Assembly: GCF_001457795.1 (NCBI RefSeq)
Contig: NZ_LN898211.1
Location: 565,038-629,037, forward strand
Length of the DNA stretch: 64,000 bases
Origin: Olsenella massiliensis
Lineage (GTDB): Bacteria > Actinomycetota > Coriobacteriia > Coriobacteriales > Atopobiaceae
Reading direction: 5' to 3'
The translations under genes were made by a program, and so were the position numbers. Of this stretch, positions 1 to 64,000 are shown one piece after another (the first letter of the stretch is position 1; each line of letters opens with the position of its first letter). The notes beneath the pieces were generated by a model. That model did not search any database and had not been told where the DNA came from. It saw only the letters and a program-made list of their open reading frames with translations.

Positions 1-33
1 CGCCGCCACCTCAACGCGCTCGGCACGCTCTAA
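1..33 (+). CDS. Possible 3' end of an upstream gene
   Basis: The first 33 bases form an open frame ending in TAA that would encode the C-terminus RRHLNALGTL. The piece is too short to identify. The G+C-rich codons look like the host chromosome rather than the AT-richer genes that follow, so this may be the last gene before the island. Another frame cannot be excluded. Confidence 0.25.
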   Translation, partial: RRHLNALGTL

Positions 34-114
34 GCGCAGGGCACCTCCGGGAGCTTCGGATCTCGGGGGCGCTGGTCGCAACCGTTCACAATGCTAAATT
101 GACGAGTGCACGCC

Positions 115-945
115 TTAGCCAGGTAACGGGAATTGAAAGCCGCTGTTATTCATGAACTGGATAAGCTGAGTAACAGCAGCTGCGAACTGGGCTCCACCGT
201 TGACTCCTCGCAAGAAACCAAGCGTACTCTTGAGAACTCCCCGCTTGGGTTCGCCGCTCTCTATCTGTGTACGGACAATTTCAGCGTTATCGCGCACGTC
301 TTCAATCGTTTCAGCATCATCAATCTCTGTCTCTGCAGCGCTAAGAATCGCATCAATCAATTTATTCGAGGCGTGCTCGTCTATGCCGATGTTTTGAGTT
401 GCATTGATAGTTGAGTTGTCAGTTGCTTGGTTCATTTGCAGGTTGTGCACAGACTCGAAATTGTTTGTCACTGAATCTCCGCTATCGAGTCCCATTTCGA
501 TTCCAATCATGGTCAGATGCTCGGTTATGTTTGCGACGAGACGCCGCACAACTTTGTCCAAGAAACCTTTGTACATATCTTCGAATCTGTTTCCGCTTGC
601 AAAGGTGTAGTAGAAATAGCTTCTACCGTGAATGTTCTGGGCAATCATTTCCTTGAGGATGAGATACACTTCTGCGCTCTCTTCCTCGGGTATGGTACTG
701 AAATTAATGAAGGTGGTTCCGAGGTCCCCCGCTACCTCCCGGACGTCTTCTCCTGCATTGAAACCTTCAGGGATATGGTTATCAATGCAATCGTCGAGAT
801 ACGCCTTTATGTCCGGCTCTGCTTCAATGCGGTCAAGAAAACGCTTGAAAGGCGCTGGTGATTCCTCCCAACTCGAGCGCAAAAGTACGTTCGCCTCATG
901 GCTGAAGCGGTAGAGGGTCTTCTTAAAGGCGGTCTTATCGGTCAT
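115..945 (-). CDS. Uncharacterised protein, last gene of the McrBC operon
   Basis: 276 aa; family not recognised. Residues 1-165 look like a mostly helical, acidic globular domain. Residues about 165-200 form an Asn/Thr/Gln-rich stretch (motif DNSTINATQN). Similar linkers occur in some abortive-infection and phage-defence proteins such as AbiTii-like families, but that resemblance is from memory and weak. A helical C-terminal part ends in Gly/Gln/Phe-rich residues. The ATG overlaps the stop of the zinc-ribbon gene by 11 nt, so the two are probably translationally coupled. There is no signal peptide or clear membrane segment. Codon use is AT-rich compared with the housekeeping genes, which suggests horizontal acquisition. 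A role in defence is inferred only from the operon. Confidence 0.75.
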   Translation of the reverse strand: MTDKTAFKKTLYRFSHEANVLLRSSWEESPAPFKRFLDRIEAEPDIKAYLDDCIDNHIPEGFNAGEDVREVAGDLGTTFINFSTIPEEESAEVYLILKEMIAQNIHGRSYFYYTFASGNRFEDMYKGFLDKVVRRLVANITEHLTMIGIEMGLDSGDSVTNNFESVHNLQMNQATDNSTINATQNIGIDEHASNKLIDAILSAAETEIDDAETIEDVRDNAEIVRTQIESGEPKRGVLKSTLGFLRGVNGGAQFAAAVTQLIQFMNNSGFQFPLPG

Positions 946-1396
946 TGAAATTGCTCACCCCACATAACGGACATACGTACTTCGACATTGAAAGGAGCCG
1001 CGATACTTTCGACTGCTTTCCGCAGTGCTTGCAGGTCGTAATAGCAAGTGCATCTATAGAAGGCTGTAAGACGGGCTCGTTGTCTGGTCTTGGTTGTTTG
1101 CCTGCCTTGAACGACATGGCCTTTCCCCTGGTCTGTCTCTCGAGCTTCTTCATCTCTTTATGTATTGCATCGAACGTCTTGTTCTTGCATATAGCCGCCG
1201 CAAGGTCTATGACGTCCTCGGTCAGATAGTTTTCGGATGCGATACCACAGGCAGGGCAGCAGACTTCCAATACGTCATCCGACTCGTAATCGCCCGGCCT
1301 CAGCTTGAAGAGCTCGCCGCATTGCGGGCATTGCAGCAAAACGAACCCGTCTTCATCGCTAGGTATCTCTATAGTGAAGCTCAAGTTATCACTCAT
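935..1396 (-). CDS. Double zinc-ribbon protein
   Basis: 153 aa. Four CxxC pairs (CPQC, CPAC, CKHC, CPLC) give two zinc ribbons, one near residues 23-55 and one near 122-148, separated by a basic helical linker (EMKKLERQTRGKAMSFKAGK). Such proteins usually bind nucleic acid or protein partners; no enzymatic motif is seen. The ATG was chosen because GGAGG lies 5 nt upstream and the start overlaps the stop of the DUF6508 gene by 8 nt (ATGAGTGA). It probably acts with the McrBC operon, perhaps in substrate recognition, but that is inference. A longer version starting 18 nt upstream is possible. Confidence 0.75.
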   Translation of the reverse strand: MSDNLSFTIEIPSDEDGFVLLQCPQCGELFKLRPGDYESDDVLEVCCPACGIASENYLTEDVIDLAAAICKNKTFDAIHKEMKKLERQTRGKAMSFKAGKQPRPDNEPVLQPSIDALAITTCKHCGKQSKVSRLLSMSKYVCPLCGVSNFNDR

Positions 1397-1814
1397 TACG
1401 GCCTCCACTGTCAATCTCGCGCAGCCGCAGAAGCCAGCGTCTCATGCTGCCGTCTTCAAAGAGGGCGAGCAGAGCTCCCTCACAGAAGCGTTCTGCCCTT
1501 ACGGCCTCCAGTAGAAGCGCCATCACCACCTGGCCGTCGAGCTCCGACACATCGGCCTCGGACATTGCTTGGCTACCCCACTCGAGCCCGTTGCGCTCGA
1601 GTATGTCGCGGTAATGCGTGAGTCCGTATTCGGGATGCTTGTCGACGAAGTCGTAAATTGCCTGCTCAGTGTCGGTAACCATCGTTCCGTAGTTCACGTA
1701 GGGCATCTTGATTGGGTCATCCATGGTGCCCTTGCTCTCTCGGTCTACGACCCAGTTGCCAAATTCCTCGGTATTCTCAATTGCGGACAGATGTTTCGTC
1801 AGGCTCTCAAACAT
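1389..1814 (-). CDS. DUF6508 family protein
   Basis: 141 aa. The conserved block HPEYGLTHYRDILERNG followed by ADVSELDGQVVMALLLEAVRAERFCEGALL matches my memory of DUF6508, a family of unknown function scattered through Firmicutes and Actinobacteria, usually of this length. It is all-alpha in appearance, cytoplasmic, and shows no catalytic motif. The ATG at 1814 is preceded by AGAGG and overlaps the mcrC stop by 8 nt. The position between mcrC and a zinc-ribbon gene suggests co-translation with the restriction system. Whether it helps restriction, acts as an antitoxin-like partner or is a passenger cannot be read from the sequence. Confidence 0.75.
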   Translation of the reverse strand: MFESLTKHLSAIENTEEFGNWVVDRESKGTMDDPIKMPYVNYGTMVTDTEQAIYDFVDKHPEYGLTHYRDILERNGLEWGSQAMSEADVSELDGQVVMALLLEAVRAERFCEGALLALFEDGSMRRWLLRLREIDSGGRNE

Positions 1815-2862
1815 GAGCTGCCTCTTTCGAGAAATGCGCCTCGGCAATTTCATCGAGTTGCGAACATATCGTCTCAAAGGGCTGGTTCAGATCCAGCGTC
1901 CGTACGCTTATCTGGTTGCCACTCATCTGGTACACGCCGTCCGGCTGGATTTCTTCATCCGTCTTGGCATAGAGCAGCATGCCTGACACGCCATGCGGCT
2001 CAGTCGTGTCAGCCAGCCCCGCTTCCTTGTTCTTCACATAGGTGAAGATCTGGTACAGGTTGCCCGAGTGGGCGCTTCGCTTGTCGAACTGCTGTTGCAT
2101 TGTGCGGCTGTAGTACTTTGCGTCGATGATGAGAACAGTTCTGCCTTGTGCGAGCGTTATGTCGGTGTGCATGGTGGGGAGCATGTCATCGAAGCCGTCA
2201 TCGAGCGCCCAGCTAATGTACGGCGCCCCTGCGGAAAGCTCAGGATGCTCGCGCCTGTAGTACTCGAGGATGAACTTCTCGTATAGGTGGCTCATGCGCT
2301 GCTCGTCGAGGAAGTCCACCATACGGAGGCTCCCGTCCTCCTGTGTCTGGAGAAGGCCCTTCACGACCAGCCAGCACACGTTAATGAGCATGCGGTAGGT
2401 CTGGTTGTTCCGGTCGAAGCGCATGTGCCAGTCCTCATGCACAAGGTCTACGTCGTCCACATCCGCGAAGTACGGGAGCAGCCGCCTGAGTGCCTTCTTG
2501 CGCGCCTTGTCGATGTCCGAGCGAATCAAGAGCATGATCGTCGCCTTGAGGATGCGGTTCATGCGCGTGTCCGTGCTGAACTCGTCATAGCTGCAGACCA
2601 GCTGTCTGCGAAGAATCGAGCGCGTCTTAAGGGACTCGGACAGCTCTATCTTTCCCCTCGGGGAGGAGAGCGCCTCCTCTCGGTCGACGTATTCCCGGCC
2701 AAGGCCGCGCTTGAGCTGCAGGCTCACGCCCCGCGCCAGTATCTCGGCGAGAAGGTCGGCGGTGTTTCCGAACTCCTCTGTGCCGATGTCGCGGTAGCCC
2801 TGCCCCTGCAGCGTCTGGAACGCATAGGCGAGCATGTGGTAGATGTTCTGAATCCGAATCAC
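1807..2862 (-). CDS. mcrC: McrC, nuclease subunit of a McrBC type IV restriction system
   Basis: 351 aa, normal for the family. It begins IRIQNIYHMLAYAFQ, the usual McrC N-terminus. The C-terminal PD-(D/E)XK nuclease core is visible as D in HTDITLAQG, then IIDAKYY (D..DAK) near residues 255-270. McrC assembles on McrB hexamers, stimulates their GTPase and cuts DNA carrying modified cytosine after McrB translocation. GTG at 2862 was chosen because it overlaps the mcrB stop (GTGA, 4 nt) and gives the conserved N-terminus; a longer in-frame start at 2892 would add ten unconserved residues. Downstream it overlaps the DUF6508 gene by 8 nt. Confidence 0.93.
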   Translation of the reverse strand: MIRIQNIYHMLAYAFQTLQGQGYRDIGTEEFGNTADLLAEILARGVSLQLKRGLGREYVDREEALSSPRGKIELSESLKTRSILRRQLVCSYDEFSTDTRMNRILKATIMLLIRSDIDKARKKALRRLLPYFADVDDVDLVHEDWHMRFDRNNQTYRMLINVCWLVVKGLLQTQEDGSLRMVDFLDEQRMSHLYEKFILEYYRREHPELSAGAPYISWALDDGFDDMLPTMHTDITLAQGRTVLIIDAKYYSRTMQQQFDKRSAHSGNLYQIFTYVKNKEAGLADTTEPHGVSGMLLYAKTDEEIQPDGVYQMSGNQISVRTLDLNQPFETICSQLDEIAEAHFSKEAAHV

Positions 2863-5039
2863 TGGATGGACCTGCGCAACTTGCCCGCCCACTCATCGAC
2901 CTTAGAAGGCTCGTCGAACCAGTACTCGCGCAGCATCGGCACGAGCTCGTAGTCGACGGTTGCCGAGAGCCTTTCGTCCGTCACGTCGTCCGGGGACATG
3001 CGACAGAAGTAGCTGTGACCGATGCAGAAGTCGTTGCCGAGCGATTCGTCGGACGCGATCGCCTCGTTCAGTCTCACGACACAGGCGATGAGCCTGTCGA
3101 ATTTCTCGCTGTTCAGCGCTTCTTGGTATGCGGTGAAGCTCTCCGTGTCGAAAGCTGGTCGGAGCTCGAAGAACGCAAAGCGGCGGCGCAGGGCGTAGTC
3201 GAGCATGGCGAGCGAGCGGTCAGCCGTGTTCATCATGCCTATGAGGTAGACGTTGCCTGGGACGTAGAACAACTCGTGCGAGTAGAGGAGCTGCAGCGTG
3301 TTTCTGGGCCCGCGCTTGTCGTTCTCGATGAGCATGAACAGCTCCCCAAAGATCTTTGAGAGGTTGCCGCGGTTGATCTCGTCGATGATGAAGAAGTAGT
3401 CGTTGTCCGAGTCGTCCTGGGCCCTCTTGCAGAAGTTGTAGAACGCGCCCTTCTCGAGGTCGAAACCTTGCGCGTTCGGGCGGAAACCCTCTATGAAGTC
3501 CTCGTAGCTGTAGCTCTGATGGAACTGCACCATCATCACGCGCTCGGCGTCCTTCACGCCCATCATGGAGTAGGCCAGGCGCTTGGCGGCGAAGGTCTTG
3601 CCCACGCCCGGGGCGCCCTGCAGGATGATGTTCTTCTTCGCGCGCAGGACGTTGACGAGGGTCCTGTAGCGCTTGGCGTCCATGTAGACCTCCGAGAGGA
3701 AGTCCTCGGGCGTGTACGCCGGGTATTCGACTACGCCTGAGTCTTCCTCGGTTTCACTGTCCTCGTCCTCGAAGAGCGAATTGAGCTGCGCAACGAGATT
3801 GGGATACGCCGTGATATCCGTTAGAGGTTTCGTGGCGACGTGGTACTCGCTGCGCCACTTACCACTGTGCGTCCAGCGCACCCTACGTATGTTCGGATAG
3901 GAGTCGTCGCTCTCATCGAACTCGTAGTCCCCTTCAACAATGCCACGCCCAAGGATCTCGTCCCACCCTCGCTTCGCGAAGATGATGTCGCCCGGCTTCA
4001 GCTCGCGTGAAAACTGCCAGAGCGCGAGCGCGGAGTTCTTCTGTGAGGTCTTGCCGCTGTACAGGGTACGCAGACTCTTCCGGATGTCTTCCTTGCTGGC
4101 GTATCGTTCGGCATCGCCTAGCTTGCTCCAGCCAAGGGCCATCACGCCACGTGCGTAGAAGTCGTCCCACTTCGCAGCGCCATCTCCCGGAGAGTAGGTC
4201 CAGTAGTGCGTAGTCTCGATTCCCCCGTCTCCGAGGGCGTTCTCCTCCGCCCTTTCGGAAGCGGCCTTCTCGGCAGCCTTCCTCTCCTGATTGACGCGCT
4301 CGGACTCCACAAAAGCGGCAGCCGTCAGCGAGGGGAAGTCTGCATACGGGCACTCGTCGCTTCCGAGCCTTGACTTGATGGCATCACATATGGCGAGGTA
4401 GCGTTCGCCATCATGAATAGGTGCATCCTTCTCCTTCGGGACAATATCGGCGATGGCGGTGCCAGCCTTTGCAACATCGGCCATGAACCAGCGGTTGCGC
4501 GAGTCCAAGCTGATAAAGTTGTAGGGCCTCGCCCAGTAGAGGCCCATGGTGAGCTTCCAGCCAAGCGTGAACTGGGTGACGGCGGCATCGAATGCCTCTA
4601 CGAAGGCCCTCCGGTTCTCCTCGTTGTCGTCGGCGGTCAGTGCAACCTCGGCCTCGAACACGCACCAGAGGTTGTCGATGTCGTGCTCGCCGCGCCGGTC
4701 GTCTTCGGCGAAGGCATAGAAGGTCGCGTTGAGGTTGTTGAGCACGGGAATACCCTCGAAATCCGTGGGCTGGTCTGCCCCGACGCCGAAAACCCCGGCG
4801 ATGCCAGCGATGATCTTTTGCCGGTTTGCGTCCGTGATGCCCTTGTTGAAGAGGCCGAAGACGGTGAATGGGTCGATGTCGTGTAGCTCATCCGCCTCAA
4901 GCTTGGGAAGACTCATTCCAATCGATTCGTAGACTGATGTCAGCTTGTTTATCAGGACGTCGCGCCTGCTTCGACAGGCCAACAGCTTGTCGGCCAACTC
5001 TTCATAAAAGTTAATCCAAGCGAATTGTGCGCTGGTCAT
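2859..5039 (-). CDS. mcrB: McrB, GTP-driven AAA+ subunit with EVE-like reader domain
   Basis: About 726 aa. The AAA+ domain (roughly residues 455-720) has Walker A GAPGVGKT, Walker B with the McrB signature IIDEINRGN..KIFGEL, and MNTADRS, the McrB-specific GTP-recognition/sensor segment, then LRRRFAFFEL. Ahead of it, around residues 275-425, a region starting HYWTYSPG..KWDDFYARGVMALGW resembles the EVE/PUA-like domains that replace the DUF3578 reader in many McrB proteins and bind modified bases. The first 250 residues are unassigned and end in a Glu/Lys/Ala coiled-coil-like stretch. ATG at 5039 has AGGTAG upstream; a GTG at 5048 is the alternative. The gene overlaps mcrC by 4 nt. Confidence 0.92.
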   Translation of the reverse strand: MTSAQFAWINFYEELADKLLACRSRRDVLINKLTSVYESIGMSLPKLEADELHDIDPFTVFGLFNKGITDANRQKIIAGIAGVFGVGADQPTDFEGIPVLNNLNATFYAFAEDDRRGEHDIDNLWCVFEAEVALTADDNEENRRAFVEAFDAAVTQFTLGWKLTMGLYWARPYNFISLDSRNRWFMADVAKAGTAIADIVPKEKDAPIHDGERYLAICDAIKSRLGSDECPYADFPSLTAAAFVESERVNQERKAAEKAASERAEENALGDGGIETTHYWTYSPGDGAAKWDDFYARGVMALGWSKLGDAERYASKEDIRKSLRTLYSGKTSQKNSALALWQFSRELKPGDIIFAKRGWDEILGRGIVEGDYEFDESDDSYPNIRRVRWTHSGKWRSEYHVATKPLTDITAYPNLVAQLNSLFEDEDSETEEDSGVVEYPAYTPEDFLSEVYMDAKRYRTLVNVLRAKKNIILQGAPGVGKTFAAKRLAYSMMGVKDAERVMMVQFHQSYSYEDFIEGFRPNAQGFDLEKGAFYNFCKRAQDDSDNDYFFIIDEINRGNLSKIFGELFMLIENDKRGPRNTLQLLYSHELFYVPGNVYLIGMMNTADRSLAMLDYALRRRFAFFELRPAFDTESFTAYQEALNSEKFDRLIACVVRLNEAIASDESLGNDFCIGHSYFCRMSPDDVTDERLSATVDYELVPMLREYWFDEPSKVDEWAGKLRRSIQ

Positions 5040-5433
5040 TATAGTCACTACCTATCTTGAGCCTCTGCCAAGAGCCCAAAGCTCCGCGATTCCAATTTTT
5101 TTTGACACCCGGCAGGTCGTCGGAGAAATCGTCCGGGGCCACGTCCCTGAGGAACGCCCTGGCGCTCCGGATGGCGATGGCCTCCTCGAGCGTCCGAGCA
5201 TTCGCGTATTCTTCCGTTTCATAATCGAGGACGGTGAATTGCTCGCCTTCGCATTTCTTTGGCCTAGGCAGGCCAAGCGCCTCGTCGTCCACCCTCTTTC
5301 CGCCTTTCTTGGATGATGCTGTAGCTGATCGGAAGTCGAGCTCGTCGGGTCGAAGCCGGACACTCCGCCCACGGCAAGCATCGCATCTGGTCGCGCGGCC
5401 TTGGATTTCACGCGCACCGCGTCTCGCGGTCAT
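5011..5433 (-). CDS. Possible small gene or gene remnant ahead of mcrB
   Basis: An open frame (at most 168 aa if started at 5517) ends 29 nt inside mcrB in another frame. Its second half (motifs DYETEEYANARTLEEAIAIRSARAFLRDV and ALGSWQRLKIG) looks protein-like, while the first half is Arg-rich and unconvincing. No good ribosome binding site is seen, so the start given is arbitrary. An A8 tract on the coding strand (T8 at 5096-5103) makes a frameshift or length polymorphism possible. It could be the first gene of the restriction operon, a decayed gene, or noncoding leader. I do not recognise the family. Confidence 0.3.
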   Translation of the reverse strand: MTARRGAREIQGRATRCDACRGRSVRLRPDELDFRSATASSKKGGKRVDDEALGLPRPKKCEGEQFTVLDYETEEYANARTLEEAIAIRSARAFLRDVAPDDFSDDLPGVKKNWNRGALGSWQRLKIGSDYNDQRTIRLD

Positions 5434-5740
5434 TATCGCATGGGACGTGGACATCGCAGGTTGCGAAAGGCGGCTTGCTTCTAGGGCGTTCGGAGGGATC
5501 GAGATGATCGAGCCCAAGTCTGGGTCGAGGAGTGGAGGGTCACGGTCGCCTCGGTCGCCGAGCTCTTTGAGCTGCGGCGGGTCTCGGCGCGCCCGTTCTG
5601 CTCGAGGGCGGCTGTCTCACGGTGATGGCGGAAGACGCCTGAATGTTATTTGCATGATCACCCTGGTGCAGTTCGCTGCTTGGGAATTTACAGGCTGTTG
5701 GGATGGCTCCGAATTTGGGCTCCGTGTGACTGGTCGTTCG

Positions 5741-5846
5741 GGTCTGACAAGGTCTGGTGGAGGTTCGACAACCCTACGGACCAAGATGAGCATTTCGAGT
5801 GACCCCGGTACCTGAGGTCCGACAAGGTTCGACAGAGGTCCGACAA
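5741..5846. repeat. Five direct GGTYYGACAA boxes, helically phased
   Basis: Near-identical 10-mers start at 5741 (GGTCTGACAA), 5762 (GGTTCGACAA), 5816 (GGTCCGACAA), 5826 (GGTTCGACAG) and 5837 (GGTCCGACAA). Spacings are 21, 54, 10 and 11 bp, all close to whole helical turns, so the boxes would lie on one face of the DNA. This is typical of iterons or clustered regulator sites. No adjacent replication or partition gene is visible. Confidence 0.7.
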
Positions 5847-5906
5847 GATTGCAAGCCGAGAGGTGCACGTACCAGCCCATCGGAAATGGCGTTTGTGACG
5901 CAAGCA

Positions 5907-5930
5907 TAGATTTTTCGTATGAAAAATCTA
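5907..5930. promoter_or_regulatory. AT-rich perfect palindrome
   Basis: TAGATTTTTC and GAAAAATCTA are perfect 10-bp inverted arms around a GTAT loop, in otherwise G+C-rich DNA. It is followed by a pyrimidine run (GTGTTTTTCTTTT). It could be an operator, a hairpin terminator, or the end of a lost insertion. There is no gene immediately next to it. Confidence 0.6.
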
Positions 5931-5980
5931 GACGGGTGTTTTTCTTTTCGCGTCACTCTGCGTAGACGAAAGGTGGTCCA

Positions 5981-6052
5981 ATGGATGGTGTGATCAGGGG
6001 GGCGACGGTCGAAGAGCGGCTCGACGGGGCGCAGACTCAGGGCATGACGTAG
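5981..6052 (+). CDS. Possible 23-residue peptide
   Basis: ATG with AAAGGTGG just upstream (5969-5976) opens a 23-residue frame, MDGVIRGATVEERLDGAQTQ.., ending in TAG. The ribosome binding site is reasonable, but the peptide matches nothing I know. It could equally be the start of a broken gene. It lies after the palindrome at 5907-5930. Confidence 0.2.
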   Translation: MDGVIRGATVEERLDGAQTQGMT

Positions 6053-6362
6053 ACCCGCCCACCTATGCAGAGCCTCGAAATGGCGCCGGGACTGTCACCC
6101 CGTAGGTTGGCAGGTTTTTCGCCTGCGACTCTTCAGCATGAACACGAGCTCGTCTCGCATGAGGTCAGGTACCGGCGTCGCCGGGGCGACCCACCAGGAG
6201 GATGCTAGCTGCCAGGCCGTCTCGGGGCAGGCAGCCGTCGGCGCACGACGGCTGACCCGGCGTCGGTAGGGGGCGCGGGCTGAGCCCACCGCAAGCAAGG
6301 ATGCGGGCTGTCGATAGTGTCTGTGGAAGGTCTCGCGCATCGGTGGCGACGCACGCGGATTC

Positions 6363-6614
6363 CTATGGGTTTGAGGGTCTCTCCCAAGCAGAGCTATAAG
6401 TTTGAGAAAAAGGGGGAGCTTCTACCTGGGCAAACGCCGCAGCAATTTCGCAAACTTATTAGTTCGTTCTTTTTGGGCTCTCAAACCTATTGGTACGCGC
6501 CACCGGCTTCCTCAAACCTATCAGTCTGTGTCCTTCGGCCTCTCAAACCTATAGGTGAATGGTGATGCGGCTCTCAAACTTATACGCGCGGTATGCCGTA
6601 GCCCTCAAACCTAT
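6363..6614. repeat. Two-orientation array of CTCAAACCTAT units, 31-bp period
   Basis: Six forward units (core CTCAAACYTAT) start at 6449, 6480, 6511, 6542, 6573 and 6604, each exactly 31 bp after the last. The first is degenerate (CGCAAACTTAT). Two inverted units (CTATRRGTTTGAG) start at 6363 and 6394, also 31 bp apart. About 17 bp of each unit are conserved (consensus SCYCTCAAACYTATNNG) and the other 14 vary. The period equals three helical turns. It is not a CRISPR: repeats are too short and the spacers are 14 bp. Confidence 0.85.
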
Positions 6615-6763
6615 AGGCGCGACACGTCGCGGCGTCCGAGCCCATGGGACCGCCTGCGCGGCACGCGCCGACACGGCCTTCTCCCGATGTCGCGGTCGTC
6701 GGTGTCGAATGCCCGGGCGAGGTCGCGAGCGTGGCCTCACGCAATGGCCCCACGCAGCGGCCC

Positions 6764-7894
6764 TTACCCGCGCGGGAGCGTCACAAGCATGGTGGTCCCG
6801 TCCTCGGAGCTCCTTTCAACCTCTATCGTGCCGCCATGAAGGGAGACGATCTCCCAGACCAGCGAAAGGCCAAGGCCGACGCCGCCATATGCCCTGCTGC
6901 GCGACGTGTCAATACGGAAGAAGGGCTGAAAGACGCTCTTTTGGTACTGGCTGGGTATCCCGGGGCCGCTGTCTTTCACCCGCACGCAAGCGCGATCGTC
7001 CTCTGCGCTGACGGAGACGCTGACGGTGGTGTCGGCGCGGCTGTATCGTATGGCGTTTTCGGTCAGGTTGAACAGCATGCGATACAGCAGGGTGTCGCTG
7101 CCAAGTACCTGGGCATCTCCGTCGCACGCGAGGGCGATGCCCCTCTGCTCGGCAAGGGGCGCGAGGTCGGCGAGAACCTCCTCGACCATGGGCGCAAGCT
7201 CGATGATGTCGTTGCAGGGGACGCTGCGAAGCTCGCTCATCTCGAGCAGCGTCCGTGTCATCTGAGACATTCGCTCGGTCTGCTCCTGCAGCAGGCCAAG
7301 CAGGTCGGCCGTGTCGGGCTGCGCGTCGGGATGCTCGGAGCAAAACAGTTCTATCTGTGCCTGCATCAGCGCCAGCGGCGTCCGCAGCTCGTGCGCGGCG
7401 TTGCCCGTGAACTGCCGCTGCGCGGCAAAGCCCTCGTCAAGGCGGTCGATCATGTCGTTGAACGATGCGCTGCAACGCGCAAGCTCCAACGGCACGTCCT
7501 CGGTGATCTTCATGTCAGCCAGGTTGTCGGGCCGCACGTTTTCGACCTGGGCCGCAAAGGACCTCAGCGGCCTGAGCGCACACCCGCTCACGAAATACGC
7601 CAGGACGCCCCCGAGCAGCGTCATCGCCGCCGTTATATACCAGCTGGCCGTGCCAAAGGACTCCTGCGCATCGCTCACGACGATCGTGAGCTCGTGGTCT
7701 ATCTCCTCGCTCGCCGGGTCAAACGACGTGGGGTCGCCCCCGTTGACGTCGCCGTGGGCCGCCAGGCCGGTGCCGATCGACTCCATGGAGCGCATGCCCA
7801 AGTAGCCGATCAGGCAGTTCATGAGCACGCAGGTCAGGCACAGAAGCAGCGCCGTCATAAGCGTGATGCGCCATTGCAGCGAGAGTCGCCTCAC
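6764..7894 (-). CDS. Sensor histidine kinase
   Basis: 376 aa. A membrane segment near residues 12-33, an extracytoplasmic loop of about 55 aa, and a second membrane segment near 85-108 are followed by a HAMP-like linker. The HisKA H-box is AAHELRTPLAL with the phosphoacceptor His. The HATPase N-box is LTENAIRYS and the G-boxes are DSGPGIP and GVGLGLSLV. It would autophosphorylate in response to an envelope signal and pass the phosphate to the adjacent regulator. The GTG start follows the regulator stop codon directly with no gap, so the pair is one operon. The divergent redox operon at 8658 is a plausible but unproven target. Confidence 0.93.
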   Translation of the reverse strand: MRRLSLQWRITLMTALLLCLTCVLMNCLIGYLGMRSMESIGTGLAAHGDVNGGDPTSFDPASEEIDHELTIVVSDAQESFGTASWYITAAMTLLGGVLAYFVSGCALRPLRSFAAQVENVRPDNLADMKITEDVPLELARCSASFNDMIDRLDEGFAAQRQFTGNAAHELRTPLALMQAQIELFCSEHPDAQPDTADLLGLLQEQTERMSQMTRTLLEMSELRSVPCNDIIELAPMVEEVLADLAPLAEQRGIALACDGDAQVLGSDTLLYRMLFNLTENAIRYSRADTTVSVSVSAEDDRACVRVKDSGPGIPSQYQKSVFQPFFRIDTSRSRAYGGVGLGLSLVWEIVSLHGGTIEVERSSEDGTTMLVTLPRG

Positions 7895-8566
7895 TTAGGC
7901 CTCCTCCATTACATAGCCCTCTCCGATGCGGTTGCGGATGGGGTCGTGCCCCAAGGCGCCGCGCAGCTTCTTTCTGAGCGACGAGATGTGCACCCTCGCC
8001 GAATTGCTGAAGCTGTTCACGCTGCTGTCCCACACATGCTCGATGAGCTCCTCCTGACTTATCGGGCGCCCTTGGTTGAGCATGAGGTACTCCAGGATTC
8101 CCGTTTCCTTGCGGGTCAGAGACAGGACCGCATCGCCGACGGCCGCCGTGCGCAACTTGGTGTTGAAGCTAAGACTTCCGCAGGTCAGCACGACATCGTC
8201 TTGCGTAAAGCGTCTGAGCGTCAGACTGCGGACCCGCGCCGCGAGCTCGTCCAGATGAAACGGCTTGGTCAGATAGTCGTTTGCCCCCGCGTCCAGGCCC
8301 GCCACCTTGTCGGCAACCTCGCAGCGGGCCGACAAGATGAGCACCTTGGTCTCTCGGTCGTCCTTCCTGAGGGCCTTGAGCACCGTCATGCCGTCGGCAT
8401 GGGGAAGGTTGAGGTCGAGCACGACGAGGTCAAAGCTATCGACGGCGAGCATGTCCAGGGCCTGGCGCCCATCGTGGCTGCAGTCAACGCTATAGGCAAG
8501 CTTTCGCAGACTGCGCGCGATCGCATCGCACAGCGCCCGCTCGTCTTCGACAACCAAAATACGCAT
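7895..8566 (-). CDS. OmpR/PhoB-family response regulator
   Basis: 223 aa, the usual size. The receiver domain (1-115) has acidic residues VVEDE near the N-terminus, the phosphoacceptor Asp in VVLDLNLP near residue 51, and the conserved Lys in LTKPF near 101. The C-terminal winged helix (130-220) ends RVHISSLRKKL..RIGEGYVM. ATG is preceded by GAGGAGGG. It is transcribed first in the operon, with the kinase immediately after. It lies divergent from the CD1871A/polyferredoxin/TlpA operon across about 90 bp, so it may control that operon. Confidence 0.95.
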   Translation of the reverse strand: MRILVVEDERALCDAIARSLRKLAYSVDCSHDGRQALDMLAVDSFDLVVLDLNLPHADGMTVLKALRKDDRETKVLILSARCEVADKVAGLDAGANDYLTKPFHLDELAARVRSLTLRRFTQDDVVLTCGSLSFNTKLRTAAVGDAVLSLTRKETGILEYLMLNQGRPISQEELIEHVWDSSVNSFSNSARVHISSLRKKLRGALGHDPIRNRIGEGYVMEEA

Positions 8567-8657
8567 GGCACCCTCCTCGTGCGGGCCCTCTCACGCTTAA
8601 CACGGATTTTATGGCCGGTGTGGTCCAATGGGACGCGAGATGAAAGGAGCGAGCACA

Positions 8658-8804
8658 TTGATCAAAGCGATAAAACCCATAGCCCAGTCTGCCCTGCTGG
8701 TCGTCGGGATAACCATGGTGTGCTTTGGCGCCATGCGCGGCGAGGCAGACGCCGTGCTGGCCAAGGCGATCAGACTTTGCTTGGAGTGTATCGGAATTGG
8801 ATAA
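8658..8804 (+). CDS. CD1871A-family small CxxC protein
   Basis: 48 aa: one N-terminal membrane segment (SALLVVGITMVCFGAMRG) and the family-defining C-terminus KAIRLCLECIGIG, whose CLEC is a redox or metal-binding CxxC. I recognise it as the CD1871A-type CxxC protein found in clostridia and coriobacteria, normally 40-50 aa and of unknown function. The TTG start is supported by AAAGGAG 8 nt upstream. The last 8 nt (TTGGATAA) overlap the start of the polyferredoxin gene, indicating coupling. The predicted topology places the C-terminal CxxC next to the membrane. It is the first gene of a three-gene redox operon. Confidence 0.85.
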   Translation: MIKAIKPIAQSALLVVGITMVCFGAMRGEADAVLAKAIRLCLECIGIG

Positions 8805-9699
8805 GAGAAAAAACCCTGCCTCACATCGTTTGAGCCGCCTTCGTGGTTGGGTGCAGGCGGCGGCGACGCTGCTCACCAATGTCCATCTGCCCAACTTCGT
8901 CAAAGGCGGCATCTATCAAGGTGCGGGAAAAACGGTCTGCGTGCCTGGCCTCAACTGCTATTCGTGCCCGGCGGCCTCGGGCGCGTGCCCCATAGGCTCG
9001 TTCCAGGCGGTGGTGGGCTCCTCAAAGTTCAATTTTTCCTATTACGTGACCGGAACGCTGATCCTGATCGGCGTGTTGCTGGGGCGCTTCGTGTGCGGGT
9101 TTTTGTGCCCGTTTGGCTGGCTGCAGGAGCTGCTGCACAAGATCCCCGGCAAGAAGCTGTCGACGAAACAGCTCAAGCCGCTCAGGTATGTGAAGTATGC
9201 CGTGCTGTTGCTTGCCGTCGTATTGCTTCCCGCGCTGGTCGTAAGCGACACGGGAATGGGCGATCCCTTCTTTTGCAAGTACGTTTGCCCGCAGGGGGTG
9301 CTTGAGGGCGCGATTCCGCTGGCCGTCGTCAACACCGGCATACGCTCCGCCCTCGGCCGGCTGTTTACCTGGAAGCTCATTATCTTGGTGACGGTGGTCG
9401 TGCTGAGCGTGCTCTTCTATCGCCCCTTCTGCAAATGGATCTGCCCGCTTGGTGCATGGTACGCGCTCATGAACAAGGTGTCTCTGCTGGGAATGCAGGT
9501 TGACCGGCGCACGTGCGTCTCGTGCGGCAGGTGCGCGAGGGCGTGCGAGATGGACGTCGACGTCACGCGCTCGCCCGACCATGCCGAGTGCATTCGCTGC
9601 GGCAAGTGCATAAGCGTCTGTCCCGTTGACGCCGTCAGGTTCCGCTACGGCTTTAGTCTGCCGAGCAAGCAGCCTTCTCAGCCGTGTGAGGACAAGTAG
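8797..9699 (+). CDS. NapH/YccM-like membrane polyferredoxin
   Basis: 300 aa from TTG. The start is chosen because GGAG lies 10 nt upstream and the frame overlaps the CD1871A gene by 8 nt. Hydrophobic segments alternate with three CX3CP motifs (CGFLCPFGW, CKYVCPQG, CKWICPLGAW), the signature of the NapH/NosR/RdxA/YccM group. An N-terminal Cys cluster (CYSCPAASGACP) and two C-terminal 4Fe-4S ferredoxin motifs (CVSCGRCARAC, CIRCGKCISVCP) follow the family pattern. These proteins move electrons across or along the membrane. Here the neighbours are a CxxC peptide and a thioredoxin-fold lipoprotein and there is no CcdA, so it may supply reductant to them; that is inference. Confidence 0.88.
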   Translation: MDKRKNPASHRLSRLRGWVQAAATLLTNVHLPNFVKGGIYQGAGKTVCVPGLNCYSCPAASGACPIGSFQAVVGSSKFNFSYYVTGTLILIGVLLGRFVCGFLCPFGWLQELLHKIPGKKLSTKQLKPLRYVKYAVLLLAVVLLPALVVSDTGMGDPFFCKYVCPQGVLEGAIPLAVVNTGIRSALGRLFTWKLIILVTVVVLSVLFYRPFCKWICPLGAWYALMNKVSLLGMQVDRRTCVSCGRCARACEMDVDVTRSPDHAECIRCGKCISVCPVDAVRFRYGFSLPSKQPSQPCEDK

Positions 9700-9744
9700 C
9701 ACGTAAGAGCGAGGATTCAGGATTCAGGAAAACGGAGGAATGGT

Positions 9745-10725
9745 ATGAGCGTTACGAAGCTACCGAAGATTATGAAGATTGTGGCCGCGCTGATGATGTC
9801 CGCGCTGGTGCTCTGCCTCGCGGCCTGTTCGACGCCCGGGGGCGACAAGGAAAAGCCGGCACCAGACGATGCGAGCATCGAGGCCTTGATTGCGGAGCAG
9901 CCCAAGAACGCCGAGGAGGCGACCGACCTGTACAACAGGCTCATGCAGAAGGAGAACGACATTCTTTCAAGCGACAAGAGCCTATGGGAAAAGGTGTTTG
10001 CTGGGGCAAACAAGGACTCCTCGATGATAGGGGACGGCTCGAACTACGGCGACTTCCTGCTTGCCACCGTGGAGGGCGCCAAGGATACGTTCTCGGCCGA
10101 CGAGTTCAACGTGCTCAAGACAGGGGCCGAGAAGATCAAGAAGATCGAGGACAAGCTCGCGGCGCTCAAGAAGGAGTTTCCCGACTGCGCAAGCACGTCC
10201 GGCGCGGGCGAGAGCGTTGACGCCGCGAGCGCGGGCATGACGGGCGACGCAGGCAAGTCCACCAAGTTTCCCAGCTTCAAGGGCAAGGATCTTGATGGCA
10301 ACGACGTGAGCAGCGACGAGCTTTTCTCAAAGAGCAAGGTGACCGTGATGAACTTCTGGTTCACGAGCTGCAAGCCGTGCGTGGAGGAGCTTGGGGAGCT
10401 GGAGGCGCTTAACAAGAAGCTTGCCGAAAAGGGCGGCCAGGTCGTGGGAGTTAACTCCTTTACGCTCGACGGCAACCAGGGCGAGATATCGGATGCCAAG
10501 GACGTCCTGTCGAAGAAGGGCGTTACGTACAAAAACGTCTGGTTCAATACGGACGGCGACGCCGGCAAGCTCGTCTCGGGGCTGTTTTCCTTCCCGACCA
10601 CCTACGTCATCGATGGCAACGGCAACGTCGTGGGGGAGCCGATCGTGGGCGCGATTACGTCTGCCGCGCAGAGGGAGGCGCTGGACAGGCTGATTGATCA
10701 GGCGATTGCGAACAGCACGAAGTAG
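9745..10725 (+). CDS. TlpA-type thioredoxin-fold lipoprotein
   Basis: 326 aa. The signal peptide has lipobox LAAC near residue 29, so the mature protein is lipid-anchored outside the membrane. Residues about 35-160 form a family-specific helical region. From about 170 there is a thioredoxin fold with the active-site CKPC in WFTSCKPCVEELGE, and a cis-Pro region SFPTTYVIDG. TlpA/ResA proteins reduce extracytoplasmic disulfides. ATG is preceded by GGAGG. It follows the polyferredoxin by 45 nt in the same direction, and the likely electron path is membrane Fe-S protein to this lipoprotein. Its substrate is unknown. Confidence 0.92.
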   Translation: MSVTKLPKIMKIVAALMMSALVLCLAACSTPGGDKEKPAPDDASIEALIAEQPKNAEEATDLYNRLMQKENDILSSDKSLWEKVFAGANKDSSMIGDGSNYGDFLLATVEGAKDTFSADEFNVLKTGAEKIKKIEDKLAALKKEFPDCASTSGAGESVDAASAGMTGDAGKSTKFPSFKGKDLDGNDVSSDELFSKSKVTVMNFWFTSCKPCVEELGELEALNKKLAEKGGQVVGVNSFTLDGNQGEISDAKDVLSKKGVTYKNVWFNTDGDAGKLVSGLFSFPTTYVIDGNGNVVGEPIVGAITSAAQREALDRLIDQAIANSTK

Positions 10726-10803
10726 GGTTCCACGACGACGCGTCGCAAGGAGGCTACCGTCCCAGGCTGCGCGGCACGCCAGCGCGCGGCCGCCCTCAAG
10801 CGA

Positions 10804-10833
10804 ATCGGCCCGGCTCCCAGGAGCCGGGCCGAT
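10804..10833. terminator. Bidirectional terminator-like hairpin
   Basis: Perfect 14-bp arms (ATCGGCCCGGCTCC and its complement) with a 2-nt loop lie between the converging tlpA-type gene and the XRE gene. There is no clear T-run on either side, so termination strength is uncertain. Confidence 0.6.
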
Positions 10834-10851
10834 CTGCGCGAGCGCCCAGGC

Positions 10852-11046
10852 TCAGTTGTCGGGGAAGAAGATCTCCTCCACTGGCATCCTAAACAGCCCC
10901 GCGATCTTGATCGCGAGGGCGAGGGAAGGGTCATACCGGTCGTTCTCTATGGCTATGACCGTCTGGCGACTGACCCCCAGCATTGCTGCGAGGTCAGCCT
11001 GGCGAAGGCCGTCCTTCTTCCGGAGCTCCCTGACGGCGTTTCTCAT
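10852..11046 (-). CDS. XRE-family transcriptional regulator, YozG type
   Basis: 64 aa. A single helix-turn-helix domain (LRQADLAAMLGVSRQTVIAIENDRYDPSLALAIKIA is the conserved region) with the short C-terminus EEIFFP typical of these small regulators. It is the second gene of a minus-strand operon after a membrane protein and starts 3 nt after that gene. Such pairs are usually autoregulated; the palindrome at 11421-11438 ahead of the operon is the obvious operator candidate. Confidence 0.9.
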   Translation of the reverse strand: MRNAVRELRKKDGLRQADLAAMLGVSRQTVIAIENDRYDPSLALAIKIAGLFRMPVEEIFFPDN

Positions 11047-11049
11047 GCC

Positions 11050-11379
11050 TCATGCTCCGGAGACGAGGCAGGCCCCCATCGCCACCAGTGCAGCGACGAT
11101 CGCCGTGATCTCGACGAGCATGAGGAGGAGCCGGTTTGGCTCATGGGGCTCCTCGCCCCCGGAGGCGAGCCTCCGTCCGATGACGAGCCTCGAGACTCCC
11201 TGTACCAAGCTGCCAAACAGCAGTACGAGCCCGGGGAGGGGGTCGAGCCTCGTCCTGCTCAGGGCGGACGTAAGGCAGCAGCCAAGGACCCAGGCGGACA
11301 TCGCCAGCAGTAGGGCCCGATAGCCCCATCCCTCCGACCTCGTAAGGACCGCTCGCTCCATCTCGTCCATCTGTCTCAC
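11050..11379 (-). CDS. Small membrane protein paired with the XRE regulator
   Basis: 109 aa from GTG, with AAGGGG 8 nt upstream; a longer frame to 11430 would run into the operator. Three hydrophobic segments are visible, near residues 17-35 (ALLLAMSAWVLGCCLTSAL), 43-58 and 82-104. The N-terminus MDEMERAV resembles small DUF-type membrane proteins that are commonly encoded just before a YozG-like regulator. Function unknown. Confidence 0.75.
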   Translation of the reverse strand: MRQMDEMERAVLTRSEGWGYRALLLAMSAWVLGCCLTSALSRTRLDPLPGLVLLFGSLVQGVSRLVIGRRLASGGEEPHEPNRLLLMLVEITAIVAALVAMGACLVSGA

Positions 11380-11420
11380 GTTGATCGCCCCTTCCCATCT
11401 CCTCTGACGCTTCTGTCGTA

Positions 11421-11438
11421 TGTAAAGCAAGCTTTACA
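11421..11438. promoter_or_regulatory. Operator candidate, TGTAAAGC-aa-GCTTTACA
   Basis: Perfect 8-bp inverted arms separated by 2 bp lie about 40 bp upstream of the GTG of the minus-strand membrane-protein/XRE operon, in an AT-rich patch. The size and symmetry fit a dimeric XRE regulator, most simply the one encoded by the second gene. Confidence 0.65.
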
Positions 11439-11616
11439 TTTTTCGATTACGATAGGGCGCCGTGGGATATATGTCAAGAACTCTTTACTTTTCTGTCTGT
11501 TTGCCGGGGCTATGTTGGGTCATGTGGCGTTCGCCAAAGTCGACCGACGCTCGTTGCAGATTGTTTTGCATAGTATTGACCGGATTATCAGCACGTGCTC
11601 CGGGCATCCCCTTGCG

Positions 11617-11677
11617 AGTCGGCATTACTCGGGTGTTTGGGCCCAAAATGGGGGAAAACCGTCGAGTAATGCCGACT
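11617..11677. repeat. Dispersed hairpin element, copy 1
   Basis: The 15-bp arms AGTCGGCATTACTCG and CGAGTAATGCCGACT enclose a 31-nt centre, giving 61 bp in all. The same arms recur at 15568-15629 and 62117-62177. The right arm is followed by TTTTT, so this copy could also terminate plus-strand transcripts. Apart from this element I see no gene in 11439-11887. Confidence 0.85.
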
Positions 11678-11887
11678 TTTTGATGACCCTCGTCAAGACG
11701 CGTGCATAGGTGGTCTGGATCTTTCCATTCTTTGGGACGGGAATGCTGCTGAATCGCCTGCCAGACGTCAAAGGGCGTGTTGACGCGCGCGGTCGCGTCG
11801 TCGGCGGGTCCGCGCCCTCCGCCAGACCGTCAACGAAGACGCGGGCAGGGCGAGGGGAGTTGCTGCTGTCACCCTTTGGGGTTTTCG

Positions 11888-12238
11888 TTAGTCAGCAGGG
11901 CGCTCATCTGACAGCCGAGGAATCACCGCCAAGACCACGAGGTCCTCGTCCCCGTCGTTGACGATCTGATGCTCCTTGCCGTTGGGGCAGTAGGTGAGCG
12001 CGCCGGGCGTCAGAGGGCGCTCGATCCCGTCGTCAATGATGCGACCCGTGCCGGAGAGCACGTAGGCCACCTCAGCATCTCCCATATGACGATGCAGGCC
12101 CAGCGACGAGTGGGGCTGCAGGGTCGCACGCATCACGCGGACCGACCCGTCGTCAACCGCCTGCATGGTGACGCTGCCGGTGCCGCCCTTGAAGTTGGTG
12201 TGGCTGACTGCCTCGACGCTCGAAAAGTCGATCATCAT
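11888..12238 (-). CDS. Cupin-domain protein
   Basis: 116 aa, one cupin barrel. Metal-binding pattern: HRHMGDAEVAYVLSG (motif 1, with H, H and E) and PNGKEHQIVN (motif 2 His). The family covers small-molecule enzymes, isomerases and binding proteins, so the substrate cannot be assigned. AAGGGG lies 9 nt ahead of the ATG. It is monocistronic on the minus strand, 132 bp from the flavodoxin-fold pair. Confidence 0.88.
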   Translation of the reverse strand: MMIDFSSVEAVSHTNFKGGTGSVTMQAVDDGSVRVMRATLQPHSSLGLHRHMGDAEVAYVLSGTGRIIDDGIERPLTPGALTYCPNGKEHQIVNDGDEDLVVLAVIPRLSDERPAD

Positions 12239-12370
12239 GGTGCGACGCCCCTTCGCTCGTTCCGAATTGTGTCTTGAGTATACGTTTGCGGGGCGCCCAG
12301 AGTGCGCGCGGGGAGCGTTCGACCCGCCCGACGAGGCATGCGTTCGGATGTCTGTCTCGCGCCTGGGAAC

Positions 12371-13129
12371 TCAGGCCTCGGGGTTGGGCTGGCTGATCTC
12401 CTTTGGCGCCAGCCAGCCCCTAAAGAGGCCTCCCTGAAACAGGGACACGATGACAAAGAACACGTTGGCCATGGGGATGAAAATGAACGACGGGATGAGG
12501 ACGCGGGTGTAGTGGGTCCCGGCATCTGCGCCCGCGCTGACGGCGCGCCCCTGACGTACCAGGAAGAACAGGATGGTCGAGCATAGGGCGAGCAGGATCA
12601 GCATATTTATCGCCGTGTCCGCCAGGACGTCAAGCGGCGTGGAGCCGTCTGGCAGCAGCCGGTTCAGCAGCAGGCTCACGGGAAGCAGGGCAAGCTTGAC
12701 ACACATGAGCACGGCGTTCACGTTGAGCATGACGCCGCCGCCGATGCCCACGCCCCCGCACCAGTCAAGACCGGCTCGCGCGCAGAAGTTCTCGAGCGTT
12801 CGCATGAGGGGCTCGCTCTGCCTGCCCTCGATGAAGCCGTTGTTCGCGATGCAGTAGAGCCGGGGATGAAGGTCGTTAGCCTTGCAGAACGCCTCCGCCT
12901 CCCTGAGAAACTCGAGAACGTGAGAGGGCACGCCGTCCACGTAGAGCGGCATGCTGAGGATGACGGCGTCTGCCTGGCCGAGGTGCTCCAGGACGGCCGG
13001 CAAGTCCCCGTGCCTCCTGAGCGCGAGGCGCCGCACCGTCCCGCGCACGCTCAGGCGTTGGACGCACGCCAGCAGCCCGGAGGCGCTCAGCCGCCTTTTG
13101 GGGCTGCAGCTGACGATGAGGGTCCTCAT
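12371..13129 (-). CDS. Flavodoxin-fold NAD(P)H-dependent oxidoreductase with C-terminal membrane region
   Basis: 252 aa. The N-terminal half is a flavodoxin-like fold: IVSCSPKRRLSASG (phosphate-binding loop), VILSMPLYVDGVPSHVLEFL (FMN-side loop) and LYCIANNGFIEG. The C-terminal 110 residues contain at least two hydrophobic segments (INMLILLALCSTILFFLV, IPSFIFIPMANVFFVIVSLF), so the protein is likely membrane-attached. It overlaps the stop of the upstream flavodoxin gene by 4 nt (ATGA), so the two are coupled. Substrate unknown; related proteins reduce quinones or flavin. Confidence 0.8.
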   Translation of the reverse strand: MRTLIVSCSPKRRLSASGLLACVQRLSVRGTVRRLALRRHGDLPAVLEHLGQADAVILSMPLYVDGVPSHVLEFLREAEAFCKANDLHPRLYCIANNGFIEGRQSEPLMRTLENFCARAGLDWCGGVGIGGGVMLNVNAVLMCVKLALLPVSLLLNRLLPDGSTPLDVLADTAINMLILLALCSTILFFLVRQGRAVSAGADAGTHYTRVLIPSFIFIPMANVFFVIVSLFQGGLFRGWLAPKEISQPNPEA

Positions 13130-13614
13130 AGCGCGCCTCGCAGTTTCGAGAGGTCCTCAAGGAAGGCGACCTCGAACCGCTCGAAGCCTTCGTTGATGGC
13201 GTTGCGCCGGGCAAGTAGCCGGAAGGTCTCGCGCTCCTGTGCGGTGACGTCCCCATAGACGACGACCCTCCACAGGTCGTGGGGCCCGTAGCGCAGGCAG
13301 TGGTGCATCTGGCCCCCGCGATAGCAGCTCAGGGGCGTGGAGCTGCCGATGCTTCGGTCGAGCACCGCCTTGACCTGCGGGCTGTAGCTACCGTAGAGGT
13401 TCTCCGTGATGATGGTGATCCTGTCCGCCTGGCCTATGACGCGGCAGACCATGTGGAGCTTGTCCTTGATGAAGCACGCGGCAGGGTGCTTGGTCCAGCA
13501 GCCAAAGCAGCCCTGACAGCCGGCATATCGGCCGTCCGCCTCAATGACGTGATCGCAGTGGTTCGCGAGCATGGTGCTGTAATGCTTGCCAAGGTCATGC
13601 ACGATGACGTCCAA
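13126..13614 (-). CDS. Flavodoxin-family protein with Cys-rich loop
   Basis: 162 aa from TTG (GGAGG only 4 nt upstream, so the start is uncertain). The pattern CQGCFGCWTKHPAACFIKD followed by ADRITIITENLYGSYSPQVKAVLDR is characteristic of NAD(P)H-dependent FMN reductase/iron-sulfur flavoprotein relatives. The usual N-terminal glycine-rich phosphate loop is largely missing from this frame, so the gene may be shortened or start further upstream. It is the first gene of a two-gene operon with the membrane-anchored flavodoxin-fold protein. Confidence 0.75.
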   Translation of the reverse strand: MDVIVHDLGKHYSTMLANHCDHVIEADGRYAGCQGCFGCWTKHPAACFIKDKLHMVCRVIGQADRITIITENLYGSYSPQVKAVLDRSIGSSTPLSCYRGGQMHHCLRYGPHDLWRVVVYGDVTAQERETFRLLARRNAINEGFERFEVAFLEDLSKLRGAL

Positions 13615-13891
13615 GGACCCTCCAAGACGTTTGGCGTCGGTTCCGCCCGCGCGTCTCGCGGCAAGGCAGACGGGGACGCGCCGAGGCGGGCGGGGCGCAA
13701 AGTTGATGCCTCAGCATAGCGTTCTTTCACCAGGGCAACGTCTTCCTGGTGTAATGGTTCTGTCAAACTGGACGCCAACGGCCCCGCCGAAGCCAACGGC
13801 CTCGACGGCCTCAGCGACACCGCGACCCTGGCGGCGTCGGGCGTCGGCGGTGGGCGTCGGCGTTGCGGTCATGAATCGAGGGCAAGGGGAC

Positions 13892-13916
13892 GGGCGAACC
13901 CAAGGACGGGTCGCCC
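13892..13916 (+). promoter_or_regulatory. Leader hairpin ahead of the PTS EIIA gene
   Basis: GGGCGA-A-CCC pairs with GGGTCGCCC across loop AAGGAC, ending 4 nt before the ribosome binding site of the EIIA gene. It could modulate translation or be an antitermination-type element. The rest of 13615-13936 shows no gene or other structure I can support. Confidence 0.35.
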
Positions 13917-13936
13917 AAGCGGAAGGAAGCGGTTTC

Positions 13937-14446
13937 ATGGGACTATGCGATGCGTTCACGGGCGCGCAACGCGCCGAGGGGCCCGACCCCCTGCAAATCC
14001 TGTCTCCCGCCACCGGGAGGGTCGTACGCATGGCGGACATACCCGACCCGGTGTTCTCGGAGGGAATGATGGGCGTCTCGGTGGGCATCTGGCCGGATGA
14101 CGACGAGGTGCGCTGCCCCGTGGACGGTACCGTCACTGCGGCGATGCCGCATGCCTACGGCATCTCGACCCCGGGCGGGGTCGAGATTATCGTGCATGTG
14201 GGGGTTGACACGGTCGAGATGCGAGGCGAGGGCTTCGACGTGAGGGTCGCCAAGGGGCGGCGTGTGCTCGCCGGACAGACCCTCGTGCGGGTTGACAGGG
14301 GCAAGGTGGCCCAGGCCGGCTATCCCGACGTGGTCATCTTGGCCGTCTCCAACACGGACGAGCTGGTCTCGTCGGGTCGCGCGGTGCGAGACGTGGCGCC
14401 CGCGCATGTGACGGCGGGCGACGTGCTGATGGAGGTCACGTCGTAG
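13937..14446 (+). CDS. PTS glucose-type EIIA component
   Basis: 169 aa, the size of a stand-alone EIIA(Glc)/Crr. The phosphorylated His is residue 87 in VEIIVHVGVDTVEM. The second active-site His is replaced or shifted: the segment KMPHAYGI usually carries it and here reads AMPHAYGI. It accepts phosphate from HPr and donates it to a sugar-specific EIIB. ATG was chosen from GGAAGGAAG just upstream; the frame is open further upstream but that part is low-complexity. No EIIBC gene is present in the window. Confidence 0.9.
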   Translation: MGLCDAFTGAQRAEGPDPLQILSPATGRVVRMADIPDPVFSEGMMGVSVGIWPDDDEVRCPVDGTVTAAMPHAYGISTPGGVEIIVHVGVDTVEMRGEGFDVRVAKGRRVLAGQTLVRVDRGKVAQAGYPDVVILAVSNTDELVSSGRAVRDVAPAHVTAGDVLMEVTS

Positions 14447-14466
14447 CGCCGGGAGCCTATGCTGAC

Positions 14467-14483
14467 CGCGAGCGCGGCTCGCG
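14467..14483. terminator. Hairpin between converging genes
   Basis: CGCGAGC-GCG-GCTCGCG, 7-bp perfect arms, lies between the ends of the EIIA gene and the lipid kinase gene. There is no T-run, so the assignment is weak. Confidence 0.35.
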
Positions 14484-14503
14484 ATCGCCCGGACGACCCC
14501 GCG

Positions 14504-15406
14504 TCATCCCCTCATGGCAAAGATTCTGACGCGCTGCGGCAGGACTCCCAGGTCAATGGGCAGCTCTGGCCCGTCGTCTCCGTCGCGCCCGCACCGCAGG
14601 TTGCCGTCAAGGCATTCGACGCGGATGTTCTTTCCGCTCAGCAGGAGCACCTGGTCGCTCTCCTCGGCAGTTCTCGTCAAGATGCTCGGAAGGAGAGACA
14701 TGAGCGAGGGGAGCGTCGCCTCCTTGAGCACGGCAAGATGAACGAGGCCGTCGCTCTCCCCGGAGCTTTCTTCCGTGGTGATCATGTTGACCATGGTGTT
14801 GACCGAGAAGGCGACAAAGGAGTTGACGTCCTCCACCGAGCGCTCCCCGTCGACGGTGATGCGCAGGCGATGGCTCTCGTCGTCGCCAATGCGCTGAAGC
14901 TCGCTCGTCACATAGGCCAAGAACCCAAAGCGGCTCTTGTCCTCGGAGGAAACGTCGCGGATGCCCTCGGGCAGCGACCCTCCGGTCACCGTGTAGGTAA
15001 AGGGCGTTCCGTTGACGGTGCCGATGTCGATGGGGCGCGTGGACGTGAAGTCCATGGCCTCGATGGCGGACGTCACGTCGGAGGGAATGCCCAGGGTGCG
15101 GGCAAACCCATTGCCCGTGCCGCCGGGAAGGATGCCGAGGACGGGAAGCTCGTCGGCGTCTGCGGCGCCGTCAAGCAAGCCGCGGACCACCAGGCTCACG
15201 GTGCCGTCGCCTCCAAGGGAGAAGACGGCATCAACACCGCTGGTCCGAGCTTCGCGCGCCAGCTCCATGGCGTGCTCGGCACTGGTGCTCAGTTGGGTCG
15301 TCACCTCGTCGAAGTGCTCGCTGAGGAGCTCGCTGACGGTCGAAACCTCTTCCTCGGCATCAGCCTTTCCCGAGCTGGGATTTGCTATGAGAAGCGCCGT
15401 GCTCAT
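14504..15406 (-). CDS. Diacylglycerol/lipid kinase family protein
   Basis: 300 aa, normal for DagK/YegS relatives. Nucleotide-binding signature FSLGGDGTVSLVVRGL and downstream GGTGNGFARTLGIP are diagnostic of the catalytic domain; NPSSGKA near the N-terminus is the usual first motif. It phosphorylates diacylglycerol or a related lipid at the membrane. ATG at 15406 has a perfect AAAGGAGGT, so the 22 codons upstream in the same frame are not used. It is monocistronic and converges on the EIIA gene. Confidence 0.93.
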   Translation of the reverse strand: MSTALLIANPSSGKADAEEEVSTVSELLSEHFDEVTTQLSTSAEHAMELAREARTSGVDAVFSLGGDGTVSLVVRGLLDGAADADELPVLGILPGGTGNGFARTLGIPSDVTSAIEAMDFTSTRPIDIGTVNGTPFTYTVTGGSLPEGIRDVSSEDKSRFGFLAYVTSELQRIGDDESHRLRITVDGERSVEDVNSFVAFSVNTMVNMITTEESSGESDGLVHLAVLKEATLPSLMSLLPSILTRTAEESDQVLLLSGKNIRVECLDGNLRCGRDGDDGPELPIDLGVLPQRVRIFAMRG

Positions 15407-15567
15407 GGGGGACCTCCTTTTTTGGCCTGTCTCATTATGACGCAGCGGCCCGCCGGGGCGGCTGACAGTCAATGTTGAATGCCAAACGCGCGTCAGCCGG
15501 CCAAGAGCGTGGCGGTATGGATGGTCGAGGAGGTATCATTCACTCGCTAGGCGTCGGGCGACGCATA

Positions 15568-15691
15568 AGTCGGCATTACTCGGCCCTTTTTGGGGCGAAT
15601 GAGCCAAAAAAGGCCGAGTAATGCCGACTATGTCCGACACGCCCAAATAGGGGATGAATATCTATGCCTTTAATATGCATATCATGAAAGG
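15568..15691. repeat. Dispersed hairpin element, copy 2, with 3' tail
   Basis: The core is 15568-15629: arms AGTCGGCATTACTCG and CGAGTAATGCCGACT, with the stem extended inward by GGCC.TTTTTGG/CCAAAAAAGGCC. An ATATGCATAT palindrome at 15673-15682 starts exactly 44 nt after the right arm and is followed by ATGAAAGGG. Copy 3 has the same motif at the same distance. The rest of 15407-15734 holds the upstream region of the kinase gene and the terminator of the ferredoxin-like gene. Confidence 0.85.
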
Positions 15692-15716
15692 GGGACGGCC
15701 TTCAGGCCGTTCCCCC
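15690..15716 (-). terminator. Terminator of the BFD-like gene
   Basis: GGGGGACGGCC and GGCCGTTCCCCC form a hairpin with a TTCA loop. Read on the minus strand it ends in CCCTTTCAT, a short T-run, directly downstream of the ferredoxin-like gene. Confidence 0.65.
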
Positions 15717-15734
15717 GACGACTCCATGGTGGCC

Positions 15735-16013
15735 CTAGTCCTTTTTGCCCTTCTTACCGGACGTATGCGCCTTGCCCTTCTTGCTGGATTTGCCCTTGTC
15801 CTTTTTGTCCTTCTTGCCGTTCGCTTTGCTTCCGCCCTTGGATAAGGCCTGTTCCAGGCACGTTTCCACCTTCTTGGCGCACTTGCCGCATTTGGTGGAG
15901 GCCTTGGTCATCTTCTTGATGTCGTGCATGCTCTGCGCGCCGTCTGCCACGGCATCGATGACGTCCTGCCTTGAGACGTGCCGGCAGGGACAGATGATAT
16001 CTGACTTGGACAT
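15735..16013 (-). CDS. BFD-like [2Fe-2S] protein with Lys-rich tail
   Basis: 92 aa. Residues 1-55 (IICPCRHVSRQDVIDAVADGAQS and TKCGKCAKKV) match the BFD-like [2Fe-2S] fold, with Cys ligands CPC and CGKC. Such domains pass electrons or regulate bacterioferritin and NAD(P)H-dependent enzymes. The last 30 residues are almost only Lys, Gly, Ser and Asp, a highly basic disordered tail that is not part of the fold. It could bind nucleic acid or the membrane surface. ATG at 16013 follows GAGG; the frame is open upstream but without a better start. Confidence 0.75.
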   Translation of the reverse strand: MSKSDIICPCRHVSRQDVIDAVADGAQSMHDIKKMTKASTKCGKCAKKVETCLEQALSKGGSKANGKKDKKDKGKSSKKGKAHTSGKKGKKD

Positions 16014-16216
16014 TCGGGCATCCTCGCTTTCCGCCGTGCCGGCGCGTCGCGGGCTCGCGCAAGCGTGCGGCCCTGACGGTCGAACTGCTTTCATGAGCTC
16101 GACGACACGGCATGGCGCATCGTCGTCGGGCTTGCATATCGTCCGTATACCCGCAAGCGACGATGTCACCATGTCAGGACGGGCTTCTGCCACCCAAGCG
16201 GCCATGACCACTGCTT

Positions 16217-16263
16217 CCAAGCGGCGCATGGCCCGTGCCCCCAAGCGGCGCATGGCCCGTGCC
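16217..16263. repeat. Two 24-bp tandem units
   Basis: CCAAGCGGCGCATGGCCCGT plus GCC occurs at 16217-16239 and 16241-16263, a 24-bp period, with a degenerate third copy starting near 16194 (CCAAGCGGC.CATG). It lies 120 bp before the surface-protein promoter. No gene is supported in 16014-16467. Confidence 0.75.
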
Positions 16264-16379
16264 GCCCGGATGGTTTTTTGACCCTGCCGGTCGCTGGGAC
16301 GACCTTGCCGTTTGGGGCGCCTTCCCTTGGGCGCTGGCCGAATCGTGCGCCACGACAAGGCATTTCCTAGCGGTTTACC

Positions 16380-16408
16380 TTGATTTTCAGGTGGGGGGGG
16401 GTCATACT
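16380..16408 (+). promoter_or_regulatory. Promoter with G9 tract in the spacer
   Basis: -35 TTGATT (16380-16385) and -10 CATACT (16403-16408) are separated by exactly 17 bp. That spacer contains nine consecutive G (16393-16401). The predicted transcript starts about 50 nt before the ATG of the first surface protein. Gain or loss of a G by slipped-strand mispairing would change the spacer to 16 or 18 bp and alter transcription of both surface-protein genes. Confidence 0.6.
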
Positions 16409-16467
16409 TCAATGTATCTGTAGGTAACATAATGTCAGATATCAGACTGCATATCGGTGGGAGACAT

Positions 16468-19400
16468 ATGAAGACGAGCAATGGCGTGCGGCGGTTTGGG
16501 GCCGGACCAATCGGAAACGTGGCCAAAGGCCTGCTAGCTGCCATGCTCGTGCTGTCCCTGTCCAGCCTCCTCGTGCCGGCGCTCGTCTATGGCGAGCAGG
16601 CGGCGAGCCTGGAGGGCGTCGCCGTCCAGCAGGACGACAGTGGGGCGGGCAGTGATTCCGCCAGGGAGGATGTGCTCGCGCCGGGCATCCCGGACGCCTC
16701 GCACAGGGGCGACGACGGGCGTTCGACCCCGGCCGAGGGGAGCGACAAGACCGCCCCTACCGGCGAGTCGTCCGACGCAGGCCCCGATGCCGGCGGGACG
16801 ACCGCCCTTGCGACGGCCCTGACCAACGTGACCTCGCAGGCGCGTGCTCATCGCGCACCGGGCGCGATGAGCACCGTCTTCGTTGACGGGACAAACGGCG
16901 ATGACGCCAACGACGGGTCGTCGTTTGACGGCAGGGCGCTCAAGACGCTCGCGAAGGCGCTCCAGATGCAGGCCGCCAACCCAACCATCACCACGATGTG
17001 CGTCAAGGGCAACATCGCCCTGCCCGCAACGGCCAGCATCCCCTCGGGCGTGACGCTCTCCGTTGCGGCCGACGGCGCGCAGGTCACCGGTAGCGACAAC
17101 AGCGTTGACGGCATCGTCCTCAAGAGCGGCGCCACCCTCACGGGCGCGGGCACGCTCACGATGACCGGCTTCAAGACCGCGCTCACCGCCGAGAGGGGCT
17201 CGACCATCACGGACGGCACCTACGTCCTCAAGGACAACGCAGCCGGCAGCGGCACGCACGGCCTGTTCCTTGCCGGCACCGTCAAGGGTTCCGCGGGCAA
17301 GGACAAGCTCACCATCACGGCGGACGACAAGAGCAACACCAACTTCTACGCGCCTGGCATCACGTTCGAGAACTGCACGATCAACGTGAACTCCCGGGCG
17401 CGCACCTGGTTTGACGCGTTTGACCTCAACCTCAGGAACGCGTCTCTCACGGTCAAAGGCTTTGGCCAGACCTTCTATGTGGGCAAGCTGAACATGGAGG
17501 ACTCCGACCTCACGATCAACCCGTCATTCTACGGTAGGACGGGCATGACCATTCAAGGGGCCTCCAACATCGTCAACTCGCGCATCACGGCCAACGCGGG
17601 CTCCACCGCGGGCATCTCGGTCGGCGTCGAGAACGGCGCCGTCAACGTCACGAACTCCACGCTCGAGTTCACCAACGGCGGCGTGGGCGGTCTCAACGTG
17701 AACACCGGCACGGTCGTCCTCACCAACTCGACCATCAAGGGCGACGGGCGCAACGGCGGCGCCCTCTTTGGGGCGCAGGCAAAGGGTTCGATCGAGTTCA
17801 GGGAAGACTGCCTCGTCGAGACCCCGGCGGCGCGCGACGTCGACAACGGCGCCGGCCAGACGACGAAGAACTTCGTCGTGACGGGAGGCTCGTATCGCGT
17901 CAAGTACGCGCCGAGCTACAACAGCGCCATGGGCAGCACCATCCCCGCCAACGGTGCCGCCAACGGCGACGAGAGGCTCTCGCTGTTCACCCTCGCGGAC
18001 CCGTCCACGGCCGTGCTCAAGCCCCTGAACAAGAGCGGCCAGCCCTACGACTACGCCGTCGCCAGGGCGTCGAGCGACGGCGAGAAGCACGTCTGGGTCC
18101 CCGCCGCCACCGTGACCTTCAAGCTCAATGCGGCCGACGCGACGCAGCAGGTCGCGGCGGCCTATCCCGATGGGTCCACGGCCGACGTGACCGCGCTCGC
18201 GATGCGCGGCTATGCGCTTGAGACGGCCGCGTCCGTCGCGGGAGGCTCCACCAAGGCTCCGGAGGCGCCCGTGGCGGCGGGCTATAAGTTCCGTGGCTGG
18301 TTCTACAAGGACGCGACCGGCGCCGAGCAGCCGTTCTCCGCGAGCACCACGGTCTCTTCTGACATGACGGTCTATGCGACATGGGAGAGCGACGCCTCGT
18401 CCTACGCCGTCAGGTATCACAACGGCGCCGCCACCGACGCGACGTATCTTTCCACGTCGAGCGACCCCGCCCGCACCATCAAGGTGCTCTCCGGGGACGA
18501 CGTTATGAAGGCGTCCCCCTCCTTTGCCGTCGCGGGCAAGGTCTTCAAGGGATGGACCACCCAGCCTGACGGCGCGGGCGACGCCGTCGCCGCGGGCAGC
18601 AGGCTTGCCGTCCCCGCCGGCACCAGCGTCATCGACCTGTATGCCACGTGGGAGGACCGACTGGTCAGCGTCAAGTTCTCCGCAAACGGCGGCGTCTTCT
18701 CCGCCGACAGCGTGTTCAAGAGGAACCCTGCCGTGTTTGACGTCACGACCGACGAGAACGGCGGCGAGGTCGCCGTCGTCAAGAGGCGCCCCAAGGCCAC
18801 CGACAAGACGACCCTCGACGCACTGCTCGCATCCCTGGGCGACGGTTCCGTCTCGGCGAAGACCAAGGGCATCGCCAGCCCTACCGGCACCAACACCGAC
18901 GCCGCCTACACGGGCATCGCGAGCCGCGCGCGACACGTGCTGGGCAACGAGGACGTCGAGCTCATCTTCTTTGGGGTCGTCTACGGGCATGAGTACTACT
19001 ACTGGTTCACGGACGCCGCCGGCTCCTCCAAGGCCAAGATTGACGGGGCCGCCGAGCTGACGCAGGACATGACCTACTACCTCAAGTGGAACGTCGACCC
19101 TGCGATCGAGCATGTCGAGGGCACGACCACGATTCCGAGCGACATGTGGAGCGGCTCCCAGGACAAGACCACGTCCGTCAAGGAAGCCGTCACGGGCGAG
19201 ACCTTCAGCATGACCGGCGCCGTCGATGCCGCGGGCATCGTGAGCCAGATGAACGCGCTTGAGGCCTCCATCGCAGGCGGCCTGGACGACCTCACCAAGA
19301 TCGCCCTCTCTGACACCTCGTCCACCTTCACGGCAACCATCACGCTGCCCGACGGCGTCGTCGTGCCGTCCGATCCCACGGTCACGACGACGGGCCTCGG

Positions 19401-21273
19401 GGACTGCTTTGAGGTCACCGGCACGTCCGTCAACGGCCAGGATGTTACCGTGACCTTTGGCCTGAAGGGCAGCTATGCCAACTACCGGCAGCTCAAGGAC
19501 GCCGTGGAGTCCACCGGCAAGGACGATGCGCCAAGCGAGGTGATTGCCAAGCCGATCACCGTCACCGTCGCGGGTCTCACGCTTGACGCCGACAACGTGA
19601 CCAACGGCCAGGAGCTTGCTGCCACGGGCGTCGTGAGCGGCACGTTCTCCTCGTATGCGGAGAACACCGTCTCGGGCAAGGTCAAGAAGTTCGACTACGC
19701 ATGGAACGGCGAGCAGGTCCAGGGGGGCAAGGATCCCCGGGGCGCGGGCATTCGACAGACGATCCTGGTGGTGAAGCCCGCTCAACAGACGCTTCCCGCC
19801 GACATCCTGGTCGGGGGGGACACCGAGCACGAGAGCGTGTATCCCGTCCTTGCCGGCCAGACCGTCGATTTTACGGGCACCATCGAGGCGTCCGTGGTAA
19901 AGACTCAGATGAGAGGCATAGAGGCCCTGTTCCCCAACACGACCGACTATGCCGGCATCGAGCTCTCGGACATGTCTTCCTCCTTCACGGCCACCTTCAC
20001 CATTCCCGAGGGCATGACCCTGCCCCAGAACCTGACCAAGGACGCCATCAGGACTGACGGCTTTGCCGACACCTTCTCGGTGTCCGGCGTCTCGGTCAGC
20101 GGCAACACCGTCACCGTGACCATGACGCTCAAGGACGGCATAAAGACCTACAAGGACCTTCAGGAGGCCGTCGTCAACAACCTCGGCGACACCATGAAGG
20201 TCACCCTCCCCGGCGTCAAGATCGACGACGACGTCTTGGGAGGAACGACCGCCACCGTCGTGGGTACCGTGAGCGGCAGCTTCAAGGCCCATGCGACGAA
20301 GGTCGCGACGGGCACCACGAAGGTATTCTCCTTCATGTGGGAGGGCGTGCAGACGCCCGAGGGCATGGATGCGACGGCCACGTCGGTCGACGACGGCATT
20401 CGGTTTACGGTCCAGGTTGTCGCGCCCATGGCCTCCACGCTTCCCGGTGACATGCTGGTGGGCGCCAACACCGAGCACGACGCGCCCATTCAGGCCGCCC
20501 AGGGCTCCACGTTTGACCTGACGGGCGCCCTTTTGGCGGCGTCCATCCAAGAGCAGATGAACAACATCGAGGCGGCATATCCCAATGTCAGTCACGACGC
20601 CATCATGCTGGATGCCATGAGGTTCGCGTTCGAGGCCACGTTTACGGTTCCTGACAGCATGACGCTGCCGTCCGACCTTGACGCGAGCAAGGTCATCGCC
20701 GCCGACTTTGGTGACGGCTTCAAGGTGAGTGACGTGCGCGTGAGCGGCAGGACCGTGACGGTCTCCTTTGGCCTGAGCGACCCCGCCTCCATCAAGACCT
20801 ATACGGACCTCGAGAGGGTCGTGGACGCCGCCGGCGCGAACGACGGGTGGATGCGGCTCACGGTGCCCGGCATCAAGATTGACGGCGACGCTCCGGCGGG
20901 GGAGAACCTCACCATGGTCGGCACGGTCAAGGGCTCCTTTGCCGCTGTGGCCACCTCCGCGTCGGGCACGCGCAGGGTGTTCTCGTTTGCCTGGGAGGCC
21001 GTCCAGTGGCCTGACGGCAAGGATGCCGTGGCGAGCGACGACGAGACCATCCAGCTGACCATGAGGGTCACCCAGGCAGAAGGTCCCGGCGACGATCATA
21101 CCGCCGGTGGCAAGGACGCCAGGACGCTGCCGCGGACCAATGACACGACGCTTCCCGTGGCCGTTGTCCTGGGCGTCGCGGCCCTTGGCGCCGCCGTCGT
21201 AGGTTTTGGCATGCGCATGCGGAGCCGCCGCCCGCGTCATGAGGGTTCGCACACGGCACAGGATGAGAGGTAG
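16468..21273 (+). CDS. Large cell-wall-sorted surface protein with beta-helix, InlB-type and three long repeats
   Basis: 1601 aa. ATG at 16468 has GGGAG upstream and starts a signal peptide (about 1-45, hydrophobic LLAAMLVLSLSSLLVPALV). Then an acidic linker, and from about 130-500 a parallel beta-helix-like region with repeated short strands (SGATLTGAGTLTM type). Residues about 549-641 and 645-729 are InlB B-repeats (..GYKFRGWF..; ..KVFKGWTT..DLYATWED), followed by a longer related module to about 875. Three tandem modules of about 215-220 aa (about 880-1101, 1102-1321, 1322-1537) share FTATF/ITLPDG, VTFGL and VFSFAWE motifs. It ends LPRTN (1554-1558), a hydrophobic helix and RMRSRRPR: a sortase signal with N in place of G. 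Probably an adhesin. Confidence 0.9.
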   Translation: MKTSNGVRRFGAGPIGNVAKGLLAAMLVLSLSSLLVPALVYGEQAASLEGVAVQQDDSGAGSDSAREDVLAPGIPDASHRGDDGRSTPAEGSDKTAPTGESSDAGPDAGGTTALATALTNVTSQARAHRAPGAMSTVFVDGTNGDDANDGSSFDGRALKTLAKALQMQAANPTITTMCVKGNIALPATASIPSGVTLSVAADGAQVTGSDNSVDGIVLKSGATLTGAGTLTMTGFKTALTAERGSTITDGTYVLKDNAAGSGTHGLFLAGTVKGSAGKDKLTITADDKSNTNFYAPGITFENCTINVNSRARTWFDAFDLNLRNASLTVKGFGQTFYVGKLNMEDSDLTINPSFYGRTGMTIQGASNIVNSRITANAGSTAGISVGVENGAVNVTNSTLEFTNGGVGGLNVNTGTVVLTNSTIKGDGRNGGALFGAQAKGSIEFREDCLVETPAARDVDNGAGQTTKNFVVTGGSYRVKYAPSYNSAMGSTIPANGAANGDERLSLFTLADPSTAVLKPLNKSGQPYDYAVARASSDGEKHVWVPAATVTFKLNAADATQQVAAAYPDGSTADVTALAMRGYALETAASVAGGSTKAPEAPVAAGYKFRGWFYKDATGAEQPFSASTTVSSDMTVYATWESDASSYAVRYHNGAATDATYLSTSSDPARTIKVLSGDDVMKASPSFAVAGKVFKGWTTQPDGAGDAVAAGSRLAVPAGTSVIDLYATWEDRLVSVKFSANGGVFSADSVFKRNPAVFDVTTDENGGEVAVVKRRPKATDKTTLDALLASLGDGSVSAKTKGIASPTGTNTDAAYTGIASRARHVLGNEDVELIFFGVVYGHEYYYWFTDAAGSSKAKIDGAAELTQDMTYYLKWNVDPAIEHVEGTTTIPSDMWSGSQDKTTSVKEAVTGETFSMTGAVDAAGIVSQMNALEASIAGGLDDLTKIALSDTSSTFTATITLPDGVVVPSDPTVTTTGLGDCFEVTGTSVNGQDVTVTFGLKGSYANYRQLKDAVESTGKDDAPSEVIAKPITVTVAGLTLDADNVTNGQELAATGVVSGTFSSYAENTVSGKVKKFDYAWNGEQVQGGKDPRGAGIRQTILVVKPAQQTLPADILVGGDTEHESVYPVLAGQTVDFTGTIEASVVKTQMRGIEALFPNTTDYAGIELSDMSSSFTATFTIPEGMTLPQNLTKDAIRTDGFADTFSVSGVSVSGNTVTVTMTLKDGIKTYKDLQEAVVNNLGDTMKVTLPGVKIDDDVLGGTTATVVGTVSGSFKAHATKVATGTTKVFSFMWEGVQTPEGMDATATSVDDGIRFTVQVVAPMASTLPGDMLVGANTEHDAPIQAAQGSTFDLTGALLAASIQEQMNNIEAAYPNVSHDAIMLDAMRFAFEATFTVPDSMTLPSDLDASKVIAADFGDGFKVSDVRVSGRTVTVSFGLSDPASIKTYTDLERVVDAAGANDGWMRLTVPGIKIDGDAPAGENLTMVGTVKGSFAAVATSASGTRRVFSFAWEAVQWPDGKDAVASDDETIQLTMRVTQAEGPGDDHTAGGKDARTLPRTNDTTLPVAVVLGVAALGAAVVGFGMRMRSRRPRHEGSHTAQDER

Positions 21274-21276
21274 ACA

Positions 21277-24200
21277 ATGACGACCGCCACCAAACGGCTT
21301 CTGACCGCGCTCCTTGCGATTCTGCTTGCCGCGCAGCTCACCCTCTTCGTCGGCTCTTCCTGGGCGCGCGAGCAGCCTGCGACGTCATCGTCGGTTGAGG
21401 GGCAGACCTCCCCTGAGGAGAGCGGCGATGTTGGCAAGAGTGGCAATGCCGGCACGTCCAAGGATGACGCTGCCAACGCAGCCGCGCCTGCTGCCGACTC
21501 GCCAGCGACGACGTCTGCACCCGAGGCCGCGCCACTTCGCGCCCCTGCGACCCAGCCTGTTATCGAAGGCACGCTCGTCTCAAAGGATGGCAAGACTACC
21601 TACGGATTGCTGTCCGACCCCAAGGCAAGCCTAAGCCTTCCCAAAGGCAGGAAATTCAACCTGCGCGTTCATGCCGTCTTTCCCTCGGCGGGTGACAAGT
21701 CCATCGAGATCGCCCTGCCCTATGGCATGCAGTGGGACACCGACTTTGCCTTTGACAAGACGCTCGGCTGGGTGGGCGAGCTTCAGGCAGACGGCGTCGT
21801 CAAGCCGCATCAACAGACTGATCCTGCCAAGAAGCCGTCCGTTGTGTATGGCAGGAGCTCTGCTGGCACGCTCACCCTGCGTTTTCAGGACACCACGCAG
21901 GAGGTCACCTTTGACCTTCCCATGGGCCTTGCCTTTGACTTCAATCCGGGCCTGGCAAATATCACGGATGCCATCACGCTCACGCAGGCCTACACCACAG
22001 CGGGCCAGGCTCCCACCACGCAGAAGGTGGGTGCCGACCTGTCCGTGACGCATCTGCCTGGGCTGGGAGATATTCGCTTTGCCAAAAATTACAGCAATCT
22101 CCTTAACGCCAACGGCACCCTGGAGGTGGGCGCTGACGACCCCCAGGGCACAGGCCATGACATCGCCTGGATCGCGGGCCTTGGACCGCAGTACACCACC
22201 CCCTACGAGGCGCAGATGCTTGAGGACTACTACCTGGCCATGCTCGCGCCCGAGAAGGCCGAGTACCTGGGTCGCTACTCTCCTGATGGCAACAACGGCG
22301 TAAAGGAGAAGGACCTCAAGGTGTATGGTCCCGGGGAGCAGTTCACGCTCAGCACGGGCACTATCTACACCGTGCCGGCCGGCAAGAAGCTCTACGTATG
22401 GCGACGCACGAATGCAGCTACCGTTCCCATCACCGGCCATGAGACGGCCTTCAACCCCATGTGGCGCTTTCCTGTGGCCGACTTTCCGGTGGGAAGCGTG
22501 GTCGAGATCAGCCAGATTGACGTGGGCGCCAAGTTCTACAGCCCTTCCGGCACGAGCGCCTACCTACCCTATGACGCCTCCAAGCTCAAGACCATGCGCT
22601 ATGAGATTGCTGAGCCCAAAGAGGACGTGTACGTCAACACCACCATGTACAAGCAGAACGCCAATGACACGGACTGGCCGCTGTGGGAGGGCTACATAGC
22701 CGACAACGAGGTCTATCTGGGCGCTCCCGGCTACGAGCACACGCAGAATCGCACGCTTGGCTACTTTACCCTGGGCAATCGCGGCACCGGCGACAGCAAG
22801 CCCAAGACCATCATCATCGACTACGACGTCAACGACACCAAGATCGCGGGCGTCACGGCTCAGGCGCTGCCCTTCATCTCAAAGGAAAAGCCGGACGGTA
22901 CCCAGCCCACCCAGGTGAGCGACTTTACGGTGACGTTCTGGAACAGCAAGACGGGTGAGACCTTCACCCGCACGGTGGATAATCCCAAACAGCGCTTTAT
23001 CGTGGATGACGTGCTGGGCAAACATACCGAGGATATCTACATCAAGCATATCGAGTACAAGATTAACACCATACCCGCTAAGACCAAGTTCACCTGCTAC
23101 GAGAATAGTACCGAGAACGGTGGATACGAGGGCACGAGCGAAAGTGCCAGCTTTCCCTTCCATGGCCGCGTGCTCACCAATGAGGTGCGCGAGAAAGGCA
23201 AGTGGGGAGATGACCCCACGCTCTTCAAGACGCGCATCCGCATTGAGAACACGGGCGAGGAGGAGCCCACCTGGAACTATCGCAACCAGGAAAAGTGGGA
23301 CTTCAACGACGGCCAGGGCGAGGTGCTCCTGAAGTACCCCGGTCGCTCCTATGACCACGTGACCATCGGCGACACCTTCACGGCCTTTACGGGCAAGAGC
23401 TTCATCCAGGGCCATGGTCCGGTGTTTGCCTGGCATGAGGGCAACCCCATGGTCTTCACGGTTGGTGACACTGTCAAGAACTCGCTGTTTTCCTATTTTG
23501 ATCCGAGGTGGGACGGCAGCGCCCAGGGCCAGCAGACCTACAAGGCCATCTACTACGTGAGCCCCCTTGGTGACGACCTGAGCTTTCAGATGACGTATCG
23601 CTCAGTCTATGGCTCAAAGGACGCCTGGAACAAGGACGGCGCTGCAGGCGAGCAGATTAGTTCCAAGCAACCAAACGTGTACGAGGTACCCGCCTCGGAC
23701 GCCCTCAAGGCCACCTATCCCAACGCCAAGGTGTACAAGCTTGATTTTTCTGGCTTCACGTCCAAACAAGACATCTATGACACACGTGCGACGGGCCCCT
23801 TGGTGGCATGGCGCGAAGAGGCCGATCTGACACCCTACGCTATTATCGATACGTATTGGGCGTATTCTGCTCCAGCCACGGTGCGAGTGAGCTTTGCGTC
23901 CGACCCCGAGAAGGACGTGCCGGGCGAGTATTCCCAGCTCATGTGGTATGAGTACGACACGGACACCACCGAGGACCTGGTGTATAGCAAAGACGGCTTT
24001 GCCAAGGACAAGTGGGACCTCAACGGCAACGGCAGCACGGACGACCTTCTGGGTGCGCCCATGGGCAACTGGATAATTAAGGAGCCCACGGATCTGGTGG
24101 TGACGTCGGCCGCCAAGATGGCCACCCAGCCCGATTCGCAATACATCACCTACGACGGCGTTGCCAAGACGGGCATTGGCGCCAACAGCACGGTGGACTA

Positions 24201-25830
24201 TCGCCTAATTGCAAATAATCCCACGAGCAGCGATGCCAACGGCTTCAAGGTGTATTGGCCCGTGCCCAAGAAGGGTCAGGACTGGGGTAAGGCCATCCAG
24301 CCCAAGGGAGCGTTCCAGTTTGACCTCTTTTTGAATGGTGGCATCAAGAGCGAGCTGCCAGCGGGCTATAAGGTCTTTTATGCCAAGGACGCTACGCCCA
24401 CGAGCCAGGCGCTTGACTGGGACGGCTTCGCCTGGACCGAGGAGGCCGATACCGCCTCTTGGACGCAGAAGGACTGGGATGCCGTGAACTTTGTGCGCAT
24501 CGAGTCTCCGGCAGACAGTGTCTTTGCGGCCAAGCAGCGCGAGCAGTTCAAGTTCAACCTCACCTTGCGCGACGTTCCCAAGGAGGACTTCGAGAAGAGC
24601 CTCCTGGATGTCTATACGCCCATCTACCTGCGCGATTTGGGATCGGGCAAGGGATATCGCTATGGTCAGCCCGTTGCCATGACGCCGCTTCCAGGCGTGC
24701 TGGCAGGCACCGCCTGGGTGGACGCCGACTACGACGGGCAGATGGACGCCGCGGAGGCATCCAACGTGATTGCCGGCGTGCGCGTGGAGCTTCTTGACGC
24801 GCGGGGTAAGGTCGTTGACACGGCGACCACGGATGCCCAGGGCCACTACGAGTTCAAGGGACTCAAGGACTGGGCGGCAAGCGTTGGCGGTGCACTTGAT
24901 GCCTATACCGTTAAGGCATACAACCCGACCGACCCCACGTCAGCGTCTGCTGACCGCTTCGTGCGCTTCTCGCCCGTGGGAGAGAGCATGGTCATGACGG
25001 CCGCAAGCGACCAGACGTCCGCCTTGGTTGCTGGCGTGAGCGTCAATTCCTCCAATGCACGCGCACTTAACGTAGGTCTCACGCGCGTCACCAAGATAGA
25101 CGTAAGCAAGCTCTGGGTTGAGGGTAAAAATGCCGACGGCTCCGACGGGCAAGATATGCGCCACGACGCAATCAGTGTGAAGCTTCTTGCTGACGGTGGC
25201 GCCGCCAAAGACATCGACGGCAAGGACATCGCGGCGCTCAGCCTTGCGCCCGACTCAGCGACGCCGTGGAAGGGCAGCTTTGACAATCTTCTCGTGAACA
25301 ATCCCGCGACGAGCAAGGTTGCGCGCTATACCGTGGAAGAGGGCTCGGTTCCCACGGGGTACGTGACGTCGTACGCGTACGAGACCAAGGATGGCCACCT
25401 CGTGGCAACCATCACCAACACGCGCATCCACGGCACCATCAAGGTGACCAAGGTGGACGCCGCCGATGGCAACAAACTGCTGGCAGGTGCGACGTTCCAG
25501 CTCAGGCAGGATGACGCCGTTGTGCGTGAGGCTGTGACGGACGCGAACGGAAAAGTCGAGTTTGCTGACGTTCCCTATGGCGACTACGAGGTCGTGGAGA
25601 CGGCGGCGCCGGAGGGCTATGAGCTTGACCCCGCCCCGGTGCAGGTCCAGATTCGCGAGGACGGCAAGGCGGTGGAGCTGACCGTCAAGGACAGCGCCAA
25701 GCCGTCGTCTGCGGCGACCCCCCAGACGGGAGACGCCGCCCGGGGGCTAACGGGCCTCGTTGCCTCGGGCGCGCTCGTGCTGGCGGCGGGTCTGGTCTTC
25801 CGCCTGCGCCGCACGGGCCGTCAGGGATAG
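21277..25830 (+). CDS. Large surface protein with SdrD-B, Cna-B and SpaA-type domains
   Basis: 1517 aa, beginning 3 nt after the first surface-protein gene, with GAGAGGT before the ATG; same operon. Signal peptide 1-31 (LLTALLAILLAAQLTLFVGSS), then an Ala/Ser/Pro-rich linker. The next thousand residues are an extracellular region I do not recognise, rich in Tyr/Asp/Thr. Residues about 1141-1225 resemble an SdrD B-like module (AGTAWVDADYDGQMD; TDAQGHYEFKGL). About 1272-1382 is Cna-B-like. About 1387-1475 is a prealbumin-like SpaA domain (GTIKVTKVDAADGNKLLAGATFQL; YGDYEVVETAAPEGY). It ends TPQTGD (1481-1486), a hydrophobic helix and RLRRTGR: a sorting signal with T for the usual L. Probably an adhesin or pilin-like protein. 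Confidence 0.9.
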   Translation: MTTATKRLLTALLAILLAAQLTLFVGSSWAREQPATSSSVEGQTSPEESGDVGKSGNAGTSKDDAANAAAPAADSPATTSAPEAAPLRAPATQPVIEGTLVSKDGKTTYGLLSDPKASLSLPKGRKFNLRVHAVFPSAGDKSIEIALPYGMQWDTDFAFDKTLGWVGELQADGVVKPHQQTDPAKKPSVVYGRSSAGTLTLRFQDTTQEVTFDLPMGLAFDFNPGLANITDAITLTQAYTTAGQAPTTQKVGADLSVTHLPGLGDIRFAKNYSNLLNANGTLEVGADDPQGTGHDIAWIAGLGPQYTTPYEAQMLEDYYLAMLAPEKAEYLGRYSPDGNNGVKEKDLKVYGPGEQFTLSTGTIYTVPAGKKLYVWRRTNAATVPITGHETAFNPMWRFPVADFPVGSVVEISQIDVGAKFYSPSGTSAYLPYDASKLKTMRYEIAEPKEDVYVNTTMYKQNANDTDWPLWEGYIADNEVYLGAPGYEHTQNRTLGYFTLGNRGTGDSKPKTIIIDYDVNDTKIAGVTAQALPFISKEKPDGTQPTQVSDFTVTFWNSKTGETFTRTVDNPKQRFIVDDVLGKHTEDIYIKHIEYKINTIPAKTKFTCYENSTENGGYEGTSESASFPFHGRVLTNEVREKGKWGDDPTLFKTRIRIENTGEEEPTWNYRNQEKWDFNDGQGEVLLKYPGRSYDHVTIGDTFTAFTGKSFIQGHGPVFAWHEGNPMVFTVGDTVKNSLFSYFDPRWDGSAQGQQTYKAIYYVSPLGDDLSFQMTYRSVYGSKDAWNKDGAAGEQISSKQPNVYEVPASDALKATYPNAKVYKLDFSGFTSKQDIYDTRATGPLVAWREEADLTPYAIIDTYWAYSAPATVRVSFASDPEKDVPGEYSQLMWYEYDTDTTEDLVYSKDGFAKDKWDLNGNGSTDDLLGAPMGNWIIKEPTDLVVTSAAKMATQPDSQYITYDGVAKTGIGANSTVDYRLIANNPTSSDANGFKVYWPVPKKGQDWGKAIQPKGAFQFDLFLNGGIKSELPAGYKVFYAKDATPTSQALDWDGFAWTEEADTASWTQKDWDAVNFVRIESPADSVFAAKQREQFKFNLTLRDVPKEDFEKSLLDVYTPIYLRDLGSGKGYRYGQPVAMTPLPGVLAGTAWVDADYDGQMDAAEASNVIAGVRVELLDARGKVVDTATTDAQGHYEFKGLKDWAASVGGALDAYTVKAYNPTDPTSASADRFVRFSPVGESMVMTAASDQTSALVAGVSVNSSNARALNVGLTRVTKIDVSKLWVEGKNADGSDGQDMRHDAISVKLLADGGAAKDIDGKDIAALSLAPDSATPWKGSFDNLLVNNPATSKVARYTVEEGSVPTGYVTSYAYETKDGHLVATITNTRIHGTIKVTKVDAADGNKLLAGATFQLRQDDAVVREAVTDANGKVEFADVPYGDYEVVETAAPEGYELDPAPVQVQIREDGKAVELTVKDSAKPSSAATPQTGDAARGLTGLVASGALVLAAGLVFRLRRTGRQG

Positions 25831-25906
25831 GCGCGAGACGCGTGCCTCGTATCTGCGACGCGCGCCCTGGCCCACCCGTAGCGTGAGCGCGTGATAGTTA
25901 AGACGA

Positions 25907-25937
25907 GGCAGGGCCTCCCGCAATGGGTGGCCCTGCC
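25907..25937. terminator. Terminator between surface-protein operon and LUD gene
   Basis: GGCAGGGCC and GGCCCTGCC (perfect) enclose an inner CCC/GGG stem with a GCAAT loop, followed on the plus strand by CGTTATT. It sits between converging genes and could work in both directions. Confidence 0.7.
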
Positions 25938-25983
25938 CGTTATTGGCGCATGGTAGTGCGCGTATGACCGGTCGCGCGAACCC

Positions 25984-26613
25984 TCAGAATCCCAGGCTGT
26001 CGTTGACCAGGATGGCGCTCATGCGCCCTGGGTGCTTGGAGTAGCGGGTGATGAGGAGGTTGCAGCAGATGGTGTCGGGCGCCTTGCAGTTGGCGCAGGC
26101 GCCCGTCGTGACGCAGGGCGTCGCCTTGCCAAAGCGCGCGGCGTTGATGGGCGCGGCGACGTTGCGGGCTCGCTTTATGGCGGACTCAACGTCGGGACAC
26201 ACCTTGTTCATGCCTATGATGAAGAGCACGCGTCGAGGTCCCTGGGCTATCGCGGACACGCGGTTGGAGTTGCCGTCAATGTTCACGATGACGCCGTCCT
26301 CGGTCAGTGCGTTTGCGCTCGACAGGTAGACGTCGGCGTCGTAGGCGGCGAGCATGGCGGCCCGCGCGTCCTCGAAGGCGTCGCGGTCTATGAAGGTGTA
26401 CCTGCCCTGCTTCAAGGCGTCAACGAGCCCGATCTCGCGCGCGCTGGCGCAGCCGCCCATCGTGACGGAGCTGCCCTCGCCAATGAGCGACAGCGCCTTC
26501 TGGAGGGCCTCCTCCTTGGTGGCGGCATAGTGACCCTCGATGTTGCGGGATGCCAGGCCCTTGATGACCGTGCGAGCGAGGTGCTCGTTGCGCAGCTTGA
26601 TGGTGGGGTTCAT
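25984..26613 (-). CDS. LUD-domain (lactate utilisation type) protein
   Basis: 209 aa. The sequence has the LUD pattern: GGCASAREIGLVDALK, DVYLSSANALTEDGVIVNIDGNSNRVSAIAQGPRRVLFIIG and C-terminal Cys-rich ACANCKAPDTICCN. It is closer to the stand-alone YkgG/DUF162 group than to LutC. These proteins are linked to lactate oxidation or to electron transfer, but the stand-alone members are poorly characterised. ATG at 26613 follows GAGAGGACGGTC; the longer frame upstream is basic and unlikely. No lutAB genes are nearby. Confidence 0.87.
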   Translation of the reverse strand: MNPTIKLRNEHLARTVIKGLASRNIEGHYAATKEEALQKALSLIGEGSSVTMGGCASAREIGLVDALKQGRYTFIDRDAFEDARAAMLAAYDADVYLSSANALTEDGVIVNIDGNSNRVSAIAQGPRRVLFIIGMNKVCPDVESAIKRARNVAAPINAARFGKATPCVTTGACANCKAPDTICCNLLITRYSKHPGRMSAILVNDSLGF

Positions 26614-26758
26614 GACCGTCCTCTCGCGAAAGCCCGTGGGACGGCAGGTTGAGTCCCGCCGTCCCCGTACGTCCTCTATGAGTGTAGTCCGATCGCCTTG
26701 CCGCAAGGCAAGGGCGCGCAACTTGTAACGCCGCGCTCATTTGGCCTGCGCGCCGGCG

Positions 26759-27208
26759 TCAGTCCTGGCGACGGCGGGCGTGGTACTCGTCGAGCCGCGC
26801 CGTGTAGTCGGCGCCGCGCCGCTTGAACACCGCCCCCATCACAAGGGTCATGATGCCAAGGATGACCAGGTATGTGATCACAAACTCGACCCAGGCCATC
26901 GGCAGGTGCACGGGGAGCCATGCGCCCCAGACGGCGCATCCCACAAGCACGATCAGGTAGGTGCTTCCAAAGCCAAAGATCCGCGTGGGATAGGAGAACC
27001 TCATCGCGCCCTGGCTTACGAACCAGAGCTGCTGAAGGATGCCTCCTGCAAGGCCGGCGGCCACAAAGCTCAGGATGATGGTTCCGCTGGCGGAGGGTCC
27101 GCTCATCGCCTGTTGGACGATGACATAGATGACGAGCATGATGACCGTCACGAGGCCTCCTGACAGGATGCCGTGGCCGACGGTCTTTCCAAGGGTGGTG
27201 TCTGACAT
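26759..27208 (-). CDS. DUF3021-family membrane protein
   Basis: 149 aa with four hydrophobic segments near residues 12-32, 43-62, 78-96 and 107-127. Size, topology and position directly after a LytTR regulator match DUF3021. Members are typically co-transcribed with a LytTR regulator and thought to modulate it. AAAGGAG precedes the ATG. The conserved spacing makes the operon call secure; the function is unknown. Confidence 0.85.
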   Translation of the reverse strand: MSDTTLGKTVGHGILSGGLVTVIMLVIYVIVQQAMSGPSASGTIILSFVAAGLAGGILQQLWFVSQGAMRFSYPTRIFGFGSTYLIVLVGCAVWGAWLPVHLPMAWVEFVITYLVILGIMTLVMGAVFKRRGADYTARLDEYHARRRQD

Positions 27209-27265
27209 GAAAACCCGCTCCTTTCGTTCCTGAGGCCGAGCTGTCCTTCTGCAGCGCCCGGTGCG

Positions 27266-27718
27266 CTATCGTCTGATGCCGATCTTCTTCTTGATGCCGG
27301 GGGCATAGGTTCTGGTGGCAAGCACCCTGCGCCCCCCGTCCAGGGTGAGCATCAGCCTGCTTCCGGGCTCCGGTCTGATGGCACGCACATGGTCAAAGTT
27401 GACGAGGTCCTGTCGGGAGGCGCGCACGAACTCCGTGCCGTCCAGCGCCTCCTCAAGCTCAAAGAGGCGCAGCGGGCTTTCAAGCCGCGTTCCGTCAGTC
27501 AGGCAGAGCCAGGCTCGCTGGTCCTCAAACGCGACGCAGCTGACCTGGTCAAGGGAGACGAGCCTTCGTGTCAGGCCGCCACCCTCGTACCCCGCGAGCC
27601 TCCCCTGCGAGGCACGGATGCGCTCTGCGAGCCGAGCGGCGCGTTCGTCTCCCGGCGCGCAGCGGATGGTGACCTCGATGTCGCCTTGGCCCTCTTGCTC
27701 CACAACGCGTACGTCCAA
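27266..27718 (-). CDS. LytTR-domain transcriptional regulator
   Basis: 150 aa from TTG at 27718 (AAGGGGG 8 nt upstream). No receiver domain. The LytTR DNA-binding domain covers about residues 50-145: LVSLDQVSCVAFEDQRAWLCL..DGTRLESPLRLFELEEAL..FVRASRQDLVNFDHV..LMLTLDGGRRVLATRTYAPGIKKKIG, the last part being the typical C-terminus. It is first in an operon with DUF3021. Stand-alone LytTR proteins often autoregulate through repeats near their own promoter; the repeat-rich DNA at 27784-27954 is a candidate. Confidence 0.9.
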   Translation of the reverse strand: MDVRVVEQEGQGDIEVTIRCAPGDERAARLAERIRASQGRLAGYEGGGLTRRLVSLDQVSCVAFEDQRAWLCLTDGTRLESPLRLFELEEALDGTEFVRASRQDLVNFDHVRAIRPEPGSRLMLTLDGGRRVLATRTYAPGIKKKIGIRR

Positions 27719-27783
27719 GTCTCTCGCCCCCTTCGTTGGGATGTCGTGACGACTCAACTGACGGGTACAGGGTAGTCCCGCGT

Positions 27784-27954
27784 CGCCGCGCCCGGCGCCT
27801 TGTCGCGCCGACTTGCGACATCTGCCCCTTGACCTGACATGAGCTGCACGTAGGGGCAGGTCAGTTGCATGCCATGCGGCTCGCCGCCGCGCCCGGCGCC
27901 TGCTACGGGAATGCGCCCGCGGCCGCACTGCGCACGCGCCCGCACTGCGCCCGC
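27784..27954. repeat. Repeat-rich intergenic region between LytTR and SPFH genes
   Basis: CGCCGCGCCCGGCGCCT occurs at 27784-27800 and again at 27885-27901. Between them, CTGCCCC (27822-27828)/GGGGCAG (27853-27859) and GACCTG (27831-27836)/CAGGTC (27858-27863) are overlapping inverted repeats that could form alternative hairpins. A 17-bp tandem (CCGCACTGCGC.CGC) starts at 27923 and 27940. No gene is seen in 27719-28080; a TACAAT near 28035-28040 may be the -10 for the SPFH gene. Confidence 0.6.
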
Positions 27955-28080
27955 CATAGGGATGTGGCATGACGATGAAGGTACGGTACGCTCCGAGTAA
28001 GGCCTTGGGCTGAGTTTTAATGGTGCCGCGCGCAACGGTACAATCACAGGAGGCCCACTGTCAGCCACGAAAGGAACCGC

Positions 28081-29001
28081 ATGTTTGCCCTCTTGCTTGG
28101 AATCATGCCGCTATTGCCTCTCATCATCATCGCAGCCGCCATCGTTCTGTCCCTCGCCTTCGTGGTGCGTCAGCAGCACGCGGCCATCGTGGAGCGTCTT
28201 GGCAAGTTCTCGCACATCGCGTACGCCGGGTTTCACATCAAGGCGCCGTTCATCGACACGGTTCACATGGTCGACCTCATGACCGAAGAGCAGCGCATGA
28301 CCTTTGACGCCAAGACGAGCGACAACGTGACCATTGAGCTTGAGGTCTCGGTGCAGTATCACGTTGACTCGACCCCGTCCCAGGATGAGTCCAACTCGGG
28401 CATCTGGAGGAGCTATTACACCCTCAAGGACCCCATCGCCCAGATGCAGGACTACCTTGCCGACGCGCTGCGCTCCCAGATTCCCATGCGCTCGCTTGAC
28501 CAGGTCTTTGGTCAGAAGGATGAGATCGCCCAGTCCATCGACGAGATCGTCGCGCAGAAGATGCTGGGGTATGGATACGTGCTGGTGACGACCCTCATCA
28601 CGTCCATCAGCCTGCCCAGGGAGGTCCAGGAGTCGATGAACCACATCATCGCCTCCAAGAACAACCTCGAGAGCGCGAAGAACGACGCCAACGCCGCCAA
28701 GGCAAAGACGGTCATCGCCGCCCAGGCCCGCGCCGAGGCCATGGCGGCCGAGGGCAAGGGCATCGCCGACCAGCGCGTCGCCATCGCCCGCGGCATCAAG
28801 GACTCCATCGACACCATCAAGGAGACGGGCGTCAGCGAGGAGCAGGCAGACCGCCTCTTTGAGTTCACGCAGTGGGTGGACATGATGAGCCAGTTTGCGC
28901 AGAAGGGGCCGTCAACGGTCGTGCTGCCCTCGGGCTTCGAGGAGTCCGCCTCCTCCTTTGACCAGTTCATCACGGCCAAGAAAACCACGTTAGGCGAGTA
29001 G
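28081..29001 (+). CDS. SPFH/band 7 membrane protein
   Basis: 306 aa. An N-terminal membrane anchor (residues about 4-24, GIMPLLPLIIIAAAIVLSLAF) precedes an SPFH domain (QQHAAIVERLGKFSHIAYAGFHIKAPFID..). Residues about 190-250 form an Ala/Lys/Glu-rich coiled coil. This is the QmcA/stomatin-like layout; such proteins form membrane microdomains and oligomeric rings around proteases or transporters. AAAGGAA precedes the ATG. There is no NfeD gene beside it, so the QmcA-like group is more likely than the slipin/NfeD pair. Confidence 0.9.
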   Translation: MFALLLGIMPLLPLIIIAAAIVLSLAFVVRQQHAAIVERLGKFSHIAYAGFHIKAPFIDTVHMVDLMTEEQRMTFDAKTSDNVTIELEVSVQYHVDSTPSQDESNSGIWRSYYTLKDPIAQMQDYLADALRSQIPMRSLDQVFGQKDEIAQSIDEIVAQKMLGYGYVLVTTLITSISLPREVQESMNHIIASKNNLESAKNDANAAKAKTVIAAQARAEAMAAEGKGIADQRVAIARGIKDSIDTIKETGVSEEQADRLFEFTQWVDMMSQFAQKGPSTVVLPSGFEESASSFDQFITAKKTTLGE

Positions 29002-29036
29002 CGCGCGGGGCCTGCGGTCCTGCGGAAGGGTTCGCC

Positions 29037-29795
29037 ATGTGCGGGGACAAAGGTCATGACAATCCGATGCGGCGGGAGGCGGTCGGCCGGTCATCCCTTA
29101 CCGGGGGCATGGTCGCCAACGAGCCGTCCCTCCCCGCGGGCATGGAGCTGGCGAGGGAGCCTGCGGGCCTGACGCTGCGCGCGGGTGGCATGGGACTCAG
29201 GGGCGATTTTTTGCGTCTGCTTCCCCGGCTGAGGCAGGACCGTCTGTCCCGTGAGCTGCTGGTGCGCGCGGCACGGGTGAGGGGGGCGGACGCCCGACCG
29301 ACGGCCGTTGACGCCACCGCCGGTCTGGGTGAGGACGCGCTGCTGCTGGCTGCCTCGGGCTTTGCCGTGACGCTCTGCGAGCGCAACCCCGTGGTGGCGC
29401 GGCTGCTTGCCGACGCGCTCGAGCGCGCCTCCGCGCTGGCTGACCTGGCAGAGGTGGCGGCGTGCATGCGCCTGGTCGCGGGCGACGGCGCCGCGTACCT
29501 GCAAGGACTCGGGGACGACAGCGGCGCCCTCGCCCCTGACGTCGTCTACCTGGACCCCATGTTTCCCCAGAAGCGCAAGGACGCGGCCACCAAGAAGAAG
29601 CTCCAGCTGCTGCAGATGCTGGAGGACCCCGCGCACGACGAGGAGGGGCTCCTTGCGGCCGCCCTTGCCGCCCGCCCGCGCAAGGTGGTCATCAAGCGTC
29701 CCCTCAAGGGCCCGTGGCTGGGAGGCGTCAAGCCCAGCTATGCGCTGGCGGGCAAGGGGGTGCGCTATGACGTGCTGGTCGTGCCACGGCCGTAG
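29037..29795 (+). CDS. rsmJ: RsmJ-like 16S rRNA guanine-N2 methyltransferase
   Basis: 252 aa. The SAM-binding motif is VDATAGLGEDALLLAASGF. The catalytic loop is DVVYLDPMFP followed by QKRKDAATKKKLQLLQ, and the C-terminus VVIKRPLKGPWL matches RsmJ. The E. coli enzyme makes m2G1516 in 16S rRNA. AAGGG precedes the ATG used; the first 30 residues are not conserved, so an internal start (ATG of MELAREP) is possible. The adapter-derived sequence begins just 6 bp after the stop codon. Confidence 0.85.
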   Translation: MCGDKGHDNPMRREAVGRSSLTGGMVANEPSLPAGMELAREPAGLTLRAGGMGLRGDFLRLLPRLRQDRLSRELLVRAARVRGADARPTAVDATAGLGEDALLLAASGFAVTLCERNPVVARLLADALERASALADLAEVAACMRLVAGDGAAYLQGLGDDSGALAPDVVYLDPMFPQKRKDAATKKKLQLLQMLEDPAHDEEGLLAAALAARPRKVVIKRPLKGPWLGGVKPSYALAGKGVRYDVLVVPRP

Positions 29796-29800
29796 GCGCG

Positions 29801-29889
29801 TCTCTTATACACATCTAGATGTGTATAAGAGACAGCCATACCGTGGAAGAGGGCTCGGTTCCCACGGGGTACGTGACGTCGTACGCGTA
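29801..29889. other. Nextera transposon-end adapter plus a 52-bp chimeric fragment (assembly artefact)
   Basis: 29817-29835 is exactly the Tn5/Nextera mosaic end AGATGTGTATAAGAGACAG, and 29801-29816 is its inverted copy lacking the last 3 nt. Directly after it, 29838-29889 is identical over 52 bp to 25328-25379 inside the second surface-protein gene. Translation across the adapter gives the well-known contaminant peptide VSYTHLDVYKRQ. This is a library or assembly artefact, not biology. Confidence 0.95.
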
Positions 29890-29943
29890 TGCACGAGCGT
29901 AACGCGGCCCTGGGCGGCGCAGTCCGCCCGCGTGCGGCGCGAC

Positions 29944-32004
29944 CTAGCGAATCGCCAGGGCGCGTGACGCGTTGAGCACGCAGAGCACCAGCACGCCCAC
30001 GTCGCCAAAGACCGCCAGCCACAGCGGGGCCAGCCCGAGGGTCGCGAGGACGAGGATGACGACCTTCGCCCCAATGGCAAAGGCGATGTTCTCGCGCACG
30101 ATGCGTAGGGTCCGACGGGCGACGCGCAGGGCGGTGACGACCTTGCGGGGGCTGTCGTCCATGAGCACGACGTCGGCCGCCTCTATGGCGGCGTCAGACC
30201 CCAGGGCCCCCATGGCGACGCCCACGTCGGCGCGGGCCAGGACCGGGGCGTCGTTGATGCCGTCTCCCACGAACACGACCGAGCCCCTGCTGCCTCCGGC
30301 GCCGGCACGGGCGGCGTCTTGGATGATGTCGTCAAGCCGCGCCACCTTGTCGGCGGGCAGGAGCCCGGCATGGTAGCCGTCGAGCCCCAGCTCGGCGGCG
30401 ACGCCGCGAGCAACCTCGTCAACGTCTCCTGTCAGCATCTCGCAGCGTCGCACGCCCGCGCGCCTGAGCTCCGCGACGGTCGCGGCGCTGTCCGGGCGCA
30501 GCTGGTCGGCCACCAGCACGTGGCCCGCGTACGTCCCGTCAAGGGCGACGTGCAGCGTGGTGCGCGCGTCATCGCTGGTGCAGTCGTGCCAGCGCGCGCC
30601 CTCGTCCTCCATGAGGCGGGCGTTACCCACGGCGACGCGCCTGCCGTTGACCAGGGCGACGACGCCCTTGCCGGCAAGCTCGCGCATGTCGGTGACGATA
30701 CAGCCGTCCTCGTCGATGGGGCAGGCGTCCCTCAGCGCGGCGGCAATCGGGTGCAGGGAACGGCTCTCCACGTGCGCCGCCACATGCAGCAGCTGGTCCT
30801 TGTCGATGAGCTGCGGGTGAACGGCCGTGACCGAGAAGGCCCCCTGGGTGAGGGTGCCGGTCTTGTCAAACACCACCGTGTCGGCACGAGCGAGGGTCTC
30901 AAGGTGGTCTGACCCCTTGATGAGGACGCCCACCCGGGAGGCCCCGCCGATGCCGCCGAAGAAGGTCAGGGGCACGGACAACACCAGGGCGCAGGGACAG
31001 GACACCACCAGGAAGGTCAGCGCGCGCAGCAGCCAGGTGGCTGCCGACGCCTGGGGGTCGCCGCTCACGAGCGGGGGAACGACGGCGACCAGAACCGCCA
31101 GGGCCACCACGATGGGCGTGTACACCTTGGAGAACCGCTCGACCAACCCCTCCGAGCGCGAACGACGTGCGTCGGCGCCGCGCACGAGCTCCAGGATCCT
31201 CGAGACGGTCGAATCGGCAAAGCTGCTGGTCGTACGCACGCGAATGACCCCGGTGAGGTTCACGCAGCCCGAGGTCACCGCGTCGTCGCATCGTGCCTCG
31301 CGGGGGGCCGACTCGCCGGTGAGGGCGGAGGTGTCCAGGCTCGTCGCCCCCTCGACGATGACGCCGTCAAGGGGCACCCTCTCGCCTGGTCGCACGACGA
31401 TCGTCTCGCCGACGGCGACGTCGCCGGGGGAGAGTCTGACGATCTGGCCCTGGCGCTCGACGGCGGCCACGTCGGGGCGGATGTCCATGAGCGCCTTGAC
31501 GGACCGCTCGCTGCGCTGCTCCGCCAGCCCCTCCGCCAGCTCGCCCACCTGGAAGAACAGCATGACGAAGACGGCCTCGGCAAAGAGGGGCTCACCCTGG
31601 GGCACGAAGGCCATGAGCAGGGCCCCCAACGTCGCCACGGACATGAGGACGCTCTCGCCAAACGCCGCCCCCTCCCGCAGGTCCTGGGCGGCCTCGCGCA
31701 GGATGGGCAGGCCCGCCACGAGGTAGGAGGGAAGAAAGAGCGCAAGCTGCAGGACGAGGGGCAGCTCCATGAGGCGCGTGGCGAGCCATGCCGCCGCCAG
31801 CAGCGCGGTAGAGGCGCCGATCCGCCTGCCCAGCTGGCGCGGGCTCTCCTCGTCGTCCTCGTCCTCGTCCTCCTCGTCGTGCTCGACGCACCGTCCGCCA
31901 GCGCAGTCGTCGTCGGCAAGGCCGGCTGCTGCGTCAGGCTGTCTGCGAATGGCGTCGGTGTCCTTGCTGATGGCGTCGGTGTTCTTGCGGCAGCTGCAAC
32001 CCAT
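29944..32004 (-). CDS. Heavy-metal P1B-type ATPase (Zn/Cd/Pb class)
   Basis: 686 aa. Metal-site CPC in VVSCPCALVLSVPL, phosphorylation site DKTGTLTQG, TGES-type loop (ALTGESAPREA), HP motif SLHPIAAAL and hinge GDGINDAPVLARADVGVAMG are all present, so it should be active. Instead of an HMA domain the N-terminus is short, with GCSCRKN, CAGGRC and a run of Asp/Glu (DEEDEDEDDEE), probably a metal-collecting tail. Exports divalent soft metals such as Zn2+, Cd2+ or Pb2+. ATG at 32004 was chosen as the last Met before the Cys motif; the upstream frame crosses the operator. Confidence 0.93.
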   Translation of the reverse strand: MGCSCRKNTDAISKDTDAIRRQPDAAAGLADDDCAGGRCVEHDEEDEDEDDEESPRQLGRRIGASTALLAAAWLATRLMELPLVLQLALFLPSYLVAGLPILREAAQDLREGAAFGESVLMSVATLGALLMAFVPQGEPLFAEAVFVMLFFQVGELAEGLAEQRSERSVKALMDIRPDVAAVERQGQIVRLSPGDVAVGETIVVRPGERVPLDGVIVEGATSLDTSALTGESAPREARCDDAVTSGCVNLTGVIRVRTTSSFADSTVSRILELVRGADARRSRSEGLVERFSKVYTPIVVALAVLVAVVPPLVSGDPQASAATWLLRALTFLVVSCPCALVLSVPLTFFGGIGGASRVGVLIKGSDHLETLARADTVVFDKTGTLTQGAFSVTAVHPQLIDKDQLLHVAAHVESRSLHPIAAALRDACPIDEDGCIVTDMRELAGKGVVALVNGRRVAVGNARLMEDEGARWHDCTSDDARTTLHVALDGTYAGHVLVADQLRPDSAATVAELRRAGVRRCEMLTGDVDEVARGVAAELGLDGYHAGLLPADKVARLDDIIQDAARAGAGGSRGSVVFVGDGINDAPVLARADVGVAMGALGSDAAIEAADVVLMDDSPRKVVTALRVARRTLRIVRENIAFAIGAKVVILVLATLGLAPLWLAVFGDVGVLVLCVLNASRALAIR

Positions 32005-32038
32005 GTGCGTCACCCAGTCCCTCTCTGTTAATGAACAC

Positions 32039-32094
32039 ATGAACAATAATTCATATTACAAGCGTAGCGTACTCACATGGGACACCGCTGTCAA
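32039..32094 (-). promoter_or_regulatory. Promoter and ArsR/SmtB-like operator of the metal ATPase
   Basis: On the minus strand, -35 TTGACA (32094-32089) and TACGCT (32071-32066) are 17 bp apart. Just downstream, ATGAACAATAATTCAT (plus strand, 32039-32054) is a near-perfect inverted repeat of the type bound by SmtB/CzrA/CadC metal sensors. No sensor gene is present in the window. Confidence 0.6.
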
Positions 32095-32245
32095 CAGGTT
32101 TCCATCATATTCTTCAGTCGCCAGGCCAGGCCCCCTCTTGTCAGCGCCATCTTTGAGCGGACGCAAGCGGCGAGGGCGCGGCCGGGCGGGCGACGGCGGG
32201 AGCATGCCGTATGATGGGAGCATGCAATGCAGGGAAGGAGCCACC

Positions 32246-33412
32246 GTGGCCTCACCATACAGGTTCGTCTTTGCCTCGGACAGCTTTCAGGGCACGCTCT
32301 CGTCCTCGCAGACGGCCAGCTTGCTCCAAAATGCCGCGCGGGACCAGTTTGCCGACTGCCAGTGCGTTGGGATTCCCATGGCCGACGGAGGCGAGGGCAC
32401 GGCGGAGGCGCTCGTCGCCGCCTGTGGGGGCGAACTGCGCGGGGTGGACGTCCATGACCCCCTCGGCCGGCCCATCAGGGCCTCCTACGGCCTTCTGGGC
32501 GACAGGCGCGCGGTCATAGAGATGGCGGCGGCGTCGGGCCAGCAGCTCCTTATGCCCGAGGAGCGCGACCCCCTCATGACGTCCAGCTATGGCACGGGCG
32601 AGCTGATTTCGGACGCGCTGGCCCAGGGCTGCGATGACGTCACGATCGCGCTGGGAGGGTCCGCCGCCAACGACGGCGGCATGGGCTGCATGCGCGCGCT
32701 GGGCGTGCGCTTTTTGGACGAGAACGGCGCGGAGCTCGCGGGCGTGGGGCGCGACCTCGCCCTGGTGCGCTCCATCGACCTCTCGCTCTTCAGGCTCTAC
32801 GTGGGCGAGACCCGCTTCAGGGTCATGTGTGACGTGCGCAGCCCGCTTTTGGGCGAGGAGGGGGCCACGCTGGGATATGCCGCCTCGCGGGGCGCCACGG
32901 GCGAGGTCGCCCGGGAGCTGGAGCGGGGCATGGCACGCTACGCCGACGTGCTGGACGCCGTCTTTGGGCGTGCGTCGGGCGTGAGCGTCCGCGACCAGCC
33001 CGGATCGGGAGCCGCAGGCGGGCTTGGCGCCGCGTGCGCGGCGTTTCTCTCCGCCCGGCTGGACGGCGGCATAGAGAGCATCCTTGAGCTCGTCCGCTTT
33101 GACGACATCCTGGCGACCGCCGACCTCTGCGTCACGGGCGAGGGACGCCTTGACGGCCATACGGGCGTCGGCAAGGTCATGTCGGGCGTGGCCGCGGCCT
33201 GCGCTCGGCAAGGCGTGCCCTGCGTGGCGATCGTGGGGGAGGTGGAGAGGGGCGACCTGCCCCCGGTCGTGCGCAGCCTGACCGCCGTCGTCCCGACGGT
33301 CGAGTCGTCCGAGGCCGGCGAGGAGGCTCTCGACCACGCCGAGGAGCTGTACGTGCGGGCGGCGAGGCGCCTCTTCTCGCTCGTCGCCATTGGGGTGGGC
33401 CTTGGTGCGTAG
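32246..33412 (+). CDS. Glycerate kinase
   Basis: 388 aa from GTG, with GAAGGAG 5 nt upstream. The frame is open far upstream, but that part is the antisense of the ATPase. N-terminal FASDSFQGTLSS, PMADGGEGTAEAL, IALGGSAANDGGMG and GSGAAGGLGAA plus VTGEGRLDGHTGVGKV are the glycerate kinase (GlxK/GarK) signatures. It phosphorylates D-glycerate, probably to 2-phosphoglycerate, feeding lower glycolysis. No glycerate transporter or glyoxylate genes lie nearby. Confidence 0.93.
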   Translation: MASPYRFVFASDSFQGTLSSSQTASLLQNAARDQFADCQCVGIPMADGGEGTAEALVAACGGELRGVDVHDPLGRPIRASYGLLGDRRAVIEMAAASGQQLLMPEERDPLMTSSYGTGELISDALAQGCDDVTIALGGSAANDGGMGCMRALGVRFLDENGAELAGVGRDLALVRSIDLSLFRLYVGETRFRVMCDVRSPLLGEEGATLGYAASRGATGEVARELERGMARYADVLDAVFGRASGVSVRDQPGSGAAGGLGAACAAFLSARLDGGIESILELVRFDDILATADLCVTGEGRLDGHTGVGKVMSGVAAACARQGVPCVAIVGEVERGDLPPVVRSLTAVVPTVESSEAGEEALDHAEELYVRAARRLFSLVAIGVGLGA

Positions 33413-33416
33413 CGTG

Positions 33417-34454
33417 ATGAGGAGCTCCGTCCCGTCGTCCAGGCCGACCATGACGGACGCGAGAAGGTCGGCCGTCGCCGTGACGGGACGCGTCGTGCCG
33501 CGCGTCTTTGTCTCGTCCGCGGGCGTCCTGGCGCTCAACCTCTTCTGCTGCCTTTTGTGGGGCAGCGCCTTTCCCTGCATCAAGCTGGGGTACGCGCTGT
33601 TTTCGGTCACGGCCGACGACACGGGCTCCAAGCTCCTGTTTGCGGGCGTGCGCTTCTTCTTGGCCGGGCTCATGGTGGTCGTGCTCATGAGCGCGCTGCG
33701 TCGCAGGGTCGTGCGGCCGCGCCCGGACGAGCTGCCCGTGGTGGCCCTGCTCGCGCTCTTTCAGACGGTGCTGCAATATCTCTTCTTCTACCTGGGGCTG
33801 TCGCATGCGTTGGGAACGACCAGCTCCATCATCAACGCCAGCTCCACCTTCCTGTCGATATTGCTGGCGGCCCTCGCGTTTAGGCAGGAGCGGCTGACGC
33901 CGCGCAAGATCCTTGGCTGCGCCCTGGGCTTTGGCGGCGTCGTGCTGGTCAATCTGGGGTCGCTTCGCGCGGGCGGCGGCTTTGCGCTCAACGGGGAGGG
34001 GTTCATCTTCCTGTCGGCCCTGTCAGGCGCCGTGGTGACGTGCCTGCTGCGGCTGTTCACGCAGGACCATGACGCCGTGATGCTCAGCGGCTGGCAGTTC
34101 ATGCTGGGCGGGCTGGTGCTTGCTGGGGCGGGCCTGTCGCTGGGCGGGCATCTGTCCCTTCCGGGCCCCTCGGGCGTGGCGCTCATCCTGTACATGGGGT
34201 TCATCTCGGCCTGCGCCTACTCGCTGTCGAGCGTGATGCTGTCCGTCAACCCCGTGTCGCGCATCGCGGTGTTTCGCTTCATGACGCCGGTGTTTGGCTT
34301 TCTGCTGTCGGCGGCGCTGCTGGGCGAGGCAAAGTCCATCGACCCCGCCCGCTCCTTGGTCGCGCTCGCGCTCGTGGCGGCAGGCATCATCGTCGTCAAC
34401 GTGGCCCTGCCGGCGCAGCCACGCGGCGCGACGCGGGAGGGCGCGCGACGCTGA
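33417..34454 (+). CDS. EamA/DMT-family transporter
   Basis: About 345 aa with ten hydrophobic segments in two EamA repeats, starting LNLFCCLLWGSAFPCIKLGYALF and ALSGAVVTCLLRLFTQ. This family exports or imports amino acids, nucleobases and other metabolites; the substrate is unknown. Start uncertain: ATG at 33417 lacks a strong ribosome binding site, and an earlier GTG (33402) would overlap the glycerate kinase gene. It probably belongs to one transcript with that gene. Confidence 0.87.
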   Translation: MRSSVPSSRPTMTDARRSAVAVTGRVVPRVFVSSAGVLALNLFCCLLWGSAFPCIKLGYALFSVTADDTGSKLLFAGVRFFLAGLMVVVLMSALRRRVVRPRPDELPVVALLALFQTVLQYLFFYLGLSHALGTTSSIINASSTFLSILLAALAFRQERLTPRKILGCALGFGGVVLVNLGSLRAGGGFALNGEGFIFLSALSGAVVTCLLRLFTQDHDAVMLSGWQFMLGGLVLAGAGLSLGGHLSLPGPSGVALILYMGFISACAYSLSSVMLSVNPVSRIAVFRFMTPVFGFLLSAALLGEAKSIDPARSLVALALVAAGIIVVNVALPAQPRGATREGARR

Positions 34455-34526
34455 GGCGGGCATGCGGCCCCGCTGAGGGCCTTTTGTCGTCCATCTGTCG
34501 TCCGCCGCCCGTCCCCTCCCGTCGTG

Positions 34527-35501
34527 CTACCTGACGCGTACCTCATAGACGTCACGGACGGGAAGCCGCAGGTCGGTTGCCACGAAGGCGTTCGCGCCGC
34601 CGCGCCTGGGATCGTCAGGCCATTCCGGAAACAGGTAGACGTGCGCAAACTCCGCGGCGAACGCCTTGATGGTCTGGTGCAGCACGTCCGAGGACCTCCC
34701 CTCGAGCGGGCAGAGGAGGTTGGCCAGGTAGGCCCCGCCGGGAAGAAGATGCGCGCGGATGGTCCGCGCGCCGTCGGCGCCGGTGAGCGCGCCCAAGGGC
34801 CGCCTGGCCCGAAACGCGTCATTGACGATGAGACGCCATCGCCGGTCGCCCGACGCGAGCCAGTCCCAGCCGTCAGTGCAGCGCACCACGAGACGCCCCC
34901 GCTCCTCGGCGTGAAAGCGCGCCTCCAGCTCGGATAGGAAGAAGTGCCGGCGGGCGATGTCGATGACCTTGGGGTCGATCTCCGCCACGTCAACTCGTGC
35001 GCGCGGGCAGTGCGCCACCAGCCACTTGGGAAGCGAGAAGCCGCCCCCGCCGACGACGAGGACGTCGTCCAAGGCGCAGCACCCCCCCGTGCCGCCCGGC
35101 CCCAGCATGTCGATGACCTCGGCAAAGTACTGGTGGTAGGCGCAGACGAGCTCAAAGCGCTGGTCCGTGGGCCCCCCGTCGAACAGTCGCGCGTCCGATG
35201 GGGCCCCCGCCACCCCCGCGCCGGCTGCGACGTTTTTTCCGTCCGTAGCCTCCGCGCCGGGTTCAGCCCCCGCGCCGTCCGATGACGGCAGGACATAGCT
35301 CACGCTCTGGAAGGTGCCGTTGACGTTGAGGAGCCTGATGGCGTCGCCATCCTCGTCAGAGCCGTCAAACACCAGGGCGGGCCCAAAGCGCGTGAGGTAG
35401 ACGCTCACCTTGCGCCAGCGCAGCAACAGCCACAGGGCGACAAGAAGCACCGCGTCGATGACGAGGCAGACTATGACGATGGTGAGGGCAAGTTGGCTCA
35501 C
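34527..35501 (-). CDS. Spermidine-synthase-like methyltransferase-fold protein with N-terminal anchor
   Basis: 324 aa from GTG (AAAGGA 6 nt upstream). One N-terminal membrane segment (LALTIVIVCLVIDAVLLVALWLLL) precedes a SpeE-like Rossmann domain: ALDDVLVVGGGGFSLPKWLV, VDVAEIDPKVIDIARRHF and DGWDWLAS..WRLIVNDAF. The catalytic Asp region D(A/S)xDP of true spermidine synthases is absent (VNDAFRARRP), so aminopropyl transfer is doubtful. An Ala/Gly insert near residues 75-110 looks disordered. A membrane-tethered methyltransferase-like role is the safer call. Confidence 0.8.
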   Translation of the reverse strand: MSQLALTIVIVCLVIDAVLLVALWLLLRWRKVSVYLTRFGPALVFDGSDEDGDAIRLLNVNGTFQSVSYVLPSSDGAGAEPGAEATDGKNVAAGAGVAGAPSDARLFDGGPTDQRFELVCAYHQYFAEVIDMLGPGGTGGCCALDDVLVVGGGGFSLPKWLVAHCPRARVDVAEIDPKVIDIARRHFFLSELEARFHAEERGRLVVRCTDGWDWLASGDRRWRLIVNDAFRARRPLGALTGADGARTIRAHLLPGGAYLANLLCPLEGRSSDVLHQTIKAFAAEFAHVYLFPEWPDDPRRGGANAFVATDLRLPVRDVYEVRVR

Positions 35502-35706
35502 GGGCGTTCCTTTGGCTCGATGATGCAGGTCGCATTCTCGTCGCGGCGCGGGGTGACGCGATGCTGCGGGACGTGGGCGCATGACGACCGCACACAGGAC
35601 GCCTGCGATAGAGATTATGAGTAATGGACTTGCTCGGCTATACTACCATGTGCGAAAACCGCACAATCAAGCAGTATGATTTCTCGACCTTTAGGGGGCA
35701 GTCAAC

Positions 35707-36027
35707 ATGTTTCTCGGCATGGGTCCTTTGGAACTCGTCCTTATCCTCGTCGCGGTCCTCGTGATCTTTGGGCCCAAGAATCTCCCCAAGCTGGGCAAGT
35801 CCCTGGGCAAGACCGTCAAGAACATCCGCGAGGGCATGGATGAGGCCGGCGACGCCATGACGGAATCCGACGACGCCACCGACGTGACCGACTCCGTCAA
35901 AGACGAGAAGGACGTCATCGAGGATGCTGCCCCCGCGCACGTCTTCTGCAGCAAGTGCGGCGCCAAGAACGCCGCCGACGCCGAGTTCTGCGGCAAGTGC
36001 GGCGCCAAGCTGGGTTCGGCAGAGTAG
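35707..36027 (+). CDS. TatA/TatB-family protein with C-terminal zinc ribbon
   Basis: 106 aa. Residues 1-50 are a classic TatA: FLGMGPLELVLILVAVLVIFGPKNLPKLGKSLGKTVKNIRE (short membrane helix, FGP hinge, amphipathic helix). An acidic linker follows, then a zinc ribbon from about 80 (FCSKCGAKNAADAEFCGKCGAKLG). TatA pores carry folded proteins across the membrane with TatC; the ribbon is an unusual addition. AGGGGG precedes the ATG. No tatC lies in the window. Confidence 0.88.
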   Translation: MFLGMGPLELVLILVAVLVIFGPKNLPKLGKSLGKTVKNIREGMDEAGDAMTESDDATDVTDSVKDEKDVIEDAAPAHVFCSKCGAKNAADAEFCGKCGAKLGSAE

Positions 36028-36114
36028 TCCCACGTCCATCGTCGTAGTCCCGCCCGCACCCCCGCCAATAGGCGACGGGCGGGGACCCATGCGACACCGA
36101 GAAGAAGGCGCGAC

Positions 36115-36630
36115 ATGGAAAAGCAGGACCGTATGACAAAGAACATCATGACCCAGGGCGCCTACAACCGCCTTGAGCAGAGCATCAAGCAGCTCGAGGA
36201 CGTCGAGCGCCCCCGCGTCATCGCCGCGATTCAGGAGGCGCGCGACCATGGCGACCTCTCTGAGAACTCCGAGTACGATGACGCCCGCGAGGCGCAGGGC
36301 CAGCTTGAGGCCAAGATCAGCGAGATGCGCTCCCAGCTGGCCAACGCGGTCATCGTGGAGAGCAGCACCGAGTTCGCGTCGCTCGAGTCGGAGGTCACCA
36401 TCGCCGACGAGGCGGGGGCGACCCGCACGGTGACCATCGTCTCCGCGTCCGAGGTGGACGTGCTCAGCGGCAAGATCTCCAACAACTCGCCGCTGGGCGG
36501 CGCCCTCTTCAACCACACCATCGGTGAGAAGGTGTCCTACGTGCTTCCCTCCGGCAAGGCCAAGACGGTCACCATCGTCGCGGTCAAGCCCAAGTACGAC
36601 GACGCCGCCGACGGAGGCGCGACGAAGTAG
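36115..36630 (+). CDS. greA: Transcription elongation factor GreA
   Basis: 171 aa. An N-terminal coiled coil (IMTQGAYNRLEQSIKQLE..RPRVIAAIQEARDHGDLSENSEYDDAREAQ) carries the catalytic acidic tip residues in GDLSENSEY. The C-terminal FKBP-like domain has SPLGGALFNHTIGEKV. It restarts backtracked RNA polymerase by stimulating transcript cleavage. The first 6-8 residues are extra relative to most GreA proteins, and a second ATG at 36133 is the alternative start. It is followed by the LysRS gene 67 nt downstream, often its partner in Gram-positives. Confidence 0.95.
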   Translation: MEKQDRMTKNIMTQGAYNRLEQSIKQLEDVERPRVIAAIQEARDHGDLSENSEYDDAREAQGQLEAKISEMRSQLANAVIVESSTEFASLESEVTIADEAGATRTVTIVSASEVDVLSGKISNNSPLGGALFNHTIGEKVSYVLPSGKAKTVTIVAVKPKYDDAADGGATK

Positions 36631-36697
36631 CCCAGGGCGATGCGCCCGCATGCTCGCGCGTGCGCGGCTGCGCCAAGAGGAGCATCGGGGGAATCCA

Positions 36698-38944
36698 GTG
36701 TCAGACGAGCTTGCAAGCGCCCCAGAGGTGGACATCAACGACGAGAGGGCCGTGCGTCGCGCCAAGCGACAGGCCCTGATTGACGCCGGCATCAACCCGT
36801 ACCCCACCAGAAGCGAGGTCAGCGCCCATGCCGCCGAGCTTGAGAGGCGCTACGCCTCCCTGGGGGACGGCGCCGCGACCGAGGACGAGTTCACGGTCGC
36901 CGGTCGCGTGAGGGCGCTGCGCAAGCAGGGCAAGGTCTGCTTCATCGTGCTCGAGGACGTCTCGGGTCAGATTCAGCTCTTCTGCCGCGTCAACGACCTC
37001 GGCGACGCCTGGGGGCTCCTTGGCCAGCTTGACCGCGGGGACATCATCCAGGCGACCGGCGTCGTGCTGCGCACGAGACGCGGGCAGCTGTCCGTCTGCC
37101 CGTCGGACGTCAGGCTCCTCTCCAAGAGCCTGCGTCCCCTGCCCGAGAAGTTTCACGGCCTCACCGACCGTGAGGTCCGCTACCGCCAGCGCTACGTCGA
37201 CCTCATCATGAACCCGGACGTGCGCGAGACCTTCCGCAAGCGTTCGCGGATCATCAGCCTGATTCGTCGGTACATGGAGGACGACGGCTACCTTGAGGTC
37301 GAGACGCCCATGATGCACGCCATCCTGGGAGGGGCCAACGCCAGGCCGTTCGTCACGCACTTCAACGCCCTCGACCGCGACTTCTACCTGCGCATTGCCA
37401 CCGAGCTGCCCCTCAAGCGCCTCATCGTGGGTGGCATGGAGCGCGTCTTTGAGATTGGTCGTCAGTTCCGCAACGAGGGCATGGACCTCACGCACAACCC
37501 CGAGTTCACGTCGATGGAGGCCTACTGCGCCTACTCCGACCTCGACGGCATGAAGCGCCTCACGGAAGGCCTCTTCAAGACCATCGCGCGTGAGGTGTGC
37601 GGCTGCGCCGAGGGGCATGAGGTCATTACGTATCAGGGCCAGGCCGTGGACATGAGCGGCAGCTGGCCGTCGCGCTCGCTGTCCCAGATTGCCTCGGAGG
37701 TCGTGGGCGAGAAGCTCGACATGGACACGCCCGTCGAGCGCCTGCGACAGGTCTGCGACGACCACAGGATCGAGTGGCAGGACAACTGGGGGGCCGGCAA
37801 GCTCCTCTTTGAGCTCTATGACGAGCTGGGCGAGGGAACCATCGTCAACCCGACCTTCGTGTGCGACTATCCCGAGGAGGTCAGCCCCCTCTCCAAGCGC
37901 AAGGACGAGGATCCGCGCCTGACCGACCGCTTTGAGCTCGTCATCTGCGGGCATGAGTACGCCAACGCCTTCTCGGAGCTCAACGACCCCATAGATCAGG
38001 CCGGGCGCTTTGCCGAGCAGGTGACCGCAAAGGGGTTTGGCGACGACGAGGCCATGGGCTACGATTATGACTACGTGCGTGCCCTTGAGTACGGCATGCC
38101 GCCTGCGGGCGGCATCGGCTACGGCATCGATCGCATGATCATGCTCTTCTGCGATCAGCCCGCCATCAGGGACGTCCTCCTGTTCCCCCAGATGAAGCCC
38201 GAGACCATCTCGCGGGCGGACATCGAGGCGCAGGTTGGCGGCGCCTTGGGCCACGACGCGGCGCGCATTGACACGATCGCGGCGGACTCGGTTGCCGGGG
38301 CGAGCGGCTCGGCGGAAGGGAAGGGGACCATGGCACGGCTCGAAAGCGGACTTTCTCGCGAGCAGGCTCTTGACCTTTTGAAGAAGTACAACGAGGATGA
38401 GTTCCACATTCAGCACGGCAAGACCCTGGAGGGTCTCATGCGCCATTTTGCCGAGCAGTATGACCCCGAGAACGTCGAGTTCTGGGGGCAGGTGGGGCTG
38501 CTGCACGACCTTGACTGGGAAAAGTGGGACGACAACCAGCTTCACACCGTCAAGACCGCGGAGCTGCTGGCGGAGGCCGGCGCCGATCCCGCGCTCGCCA
38601 AGGCGATCCAGACGCACAACTCCGACGTTAACCTTGATTTGCCCAAACCCGAGCTCAAGATGGAGAAGGTCCTCTTTGCCGTGGACGAGCTGTCGGGGCT
38701 CATTCAGGCCGCGGCGCGCATGCGCCCGTCCGGCTCCGTCACGGACATGCCGCTCAAGTCCCTCAAGAAGAAGTTCAAGGACAAGCGCTTCGCCGCCGGC
38801 TGCGACCGCAACGTGATTCGCATGGGCGCCGAGCTCAACGGCATGGAGCTCGACGAGCTCCTGGAGGCCGTGCTTGGCGCCATGAAGGCCATCGCTCCCG
38901 TGGGCGACTACAACGCCAAGCCCACGGACGCGGCTGCCGAGTAG
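36698..38944 (+). CDS. lysS: Lysyl-tRNA synthetase fused to an HD phosphohydrolase domain
   Basis: 748 aa against about 500 for normal LysRS. From GTG (GGGGG 6 nt upstream) the class II LysRS covers residues 1 to about 520: OB-fold (VAGRVRALRKQGKVCFIVLEDVSGQIQLF), motif 1 (VETPMMH), motif 2 (FEIGRQFRNEGMD..HNPEFTSMEAY) and motif 3 (GIGYGIDRMIM). After an Ala/Ser-rich linker, residues about 545-748 are an HDIG-type domain with H in IQHGKTLEG and HD in LLHDLDWEKW, resembling stand-alone HD proteins. An in-frame ATG at 38330 with its own ribosome binding site could also make the HD domain alone. The substrate of the HD domain is unknown. Confidence 0.93.
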   Translation: MSDELASAPEVDINDERAVRRAKRQALIDAGINPYPTRSEVSAHAAELERRYASLGDGAATEDEFTVAGRVRALRKQGKVCFIVLEDVSGQIQLFCRVNDLGDAWGLLGQLDRGDIIQATGVVLRTRRGQLSVCPSDVRLLSKSLRPLPEKFHGLTDREVRYRQRYVDLIMNPDVRETFRKRSRIISLIRRYMEDDGYLEVETPMMHAILGGANARPFVTHFNALDRDFYLRIATELPLKRLIVGGMERVFEIGRQFRNEGMDLTHNPEFTSMEAYCAYSDLDGMKRLTEGLFKTIAREVCGCAEGHEVITYQGQAVDMSGSWPSRSLSQIASEVVGEKLDMDTPVERLRQVCDDHRIEWQDNWGAGKLLFELYDELGEGTIVNPTFVCDYPEEVSPLSKRKDEDPRLTDRFELVICGHEYANAFSELNDPIDQAGRFAEQVTAKGFGDDEAMGYDYDYVRALEYGMPPAGGIGYGIDRMIMLFCDQPAIRDVLLFPQMKPETISRADIEAQVGGALGHDAARIDTIAADSVAGASGSAEGKGTMARLESGLSREQALDLLKKYNEDEFHIQHGKTLEGLMRHFAEQYDPENVEFWGQVGLLHDLDWEKWDDNQLHTVKTAELLAEAGADPALAKAIQTHNSDVNLDLPKPELKMEKVLFAVDELSGLIQAAARMRPSGSVTDMPLKSLKKKFKDKRFAAGCDRNVIRMGAELNGMELDELLEAVLGAMKAIAPVGDYNAKPTDAAAE
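38316..38332 (+). promoter_or_regulatory. Internal ribosome binding site and ATG inside lysS
   Basis: AAGGGAAGGGG followed by ACC and ATG at 38330 lies at the linker between the synthetase and HD domains, in frame. It would give a 204-aa HD protein starting MARLESGLSREQAL, the natural N-terminus of such proteins. It looks like the original start of a separate gene joined to lysS by loss of the stop codon. Confidence 0.6.
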
Positions 38945-38967
38945 TCCGCGCGCACACGTCGCGCTCA

Positions 38968-38997
38968 CCCCCGCGTCAGAAGGCGCGGGGGCTTTTT
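38968..38997 (+). terminator. Intrinsic terminator after lysS
   Basis: CCCCCGCG and CGCGGGGG with an 8-nt loop are followed by C and five T, a textbook intrinsic terminator. The following 280 bp up to clpC show no gene. TTGCGT (39071) with ATTACG 17 bp on might be a weak clpC promoter. I see no CtsR or CIRCE-type operator. Confidence 0.85.
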
Positions 38998-39277
38998 GTG
39001 TGGACGCCGGCGCTTTTGTGTGCTTGGTACTTTGGGGGTCCCGTCTAACGTGTGCGTTGCGAGGGCTACCTTTTGCGTTTGCCCAGGATTCGATTATTAC
39101 GACCCGTCCAAACGCACGCGTGCCTCGAGGCCTGAGATGTCGCCCCTGCGCCCCGCCCCGTCCCGCCCTGCCGCGCCCGCACACCGGTTTCGTTCATGCG
39201 CGGGCGGGGTACAAGCATGACCAGCAAACAGAGGCCGGGTGCACCCCGGCGAACGACCCAGGGGGGCGTTGACGTCA

Positions 39278-41893
39278 ATGTTCGAAAAGTTCACGGACAA
39301 GGCGCGCAAGGTCATGAGCCTTGCGCAGGACGAGGCTCGCAACCTCGGCAAGATGTACGTGGGCACGGAGCACCTGCTCCTTGCCCTCATCAAGGAGGGG
39401 GAGGGCGTGGCGGCCCAGGCGCTCGCCAAGCTCGACGTCACCTACACGGAGACCCTCGCCACCGTCAAGGAGATCTCAGTTGACGACAACGAGACCATCC
39501 CCGGCGGTCACATTCCCTTCACGCCGCTCGCCAAGCGCGTCCTTGAGGACGCCTACCGCGAGACCATGGCGCGGGGCCAGACCTACATCGCCACGGAGCA
39601 CCTGCTGCTGGGTATCGTCTCGCAGCCCGAGGACCGCGCCATGATCGCGCTCTCGCGCATGGGCGTGTCGGGCGACGCCGTCCGCAACGCCGTCAACGAG
39701 TTCATCGAGAAGAGCGCCGAGAAGGACGCGTCCTCCACCCAGCAGCCGACGGGCGTTGGCTTTGGCCAGCAGTTCTTTAGCGGCATGGGCCCCGGCCAGA
39801 GCCAGCAGGGCGACGACTCGGTCCTCGAGCAGTTCAGCCGCAACCTCACGGCCCTCGCCGCCGACGGCGAGCTTGACCCCGTGATCGGCCGCGACCGCGA
39901 GGTGGAGCGCGTCATGCAGGTCCTTGCCCGCCGCCAGAAGAACAACCCCCTCATCCTCGGCGACCCGGGCGTGGGCAAGACGGCCATCGTCGAGGGGCTC
40001 GCGCAGCTCGTGGCCGTCGGCAACGTCCCCGACATCCTGCGCGGCAAGCAGATCTGGACCCTCGACGTGGCGAGCCTGGTCGCCGGCTCCAAGTATCGCG
40101 GCGAGTTTGAGGAGCGCCTCAAGAAGGTCATCGCCGAGGTCTCCCAGAACAAGGATGACATCCTCTTCATCGACGAGATTCACACCATCATCGGCGCCGG
40201 CGCCGCCGAGGGCTCCATCGATGCCGCGTCCATCCTCAAGCCGCCCCTCTCGCGCGGCGAGATACAGGTCATCGGCGCCACCACTGCCGAGGAGTTTCGC
40301 AAGCACATCGAGAAGGACTCCGCCCTCGAGCGCCGCTTCCAGCCGATCTACGTCGGCGAGCCCACGCCCGAGGACACCCTCGAGATCCTGCATGGCCTGC
40401 GCGAGGCCTACGAGAGGCACCATCGGGCCAAGTACACGGAGGAGGCCCTTGCGGCGGCCGTGACCCTCTCCAACCGCTACGTCCAGGACCGCTTCCTGCC
40501 CGACAAGGCCATCGACATCATCGACGAGGCCGGCGCCCGCACCCGCGTCCACAAGGTTGACCTGCCGCCCGAGCTCAAGCAGGTCGACCAGGAGCTGGCG
40601 CGCATCAAGGAGGAGAAGTCCAAGGCGGCCGACGCCCAGGAGTTCGAGGAGGCCGCGCGCCTGCGCGACCGCGAGAGGGAGCTGGGGGCCAAGCGCGACG
40701 AGCTTGAGCGGGCCTGGCACGAGAAGACTGACGCCGCCGTCACGCTCATCACCGAGAAGGAGGTCGCAGACGTCGTCTCGGACATCACGGGCGTGCCCGT
40801 CTCCAACCTCACCGAAAAGGAGGCGAGCAAGCTGCTGCGCGCCGAGGAGGCCCTGCACCAGCGCGTCATCGGGCAGGAGGAGGCAATCACCAAGGTGGCC
40901 AAGGCCATCCGCCGCTCGCGCTCCGCGCTCAAGGACCCGCGCAGGCCCGGAGGCTCGTTCATCTTCCTCGGACCCTCGGGCGTGGGCAAGACCGAGCTCG
41001 CCAAGTCGCTCGCCGAGTTCCTCTTTGGCAGTGACGACGCGCTCATCAGCTTTGACATGTCGGAGTTCATGGAGCGCCACGAGGTGGCCAAGCTCATCGG
41101 CGCGCCTCCGGGATACGTGGGCTACGACGAGGGGGGCGAGCTCACCAAGGCGGTGCGGCGCAGGCCCTACTCCGTCATCCTCTTTGACGAGATTGAGAAG
41201 GCCCACCCCGACGTCTTTGACGTGCTCCTCCAGATTCTCGACGAGGGGCGGCTCACGGACGGCCAGGGCCGTACCGTGGACTTCTCCAACACGGTCATCA
41301 TCATGACCTCCAACGTGGGCGCCCGCGACATCGCGCAGACGAGCTCCATGGGCTTCTCCGCGCAGGGGTCGGGCGGCCTGTCGGACAAGGAGATCAACTC
41401 CCGCGTCATGAGCGAGCTCAAGAAGCTCTTCAGGCCCGAGTTCCTCAACCGCGTGGACGAGGTCGTCGTCTTCAAGTCGCTCACGTCCGACCAGCTGCGT
41501 GGCATCGTGGACCTGATGGTCGCCGAGCTTCGCAATCGCATGATCGCCCAGGGCATGTCCATAGAGCTCACCGATGCCGCCCGCGACCACATCGTCAAGG
41601 TGGGCACTGACCCCGTCTACGGCGCGCGCCCGCTGCGCCGCGCGATTCAGACCCTCATCGAGGACCCGCTCTCCGAGCAGCTGCTCGAGGGCAGGTGGAA
41701 GGAGGGCGACATCGTCAAGGCGGACCATGACGGCACGGCGGACGAGCTGAGCTTCGAGCGTGTCGAGGGCGAGATACCAGAGCCCTCCACCCGGCTGCAC
41801 ATGGATCTGCCCAAGGCTCGCGAGCACTGGAGCGCCTCGCGCCCGCTGCCCGCCTCCGGCGCGGCCGACGGCGCCAGCCGCCAGACCCAGTAG
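39278..41893 (+). CDS. clpC: ClpC, AAA+ unfoldase of the Clp protease
   Basis: 871 aa. Two N-terminal Clp repeats (1-145; [20 protein letters not shown]). AAA-1 has Walker [10 protein letters not shown] and Walker [11 protein letters not shown]. The ClpC-type middle coiled coil lies near residues 440-490 ([28 protein letters not shown]). AAA-2 has [25 protein letters not shown] and the C-terminal sensor [10 protein letters not shown]. It unfolds substrates for ClpP. ATG chosen for the conserved N-terminus. It opens the conserved block that in Bacillus continues to rpoC, but the usual ctsR-mcsAB genes upstream and radA downstream are missing. Confidence 0.96.
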
Positions 41894-41917
41894 GCCCGCG
41901 CCCGCGCCCTCGCTCCT

Positions 41918-41944
41918 GCGGCCCCCAGCCTGCTTGGGGGCCGC
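41918..41944 (+). terminator. Hairpin after clpC
   Basis: GCGGCCCCCA and TGGGGGCCGC are perfect 10-bp arms around a 7-nt loop, 25 nt after the clpC stop. No T-run follows, so it may be a weak or Rho-assisted terminator or a 3'-end stabiliser. Confidence 0.5.
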
Positions 41945-42003
41945 GCGCGCGGAGGGCTCTGGCGCAACGTCGCATGCGGCAGACCCATGAGCGCGGGTGA
42001 TAC

Positions 42004-42050
42004 ACTGTCTGTGACAGTCCGGCCGGCCCGCGACGCGGGTCGGCCTCTTT
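42004..42050 (+). promoter_or_regulatory. disA leader: operator-like repeat and attenuator-like hairpin
   Basis: ACTGTC-TGT-GACAGT (42004-42018) is a perfect inverted repeat. Two nt later GGCCGGCCCG pairs with CGGGTCGGCC (42021-42045), followed by TCTTTT, and then immediately AAGGAG, the disA ribosome binding site. This looks like a terminator placed just ahead of translation, that is, an attenuator. Confidence 0.55.
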
Positions 42051-42063
42051 TAAGGAGAGCCAC

Positions 42064-43140
42064 ATGGAAGACGCCCGGCCGACGCAGGAGACGAGCGACG
42101 TCAAGGAGCGCCTGCGCGACGCCATCAAGAAGACGGCGCCCGGCACGGCCCTGCGTCACGCCCTCGACATGATCATCGCCGGCCACCTGGGCGCCCTCAT
42201 CTGCATCGGTGACTCCGACAACGTCATCGACGCGGGCGACGACGGCTTCAAGCTCGACATATCGTTCACGGCAAACCGTCTCTTCGAGCTGTCGAAGATG
42301 GACGGCGCCATCGTCATCGACAAGGACCTCACCCAGATCCTGCGCGCCAACTATCACCTCAACCCCGACCCCTCGCTGCCCACGACCGAGACGGGCATGC
42401 GCCATCGCACGGCGGCGCGCATGAGCCTGCTCACCAAGGCGACGGTCATCTCGGTCTCCGAGCGACGCCAGGTGGTCACGGTCTACATCGGGGGCGAGGG
42501 GCATCAGCTCAAGTCGGTGCCCGAGCTCATGAGCAGCGTCAACCAGCTGCTCGTCTCCATGGAGAGCACCCGCGGCAGGCTCGACCGCGCCCTGCTGCGC
42601 CTGACGACGCTCGAGCTTGACAACTACGTGACCCTCGCGGACATCACCGAGACGATCTATCTCTTCGAGATGCTCACGACCGTCTCCGCCGAGCTCGAGA
42701 GCCTCGTCCTGCAGCTGGGCAGCCAGGGCAAGTCGATCGAGATGCAGCGGGAGGAGCTGCTGGGCAACACCTCGGACGACTACACGCTGCTCTTGCGCGA
42801 CTATGCGCGTGACAACAGCGAGGCAAACGCCGCCGCCATCCGTCGCGAGCTGCACGGCACGGACAACGCCGACCTGCGCTCCGCCAAGGGCGTGGCGGAG
42901 CTTCTGGGCTATGAGGAGATGACCGAGGACGCCATCCTGCGTCCCTTGGGCCTGCGCACGCTCTCCAACGTCTCGGTGGTGCGTAAGGGCATGGCCGACA
43001 AGATCGTCGACGAGTTTGGCTCGCTGCAGACGCTGCTCGACAACATCGAGAGCAATCCCGAGCGCCTTGACGACGTGGGGGTCAAAAATCCCAGCATCCT
43101 GGCAGACAGCCTCTATCGGATGTGGGGCAAGCGCGCATGA
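42064..43140 (+). CDS. disA: DisA, diadenylate cyclase and DNA-integrity scanner
   Basis: 358 aa. The N-terminal DAC domain has the catalytic DGA in KMDGAIVIDKD (about residue 80) and RHRTAARMS (about 112-120), both intact, so c-di-AMP synthesis from ATP is expected. A helical linker (155-290) and a helix-hairpin-helix C-terminus (LRTLSNVSVV..DEFGSLQTLLDN) bind branched DNA and stop synthesis on damage. AAGGAGAG precedes the ATG. It overlaps ispD by 4 nt (ATGA), so the isoprenoid genes are translated from the same message. Confidence 0.96.
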   Translation: MEDARPTQETSDVKERLRDAIKKTAPGTALRHALDMIIAGHLGALICIGDSDNVIDAGDDGFKLDISFTANRLFELSKMDGAIVIDKDLTQILRANYHLNPDPSLPTTETGMRHRTAARMSLLTKATVISVSERRQVVTVYIGGEGHQLKSVPELMSSVNQLLVSMESTRGRLDRALLRLTTLELDNYVTLADITETIYLFEMLTTVSAELESLVLQLGSQGKSIEMQREELLGNTSDDYTLLLRDYARDNSEANAAAIRRELHGTDNADLRSAKGVAELLGYEEMTEDAILRPLGLRTLSNVSVVRKGMADKIVDEFGSLQTLLDNIESNPERLDDVGVKNPSILADSLYRMWGKRA

Positions 43141-43994
43141 GCGCCCAGGGCTGCGCCCGCGTGCTGCCGCAGCGCCTGAGGGCCTCCGGCGCGACGCCCG
43201 ACACCACCGCCGTCATCCTTGCCGGGGGCGTGGGCGCCCGCTTTGGCAACCCCCGAGGCAAGCAGTACGTCGACCTCTGCGGTCTGCCCGTCGTCGCCTG
43301 GTCGCTTTTGGCCTTTGACCGGGCCCCCTCGGTAGGTCGGCTGGTGCTGGTGGTGTCCGACGAGCGCGACGATGAGGTCAGCGACCACGTGCTTCCCAGC
43401 GTCTCGCTCGCCAAGCCCCTGACGCTGGCTCGCGCGGGATCGACGCGCCAGGACTCGGTCTACTCGGGCCTGCAGGCCGCCGACGACGCCCTGCCCTACG
43501 TCGCCGTGCACGACGCCGCCCGACCCCTCGTCGACGTGAGCGCCATAGAGGGATGCATCGCCTGCCTGCGCGAGGGCCAGGGCCTGGCCGGGGCCATCTG
43601 CTGCGCGCCGGTCACCGACACGCTCAAGCTGGTGGAGGGGCGCTCCATCATCGCGACGCCGGACCGCAGCCTCTACCGACGTGCGCAGACGCCCCAGGTC
43701 TTCAGCCTCCGCCGTCTCAGGGAGGCTCACCGGGCCGCGCGCGCCGACGCCTACCTGGGCACCGACGACGCCTCGCTCGTGGAGCGCCTGGGCGGCAGGG
43801 TCGCCTGCTTCCCGTCGAGCGCCGCCAACATCAAGGTCACCGTCCCCGAGGACTATCTTGTCGCCCAGGCGCTCATGAGGGCTCGCCTCATGGGCGAGGG
43901 GTGCGGCATCGACGCGGCGACGTTGGTCGCCTGGGGCGACGAGCAAGGCCCCGCCGCGCTCGACCGTGACGCCGAAAAGGGGGGCGGGCGCTGA
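43137..43994 (+). CDS. ispD: IspD, MEP cytidylyltransferase
   Basis: 285 aa, longer than usual (about 230-240) because of about 20 extra residues at the N-terminus and a C-terminal extension. Nucleotide-binding AVILAGGVGARFGNPRGKQYVDLCG, VAVHDAARPLVD and TPQVF are family hallmarks. It joins CTP and 2-C-methyl-D-erythritol 4-phosphate in the non-mevalonate pathway. ATG overlaps the disA stop; the stop overlaps ispF by 1 nt. The MPHPSP-like C-terminal extra segment is of unknown use. Confidence 0.95.
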   Translation: MSAQGCARVLPQRLRASGATPDTTAVILAGGVGARFGNPRGKQYVDLCGLPVVAWSLLAFDRAPSVGRLVLVVSDERDDEVSDHVLPSVSLAKPLTLARAGSTRQDSVYSGLQAADDALPYVAVHDAARPLVDVSAIEGCIACLREGQGLAGAICCAPVTDTLKLVEGRSIIATPDRSLYRRAQTPQVFSLRRLREAHRAARADAYLGTDDASLVERLGGRVACFPSSAANIKVTVPEDYLVAQALMRARLMGEGCGIDAATLVAWGDEQGPAALDRDAEKGGGR

Positions 43995-44497
43995 TGCTGC
44001 GCATTGGCCATGGTTTTGACGTGCATGCCTTTGCCGAGGGCAGGGACCTCGTCCTGGGCGGGGTGCGCATCCCCGCGCCGCGCGGGCTTCTCGGGCACTC
44101 CGACGCCGACGTGGTGACCCACGCGCTCATGGACGCGGTGCTGGGGGCCATGCGCGCCGAGGACATAGGGCAGCTGTTTCCCGACACGGACCCCGCCTAT
44201 GAGGGCGCCGACTCCTGCGAGCTGCTGCGCCAGGTCGCCGGCCTCGCTCGCGACAGGGGCTATCGCATCCTGGACTGCGACTGCACCATCGCCGCCCAGG
44301 CGCCCCGCCTCGCGACGCATCGTCTCGCGATGCGTCGCGCCCTCGCCGGCGCCCTGGGCATAGACGTCGAGAGCGTGGGCGTTGCCGCCACCACCACGGA
44401 GCACCTGGGCTTCGTGGGCCGCGAGGAGGGCATCGCCGCGTGGGCCGTGGCGCTGCTCGAACAGGACGAAGGAGGAGCTCATGCTCATTTACAATAG
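43994..44497 (+). CDS. ispF: IspF, MECDP synthase
   Basis: 167 aa. Metal ligands in GHGFDVHAF (D, H) and GLLGHSDADVVTHALMDAVLGA, and TTTEHLGFVGREEGIAAWAVALL at the C-terminus, are the IspF signature. It forms 2-C-methyl-D-erythritol 2,4-cyclodiphosphate. The TGATG junction with ispD gives coupled translation, and the last 17 nt overlap cysS. Together with ispD it shows that the organism uses the MEP route to isoprenoids. Confidence 0.96.
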   Translation: MLRIGHGFDVHAFAEGRDLVLGGVRIPAPRGLLGHSDADVVTHALMDAVLGAMRAEDIGQLFPDTDPAYEGADSCELLRQVAGLARDRGYRILDCDCTIAAQAPRLATHRLAMRRALAGALGIDVESVGVAATTTEHLGFVGREEGIAAWAVALLEQDEGGAHAHLQ

Positions 44498-45965
44498 CCA
44501 GACCCACCGCAAGGAGGAGTTCGTTCCCCTTGAGGAGGGCAAGGTCCGCATGTACGTGTGTGGCCCCACGGTCTACGACCAGATTCACATAGGCAACGCT
44601 CGCACGTTCGTCTCGTTTGACGTCATCCGTCGCTACCTGTCCTACAAGGGCTACCAGGTGACCTTTGCGCAGAACCTCACGGACGTGGACGACAAGATCA
44701 TCAATCGCGCCAACGAGGAAGGGCGCTCGGCCTTTGAGGTGGCCGACGAGTACTCCGCCGCCTTCATAGAGCAGATGCACCGCTTCAACGTGCTCGACCC
44801 CGACATTCGCCCGCGCGCCACGCGCGAGATCGACGCCATGCAGGAGATGATCGCGTCTCTCATAGAGCAGGGAAACGCCTATGTGGCCCATAACGGCGAC
44901 GTGTACTTCTCGGTGCGCTCCGACCACGACTACGGCACGCTGAGCGGTCGCGACCTCGACCAGCTGCGCGCCGGCGAGCGCGTGGAGGTCAACGACGAGA
45001 AGCGCGACCCCTTTGACTTTGCCCTCTGGAAGGCGGCCAAGCCCGGCGAGCCCAGCTGGCCCAGTCCCTGGGGCGACGGCCGTCCCGGCTGGCACACCGA
45101 GTGCTGCGCCATGATCCACCGCTACCTTGGCACGCCCATCGACATCCACGGCGGCGGCCAGGACCTCGTCTTTCCCCATCACGAGAACGAGACGGCCCAG
45201 GCGAGCTGCGCCTGGCACGCGCCGCTGGCCAAGTTCTGGATGCACACCGGCATGCTGCGCGTGGACGGCGAGAAGATGTCAAAGAGCCTGGGAAACTTCC
45301 ATACGCTCAGGGAGGTCCTCGACAGGTACCCCGCCGACGCCGTTCGCCTCCTCATGCTCCAGACGCACTATCGCTCGTCGCTCGACTTTCGCTTTGACCT
45401 GCTCGACGGGTCGGTGGGCAACGTCGCGCGCCTGGCGAGCTGCGTGCGCAACCTGCGCTGGGCCTCAAAGAACGCCCCCCAGGACGGCGTCTTCAACGAG
45501 GCGGACCGCGCACTCTCGACGGCGGCCAAGGAGGCGCAGGCCGAGTTCACACGCCAGATGGATGACGACTTCAACACGTCCGGAGCCCTGGCCGCCGTCT
45601 TTGGCCTGGTGAACGCCGCGAACAAGTACCTTGCCTCCGTGGGGGGTGACCTTGCCACGGCCGCCTGCCTGCGCGCCGCCGACACGATTCAGGAGCTGAT
45701 GGAGGTCCTGGGCATAGACCTCGCGGCGTCGGCTGCCGCCGACGAGCTTCCCGCCGAGCTCGTGGGACTCGCTCGCGAGCATGCCGGCTATGGTGGCGCC
45801 GACGCCCAGGAGGCGGCGGAGGCGCTGCTCAAGGCTCGTGCCGTCGCGCGCGCCGACAAGAACTGGCCTGTCGCTGACGCGATTCGCGACGGCATCGCGG
45901 CGCTGGGCCTGGTCGTCGAGGACACGGCCGCCGGCGTCCGCCTGCATCCGGCGGAGAGGGGGTAG
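44481..45965 (+). CDS. cysS: Cysteinyl-tRNA synthetase
   Basis: 494 aa. Class I motifs HIGN (about residue 36, in [12 protein letters not shown]) and KMSKS (from 265). Zinc ligands include [16 protein letters not shown] and [11 protein letters not shown] at 44481 with GGAGGAG upstream; it overlaps the ispF 3' end by 17 nt. The same gene order (ispD-ispF-cysS-rlmB-yacP) occurs in Firmicutes. Confidence 0.97.
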
Positions 45966-45972
45966 GTCGCCC

Positions 45973-46983
45973 ATGGCGCGCGGACATCACGGACCCGCCG
46001 GACAACGAGGGGAGGCCCGTCCCAAGGCCGTCCGGCAGGGCGCCTCCAAGTCGGGCAAGAAACCGGGTTCCAGGCTCGGAGGGGGTCGCGGTCCCGGAGG
46101 CCCTCGCGACGCCGACGCGCGCCCGGCGCGTCCGGAGGGGTCGGGACGCGGCAGGAAAGATCGCCCTCGTCAGGGCGGCCGCCGTCCGGAGGGGCGGCGG
46201 CCCCATGATGCGCCGGCGGGAGGCCTCATCGAGGGCCGTCGGGCCGTCGCCGAGGCGCTCGACGCCAAAATCCCGTTGAGACGCGCCCTGGTCCAGGGCG
46301 GCGCGGACGGCTCCGACGCCACGCTCGCTCGCCTCGTCAGCCGCCTCGCGGCCGCCGACGTCCCCGTGCAGGCCGTCTCCCGGGAGCGTCTTGACGCGAT
46401 GAGCTCCCATGGCGCCCATCAGGGCGTCGTCGCGCAGGCGGCACCCTTTGCCTACGCCAGCCTGTCGGACGTCATCAAGGCGGCGGGACCCAAGGACGCG
46501 CTCGTCGTCCTGCTGGACCATGTGACCGACGAGGGCAACTTCGGCGCCATCGTCCGCTCCGCCGAGGTCGTCGGGGCCGCGGGCGTCGTCATCGCCAAGG
46601 CACGCGCCGCTGGCGTGGGCGTGGGCGCCTACAAGACCTCGGCGGGCGCCGTCATGCACCTGCCCATAGCGCAGGTCTCCAATCTCGCCGCGGCCATCGA
46701 CCAGCTCAAGGATGCCGGCTTCTGGGTGTGCGGCGCCACGGAGCACGCGCCAGACGAGGTGTGGTCGGCGCCGCTCTCGGGCAGGCTCTGCCTGGTCATG
46801 GGCAGCGAGGGCGCGGGCATCTCGCGGCTGGTGCGCGAGAGCTGCGACTTTGAGTGCCGCCTTCCCCAGCGCGGGCGCGTCGAGTCGCTCAACGTGGCCC
46901 AGGCCACGACCGTCCTGTGCTACGAGTGGCTGCGTCGCACCATGGCCGCCGCAACAGAAAGGGGCGCGGATGTCCAGGCATGA
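45973..46983 (+). CDS. rlmB: RlmB-type 23S rRNA 2'-O-methyltransferase (TrmH/SpoU family)
   Basis: 336 aa. The first 80 residues are Gly/Arg/Lys-rich and disordered. Then a substrate-binding domain (GGLIEGRRAVAEALDAK..RRALV) and the SpoU knot: LVVLLDHVTDEGNFGAIVRSAEVVG, LVMGSEGAGISRLVRESCD, and VESLNVAQATTVLCYEW. In E. coli RlmB makes Gm2251. The basic head probably aids rRNA binding. ATG lies 7 nt after the cysS stop; the 3' end overlaps yacP by 14 nt. Confidence 0.92.
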   Translation: MARGHHGPAGQRGEARPKAVRQGASKSGKKPGSRLGGGRGPGGPRDADARPARPEGSGRGRKDRPRQGGRRPEGRRPHDAPAGGLIEGRRAVAEALDAKIPLRRALVQGGADGSDATLARLVSRLAAADVPVQAVSRERLDAMSSHGAHQGVVAQAAPFAYASLSDVIKAAGPKDALVVLLDHVTDEGNFGAIVRSAEVVGAAGVVIAKARAAGVGVGAYKTSAGAVMHLPIAQVSNLAAAIDQLKDAGFWVCGATEHAPDEVWSAPLSGRLCLVMGSEGAGISRLVRESCDFECRLPQRGRVESLNVAQATTVLCYEWLRRTMAAATERGADVQA

Positions 46984-47563
46984 CGCGCCGGCGGCGCCTC
47001 TCTCGCCCCAGGCCCAGGCACGGCGCACGTCCGCCCAGGGACGACGCGAGCTTTTGGTGGTCGACGGCTATAATGTCATCTTCAAGGGCGGCCGATACGC
47101 CAGCCTCATGGACGAGGACGCCGACGACCCCTTCGTGCGCGCGCGTGAGCTGCTCATCTCTGACGTGGCGGCCTATGCCCATGGTCGCTACGACGCGGTC
47201 GTGGTCTTTGACGCGGCGGGCAACGTCTCGCCCGAGCGCCCCAACCTCTCCCGCGCCGGCATCGGCGTCATCTTCTCGGCACGGGGCGAGACGGCGGACG
47301 ACGTCATCGAACGCCTCGTCACGGGCGCGCGCCTGCAGCCGCGCGAGGTGAGCGTCGTCACGAGCGACAACACGATTCGTGCCACCGTGGGCGGCGTGCC
47401 GGTGACGCGCATCTCGAGCGACGTGCTCGTGCACGACGTGGGCGAGATGAACGCCGACATGAGACGTGCGTGCGAGGAGCGCGGCCACCAGCGGCTCACG
47501 CTTGCCGATCGCCTCGACCCGCGGACGCGTGCCAGGCTTGACGCGCTGCTGGGCAGGGGCTAG
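46970..47563 (+). CDS. YacP-like NYN-domain endoribonuclease
   Basis: 197 aa. The NYN (PIN-like) domain starts ELLVVDGYNVIFKGG and has the acidic residues of the nuclease core in VVVFDAAGNV, ETADDVIERLV and VVTSDNTI. YacP/Rae1 of Bacillus cuts mRNA on the ribosome, and gene order (after rlmB) supports orthology. GGGGCGCGG precedes the ATG, which lies inside the rlmB 3' end. Confidence 0.88.
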   Translation: MSRHDAPAAPLSPQAQARRTSAQGRRELLVVDGYNVIFKGGRYASLMDEDADDPFVRARELLISDVAAYAHGRYDAVVVFDAAGNVSPERPNLSRAGIGVIFSARGETADDVIERLVTGARLQPREVSVVTSDNTIRATVGGVPVTRISSDVLVHDVGEMNADMRRACEERGHQRLTLADRLDPRTRARLDALLGRG

Positions 47564-47577
47564 CGGGCGCCCGCACA

Positions 47578-47607
47578 TTGCGCCTCCCAGGAGGGGTTTG
47601 CTATCAT
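47578..47607 (+). promoter_or_regulatory. Promoter of the tRNA-tuf cluster
   Basis: -35 TTGCGC (47578-47583) and -10 TATCAT (47602-47607), 18 bp apart, place the start about 8 nt before the first tRNA. It probably drives four tRNAs and tuf. Confidence 0.55.
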
Positions 47608-47617
47608 ACCTAGGCCC

Positions 47618-47693
47618 GCTGGTGTAGCTCAGTTGGCAGAGCCCTAGTCTTGTAAACTAGTTGTCGCCGGTTCGAGCCCGGCCACCAGCTCCA
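47618..47693 (+). tRNA. tRNA-Thr (TGT)
   Basis: Full cloverleaf: acceptor GCTGGTG/CACCAGC, anticodon stem CTAGT/ACTAG with loop CTTGTAA (anticodon TGT), T arm GCCGG-TTCGAGC-CCGGC, encoded CCA. First of four tRNAs before tuf. Confidence 0.95.
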
Positions 47694-47895
47694 GGAATTT
47701 TTGCGGGTCGGCGGCAAGTGCCGTCGGCCCGCATTCGCATTCCGCCGTCTACGTGGGTTTGTGCAGTATTCATGGGATAGATACGCCCGGATGCGTGGAT
47801 TCGGTTGACATGACTTGACCCACGTCGTACTATTTCTCCGCTCGCATGGGAAACCCATCGGAAATACGGGTCCCGGCGAGCCTGACAACCGAAAT

Positions 47896-47979
47896 GGGGA
47901 TGTGGCACAGCGGCAACTGCGGCGGACTGTAAATCCGCTCCCTCTGGGTTCCTTGGTTCGAGTCCAAGCATCCCCACCA
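47896..47979 (+). tRNA. tRNA-Tyr (GTA)
   Basis: 84 nt with the long variable arm of class II tRNAs. Acceptor GGGGATG/CATCCCC, anticodon stem GCGGA/TCCGC with loop CTGTAAA (anticodon GTA), encoded CCA. The 200 nt between it and the first tRNA hold no further gene. Confidence 0.95.
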
Positions 47980-47980
47980 C

Positions 47981-48056
47981 GCCCGTGTAGCTCAGTCGGT
48001 AGAGCACTTCGTTGGTAACGAAGAGGTCACCAGTTCAAATCTGGTCGCGGGCTCCA
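47981..48056 (+). tRNA. tRNA-Thr (GGT)
   Basis: Starts one base after the tRNA-Tyr. Acceptor GCCCGTG/CGCGGGC, anticodon stem CTTCG/CGAAG with loop TTGGTAA (anticodon GGT), encoded CCA. Confidence 0.95.
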
Positions 48057-48081
48057 TTTCGCCTTGTCGGGAACGGCACCC

Positions 48082-48158
48082 GCCGGTGTAGCTCAGCTGG
48101 TTAGAGCACGCGGCTCATACCCGCGATGTCACTGGTTCGAATCCAGTCACCGGTACCA
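48082..48158 (+). tRNA. tRNA-Met (CAT), elongator type
   Basis: Anticodon loop CTCATAC on stem CGCGG/CCGCG, encoded CCA. G1 is paired (G-T) and the three stacked G-C pairs of an initiator are absent, so this is elongator Met; a lysidine-modified tRNA-Ile cannot be excluded. Confidence 0.9.
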
Positions 48159-48238
48159 CGAATCTTACGGCGCCTCGGCGCCGTTTGAGATATGTAGCAG
48201 CAGGATGGCCTGAGGGTTGTTTCAGAAGGAGGACGGCA

Positions 48239-49444
48239 ATGGCCAAGGAGAAGTTCGATCGAAGCAAGCCGCACGTAAACATCGGTACCATTGGTCACGT
48301 TGACCACGGTAAGACCACCCTTACCGCCGCCATCACCAAGGTCCTCTCCGAGACCGAGGGCTGCAAGGCTGACTACACCGCCTTCGAGAACATCGACAAG
48401 GCCCCCGAGGAGCGTCAGCGCGGCATCACCATCTCCGTCTCCCACGTGGAGTACGAGACCTGGGAGCGTCACTACGCTCACGTTGACTGCCCCGGCCACG
48501 CAGACTACGTCAAGAACATGATCTCCGGTGCCGCCCAGATGGACGGCGCGATTCTGGTCATCGCTGCTACCGACGGCCCCATGGCCCAGACCCGCGAGCA
48601 CATCCTGCTCGCCCGTCAGGTCGGCGTTCCCTACATCATCGTCTTCCTGAACAAGTGCGACATGGTCGACGACGAGGAGCTCATCGACCTCGTCGAGATG
48701 GAGACCCGCGACCTGCTCTCCGAGTACGACTTCCCCGGCGACGACACCCCCATCATCCGCGGCTCCGCCCTCGGCGCCCTCAACGGCGAGCAGAAGTGGG
48801 TTGACTCCATCGTCGAGCTCATGCACACCGTCGACTCCTACATCCCCACGCCCGCCCGTGACAACGAGAAGCCCTTCCTGATGGCCATCGAGGACGTCAT
48901 GACCATCTCCGGCCGCGGCACCGTCGTCACCGGCCGCGTCGAGCGCGGCGAGCTCAAGCTCAACGAGCCCGTCGAGATCGTGGGCATCAAGAAGACCCAG
49001 ACGTCCACTGCCACGGGCATCGAGATGTTCCGCAAGACCATGGACTTCTGCGAGGCCGGCGACAACGTGGGCGTGCTGCTGCGCGGCATCAAGCGCGAGG
49101 ACGTCGAGCGTGGCCAGGTCCTCTGCAAGCCCGGCTCGGTTACCCCCCACAGCAAGTTCACGGGCGAGATCTACGTCCTCACCAAGGACGAGGGCGGTCG
49201 TCACACCCCGTTCTTCTCGGGCTATCGTCCGCAGTTCTTCTTCCGCACCACTGACGTGACCGGCGACATCCAGGCCCTCACCGACGCCAACGGCGCCAAG
49301 GTCGAGATGGCCATGCCTGGCGACCACGTGACCGTCACCTGCGAGCTCATCCACCCCATCGCCATGGAGCAGGGCCTGCGCTTCGCCATCCGCGAGGGCG
49401 GCCACACCGTCGGCGACGGTCGTGTCTCCACGATCACCGAGTAG
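48239..49444 (+). CDS. tuf: Elongation factor Tu
   Basis: 401 aa. GTPase motifs GHVDHGKT (about 19-26), [12 protein letters not shown] and NKCDMVDD, followed by the two beta-barrel domains ending [21 protein letters not shown]. It brings aminoacyl-tRNA to the ribosome. AAGGAGG precedes the ATG. It is the only gene here downstream of four tRNAs, a tRNA-tuf arrangement common in bacteria. Codon use is strongly biased, as expected for high expression. Confidence 0.98.
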
Positions 49445-49469
49445 GGGTCTCGCGTAACACTGGCATGTG

Positions 49470-49506
49470 GGCCCGGCGCCTTCTGTGAGGGCGTCGGGCC
49501 TTTTTT
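49470..49506 (+). terminator. Intrinsic terminator of tuf
   Basis: GGCCCGGCGCC pairs with GGGCGTCGGGCC, followed by six T. A clear terminator 26 nt after the stop codon. Confidence 0.9.
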
Positions 49507-49517
49507 GGGCGCGTCGG

Positions 49518-49570
49518 CAACATGCCAGGCGATCGCCACAGTGCTGGAAAGGCCGCCAACATGCCAGGCC
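49518..49570. repeat. 39-bp-spaced direct repeat between tuf and rpmG
   Basis: CAACATGCCAGGC.GATCGCC starts at 49518 and again, with small differences, at 49557. It lies between the tuf terminator and the rpmG promoter; function unknown. Confidence 0.6.
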
Positions 49571-49633
49571 GATCGCCGGAATGCTCGGCCGTCTGCTGGT
49601 TTTGTCGAGGATTGAGTTTGACCATCTTGATGG

Positions 49634-49663
49634 TTGACAGATAAAACCAACGAATGGTAGCGT
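49634..49663 (+). promoter_or_regulatory. Promoter of rpmG-trnW-secE-nusG
   Basis: -35 TTGACA (49634-49639) and TAGCGT (49658-49663), 18 bp apart, in an AT-rich patch. ACCAT-CTTG-ATGGT, a small inverted repeat, sits just upstream of the -35. Confidence 0.5.
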
Positions 49664-49719
49664 ATTTCGTTGCGTCGCTGGCAATGTGGTATTGCCCGCG
49701 ACAGACCACGGGAGGTTTC

Positions 49720-49869
49720 ATGCGTACAATGGTTACTCTCGCCTGCACCGAGTGCAAGCGTCGCAACTACACCACCTATAAGAACAAGAGCAACACTCCT
49801 GACCGTATGGAGCTCAAGAAGTATTGCCCGTGGTGCCACAAGCATACCGTTCACAAGGAAACCCGCTAA
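49720..49869 (+). CDS. rpmG: Ribosomal protein bL33
   Basis: 49 aa. Zinc-binding form: CTEC and CPWC are both present (C+ type), with the typical [22 protein letters not shown] core. GGGAGGT precedes the ATG. As in Bacillus and many actinobacteria it lies just before tRNA-Trp and secE. Confidence 0.95.
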
Positions 49870-49883
49870 GCTAGGTTTCTCAC

Positions 49884-49959
49884 ACGCCAGTAGTTCAATT
49901 GGTAGAGCATCGGTCTCCAAAACCGAGTGTTGAGGGTTCGAGTCCTTCCTGGCGTGCCA
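49884..49959 (+). tRNA. tRNA-Trp (CCA)
   Basis: Acceptor ACGCCAG/CTGGCGT, anticodon stem TCGGT/ACCGA with loop CTCCAAA (anticodon CCA), encoded CCA end. It lies between rpmG and secE, its conserved place. Confidence 0.95.
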
Positions 49960-50029
49960 GCTAACACCACCGGCTTTCCCTTCGGGGTTGGCCGGTTTCT
50001 ATGAAGAGGGATTATCAAGAGGGGCAGGA

Positions 50030-50407
50030 ATGGCAAAGAAAGAGCGACAGAAGAGAAGCGCTCGCCAGGCGCGCCAGCAGGAGCGGGCGGAGCGCGCGTC
50101 ACTGCAGGCCGCCACCCTTGACGCCACGCGGGGGGCTGCCGACAAGGGCCCCCTCAAAGCGCAGGCGAAGCGGGGCGACAAGCTTGCCAAGGCCAAGAAG
50201 CCCGGCCGCGTGCGCTCGTACCTCTCGGCGGTCCGCTCCGAGCTCAAGCGCGTCACCTGGCCCACCCGTCCCGAGCTCGTCAACTACTCCGTCGCCACCA
50301 TCGTCATGCTTGTGGTGGTGGGCGTTGCGGTCTGGCTCGTCGACCTTGGGTTCGTCAACCTCTTCAATCTGTATACCGGGCTGAGGGCGGTGATTGGCAA
50401 TGGCTAA
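50030..50407 (+). CDS. secE: Preprotein translocase subunit SecE
   Basis: 125 aa. A long basic cytoplasmic head (1-65, Lys/Arg/Ala/Gln-rich) precedes the conserved amphipathic helix RSELKRVTWPTRPELVNYS and one membrane helix (VATIVMLVVVGVAVWLVDLGF). Essential part of the SecYEG channel. ATG follows GAGGGGCAGG. The last 8 nt overlap nusG. Confidence 0.95.
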   Translation: MAKKERQKRSARQARQQERAERASLQAATLDATRGAADKGPLKAQAKRGDKLAKAKKPGRVRSYLSAVRSELKRVTWPTRPELVNYSVATIVMLVVVGVAVWLVDLGFVNLFNLYTGLRAVIGNG

Positions 50408-50951
50408 GCGCTGGTATGTGGTTCACACCTACTCGGGGTACGAAAACAAGGTCAAGACCGACCTCTTGCAGCGCATCGAGACCTATGGCATGGAAGAGCG
50501 CATCGTTGACATCCAGATTCCCACCGAGCAGGTGACCGAGATCAAGGACGGCGGCAAGCGCGAGACCAAGGAGGTCAAGGTCTTCCCGGGCTATGTGCTC
50601 GTTCGCATGGAGCTGGACGACGAGACCTGGAGCGTCGTGCGCAACACGGCCGGCGTCACCGGCTTCGTGGGCTCGCAGGGAAATCCCGTCCCCTTGCGCC
50701 GCTCCGAGTTCAACAAGCTCATGGGCCGCAGCACGGGCGCCAGCCCGCGCGACGCCAAGCGCGCCACGATGACCACCAACCTTGAGGTCGGCATGTCCGT
50801 CAAGGTCATCAGCGGCCCCCTTGCCGACTTCGAGGGCGAGGTCGCCGAGGTCATGCCCGAGGCGGGCAAGGTCAGGGTCATGCTCATGATCTTCGGTCGC
50901 GAGACGCCCGTGGAGCTTACGCTCGACCAGGTGAGCGCGACGCTCTCGTAA
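50400..50951 (+). CDS. nusG: Transcription termination/antitermination factor NusG
   Basis: 183 aa. NGN domain (AKRWYVVHTYSGYENKVKTDLL; KVFPGYVLVRMELDDETW) and C-terminal KOW domain (VKVISGPLADFEGEVAEV). It links RNA polymerase to Rho or the ribosome. ATG inside the secE 3' end, overlapping it by 8 nt. No unusual insertions. Confidence 0.97.
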   Translation: MAKRWYVVHTYSGYENKVKTDLLQRIETYGMEERIVDIQIPTEQVTEIKDGGKRETKEVKVFPGYVLVRMELDDETWSVVRNTAGVTGFVGSQGNPVPLRRSEFNKLMGRSTGASPRDAKRATMTTNLEVGMSVKVISGPLADFEGEVAEVMPEAGKVRVMLMIFGRETPVELTLDQVSATLS

Positions 50952-50962
50952 GCGATTACCCC

Positions 50963-51008
50963 CAGTCCCGTATCGGTGAGGATGGCTTCTCGGGACTGCG
51001 CACGATAC
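50963..51008 (+). promoter_or_regulatory. Leader structure before rplK
   Basis: CAGTCCCG (50963-50970) pairs with CGGGACTG (50991-50998), and the overlapping GTATCG (50970-50975) pairs with CGATAC (51003-51008). Two mutually exclusive hairpins just before the L11 gene suggest an autoregulatory leader. Confidence 0.4.
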
Positions 51009-51038
51009 CGACACACACGTTCGATCAAGGAGTCCACC

Positions 51039-51467
51039 ATGGCCAAGAAGAAGGTCGTCAACTTCATCAAGCTTCAGATCCCCGCCGGCGCGGCCAACCC
51101 GGCCCCTCCCGTGGGACCCGCCCTGGGCGCCGCGCAGGTCAACATCATGCAGTTCTGCCAGGCCTTCAACGCCGCGACCAAGGACAAGGCCGGCGACATC
51201 ATCCCCGTCGAGATCTCGGTCTACGAGGACCGCTCCTTTGACTTCGTCACCAAGACGCCCCCCGCGGCCCAGCTCATCAAGAAGGAGCTCAAGCTCAAGA
51301 GCGGGTCGGGCGTCCCCCAGCGCGACAAGGTCGGCCAGCTCACCCAGGAGCAGCTCACCAAGATCGCCGAGATCAAGATGCCCGACCTCAACGCCAACGA
51401 CATCGAGGCGGCCAAGAAGATCGTCGCCGGCACCGCCCGCTCCATGGGCGTCACGATCGCCGAGTAA
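51039..51467 (+). CDS. rplK: Ribosomal protein uL11
   Basis: 142 aa, usual length. N-terminal [34 protein letters not shown] carries the thiostrepton-binding Pro-rich helix; the C-terminal rRNA-binding domain ends [17 protein letters not shown]. Part of the GTPase-associated centre. AAGGAG lies 8 nt before the ATG. Confidence 0.98.
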
Positions 51468-51543
51468 CCTCAGCATCTCGAGGGAGGGTCTGCCGTGGGA
51501 GGCGGCCCGCTGAACCTCGCAACTACCTTCAGGAGGTACGAAC

Positions 51544-52251
51544 ATGCCCAAGCACGGAAAGAAGTACAACGCCGCCCTCGAGAAGGTCGAGCGCGGCACG
51601 CTCTACAGCCCCCTGGCCGCCATGAGGCTCGTCAAGGAGCTCGCCTCCGCCGGCTTTGACGAGACCGTCGAGGTCTCCGTCCGTCTCGGCGTTGACACCC
51701 GCAAGGCCGACCAGAACGTCCGCGGCTCCATCAGCCTGCCCCACGGCACCGGCAAGAGCGTGCGCGTCGCCGTCTTCGCCGAGGGCGAGAAGGCGCGCGA
51801 GGCCGAGGCCGCCGGCGCCGACATCGTGGGGTCCGACGAGCTCATCGCCGACATCCAGGCCGGCAACATCAACTTTGACGCCGTCGTCGCGACGCCCAAC
51901 CTCATGGGCAAGGTCGGCCGTCTCGGTCGCGTCCTCGGCCCCCGCGGCCTCATGCCCAACCCCAAGCTCGGCACCGTGACCATGGACGTCGAGAAGATGG
52001 TCAAGGAGCTCAAGGCCGGTCGCGTCGAGTATCGCGCGGACCGCTACGGCATCTGCCACGTCCCCATGGGCAAGGTGTCCTTCCCTGCCGAGAAGCTTGC
52101 CGAGAATTACGGCGCCCTCTTCAGCGAGCTGCTGCGCGTGAAGCCCTCGACGGCCAAGGGCCGCTACGTCAAGTCCGTCGCCGTCTCCTCGACGATGGGG
52201 CCCGGCGTCAAGATCGACTCGAGCGTGACGCGCAACTTCCTGGACGAGTAG
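51544..52251 (+). CDS. rplA: Ribosomal protein uL1
   Basis: 235 aa. Signature [30 protein letters not shown] and [22 protein letters not shown]1 lines the E-site stalk and, in many bacteria, represses the L11-L1 operon. AGGAGG precedes the ATG, 76 nt after rplK. Confidence 0.98.
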
Positions 52252-52279
52252 GGCCCGTCGCGCGCGTATCGCACGTCTA

Positions 52280-52308
52280 TTGACGCGGCGCCCCATTGCT
52301 GCGACAAT
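52280..52308 (+). promoter_or_regulatory. Promoter of rplJ-rplL
   Basis: TTGACG (52280-52285) and GACAAT (52303-52308) with a 17-bp spacer. It drives the L10 leader and the stalk-protein genes. Confidence 0.7.
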
Positions 52309-52310
52309 AT

Positions 52311-52480
52311 AGAACTGCCCTTGCGGGCAACCTGACAACTGCACGTCCGCTGCCAGAGACAGCCGGTGCCCGACGGCCACGAGGTCCGACGGCTCAAAGG
52401 GGATGTTCCCGCCTGCCGAGGTGGTTCAGAGCTTCTTGTGACTCTGTGACCCCGTCCTGGCACGCCAGGGCGGGGTCTTG
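52311..52480 (+). ncRNA. L10 leader (ribosomal protein autoregulatory RNA)
   Basis: The region before rplJ carries the L10-leader core CCTGCCGAGGT (52412-52422), which forms the rRNA-like kink-turn bound by the L10(L12)4 complex. It ends in a strong hairpin GACCCCGTCCTGG/CCAGGGCGGGGTC (52448-52478) followed by TTG. Binding of L10 should favour the terminator or block translation. Ends are approximate. Confidence 0.75.
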
Positions 52481-52541
52481 CGCGTAAAGGCCCGCCCATG
52501 TCGGCGGTTCGTGCCCGAGCGTGCCAAAGGAGGTGTAACTC

Positions 52542-53060
52542 ATGCCCAACAAGAACAACATCGCCATGCTCGAGAAGGTCGCGGACTCCCTGGAGCACTC
52601 CAAGGGCGTCTTCGTGATCGACTATCGCGGGCTCTCCGTCAAGGAGACCCAGGAGCTTCGTCGTGCCCTCACCGAGGCTGGCGCTCACATGAAGGTGTAC
52701 AAGAACAACATCGTCAAGATCGCCCTCAAGAACGCCAACCTTCCCGAGATCGACAACCTCGAGGGAACCTGCGCCTACATCTTCTTCGAGAGCGACCCGG
52801 TGAACGCCGCCAAGGTCATCAAGAAGGAGGCCGAGGCCCTCAAGAAGATCGAGTGGGTCGGTGGCATCGCCGACGGCAACGCCCTCTCTGCCGACGAGGC
52901 GAAGGCCTACGCCGACCTGGCTGGTCGCGACGAGCTCATGGCCCAGCTGGTCTACGTGGTCGCCAGCCCCCTCAGGGGCATCGCGTCCGTCTGCGCCGGC
53001 CCCGCCCGCGGCCTCGTCACGGCCCTGGACGCCCTCGCGGAGCAGAAGAACGCCGCGTAG
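52542..53060 (+). CDS. rplJ: Ribosomal protein uL10
   Basis: 172 aa. MPNKNNIAMLEKVADSLEHSKGVFVIDYRGLSVKETQELRRAL, the conserved rRNA-binding N-terminal domain; the C-terminal helix binds L7/L12 dimers. AAAGGAGGTG precedes the ATG. Regulated through the leader RNA upstream. Confidence 0.98.
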   Translation: MPNKNNIAMLEKVADSLEHSKGVFVIDYRGLSVKETQELRRALTEAGAHMKVYKNNIVKIALKNANLPEIDNLEGTCAYIFFESDPVNAAKVIKKEAEALKKIEWVGGIADGNALSADEAKAYADLAGRDELMAQLVYVVASPLRGIASVCAGPARGLVTALDALAEQKNAA

Positions 53061-53132
53061 GCATCACGCACGCAGGAGGGTCAGCCCCTCACGCGTCACG
53101 GCACCACCCGTACGTTTGCTTGATCACCGCTA

Positions 53133-53150
53133 GGGAACCGCACGGTTCCC
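53133..53150 (+). promoter_or_regulatory. Hairpin ahead of rplL
   Basis: GGGAACCG-CA-CGGTTCCC, perfect 8-bp arms, ends 6 nt before the rplL ribosome binding site. Such intergenic hairpins in rplJL often mark RNA processing that raises L7/L12 yield; here that is inference. Confidence 0.5.
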
Positions 53151-53169
53151 CCATCAAAGGAGAATTGAC

Positions 53170-53550
53170 ATGGCTGTCACCAAGGATGAGATCATCGAGG
53201 CCCTCAAGGAGATGCCCGCCCTCGAGCTTTCCGAGCTCGTTCACGAGCTGGAGGACGTCTTCGGCGTCTCCGCCGCCGCCCCCGTCGCCGTCGCCGCAGC
53301 TCCCGCTGCCGGTGCCGCCGCCGCCGAGGAGGAGGAGAAGACCAACTTCGACGTCGAGCTGACCTCCTTCGGCGCCAACAAGATCGCCGTCATCAAGGTC
53401 GTCCGCGCCCTTACCTCGCTTGGCCTGAAGGAGGCCAAGGAGGCCGTCGAGGGCGCTCCCAAGGTCCTCATCGAGGGTGCCAAGAAGGAGGACGCCGAGG
53501 CCGCCAAGAAGCAGCTCGAGGAGGCCGGCGCCGAGGTCACCCTCAAGTAG
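53170..53550 (+). CDS. rplL: Ribosomal protein bL12 (L7/L12)
   Basis: 126 aa. N-terminal dimerisation helices, an Ala/Pro/Glu hinge ([23 protein letters not shown]) and the conserved C-terminal factor-binding domain ([28 protein letters not shown]). AAAGGAG precedes the ATG. Four copies per ribosome explain its own strong signals. Confidence 0.98.
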
Positions 53551-53571
53551 TCTCGCGTTCATGGTCGTGCG

Positions 53572-53602
53572 GGGGCTGGGCCGGAAGGTCCAGCCCCTTT
53601 TT
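53572..53602 (+). terminator. Intrinsic terminator after rplL
   Basis: GGGGCTGG/CCAGCCCC with a 10-nt loop and five T. It separates the stalk-protein operon from rpoBC. The remaining 300 nt before rpoB hold no gene apart from the rpoB promoter. Confidence 0.9.
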
Positions 53603-53824
53603 GTCAGCGCCCAGGCCGCCGGGACGCAAGACGGTCCGCCGGGCCGCGGGACGTCCGCGCGCCGGCTCCCGCCACCTTGCCACGGCCTGCAGTCGTCGCA
53701 TCTTTCGCGAGGGGGGACGTCTGGTCAGCATCACAGCAGCTACACAATCTGTTTTACGAAAATGCAGGTAGAAGCCGCAGGGCCTCTCATAGTTCAACTG
53801 AGCGCAATTGTCAAGACGTTATAT

Positions 53825-53853
53825 TTGACCGGGGGGGAGAGTTTAGTTACTTT
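53825..53853 (+). promoter_or_regulatory. Promoter of rpoBC
   Basis: TTGACC (53825-53830), 17-bp spacer, TACTTT (53848-53853). The spacer starts with seven G, shorter than the G9 tract of the surface-protein promoter. The start lies about 40 nt before the rpoB GTG. Confidence 0.5.
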
Positions 53854-53903
53854 ATTAGATTGCGACAACTGCCGCTGTATCACGTTTAAGGAGGAAGTGC
53901 CTG

Positions 53904-56900
53904 GTGCCTACCACAAAGTCTTCCAATGCCGTCCCGGAGAAGCGCGAGCGCATGAGCTTTAGCAAGATTCCGGCCGCGATGGAGCTCCCCAACCTCATTT
54001 CCGTGCAGAAGGAGTCATACGAGCGCTTCATGGGGGAGGGACTCGCGGAGTCGTTTGCGGAGTTCTCGCCCATCGAGGACGCCACCAAGACCATGGAGGT
54101 CTCCTTTGGCGACCACATGTTCAGCGACCCCCCCGAGAGCATCGCGAGCTGCGTGGCCAAGGACTTCACGTACAAGGCACCCCTGCTGGTGAACGTGCGC
54201 TTCACCAACAAGGCCACGGGCGAGATCAAGGAGCAGCTCGTCTTCATGGGCGACATCCCCCTGATGAGCGATCGCGGCACCTTCATCATCAAGGGCATCG
54301 AGCGCGTCGTCGTCTCGCAGCTCGTCCGCTCGCCCGGCGTCTACTTTGCCAGCGAGCTTGACAACGGCGTCCAGGTGCATCGCGTGCAGTTCATCCCCGC
54401 CCGCGGCGCCTGGCTCGAGTTCGAGGTGGACAAGCACGGCCATCTTGTCGTGTCCATCGACCGCAAGCGCCGCCAGAGCGCGACGGTCCTGCTGCGCGCC
54501 CTCGGCATCGCCGAGAGCGACGACGACATCCTGAACCTGCTGGGCGACTCCGAGGTCGTCCGTTCCACGGTGGAGCGCGACGTCGCCACCAACCGCGACG
54601 ACGCCCTGCTCGAGATCTATCGTCGTCAGCGTCCGGGCGAGCCTCCTACCAGGGACAACGCCGCCTCGCTGCTGGAGGGCCTCTACTTCAACAACCAGCG
54701 CTACGACCTCGCCAAGGTCGGGCGCTACAAGATCAACAAGAAGCTCGCGCTTGACATCGACCCGACGTGTCGCGTCCTCACCAACGAGGACGTCGTCTCG
54801 GCGCTCCAGTACCTGCTGGCGCTGCACGAGGGTGACGCCACCAAGACCGTGGACGACATCGACCACTTTGGCAACCGCCGCATCCGCACGGTGGGGGAGC
54901 TCGTCCAGAACCAGTTCCGCGTGGGCCTGACCCGCATGGAGCGCGTCATCCGCGAGCGCATGGTCTCCCAGGACCCCGACGACATCACGCCCAACTCCCT
55001 GATCAACATCCGTCCCATCGACGCCGCCATCAAGGAGTTCTTTGGCTCGTCTCAGCTGTCGCAGTTCATGGACCAGGCCAACCCGCTCTCGGGCCTCACG
55101 CACAAGCGTCGTCTCTCCGCCCTGGGGCCGGGCGGCCTCGCCGGCCATAAGTCGGGCTCCAGCCGCCGCACCAACGTGCCCACGGCCGTCCGCGACGTCC
55201 ACAACTCGCACTACTCGCGCATGTGCCCCATCGAGACCCCGGAAGGCCCCAACATCGGCCTCATCGGCTCGCTGGCGCTCTATGCCCACGTCAACGACTA
55301 CGGCTTCATCGAGGCGCCCTATCGCAAGGTCGAGAAGGGCCGCGTGACCGACCAGATCGACTGGATGACCGCCGACGAGGAGGAGAACCACGTCATCGCC
55401 CCCGCGACGACTCCCGTGGACCCCAAGACCGGTCGCTTCGTCCGCGTCAACTCCGCAGGCAAGACCGTCGCGGCGAACCACGTCATCGCGCGCACCAAGA
55501 ACTTTGACGGCAGCTTTGGCGCCCCCGCCCAGGTGGAGGTCAGCGAGGTTGACTACATGGACGTCTCGCCGAGGCAGCTGCTCTCCGTGGCCGCCAACCT
55601 CATCCCCTTCCTCGAGCATGACGACGCCAAGCGCACCCTCATGGGCGCCAACATGCAGCGCCAGGCCGTTCCCCTGATCAGGAGCAGCGCGCCGTTGGTG
55701 GGCACCGGCCTCGAGCGCGCGGCCGCCCAGGACTCCGGCGAGCTCATCTGCGCCAGCGCGGCGGGCGTCGTGACCGAGGTTGACGCCGCGCACGTCGTCG
55801 TCACCTCCGACGAGACCGGCGAGCAGGTTCGCTACGACCTTCCCAAGTTCCAGCGCTCCAACCAGAGCACCTGCATCAACCATCGCCCGCTGGTGCGCAA
55901 GGGGCAGAGGGTCCAGAAGGGCGAGCCCCTCACGGACAGCACCTCCGTGGACAACGGCGAGCTGGCCCTGGGCGCCAACCTCACGGTGGCCTACGTGCCC
56001 TGGGAGGGCTACAACTACGAGGACGGCATCGTCGTCTCCGAGCGCGTCGTCCAGGAGGACCTCCTCACCTCCATCAACATCTCGAAGTACGAGACCGAGG
56101 CGCGCGACACCAAGCTCGGGCCCGAGGAGATCACCCGCGAGATTCCCAACCAGTCCGAGGAGATGCTCGCCAACCTCGACGACGACGGCATCATTCGCAT
56201 CGGCGCCGAGGTGGGCCCCGGGGACATCCTCGTGGGCAAGGTCACGCCCAAGGGCGAGACCGCGCTGACGGCCGAGGAGCGCCTCCTGCGCGCCATCTTC
56301 GGCGCCAAGGCCCACGACGTCCGCGACACCTCGCTGAGGATGCCGCACGGCGCCTACGGTCGCGTCGTCGACGTCGTGCACTTTAGCCGCGACGAGGGCT
56401 CCAAGCTCTCCCCGGGCACCAACGACCAGATTCGCGTCTTCGTGGCCCAGCGTCGCAAGATCCAGCAGGGTGACAAGATCGCCGGCCGTCACGGCAACAA
56501 GGGCGTCGTCTGCAACGTCCTGCCCGTGGAGGACATGCCCTACATGGCCGACGGCACGCCCGTCGACATCCTGCTCGACCCCCTGGGCGTCCCCTCCCGC
56601 ATGAACGTCGGCCAGCTCATGGAATGCCACCTTGGCTGGGCCGCCGCGCACGGCTGGGACACCGAGAGCGCGGACTCCGACCGCATCGTCGAGGGCAACA
56701 TGCTCGTCGCGACGCCGCTCTTTGACGGCGCCACGGACACCGAGGTCGAGGAGGCCCTGCGCCGCTCCAACATCAACCTCATGAACAAGGCGCGCCACGA
56801 GTATGGCAAGCACATGCGCGAGGAGTTCGTCCCGCAGCTCACCAAGGGCAAGATGACGCTCTATGACGGTCGCACCGGCGAGGCGTTCAAGAGCCCCATC

Positions 56901-57404
56901 ACCGTGGGCACGAGCTACATCCTCAAGCTGGGCCACATGGTGGACGACAAGATCCACGCCCGCTCCACCGGCCCGTACAGCCTCGTCACGCAGCAGCCGT
57001 TGGGCGGCAAGGCCCAGTTTGGCGGCCAGCGCTTCGGCGAGATGGAGGTCTGGGCCCTCTACGCCTACGGCGCCTCCAACGTCCTTCACGAGATGATGAC
57101 CATCAAGTCCGACGACACCACCGGTCGCGTCAAGACCTACGAGTCCGTCGTCAAGGGCGAGAACGTGCCGGCGCCGGGCATCCCCGAGTCCTTCAAGGTC
57201 CTCGTCAAGGAGATTCGCTCCCTCGCCCTGGACATCAAGCCCATCAAGTACCGCAACGACGTCAAGCCTGCCGCCCCCGCGGACGAGCCCGAGCAGAGCG
57301 CCGTCGAGGTCCTCACCGACGGGCTCAACGACATCGTGGGAGATCTGACGGAGGGCCTCGCCCTTGAGGACCAGGCACCCGATCTCATCGACACTAAGGA
57401 GTAG
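53904..57404 (+). CDS. rpoB: RNA polymerase subunit beta
   Basis: 1166 aa. GTG start with AAGGAGG 9 nt upstream. The rifampicin region reads [33 protein letters not shown] in two adjoining pieces; the residues equivalent to D516, H526 and S531 of E. coli are wild type, so classic resistance substitutions are absent. The C-terminal part carries [14 protein letters not shown] and the beta flap. It runs into rpoC after 5 nt. Length is typical of Gram-positive beta subunits without the large E. coli insertions. Confidence 0.98.
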
Positions 57405-57409
57405 CGAAC

Positions 57410-61909
<4,500 letters not shown>

Positions 61910-61952
61910 CCTCGTGTCAGGTCGTCGTAGGCCTTCCGACTAGTTTTTCTCA

Positions 61953-61988
61953 GGACCCGACGACGGGACGCGTCCCGTCGTCGGGTCC
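61953..61988. terminator. 36-bp perfect palindrome after rpoC
   Basis: GGACCCGACGACGGGACG is followed directly by its complement, an 18-bp stem with no loop base spare, 44 nt after the rpoC stop, then TTGTCTG. The T-run is weak, so termination may rely on the very stable stem. Confidence 0.75.
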
Positions 61989-62116
61989 TTGTCTGCATGA
62001 CGCCGCCCAAAAGGCCAGCTGCGGGGGTCATACCCGGGCGCTTCGTCTGCCTGGCGAGGCGCCTTCTGCTTGAAGGGACGTGCGGTATGCAACGTCTATC
62101 GGGCTGGGTGGCGTAA

Positions 62117-62236
62117 AGTCGGCATTACTCGACCATTTTTCCCGAAATCGACAGAAAAAGTGCGAGTAATGCTGACTCGGTCCGCCTCCTCAAAATATGA
62201 CGTGCATACTTTCAAGTTTTATATGCATATGAAAGG
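62117..62236. repeat. Dispersed hairpin element, copy 3, with 3' tail
   Basis: Arms AGTCGGCATTACTCG (62117-62131) and CGAGTAATGCTGACT (62163-62177), one base changed. The inner stem CATTTTTC/GAAAAAGTG differs from copy 2 but still pairs. ATATGCATAT at 62221-62230 starts 44 nt after the right arm as in copy 2, then GAAAGGG. The rest of 61989-62512 shows no gene. Confidence 0.85.
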
Positions 62237-62416
62237 GTGGTATGACGTCCAGGGGCAACGTTGGCGCACGGCATGCTGCCCACGACCGAGTCCCACGGCT
62301 CATGACCCACGATTCATGGCACATAACCCACGGTTGACACCTGCGGCCCACAACGGCGACGGTCGCTGCAACACATTGTTTGGCGTTGGTTGCGGCACAA
62401 CCCTGGGCACACACAA

Positions 62417-62442
62417 GTCCGCCGCCCTAAAGGGCGGCGGAC
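62417..62442 (-). terminator. Terminator-like hairpin after the GGGtGRT gene
   Basis: GTCCGCCGCCCT-AA-AGGGCGGCGGAC, perfect 12-bp arms, about 70 nt beyond the end of the minus-strand operon. Only TTGTGTG follows on that strand. Confidence 0.65.
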
Positions 62443-62512
62443 AGCTGGAAAACTCATGTGCACGGACGCTCCTGCAGACGTGGCGCACGCGTACGTCGTC
62501 ACAAGCCCGACG

Positions 62513-63517
62513 TTACTTGCCAAGCGCCTGCTCAACGGCGACGGCGCAGGCCACGGTGCAGCCGACCATGGGGTTGTTGCCCATGCCGATGAGGCCCATC
62601 ATGTCCACGTGTGCGGGCACGGACGAGGAGCCGGCAAACTGCGCGCTCGAGTGCATGCGCCCCATGGTGTCGGTCATGCCGTAGGAGGCGGGGCCGGCGC
62701 CCATGTTGTCCGGGTGCAGGGTGCGGCCGGTGCCGCCGCCGGAGGCGACGGAGAAGTACTTCTTGCCGGCGAGCACGCGCTCCTTGAAGTAGGTGCCGGC
62801 GACGGGATGCTGGAAGCGCGTGGGGTTGGTGGAGTTGCCGGTGATGGAGATGTCAACGTTCTCCGCCCACATGATGGCGACGCCCTCGCGGACGTCATCG
62901 GCCCCGTAGCACTTGACGGCGGCGCGCGGACCGTCGGAGTAGGCGATCTCCTCGACGACCTTGAGCTCGCCCGTGAAGTAGTCAAACTGCGTCTTGACGT
63001 AGGTGAAGCCGTTGATGCGAGCGATGATCTGCGCGGCGTCCTTGCCAAGGCCGTTCAGGATGACGCGCAGGGGCTTCTTGCGGGCCTTGTTGGCGTTGTT
63101 GGCGATGCCGATGGCGCCCTCGGCGGCCGCGAACGACTCATGGCCGGCCAAAAACGCGAAGCACTCGGTGTCCTCGCCCAGGAGCATGGCCCCCAGGTTG
63201 CCGTGGCCCAGGCCCACCTTGCGGTCCTCGGCGACGGAGCCGGGGACGCAGAAGGCCTGCAGGCCCTCGCCGATGGCCGCCGCGGCCTCGGAGGCGGTCT
63301 TGGTGCCCTTCTTCACGGCGATCGCGCAGCCCAGGACATAGGCCCACTTGGCGTTCTCGAACGCGATGGACTGGATGTCCGCCGTGATGTCGTAGGGGTT
63401 AAAGCCAAGGTCGGTGCAGATCTTGAGGGCATCCTCCAGGTCAGCGATGCCGTACTGCTCGCACGCCTTGGTGATCTTGTCGATGCGGCGCTCGTAGCCT
63501 TCGAACGTAACTGCCAC
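62513..63517 (-). CDS. GGGtGRT-family protein
   Basis: 334 aa. The motif that names the family, GGGTGRTLHPDNMG, is near residue 255-270, with KWAYVLGCAIAVKKGTK and FLAGHESFAAAEGAIGIANNANKARKKPLRVILNGLGKDAAQ upstream. GTG at 63517 with GGGAG 9 nt upstream gives the conserved N-terminus VTFEGYERRIDKI; the frame extends further but over the neighbouring gene. Function unknown; it is nearly always next to a NifU-like scaffold gene, as here, so a role in Fe-S or metal-cluster metabolism is inferred. Cytoplasmic, no membrane segment. Confidence 0.92.
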   Translation of the reverse strand: MAVTFEGYERRIDKITKACEQYGIADLEDALKICTDLGFNPYDITADIQSIAFENAKWAYVLGCAIAVKKGTKTASEAAAAIGEGLQAFCVPGSVAEDRKVGLGHGNLGAMLLGEDTECFAFLAGHESFAAAEGAIGIANNANKARKKPLRVILNGLGKDAAQIIARINGFTYVKTQFDYFTGELKVVEEIAYSDGPRAAVKCYGADDVREGVAIMWAENVDISITGNSTNPTRFQHPVAGTYFKERVLAGKKYFSVASGGGTGRTLHPDNMGAGPASYGMTDTMGRMHSSAQFAGSSSVPAHVDMMGLIGMGNNPMVGCTVACAVAVEQALGK

Positions 63518-63536
63518 TATGCTCAGCTCCCTTCTT

Positions 63537-64000
63537 CTACTCTTGGCGCGGGTCGATGACCTTGGCGGGGTTGTCCCACTGGCCATAGCGGCCCATGGCG
63601 TCGTCAACGGCCTGCTTGGGATCGACGCCCTTCTTGATGGCGTCAGTGAACTTGCCCAGGTTGAGGTACTCAAAGCCAATGATCTCGTTCTGTGCGTTAA
63701 GGGCCAGGTGGGTGATGTAGCCCTGCGTGAGCTCCAGGTAGCGGGCGCCCTTCTCCTTGGTGCCGTAGGTGGTGCCCACCATGGAGCGCAGGCCCTTGCC
63801 AAGGTCGTCAAGGCCGGTGCCCACGGGCAGCCCGTCCTCAGAGAAGGCCGTCTGGGTGCGACCGTAGACGATCTGGAGGAAGAGCTCGCGCATGGCCACG
63901 TTGATGGCGTCGCAGACGAGGTCGGTGTTGAGCGCCTCGAGGATGGTCTTGCCGGGGAGGATCTCGGCGGCCATGGCGGCGGAGTGCGTCATGCCCGAGC
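63537..64000 (-). CDS. NifU-like iron-sulfur cluster scaffold protein (5' end beyond the window)
   Basis: Partial: the frame is open through the window edge. The visible 152 residues start ..GMTHSAAMAAEILPGKTILEALN, the region after the second scaffold Cys in NifU/IscU-like proteins, so the N-terminal third with the first ligands is missing. It is followed by family-specific KGLRSMVGTTYGTKEKGARYLELTQGYI, typical of the group paired with GGGtGRT. It precedes the GGGtGRT gene by 19 nt on the same strand. Confidence 0.85.
   Translation of the reverse strand, partial: SGMTHSAAMAAEILPGKTILEALNTDLVCDAINVAMRELFLQIVYGRTQTAFSEDGLPVGTGLDDLGKGLRSMVGTTYGTKEKGARYLELTQGYITHLALNAQNEIIGFEYLNLGKFTDAIKKGVDPKQAVDDAMGRYGQWDNPAKVIDPRQE

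Follow-up and report, generated by a model that had tools for sequence, protein, structure and literature searches.

Five overlapping genes at the mcrBC locus

Five genes follow one another in tandem on the minus strand of the window (the whole stretch of 64,000 nucleotides of Olsenella massiliensis DNA that was analysed), in the order mcrB, mcrC, a DUF6508 gene, a zinc-ribbon gene and a gene for a 276 amino acid protein. All five ORFs were confirmed, as were the single direction and the overlaps of 4 nt (mcrB/mcrC), 8 nt (mcrC/DUF6508), 8 nt (DUF6508/zinc ribbon) and 11 nt (zinc ribbon/276 amino acid gene) described in a first-pass annotation. The complete operon was found in just one further genome (G072), from another genus of the window's own family, where all five proteins are 81–89% identical to those of the window. 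Because of this copy, and because the family matches are well above cut-off or full length, these are considered to be real genes and not chance ORFs. For GC-rich loci, a simple script based on codon usage, not a gene finder, was used to call ORFs. A 93 amino acid reading frame (5011–5292, minus strand) overlaps the start of mcrB and is possibly a remnant.

McrB (5039–2859, minus strand; 726 amino acids) is the GTPase. A profile search placed an AAA_5 domain at residues 470–621 (E 1e-23), and the Walker A motif (GAPGVGKT) and the classic NxxD motif (MNTADRS) were read from the translation. No family was assigned to the N-terminal region, and the middle region (residues ~280–400) is presumed by us to be possibly EVE-like. 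A PDC-S02 match in McrB is a second hint, beside the sequence, of an EVE domain; neither the Pfam EVE family nor a PDB structure search gave a match for one. McrC (2862–1807, minus strand; 351 amino acids, GTG start) matches PF10117 (E 2e-37) and the NCBIfam McrC family (432.9 bits, above the cut-off of 338), and its translation contains a nuclease motif of the PD-(D/E)xK type (TDI...IIDAKYY). Judged from the GTPase motifs of McrB and the nuclease motif of McrC, the pair belongs to McrBC type IV restriction, which restricts modified DNA. The operon shares with canonical McrBC the GTPase motifs of McrB, the McrC nuclease and adjacent genes with a 4-nt overlap, but differs in two additions: a DUF6508 gene, which one relative has joined to mcrC, and a tail cassette that can be exchanged.

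The CoCoNuTs are a branch of McrBC in which McrB has an NxD motif and the operon also encodes zinc ribbons and additional effectors (PMC11090510). The window operon is similar in being McrBC-derived and in encoding zinc ribbons and extra genes, but the zinc ribbon is here the product of a separate gene, and membership is ruled out by the GTPase motif, which is NxxD and not NxD.

The two tail proteins were identified with PADLOC, both matching essentially over their full length. The zinc-ribbon protein (1396–935, minus strand; 153 amino acids) is PDC-M14A (match over residues 1–148, E 6e-51). The 276 amino acid protein (945–115, minus strand), wrongly described in the first-pass annotation as an unknown, is PDC-M14B (match over residues 1–276, E 4e-159). 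The two genes, being adjacent and overlapping, constitute a PDC-M14 candidate system. The PDC families were reportedly introduced in a preprint by Payne et al. in 2024. PDCs are putative candidates recently found through 'guilt by embedding', and are mostly unvalidated (PMC12988326). A literature search, with the source preprint outside the comparison, found no paper naming PDC-M14 or DUF6508.

M14A contains two four-cysteine ribbons (CPQC/CPAC and CKHC/CPLC), with the ligands C23, C26, C47 and C50 in the first and C122, C125, C142 and C145 in the second. Across 18 relatives all of these except C122 are invariant; in most of the relatives the eighth cysteine is instead adjacent to C125. In the structural model (mean pLDDT 82.6) the ribbons are connected by a long helix (residues 60–88). 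The M14B model (pLDDT 81.2, pTM 0.54) comprises an N-terminal (residues 4–150) and a C-terminal (residues 190–267) helical domain and an Asn/Gln/Thr-rich linker (residues 155–186), which is flexible or disordered in the model. Neither model gave a significant fold match against the PDB, no nuclease or protease family was detected in either protein, and no catalytic motif was seen in M14B. The maximum Kyte-Doolittle hydropathy of the window copy of M14B is 0.86, with no strong transmembrane segment; in some relatives a value of 1.9 is reached close to the C-terminus. The lack of a motif and of a fold match and, for the window copy, the weak hydropathy argue against a nuclease or pore function of M14B.

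DUF6508 and the mcrB-mcrC-DUF6508 core

The third gene (1814–1389, minus strand) encodes a 141 amino acid protein that matches PF20118 with 49.3 bits (curated cut-off 23.6; E 6e-13) and has no structural match in the PDB. Of 296 genomes sampled from the class, one per species, 30 have DUF6508, and the family recurs around type IV and type II restriction genes and possibly ADP-ribose enzymes. Its adjacency to mcrC was judged from 1.5-kb flanks and, at some loci, from longer regions. The gene lies directly 3' of a window-like mcrC in the window, G072, G345, G076 and G084, and in G204 McrC and DUF6508 form one frame of 485 amino acids (L073 196–1653; McrC 5e-30, DUF6508 1e-6); no further fusion was found in the samples of 296 genomes from the class and 396 from the phylum. 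The mcrB-mcrC-DUF6508 core is found in five genomes besides the window, in three families. For this Pfam family, whose function is unknown, the fusion provides an initial clue.

The first-pass annotation had proposed a five-component system in place of McrBC with random neighbours. Random neighbours are ruled out by the operon copy in another genus and by DUF6508 lying behind, or fused to, mcrC in six genomes, and the M14 pair is itself a defence candidate that recurs behind many defence operons; in that respect the proposal holds. The co-occurrence it suggested looking for, that of the three accessory genes beside mcrBC, was found for DUF6508 in five other genomes and for the full set only in G072.

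The McrC proteins of G345, G076 and G084 are 90–94% identical to that of the window. Since McrC from G345, a member of another family, is closer to the window's (93.7%) than is McrC from G072 in the window's own family (89.5%), the comparison suggests that the core has been transferred horizontally.

Matches to mcrC were found in 41 genomes of the class sample, and the best 30 loci were inspected for genes behind mcrC, again on 1.5-kb flanks or, at some loci, longer regions. Other than DUF6508, these tails comprised nothing evident, DUF6998 (L091, L097) or an AAA_21 ATPase (L101), and in G328 (L099 2556–3116) a gene for a SLATT_4 effector with two transmembrane segments overlaps the mcrC stop codon by 4 nt. 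Because the tails at these 30 loci vary, DUF6508 is, on the evidence of gene order, a genuine partner of the window's McrBC branch, though not a universal one.

Two further arrangements of DUF6508 were observed: a DUF6508-NADAR fusion behind a GmrSD_N-like protein (L064 1408–2556), and a DUF6508 gene between MmeI-type and GmrSD genes (L084 6002–11289).

Exchange of the tail cassette

In G345, G076 and G084 the core is kept at 87–88% DNA identity, and the downstream flank, with a UPF0102 gene, at 85–88%. The stretch between them, window positions ~78–1392, which includes both M14 genes, has no homology in these genomes (24–34% identity in forced alignments with G345 and G084). In bins of 200 bp the core and downstream flank are mostly 81–97% identical, compared with 24–34% in between, and the boundaries of the swap are the DUF6508 stop codon and a point ~37 nt past the M14B stop codon. 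The replaced stretch holds a single gene for a protein of 258–260 amino acids with a helical part and a PF18742 DpnII-MboI REase domain (E 1e-44 and 2e-41), a domain also found in the Aga_Helical-REase proteins of PADLOC. M14A is absent from all three whole genomes.

These genomes bear directly on the proposal of a single obligate machine of five components, with all three extra proteins acting on McrBC. The five genes are co-inherited in the window and G072, the overlaps are tight and DUF6508 is fused to McrC in G204, all of which would be expected of such a machine. Tight coupling does not, however, show obligate partnership, because overlaps of 4–11 nt are common in bacterial operons and because the swapped-in nuclease gene of G345 also overlaps DUF6508, by 17 nt. 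G345, G076 and G084 carry the core without M14AB, which speaks strongly against an obligate machine, and M14AB accompanies many other systems; a five-component reading is therefore highly improbable, and this part of the first-pass proposal is not upheld. A working partnership of M14AB with the core is possible in the window and G072, where the operon is conserved as a whole.

The G+C content at third codon positions (GC3) falls along the operon, from 0.81 in mcrB and 0.79 in mcrC to 0.69 in DUF6508, 0.61 in M14A and 0.55 in M14B, the last being the lowest value among 37 genes measured in the window; for the nuclease tail it is 0.56. Both tails appear to have been added later, from a source of lower GC. 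The operon is flanked by a NikA-like gene, a convergent UPF0102 gene and integrase pieces in the window genome (L010 9469–12071, just left of the window) and in G345 (L076 4977–6971), suggesting that in these two genomes it may lie in a mobile element.

Window-type and G345-type operons are natural near-isogenic pairs with the same core and different cassettes, in which the contribution of the cassette can be asked directly. What had been an anonymous tail of hypothetical genes becomes a testable rule, that of a fixed three-part restriction core with an exchangeable effector cassette.

PDC-M14AB in other contexts and its possible role

A genome scan for M14A with short peptide patterns gave 19 loci, which are a sample and not a census. 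M14AB was found with type I RM (L029, L033, L046), type III RM (L028, together with a Schlafen-type gene, and L085), PglX-PglZ (L034), SNF2-PLD (HKD and SNF2; L035, L038) and the DRT2 reverse transcriptase (L036, L037). In Bifidobacterium pullorum (L040) it lies directly behind mcrBC without DUF6508, and an IS-like sequence interrupts M14A after 77 codons (5589–5819); this M14A is 79% identical to that of the window and the McrC only 53%, an incongruence between module and host operon. Stand-alone pairs are present in Gordonibacter (L031), in Bacillales (L041, L043–L045) and on a Lysinibacillus plasmid, beside a divergent HTH gene. The two genes overlap by 11 or 14 nt at every locus measured outside the Bacilli. 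Matches in a viral collection included type I RM loci with M14AB between HsdS and HsdR (e.g. L147), and an M14A-M14B pair (L149 8001–9243) within a 126-kb phage-like contig; a search of phage records for M14B gave no match. Phages may themselves be carriers of M14AB. Taken together, the loci compared show, at the level of gene content, that core and module each occur without the other and that the cassette has been exchanged at a sharp boundary.

In a tree of M14A and M14B, at least five partner changes are needed among 13 partnered loci, in which six partner types are present. Because five is the minimum for six types, the tree shows a separate acquisition for each partner type but does not prove repeated switching. 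A well-supported clade that contains the window includes both McrBC and type III RM partners. Nuclease-protease pairs have likewise been acquired repeatedly by unrelated immune systems (PMC12799240). M14AB resembles them as a two-gene module taken up by otherwise unrelated systems, but M14A and M14B are unrelated proteins, in which no nuclease or protease family was detected.

The stand-alone copies, on the Lysinibacillus plasmid, at L031, L041 and L043–L045 and on the phage-like contig L149, could mean that M14AB is a complete and independent two-gene defence system that merely uses the promoter of its host operon, giving layered defence with no mechanistic link to McrBC. The lack of a common mechanism among its partners (RM I, RM III, McrBC, DRT2, SNF2-PLD) agrees with this. 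M14AB, however, starts within ~10 nt of, or overlapping, the end of the upstream gene at 9 of the 12 assessable partnered loci, and also at L147 and L148, and several type I RM loci have it between the HsdS side and HsdR. Such close spacing and position favour co-regulation or co-function, and full independence, the main rival of the explanation preferred below, seems possible but less likely.

Alternatively, M14AB might be a restrainer or adaptor of DNA-cleaving systems, with the ribbons binding DNA ends or the nuclease and so limiting self-damage or widening recognition. DNA is cleaved or translocated by most of the partner systems (RM I, RM III, McrBC, SNF2-PLD), M14AB lies between HsdS and HsdR in L147, and zinc ribbons are common nucleic-acid-binding folds. 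Yet the DRT2 partner is a reverse transcriptase, stand-alone and phage-borne copies are found, and a nuclease can fill the slot instead; we regard this role as improbable.

The explanation we lean towards, and which we think somewhat probable, is that M14AB is a portable second-line module that sits in an accessory slot following a three-part McrBC. The core would be a type IV restriction system with McrB as motor and reader, McrC as nuclease and DUF6508 as a protein working with McrC, and would form the first line by cutting modified incoming DNA. The 3' end of the core would be the accessory slot, occupied here by PDC-M14AB. M14A, with two zinc ribbons on a helical rod, may be a sensor or adaptor that binds nucleic acid or a partner, and M14B, with its two helical domains and flexible linker, would be the effector co-translated with it. 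M14B could then provide a second layer, probably growth-arresting, once the first line is engaged or failing. An effector role is preferred to a helper role because the other slot occupants, the DpnII-MboI nuclease and the SLATT_4 of a more distant McrBC, are of effector type; we infer it from slot position and from the nature of these alternative occupants. The housekeeping surroundings of solitary M14B-like genes fit less well with a defence effector.

More tentatively, M14AB may be a general-purpose portable second-line effector that responds to a signal common to unrelated DNA-targeting systems, with the 3' end of McrBC as a docking slot, an extension that we consider possible but not likely. 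The shared trigger might be DNA ends or stalled translocases detected by the paired zinc ribbons, and the docking-slot modules (M14AB, nuclease, SLATT, DUF6998) would be exchanged by recombination. The presence of M14AB with at least five other defence types raises the question of which signal they have in common.

PDC-M14A/B as a listed candidate defence pair and McrBC as type IV restriction are already known. We found no earlier description of the cassette swap, the DUF6508 core or the McrC-DUF6508 fusion, and no text turned up on PDC-M14 itself, on its exchange with a nuclease gene or on its link to mcrBC-DUF6508; whether the wide embedding of M14AB among defence systems is new is uncertain.

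Solitary M14B-like proteins, with a shortened linker and without M14A, are encoded at L013 10025–10831, L014 9831–10592 and L016 9883–10659. In these three genomes the genes sit among housekeeping genes, with an lgt-like neighbour in two.

Follow-up and report, generated by a model that had tools for sequence, protein, structure and literature searches.

A putative phase-variable promoter with a G9 tract in its spacer, upstream of two large surface-protein genes of Olsenella massiliensis, and similar tracts across the Coriobacteriales

The porA promoter of Neisseria meningitidis contains a poly-G tract between its −35 and −10 elements, and gain or loss of one G alters transcription; in Haemophilus influenzae, TA repeats are found in the promoter spacer of hifA/hifB (PMC3899988). 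For the sortase-pilus genes of Bifidobacterium breve, poly-G slippage has been described in coding tracts (PMC9187656). For Gardnerella, G/C tracts of at least 8 have been described in the 300 bp ahead of surface genes, LPXTG genes among them, and there is evidence that they vary (PMC11287997). For Eggerthella lenta there is a preprint on capsule inversion (PMC13174815). Surface variation in the Coriobacteriia is little studied, and no report of slippage in this class was found in the literature searched, which left subscription journals largely uncovered. The Coriobacteriales are a major gut and oral lineage.

We analysed a stretch of 64,000 nucleotides from Olsenella massiliensis (the window), in which a first-pass annotation had placed a G9 tract in half of a 17-bp −35/−10 spacer ahead of two giant surface proteins, here called p1 and p2. 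The sequence agrees with this description: the homopolymer lies wholly inside the spacer and makes up 9 of its 17 bp (Table 1). From the evidence presented below, positions 16380–16408 very probably constitute a sigma-70-type, porA-type phase-variable promoter with a slip-prone G9 spacer that co-regulates p1 and p2.

Table 1 Features of the proposed promoter and the genes on either side of it (positions in the window)
Feature	Position	Strand	Basis or remark
Small BFD-like [2Fe-2S] protein gene, divergent	15754–16013	−	Start read from sequence; other flank of the intergenic region
Tandem repeat, 24 bp × 3.2	16188–16263	+	Upstream of the promoter
−35 hexamer TTGATT	16380–16385	+	Sequence, weight-matrix scan; 6/6 kept in the orthologous promoter of G206
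17-bp spacer TTCAGGT-GGGGGGGGG-T	16386–16402	+	Length kept in G206; 7/17 positions identical
G9 homopolymer, proposed slip-prone tract	16393–16401	+	Architecture also found across the order
−10 hexamer CATACT	16403–16408	+	Sequence, weight-matrix scan; 6/6 kept in G206
Initial transcribed region TCAATGTATCTGTAGGTA	16409–16426	+	Largely kept in G206 as TCTATGTATTTGTAGGTA
Shine-Dalgarno sequence GGGAG	16459–16463	+	By inspection; precedes the likely start ATG 16468
p1, secreted surface protein	16468–21273	+	ORF of 1613 aa when counted from 16432; N-terminal region of parallel beta-helix type, Flg_new repeat, anchor-like C-terminal end of LPRTN type
p2, secreted adhesin- or pilin-like protein	21277–25830	+	1517 aa; SpaA/Cna_B/SdrD_B, TPQTG-type C-terminal end

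The two hexamers together match the sigma-70 consensus at 8 of 12 positions (4/6 in each box), which is why the pair was absent from a promoter scan of the window at 9/12. With a weight matrix, TTGATT-17-CATACT was the top pair in the intergenic region 16014–16470, and just eight sites on the plus strand of the 64 kb reached such a score; this matrix was our own, a simple one derived from approximate E. coli frequencies. A transcript start near 16415 is predicted. An Rfam search gave no match to a leader RNA element. Assignment of the G run to an antisense 269-aa ORF was tried and rejected: the BFD domain is far from the tract, and the internal ATG at 16013 is a better fit.

The start of p1 is more likely ATG 16468 than the listed ATG 16432, because the former is preceded by GGGAG and the latter lacks a Shine-Dalgarno sequence; the leader would then be about 53 nt long. 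Only 3 bp separate the p1 stop from the p2 start, and no promoter-like site was found between the two genes. Several features point to surface-exposed products. Each of the two carries a signal peptide and ends in an anchor-like C-terminus, in which the motif (LPRTN in p1, TPQTG in p2) is followed by a hydrophobic segment and a basic tail; the Gram_pos_anchor model listed neither gene. The p2 protein has SpaA/Cna_B domains, and its SpaA part matches collagen adhesins. The N-terminal region of p1 has a confidently predicted fold (pLDDT 91) with a beta-helix-like strand repeat. A sequence search found no relatives of p1 among solved structures, and comparison of the predicted fold with known structures gave weak parallel beta-helix matches, the best being to a GH136 lacto-N-biosidase (E 3e-3). 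Because these matches are only weak, we claim no activity for p1.

An orthologous promoter was found in a genome of another genus of the same family (G206), at a syntenic locus with 84–89% blastn identity on either side of the p1 gap; the aligned window segments were 13002–13774, 14498–15422, and 21164–25630. The G206 promoter is TTGATT-TTTAGCAGGAAAAAGAC-CATACT, in which 12 of 12 hexamer positions are identical and the spacer length, 17 bp, is exactly the same. The spacer has no G tract and shares 7 of its 17 positions with that of the window; the stretch downstream of the −10 hexamer is also kept (TCNATGTATNTGTAGGTA). Because the hexamers and the 17-bp length are kept and the spacer sequence is not, the boxes and the length are constrained and the content is free. 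This comparison supports the promoter assignment, as the first-pass annotation had it, and on it the G tract is lineage-specific spacer content, which G206 has lost or never had. The promoter regions of most p1 homologs were too divergent to align. G206 retains no more than the last codons of p1, next to an intact p2 (92% identity across the 710 residues searched); p2 was found beside p1 only in the O. massiliensis genome and, as this relic, in G206. With almost all of p1 deleted there, p2 immediately follows this promoter, which fits a single operon. Taken with the 3-bp gap and the absence of a promoter-like site between p1 and p2, the deletion strengthens the earlier proposal that both proteins switch together.

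The same comparison bears on the idea that the tract is phase variable by a route other than spacing, through a second promoter downstream of it (for example one with CATAAT near 16427–16433 as −10) or the binding of a regulator. CATAAT is a good −10 hexamer, and in another genome of the order (G025) those G/C tracts that have a fair promoter match lie 4–10 bp upstream of the best −35. However, the weight matrix found no −35 of similar score to pair with CATAAT, and the corresponding sequence in G206 is CCTTAAC, whereas TTGATT and CATACT are kept there. We consider this route highly improbable.

The length of the G run is not, by itself, improbable for this base composition: about 4 GGGGGGGG matches were expected from dinucleotide shuffles of the window, and 2 were observed. 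When the shuffles were extrapolated to the whole genome (1.82 Mb), approximately 110 GGGGGGGG matches were expected, versus 17 real ones, which lie in just 7 G/C tracts of at least 8. Because there are only seven such tracts in the genome, the ones that persist merit attention; the notable feature of the G9 is its place, and the case for it rests on position and comparison. An unlikely alternative to slippage is that the promoter is real and the G9 a neutral, stable spacer, with no phase variation in O. massiliensis. The G8–G9 runs expected in the shuffles would fit this alternative, as would the G206 promoter, which by inference works with a non-G spacer. It leaves unexplained that, with 7 tracts of at least 8 in 1.82 Mb, one is nevertheless inside the spacer of a surface-protein promoter, and it must also contend with the order-wide results below, where the arrangement is about 10-fold over control and linked to surface genes and where relatives differ by one base in tract length.

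Assembly consensus can miscount homopolymers, and the exact count of nine might be an assembly or base-calling artefact, given that homopolymer lengths are error-prone and that the genome is assembled in 13 contigs. An off-by-one count, however, would remove neither the tract nor its location between boxes that are conserved, and nine Gs yield a spacer of 17 bp, equal to that in G206. We therefore attach very little probability to a miscount.

Other tracts in this genome were also noted. The longest is a C16 at G000:C13:750631-750646 (L012 6632-6647), in a low-complexity stretch within a large Ig-like secreted protein whose frame is broken nearby; it is a candidate for either a second switch or an assembly problem. 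A second G9, at G000:C13:898311-898319 (L014 4112-4120), lies within an intact acyltransferase (PF01757) gene adjoining glycosyltransferase-like genes, where it might act as a coding switch in the acylation of surface polysaccharide. A G8 tract occurs in a short degenerate fragment (G000:C12:40078-40299, L011) that is about 80% identical to p1 residues 201–274.

The first-pass annotation had read the locus as a phase-variable switch, and the recurrence of the architecture across the order favours that reading. In 397 genomes of the order, the pattern TTGAN{2,12}G9N{0,8}YANNNT gave about 160 matches, versus 16 for the reversed control, with totals summed by hand and overlapping ends counted repeatedly in pattern and control alike. 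In 358 genomes of the phylum outside the class, there were 12 matches, versus 6 for the control, and the C version of the pattern showed a weaker excess than the G version. Among the 130 promoters listed, the positions left free by the pattern follow the TTGACA and TATAAT consensus: C was found at −35 position 5 in 59%, A at −35 position 6 in 54%, and T at −10 position 3 in 52%. The spacer was 16–19 bp long in 63% of them. A negative correlation between the length of the G run and the remaining spacer was dropped as evidence because the search pattern itself generates it. By a crude call for secretion signals, 26 of 56 promoters were followed by an ORF with a signal-like start, versus 35 of 360 background ORFs (Fisher p 3e-10). 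One genome has six tandem LPxTG-like genes, each with its own poly-G spacer promoter of G10 or G11 (G356:C70; L181, L182). Among these six paralogs, and between the sister species of three pairs (G370/G125, G227/G255, and G223/G080), tract lengths differed by one G with flanks identical or nearly so.

Among the homologs of p1 and of p2, G/C tracts occur at further switch points, which likewise favours phase variation. Two p1 homologs have a tract in the 5′ coding region (C7 in G182, C9 in G295) beyond which the body no longer shares the reading frame of the signal peptide, and the p2 homolog in G219 has its frame split exactly at a G9; these are the three cases of a coding tract with a broken frame among the p1/p2 relatives. 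A fourth homolog, of p1 in G025, has a C9 four bases upstream of its −35. In that genome (single contig, 1.6 Mb; L075, L098, L099, L100, L102), each of the six G/C tracts of at least 9 lies at the 5′ end of a sortase-type surface gene, 4–145 nt upstream; these LPxTG-like genes include collagen-binding and antigen I/II-like adhesins. Its promoter tracts are mostly outside the spacer; therefore, where a tract lies is not enough to define the mechanism. Of the 35 p1 homologs, about 30 lack a tract, as does G206, and thus the switch would be lineage-specific. Sequence comparison shows the tract itself, the conserved promoter boxes, the arrangement of the two genes as an operon, and the recurrence with length differences in relatives.

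Tracts were also seen in other surface genes. Several species (L176-L180 and further g48 genomes) have a conserved G9, TTGAGGAACCCCCCCCCATCACAGT when read on the opposite strand, that comes in frame directly behind the signal-peptide sequence of a large surface protein. Genome G021 has about thirteen G/C tracts of 8–10, most of them at the 5′ end of a gene for a giant secreted protein, in coding as well as promoter positions (L111-L120).

We infer slippage in O. massiliensis, its rate, and its effect on transcription as follows. Gain or loss of a G at replication would produce a spacer of 16 bp (G8), 17 bp (G9), or 18 bp (G10), and of 15 or 19 bp further out, and such changes would alter how strongly the p1-p2 operon is transcribed. 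One-base steps would weaken the promoter, and larger steps would lower expression further. In a mixed population, the two large surface proteins would rise and fall together. Because G9 gives a 17-bp spacer, the promoter as assembled is expected to be on, with expression at its maximum or close to it. A run of nine is close to the lower limit of lengths prone to slippage. The first-pass annotation had called this a classic on/off switch. Its reading of a length switch is supported, and on/off is perhaps too strong: since one-base changes give 16- or 18-bp spacers, graded expression is likelier near G9.

This kind of switch is known elsewhere; its order-wide extent appears to be new, and the set of spacer tracts across the order is a more interesting result than the single promoter. 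The Coriobacteriales probably contain an undescribed set of phase-variable surface genes, in which spacer, upstream-of-−35, and coding tracts act together on shared families of adhesins. If so, slippage would generate combinations of surface proteins, including those encoded by tandem arrays such as the six G356 genes, and strain comparisons and adhesion assays in Coriobacteriia may measure switch states rather than gene content. Since deep sequencing can reveal the state of such a spacer-tract switch, metagenomes already sequenced could tell whether tract lengths are under selection by host, site, or phage pressure.

Compared with the known systems, the locus resembles the Gardnerella tracts in belonging to the Actinomycetota and in lying upstream of surface-protein genes; Gardnerella is of another class, and the available part of its account does not place the tracts in promoter spacers. 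With B. breve it shares the phylum, the poly-G tract, and surface proteins as targets, which are sortase-dependent in B. breve and have anchor-like C-termini here. The B. breve tract is in coding sequence and shifts the frame, whereas that of the window is intergenic and in a promoter; the coding version is found in the p1/p2 relatives of G182, G295, and G219. As in hifA/hifB, a change in spacer length would switch adhesive structures, with more than one gene controlled together, but hifA/hifB has dinucleotide repeats and divergent promoters, and the window has a mononucleotide tract and a single operon. Unlike porA, the window has a two-gene operon of giant anchored-type proteins in a high-GC Gram-positive lineage, and no sequence homology to porA is claimed. 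Like porA, it has a poly-G tract within the spacer of a surface-protein promoter, where one-base changes would alter the spacing.
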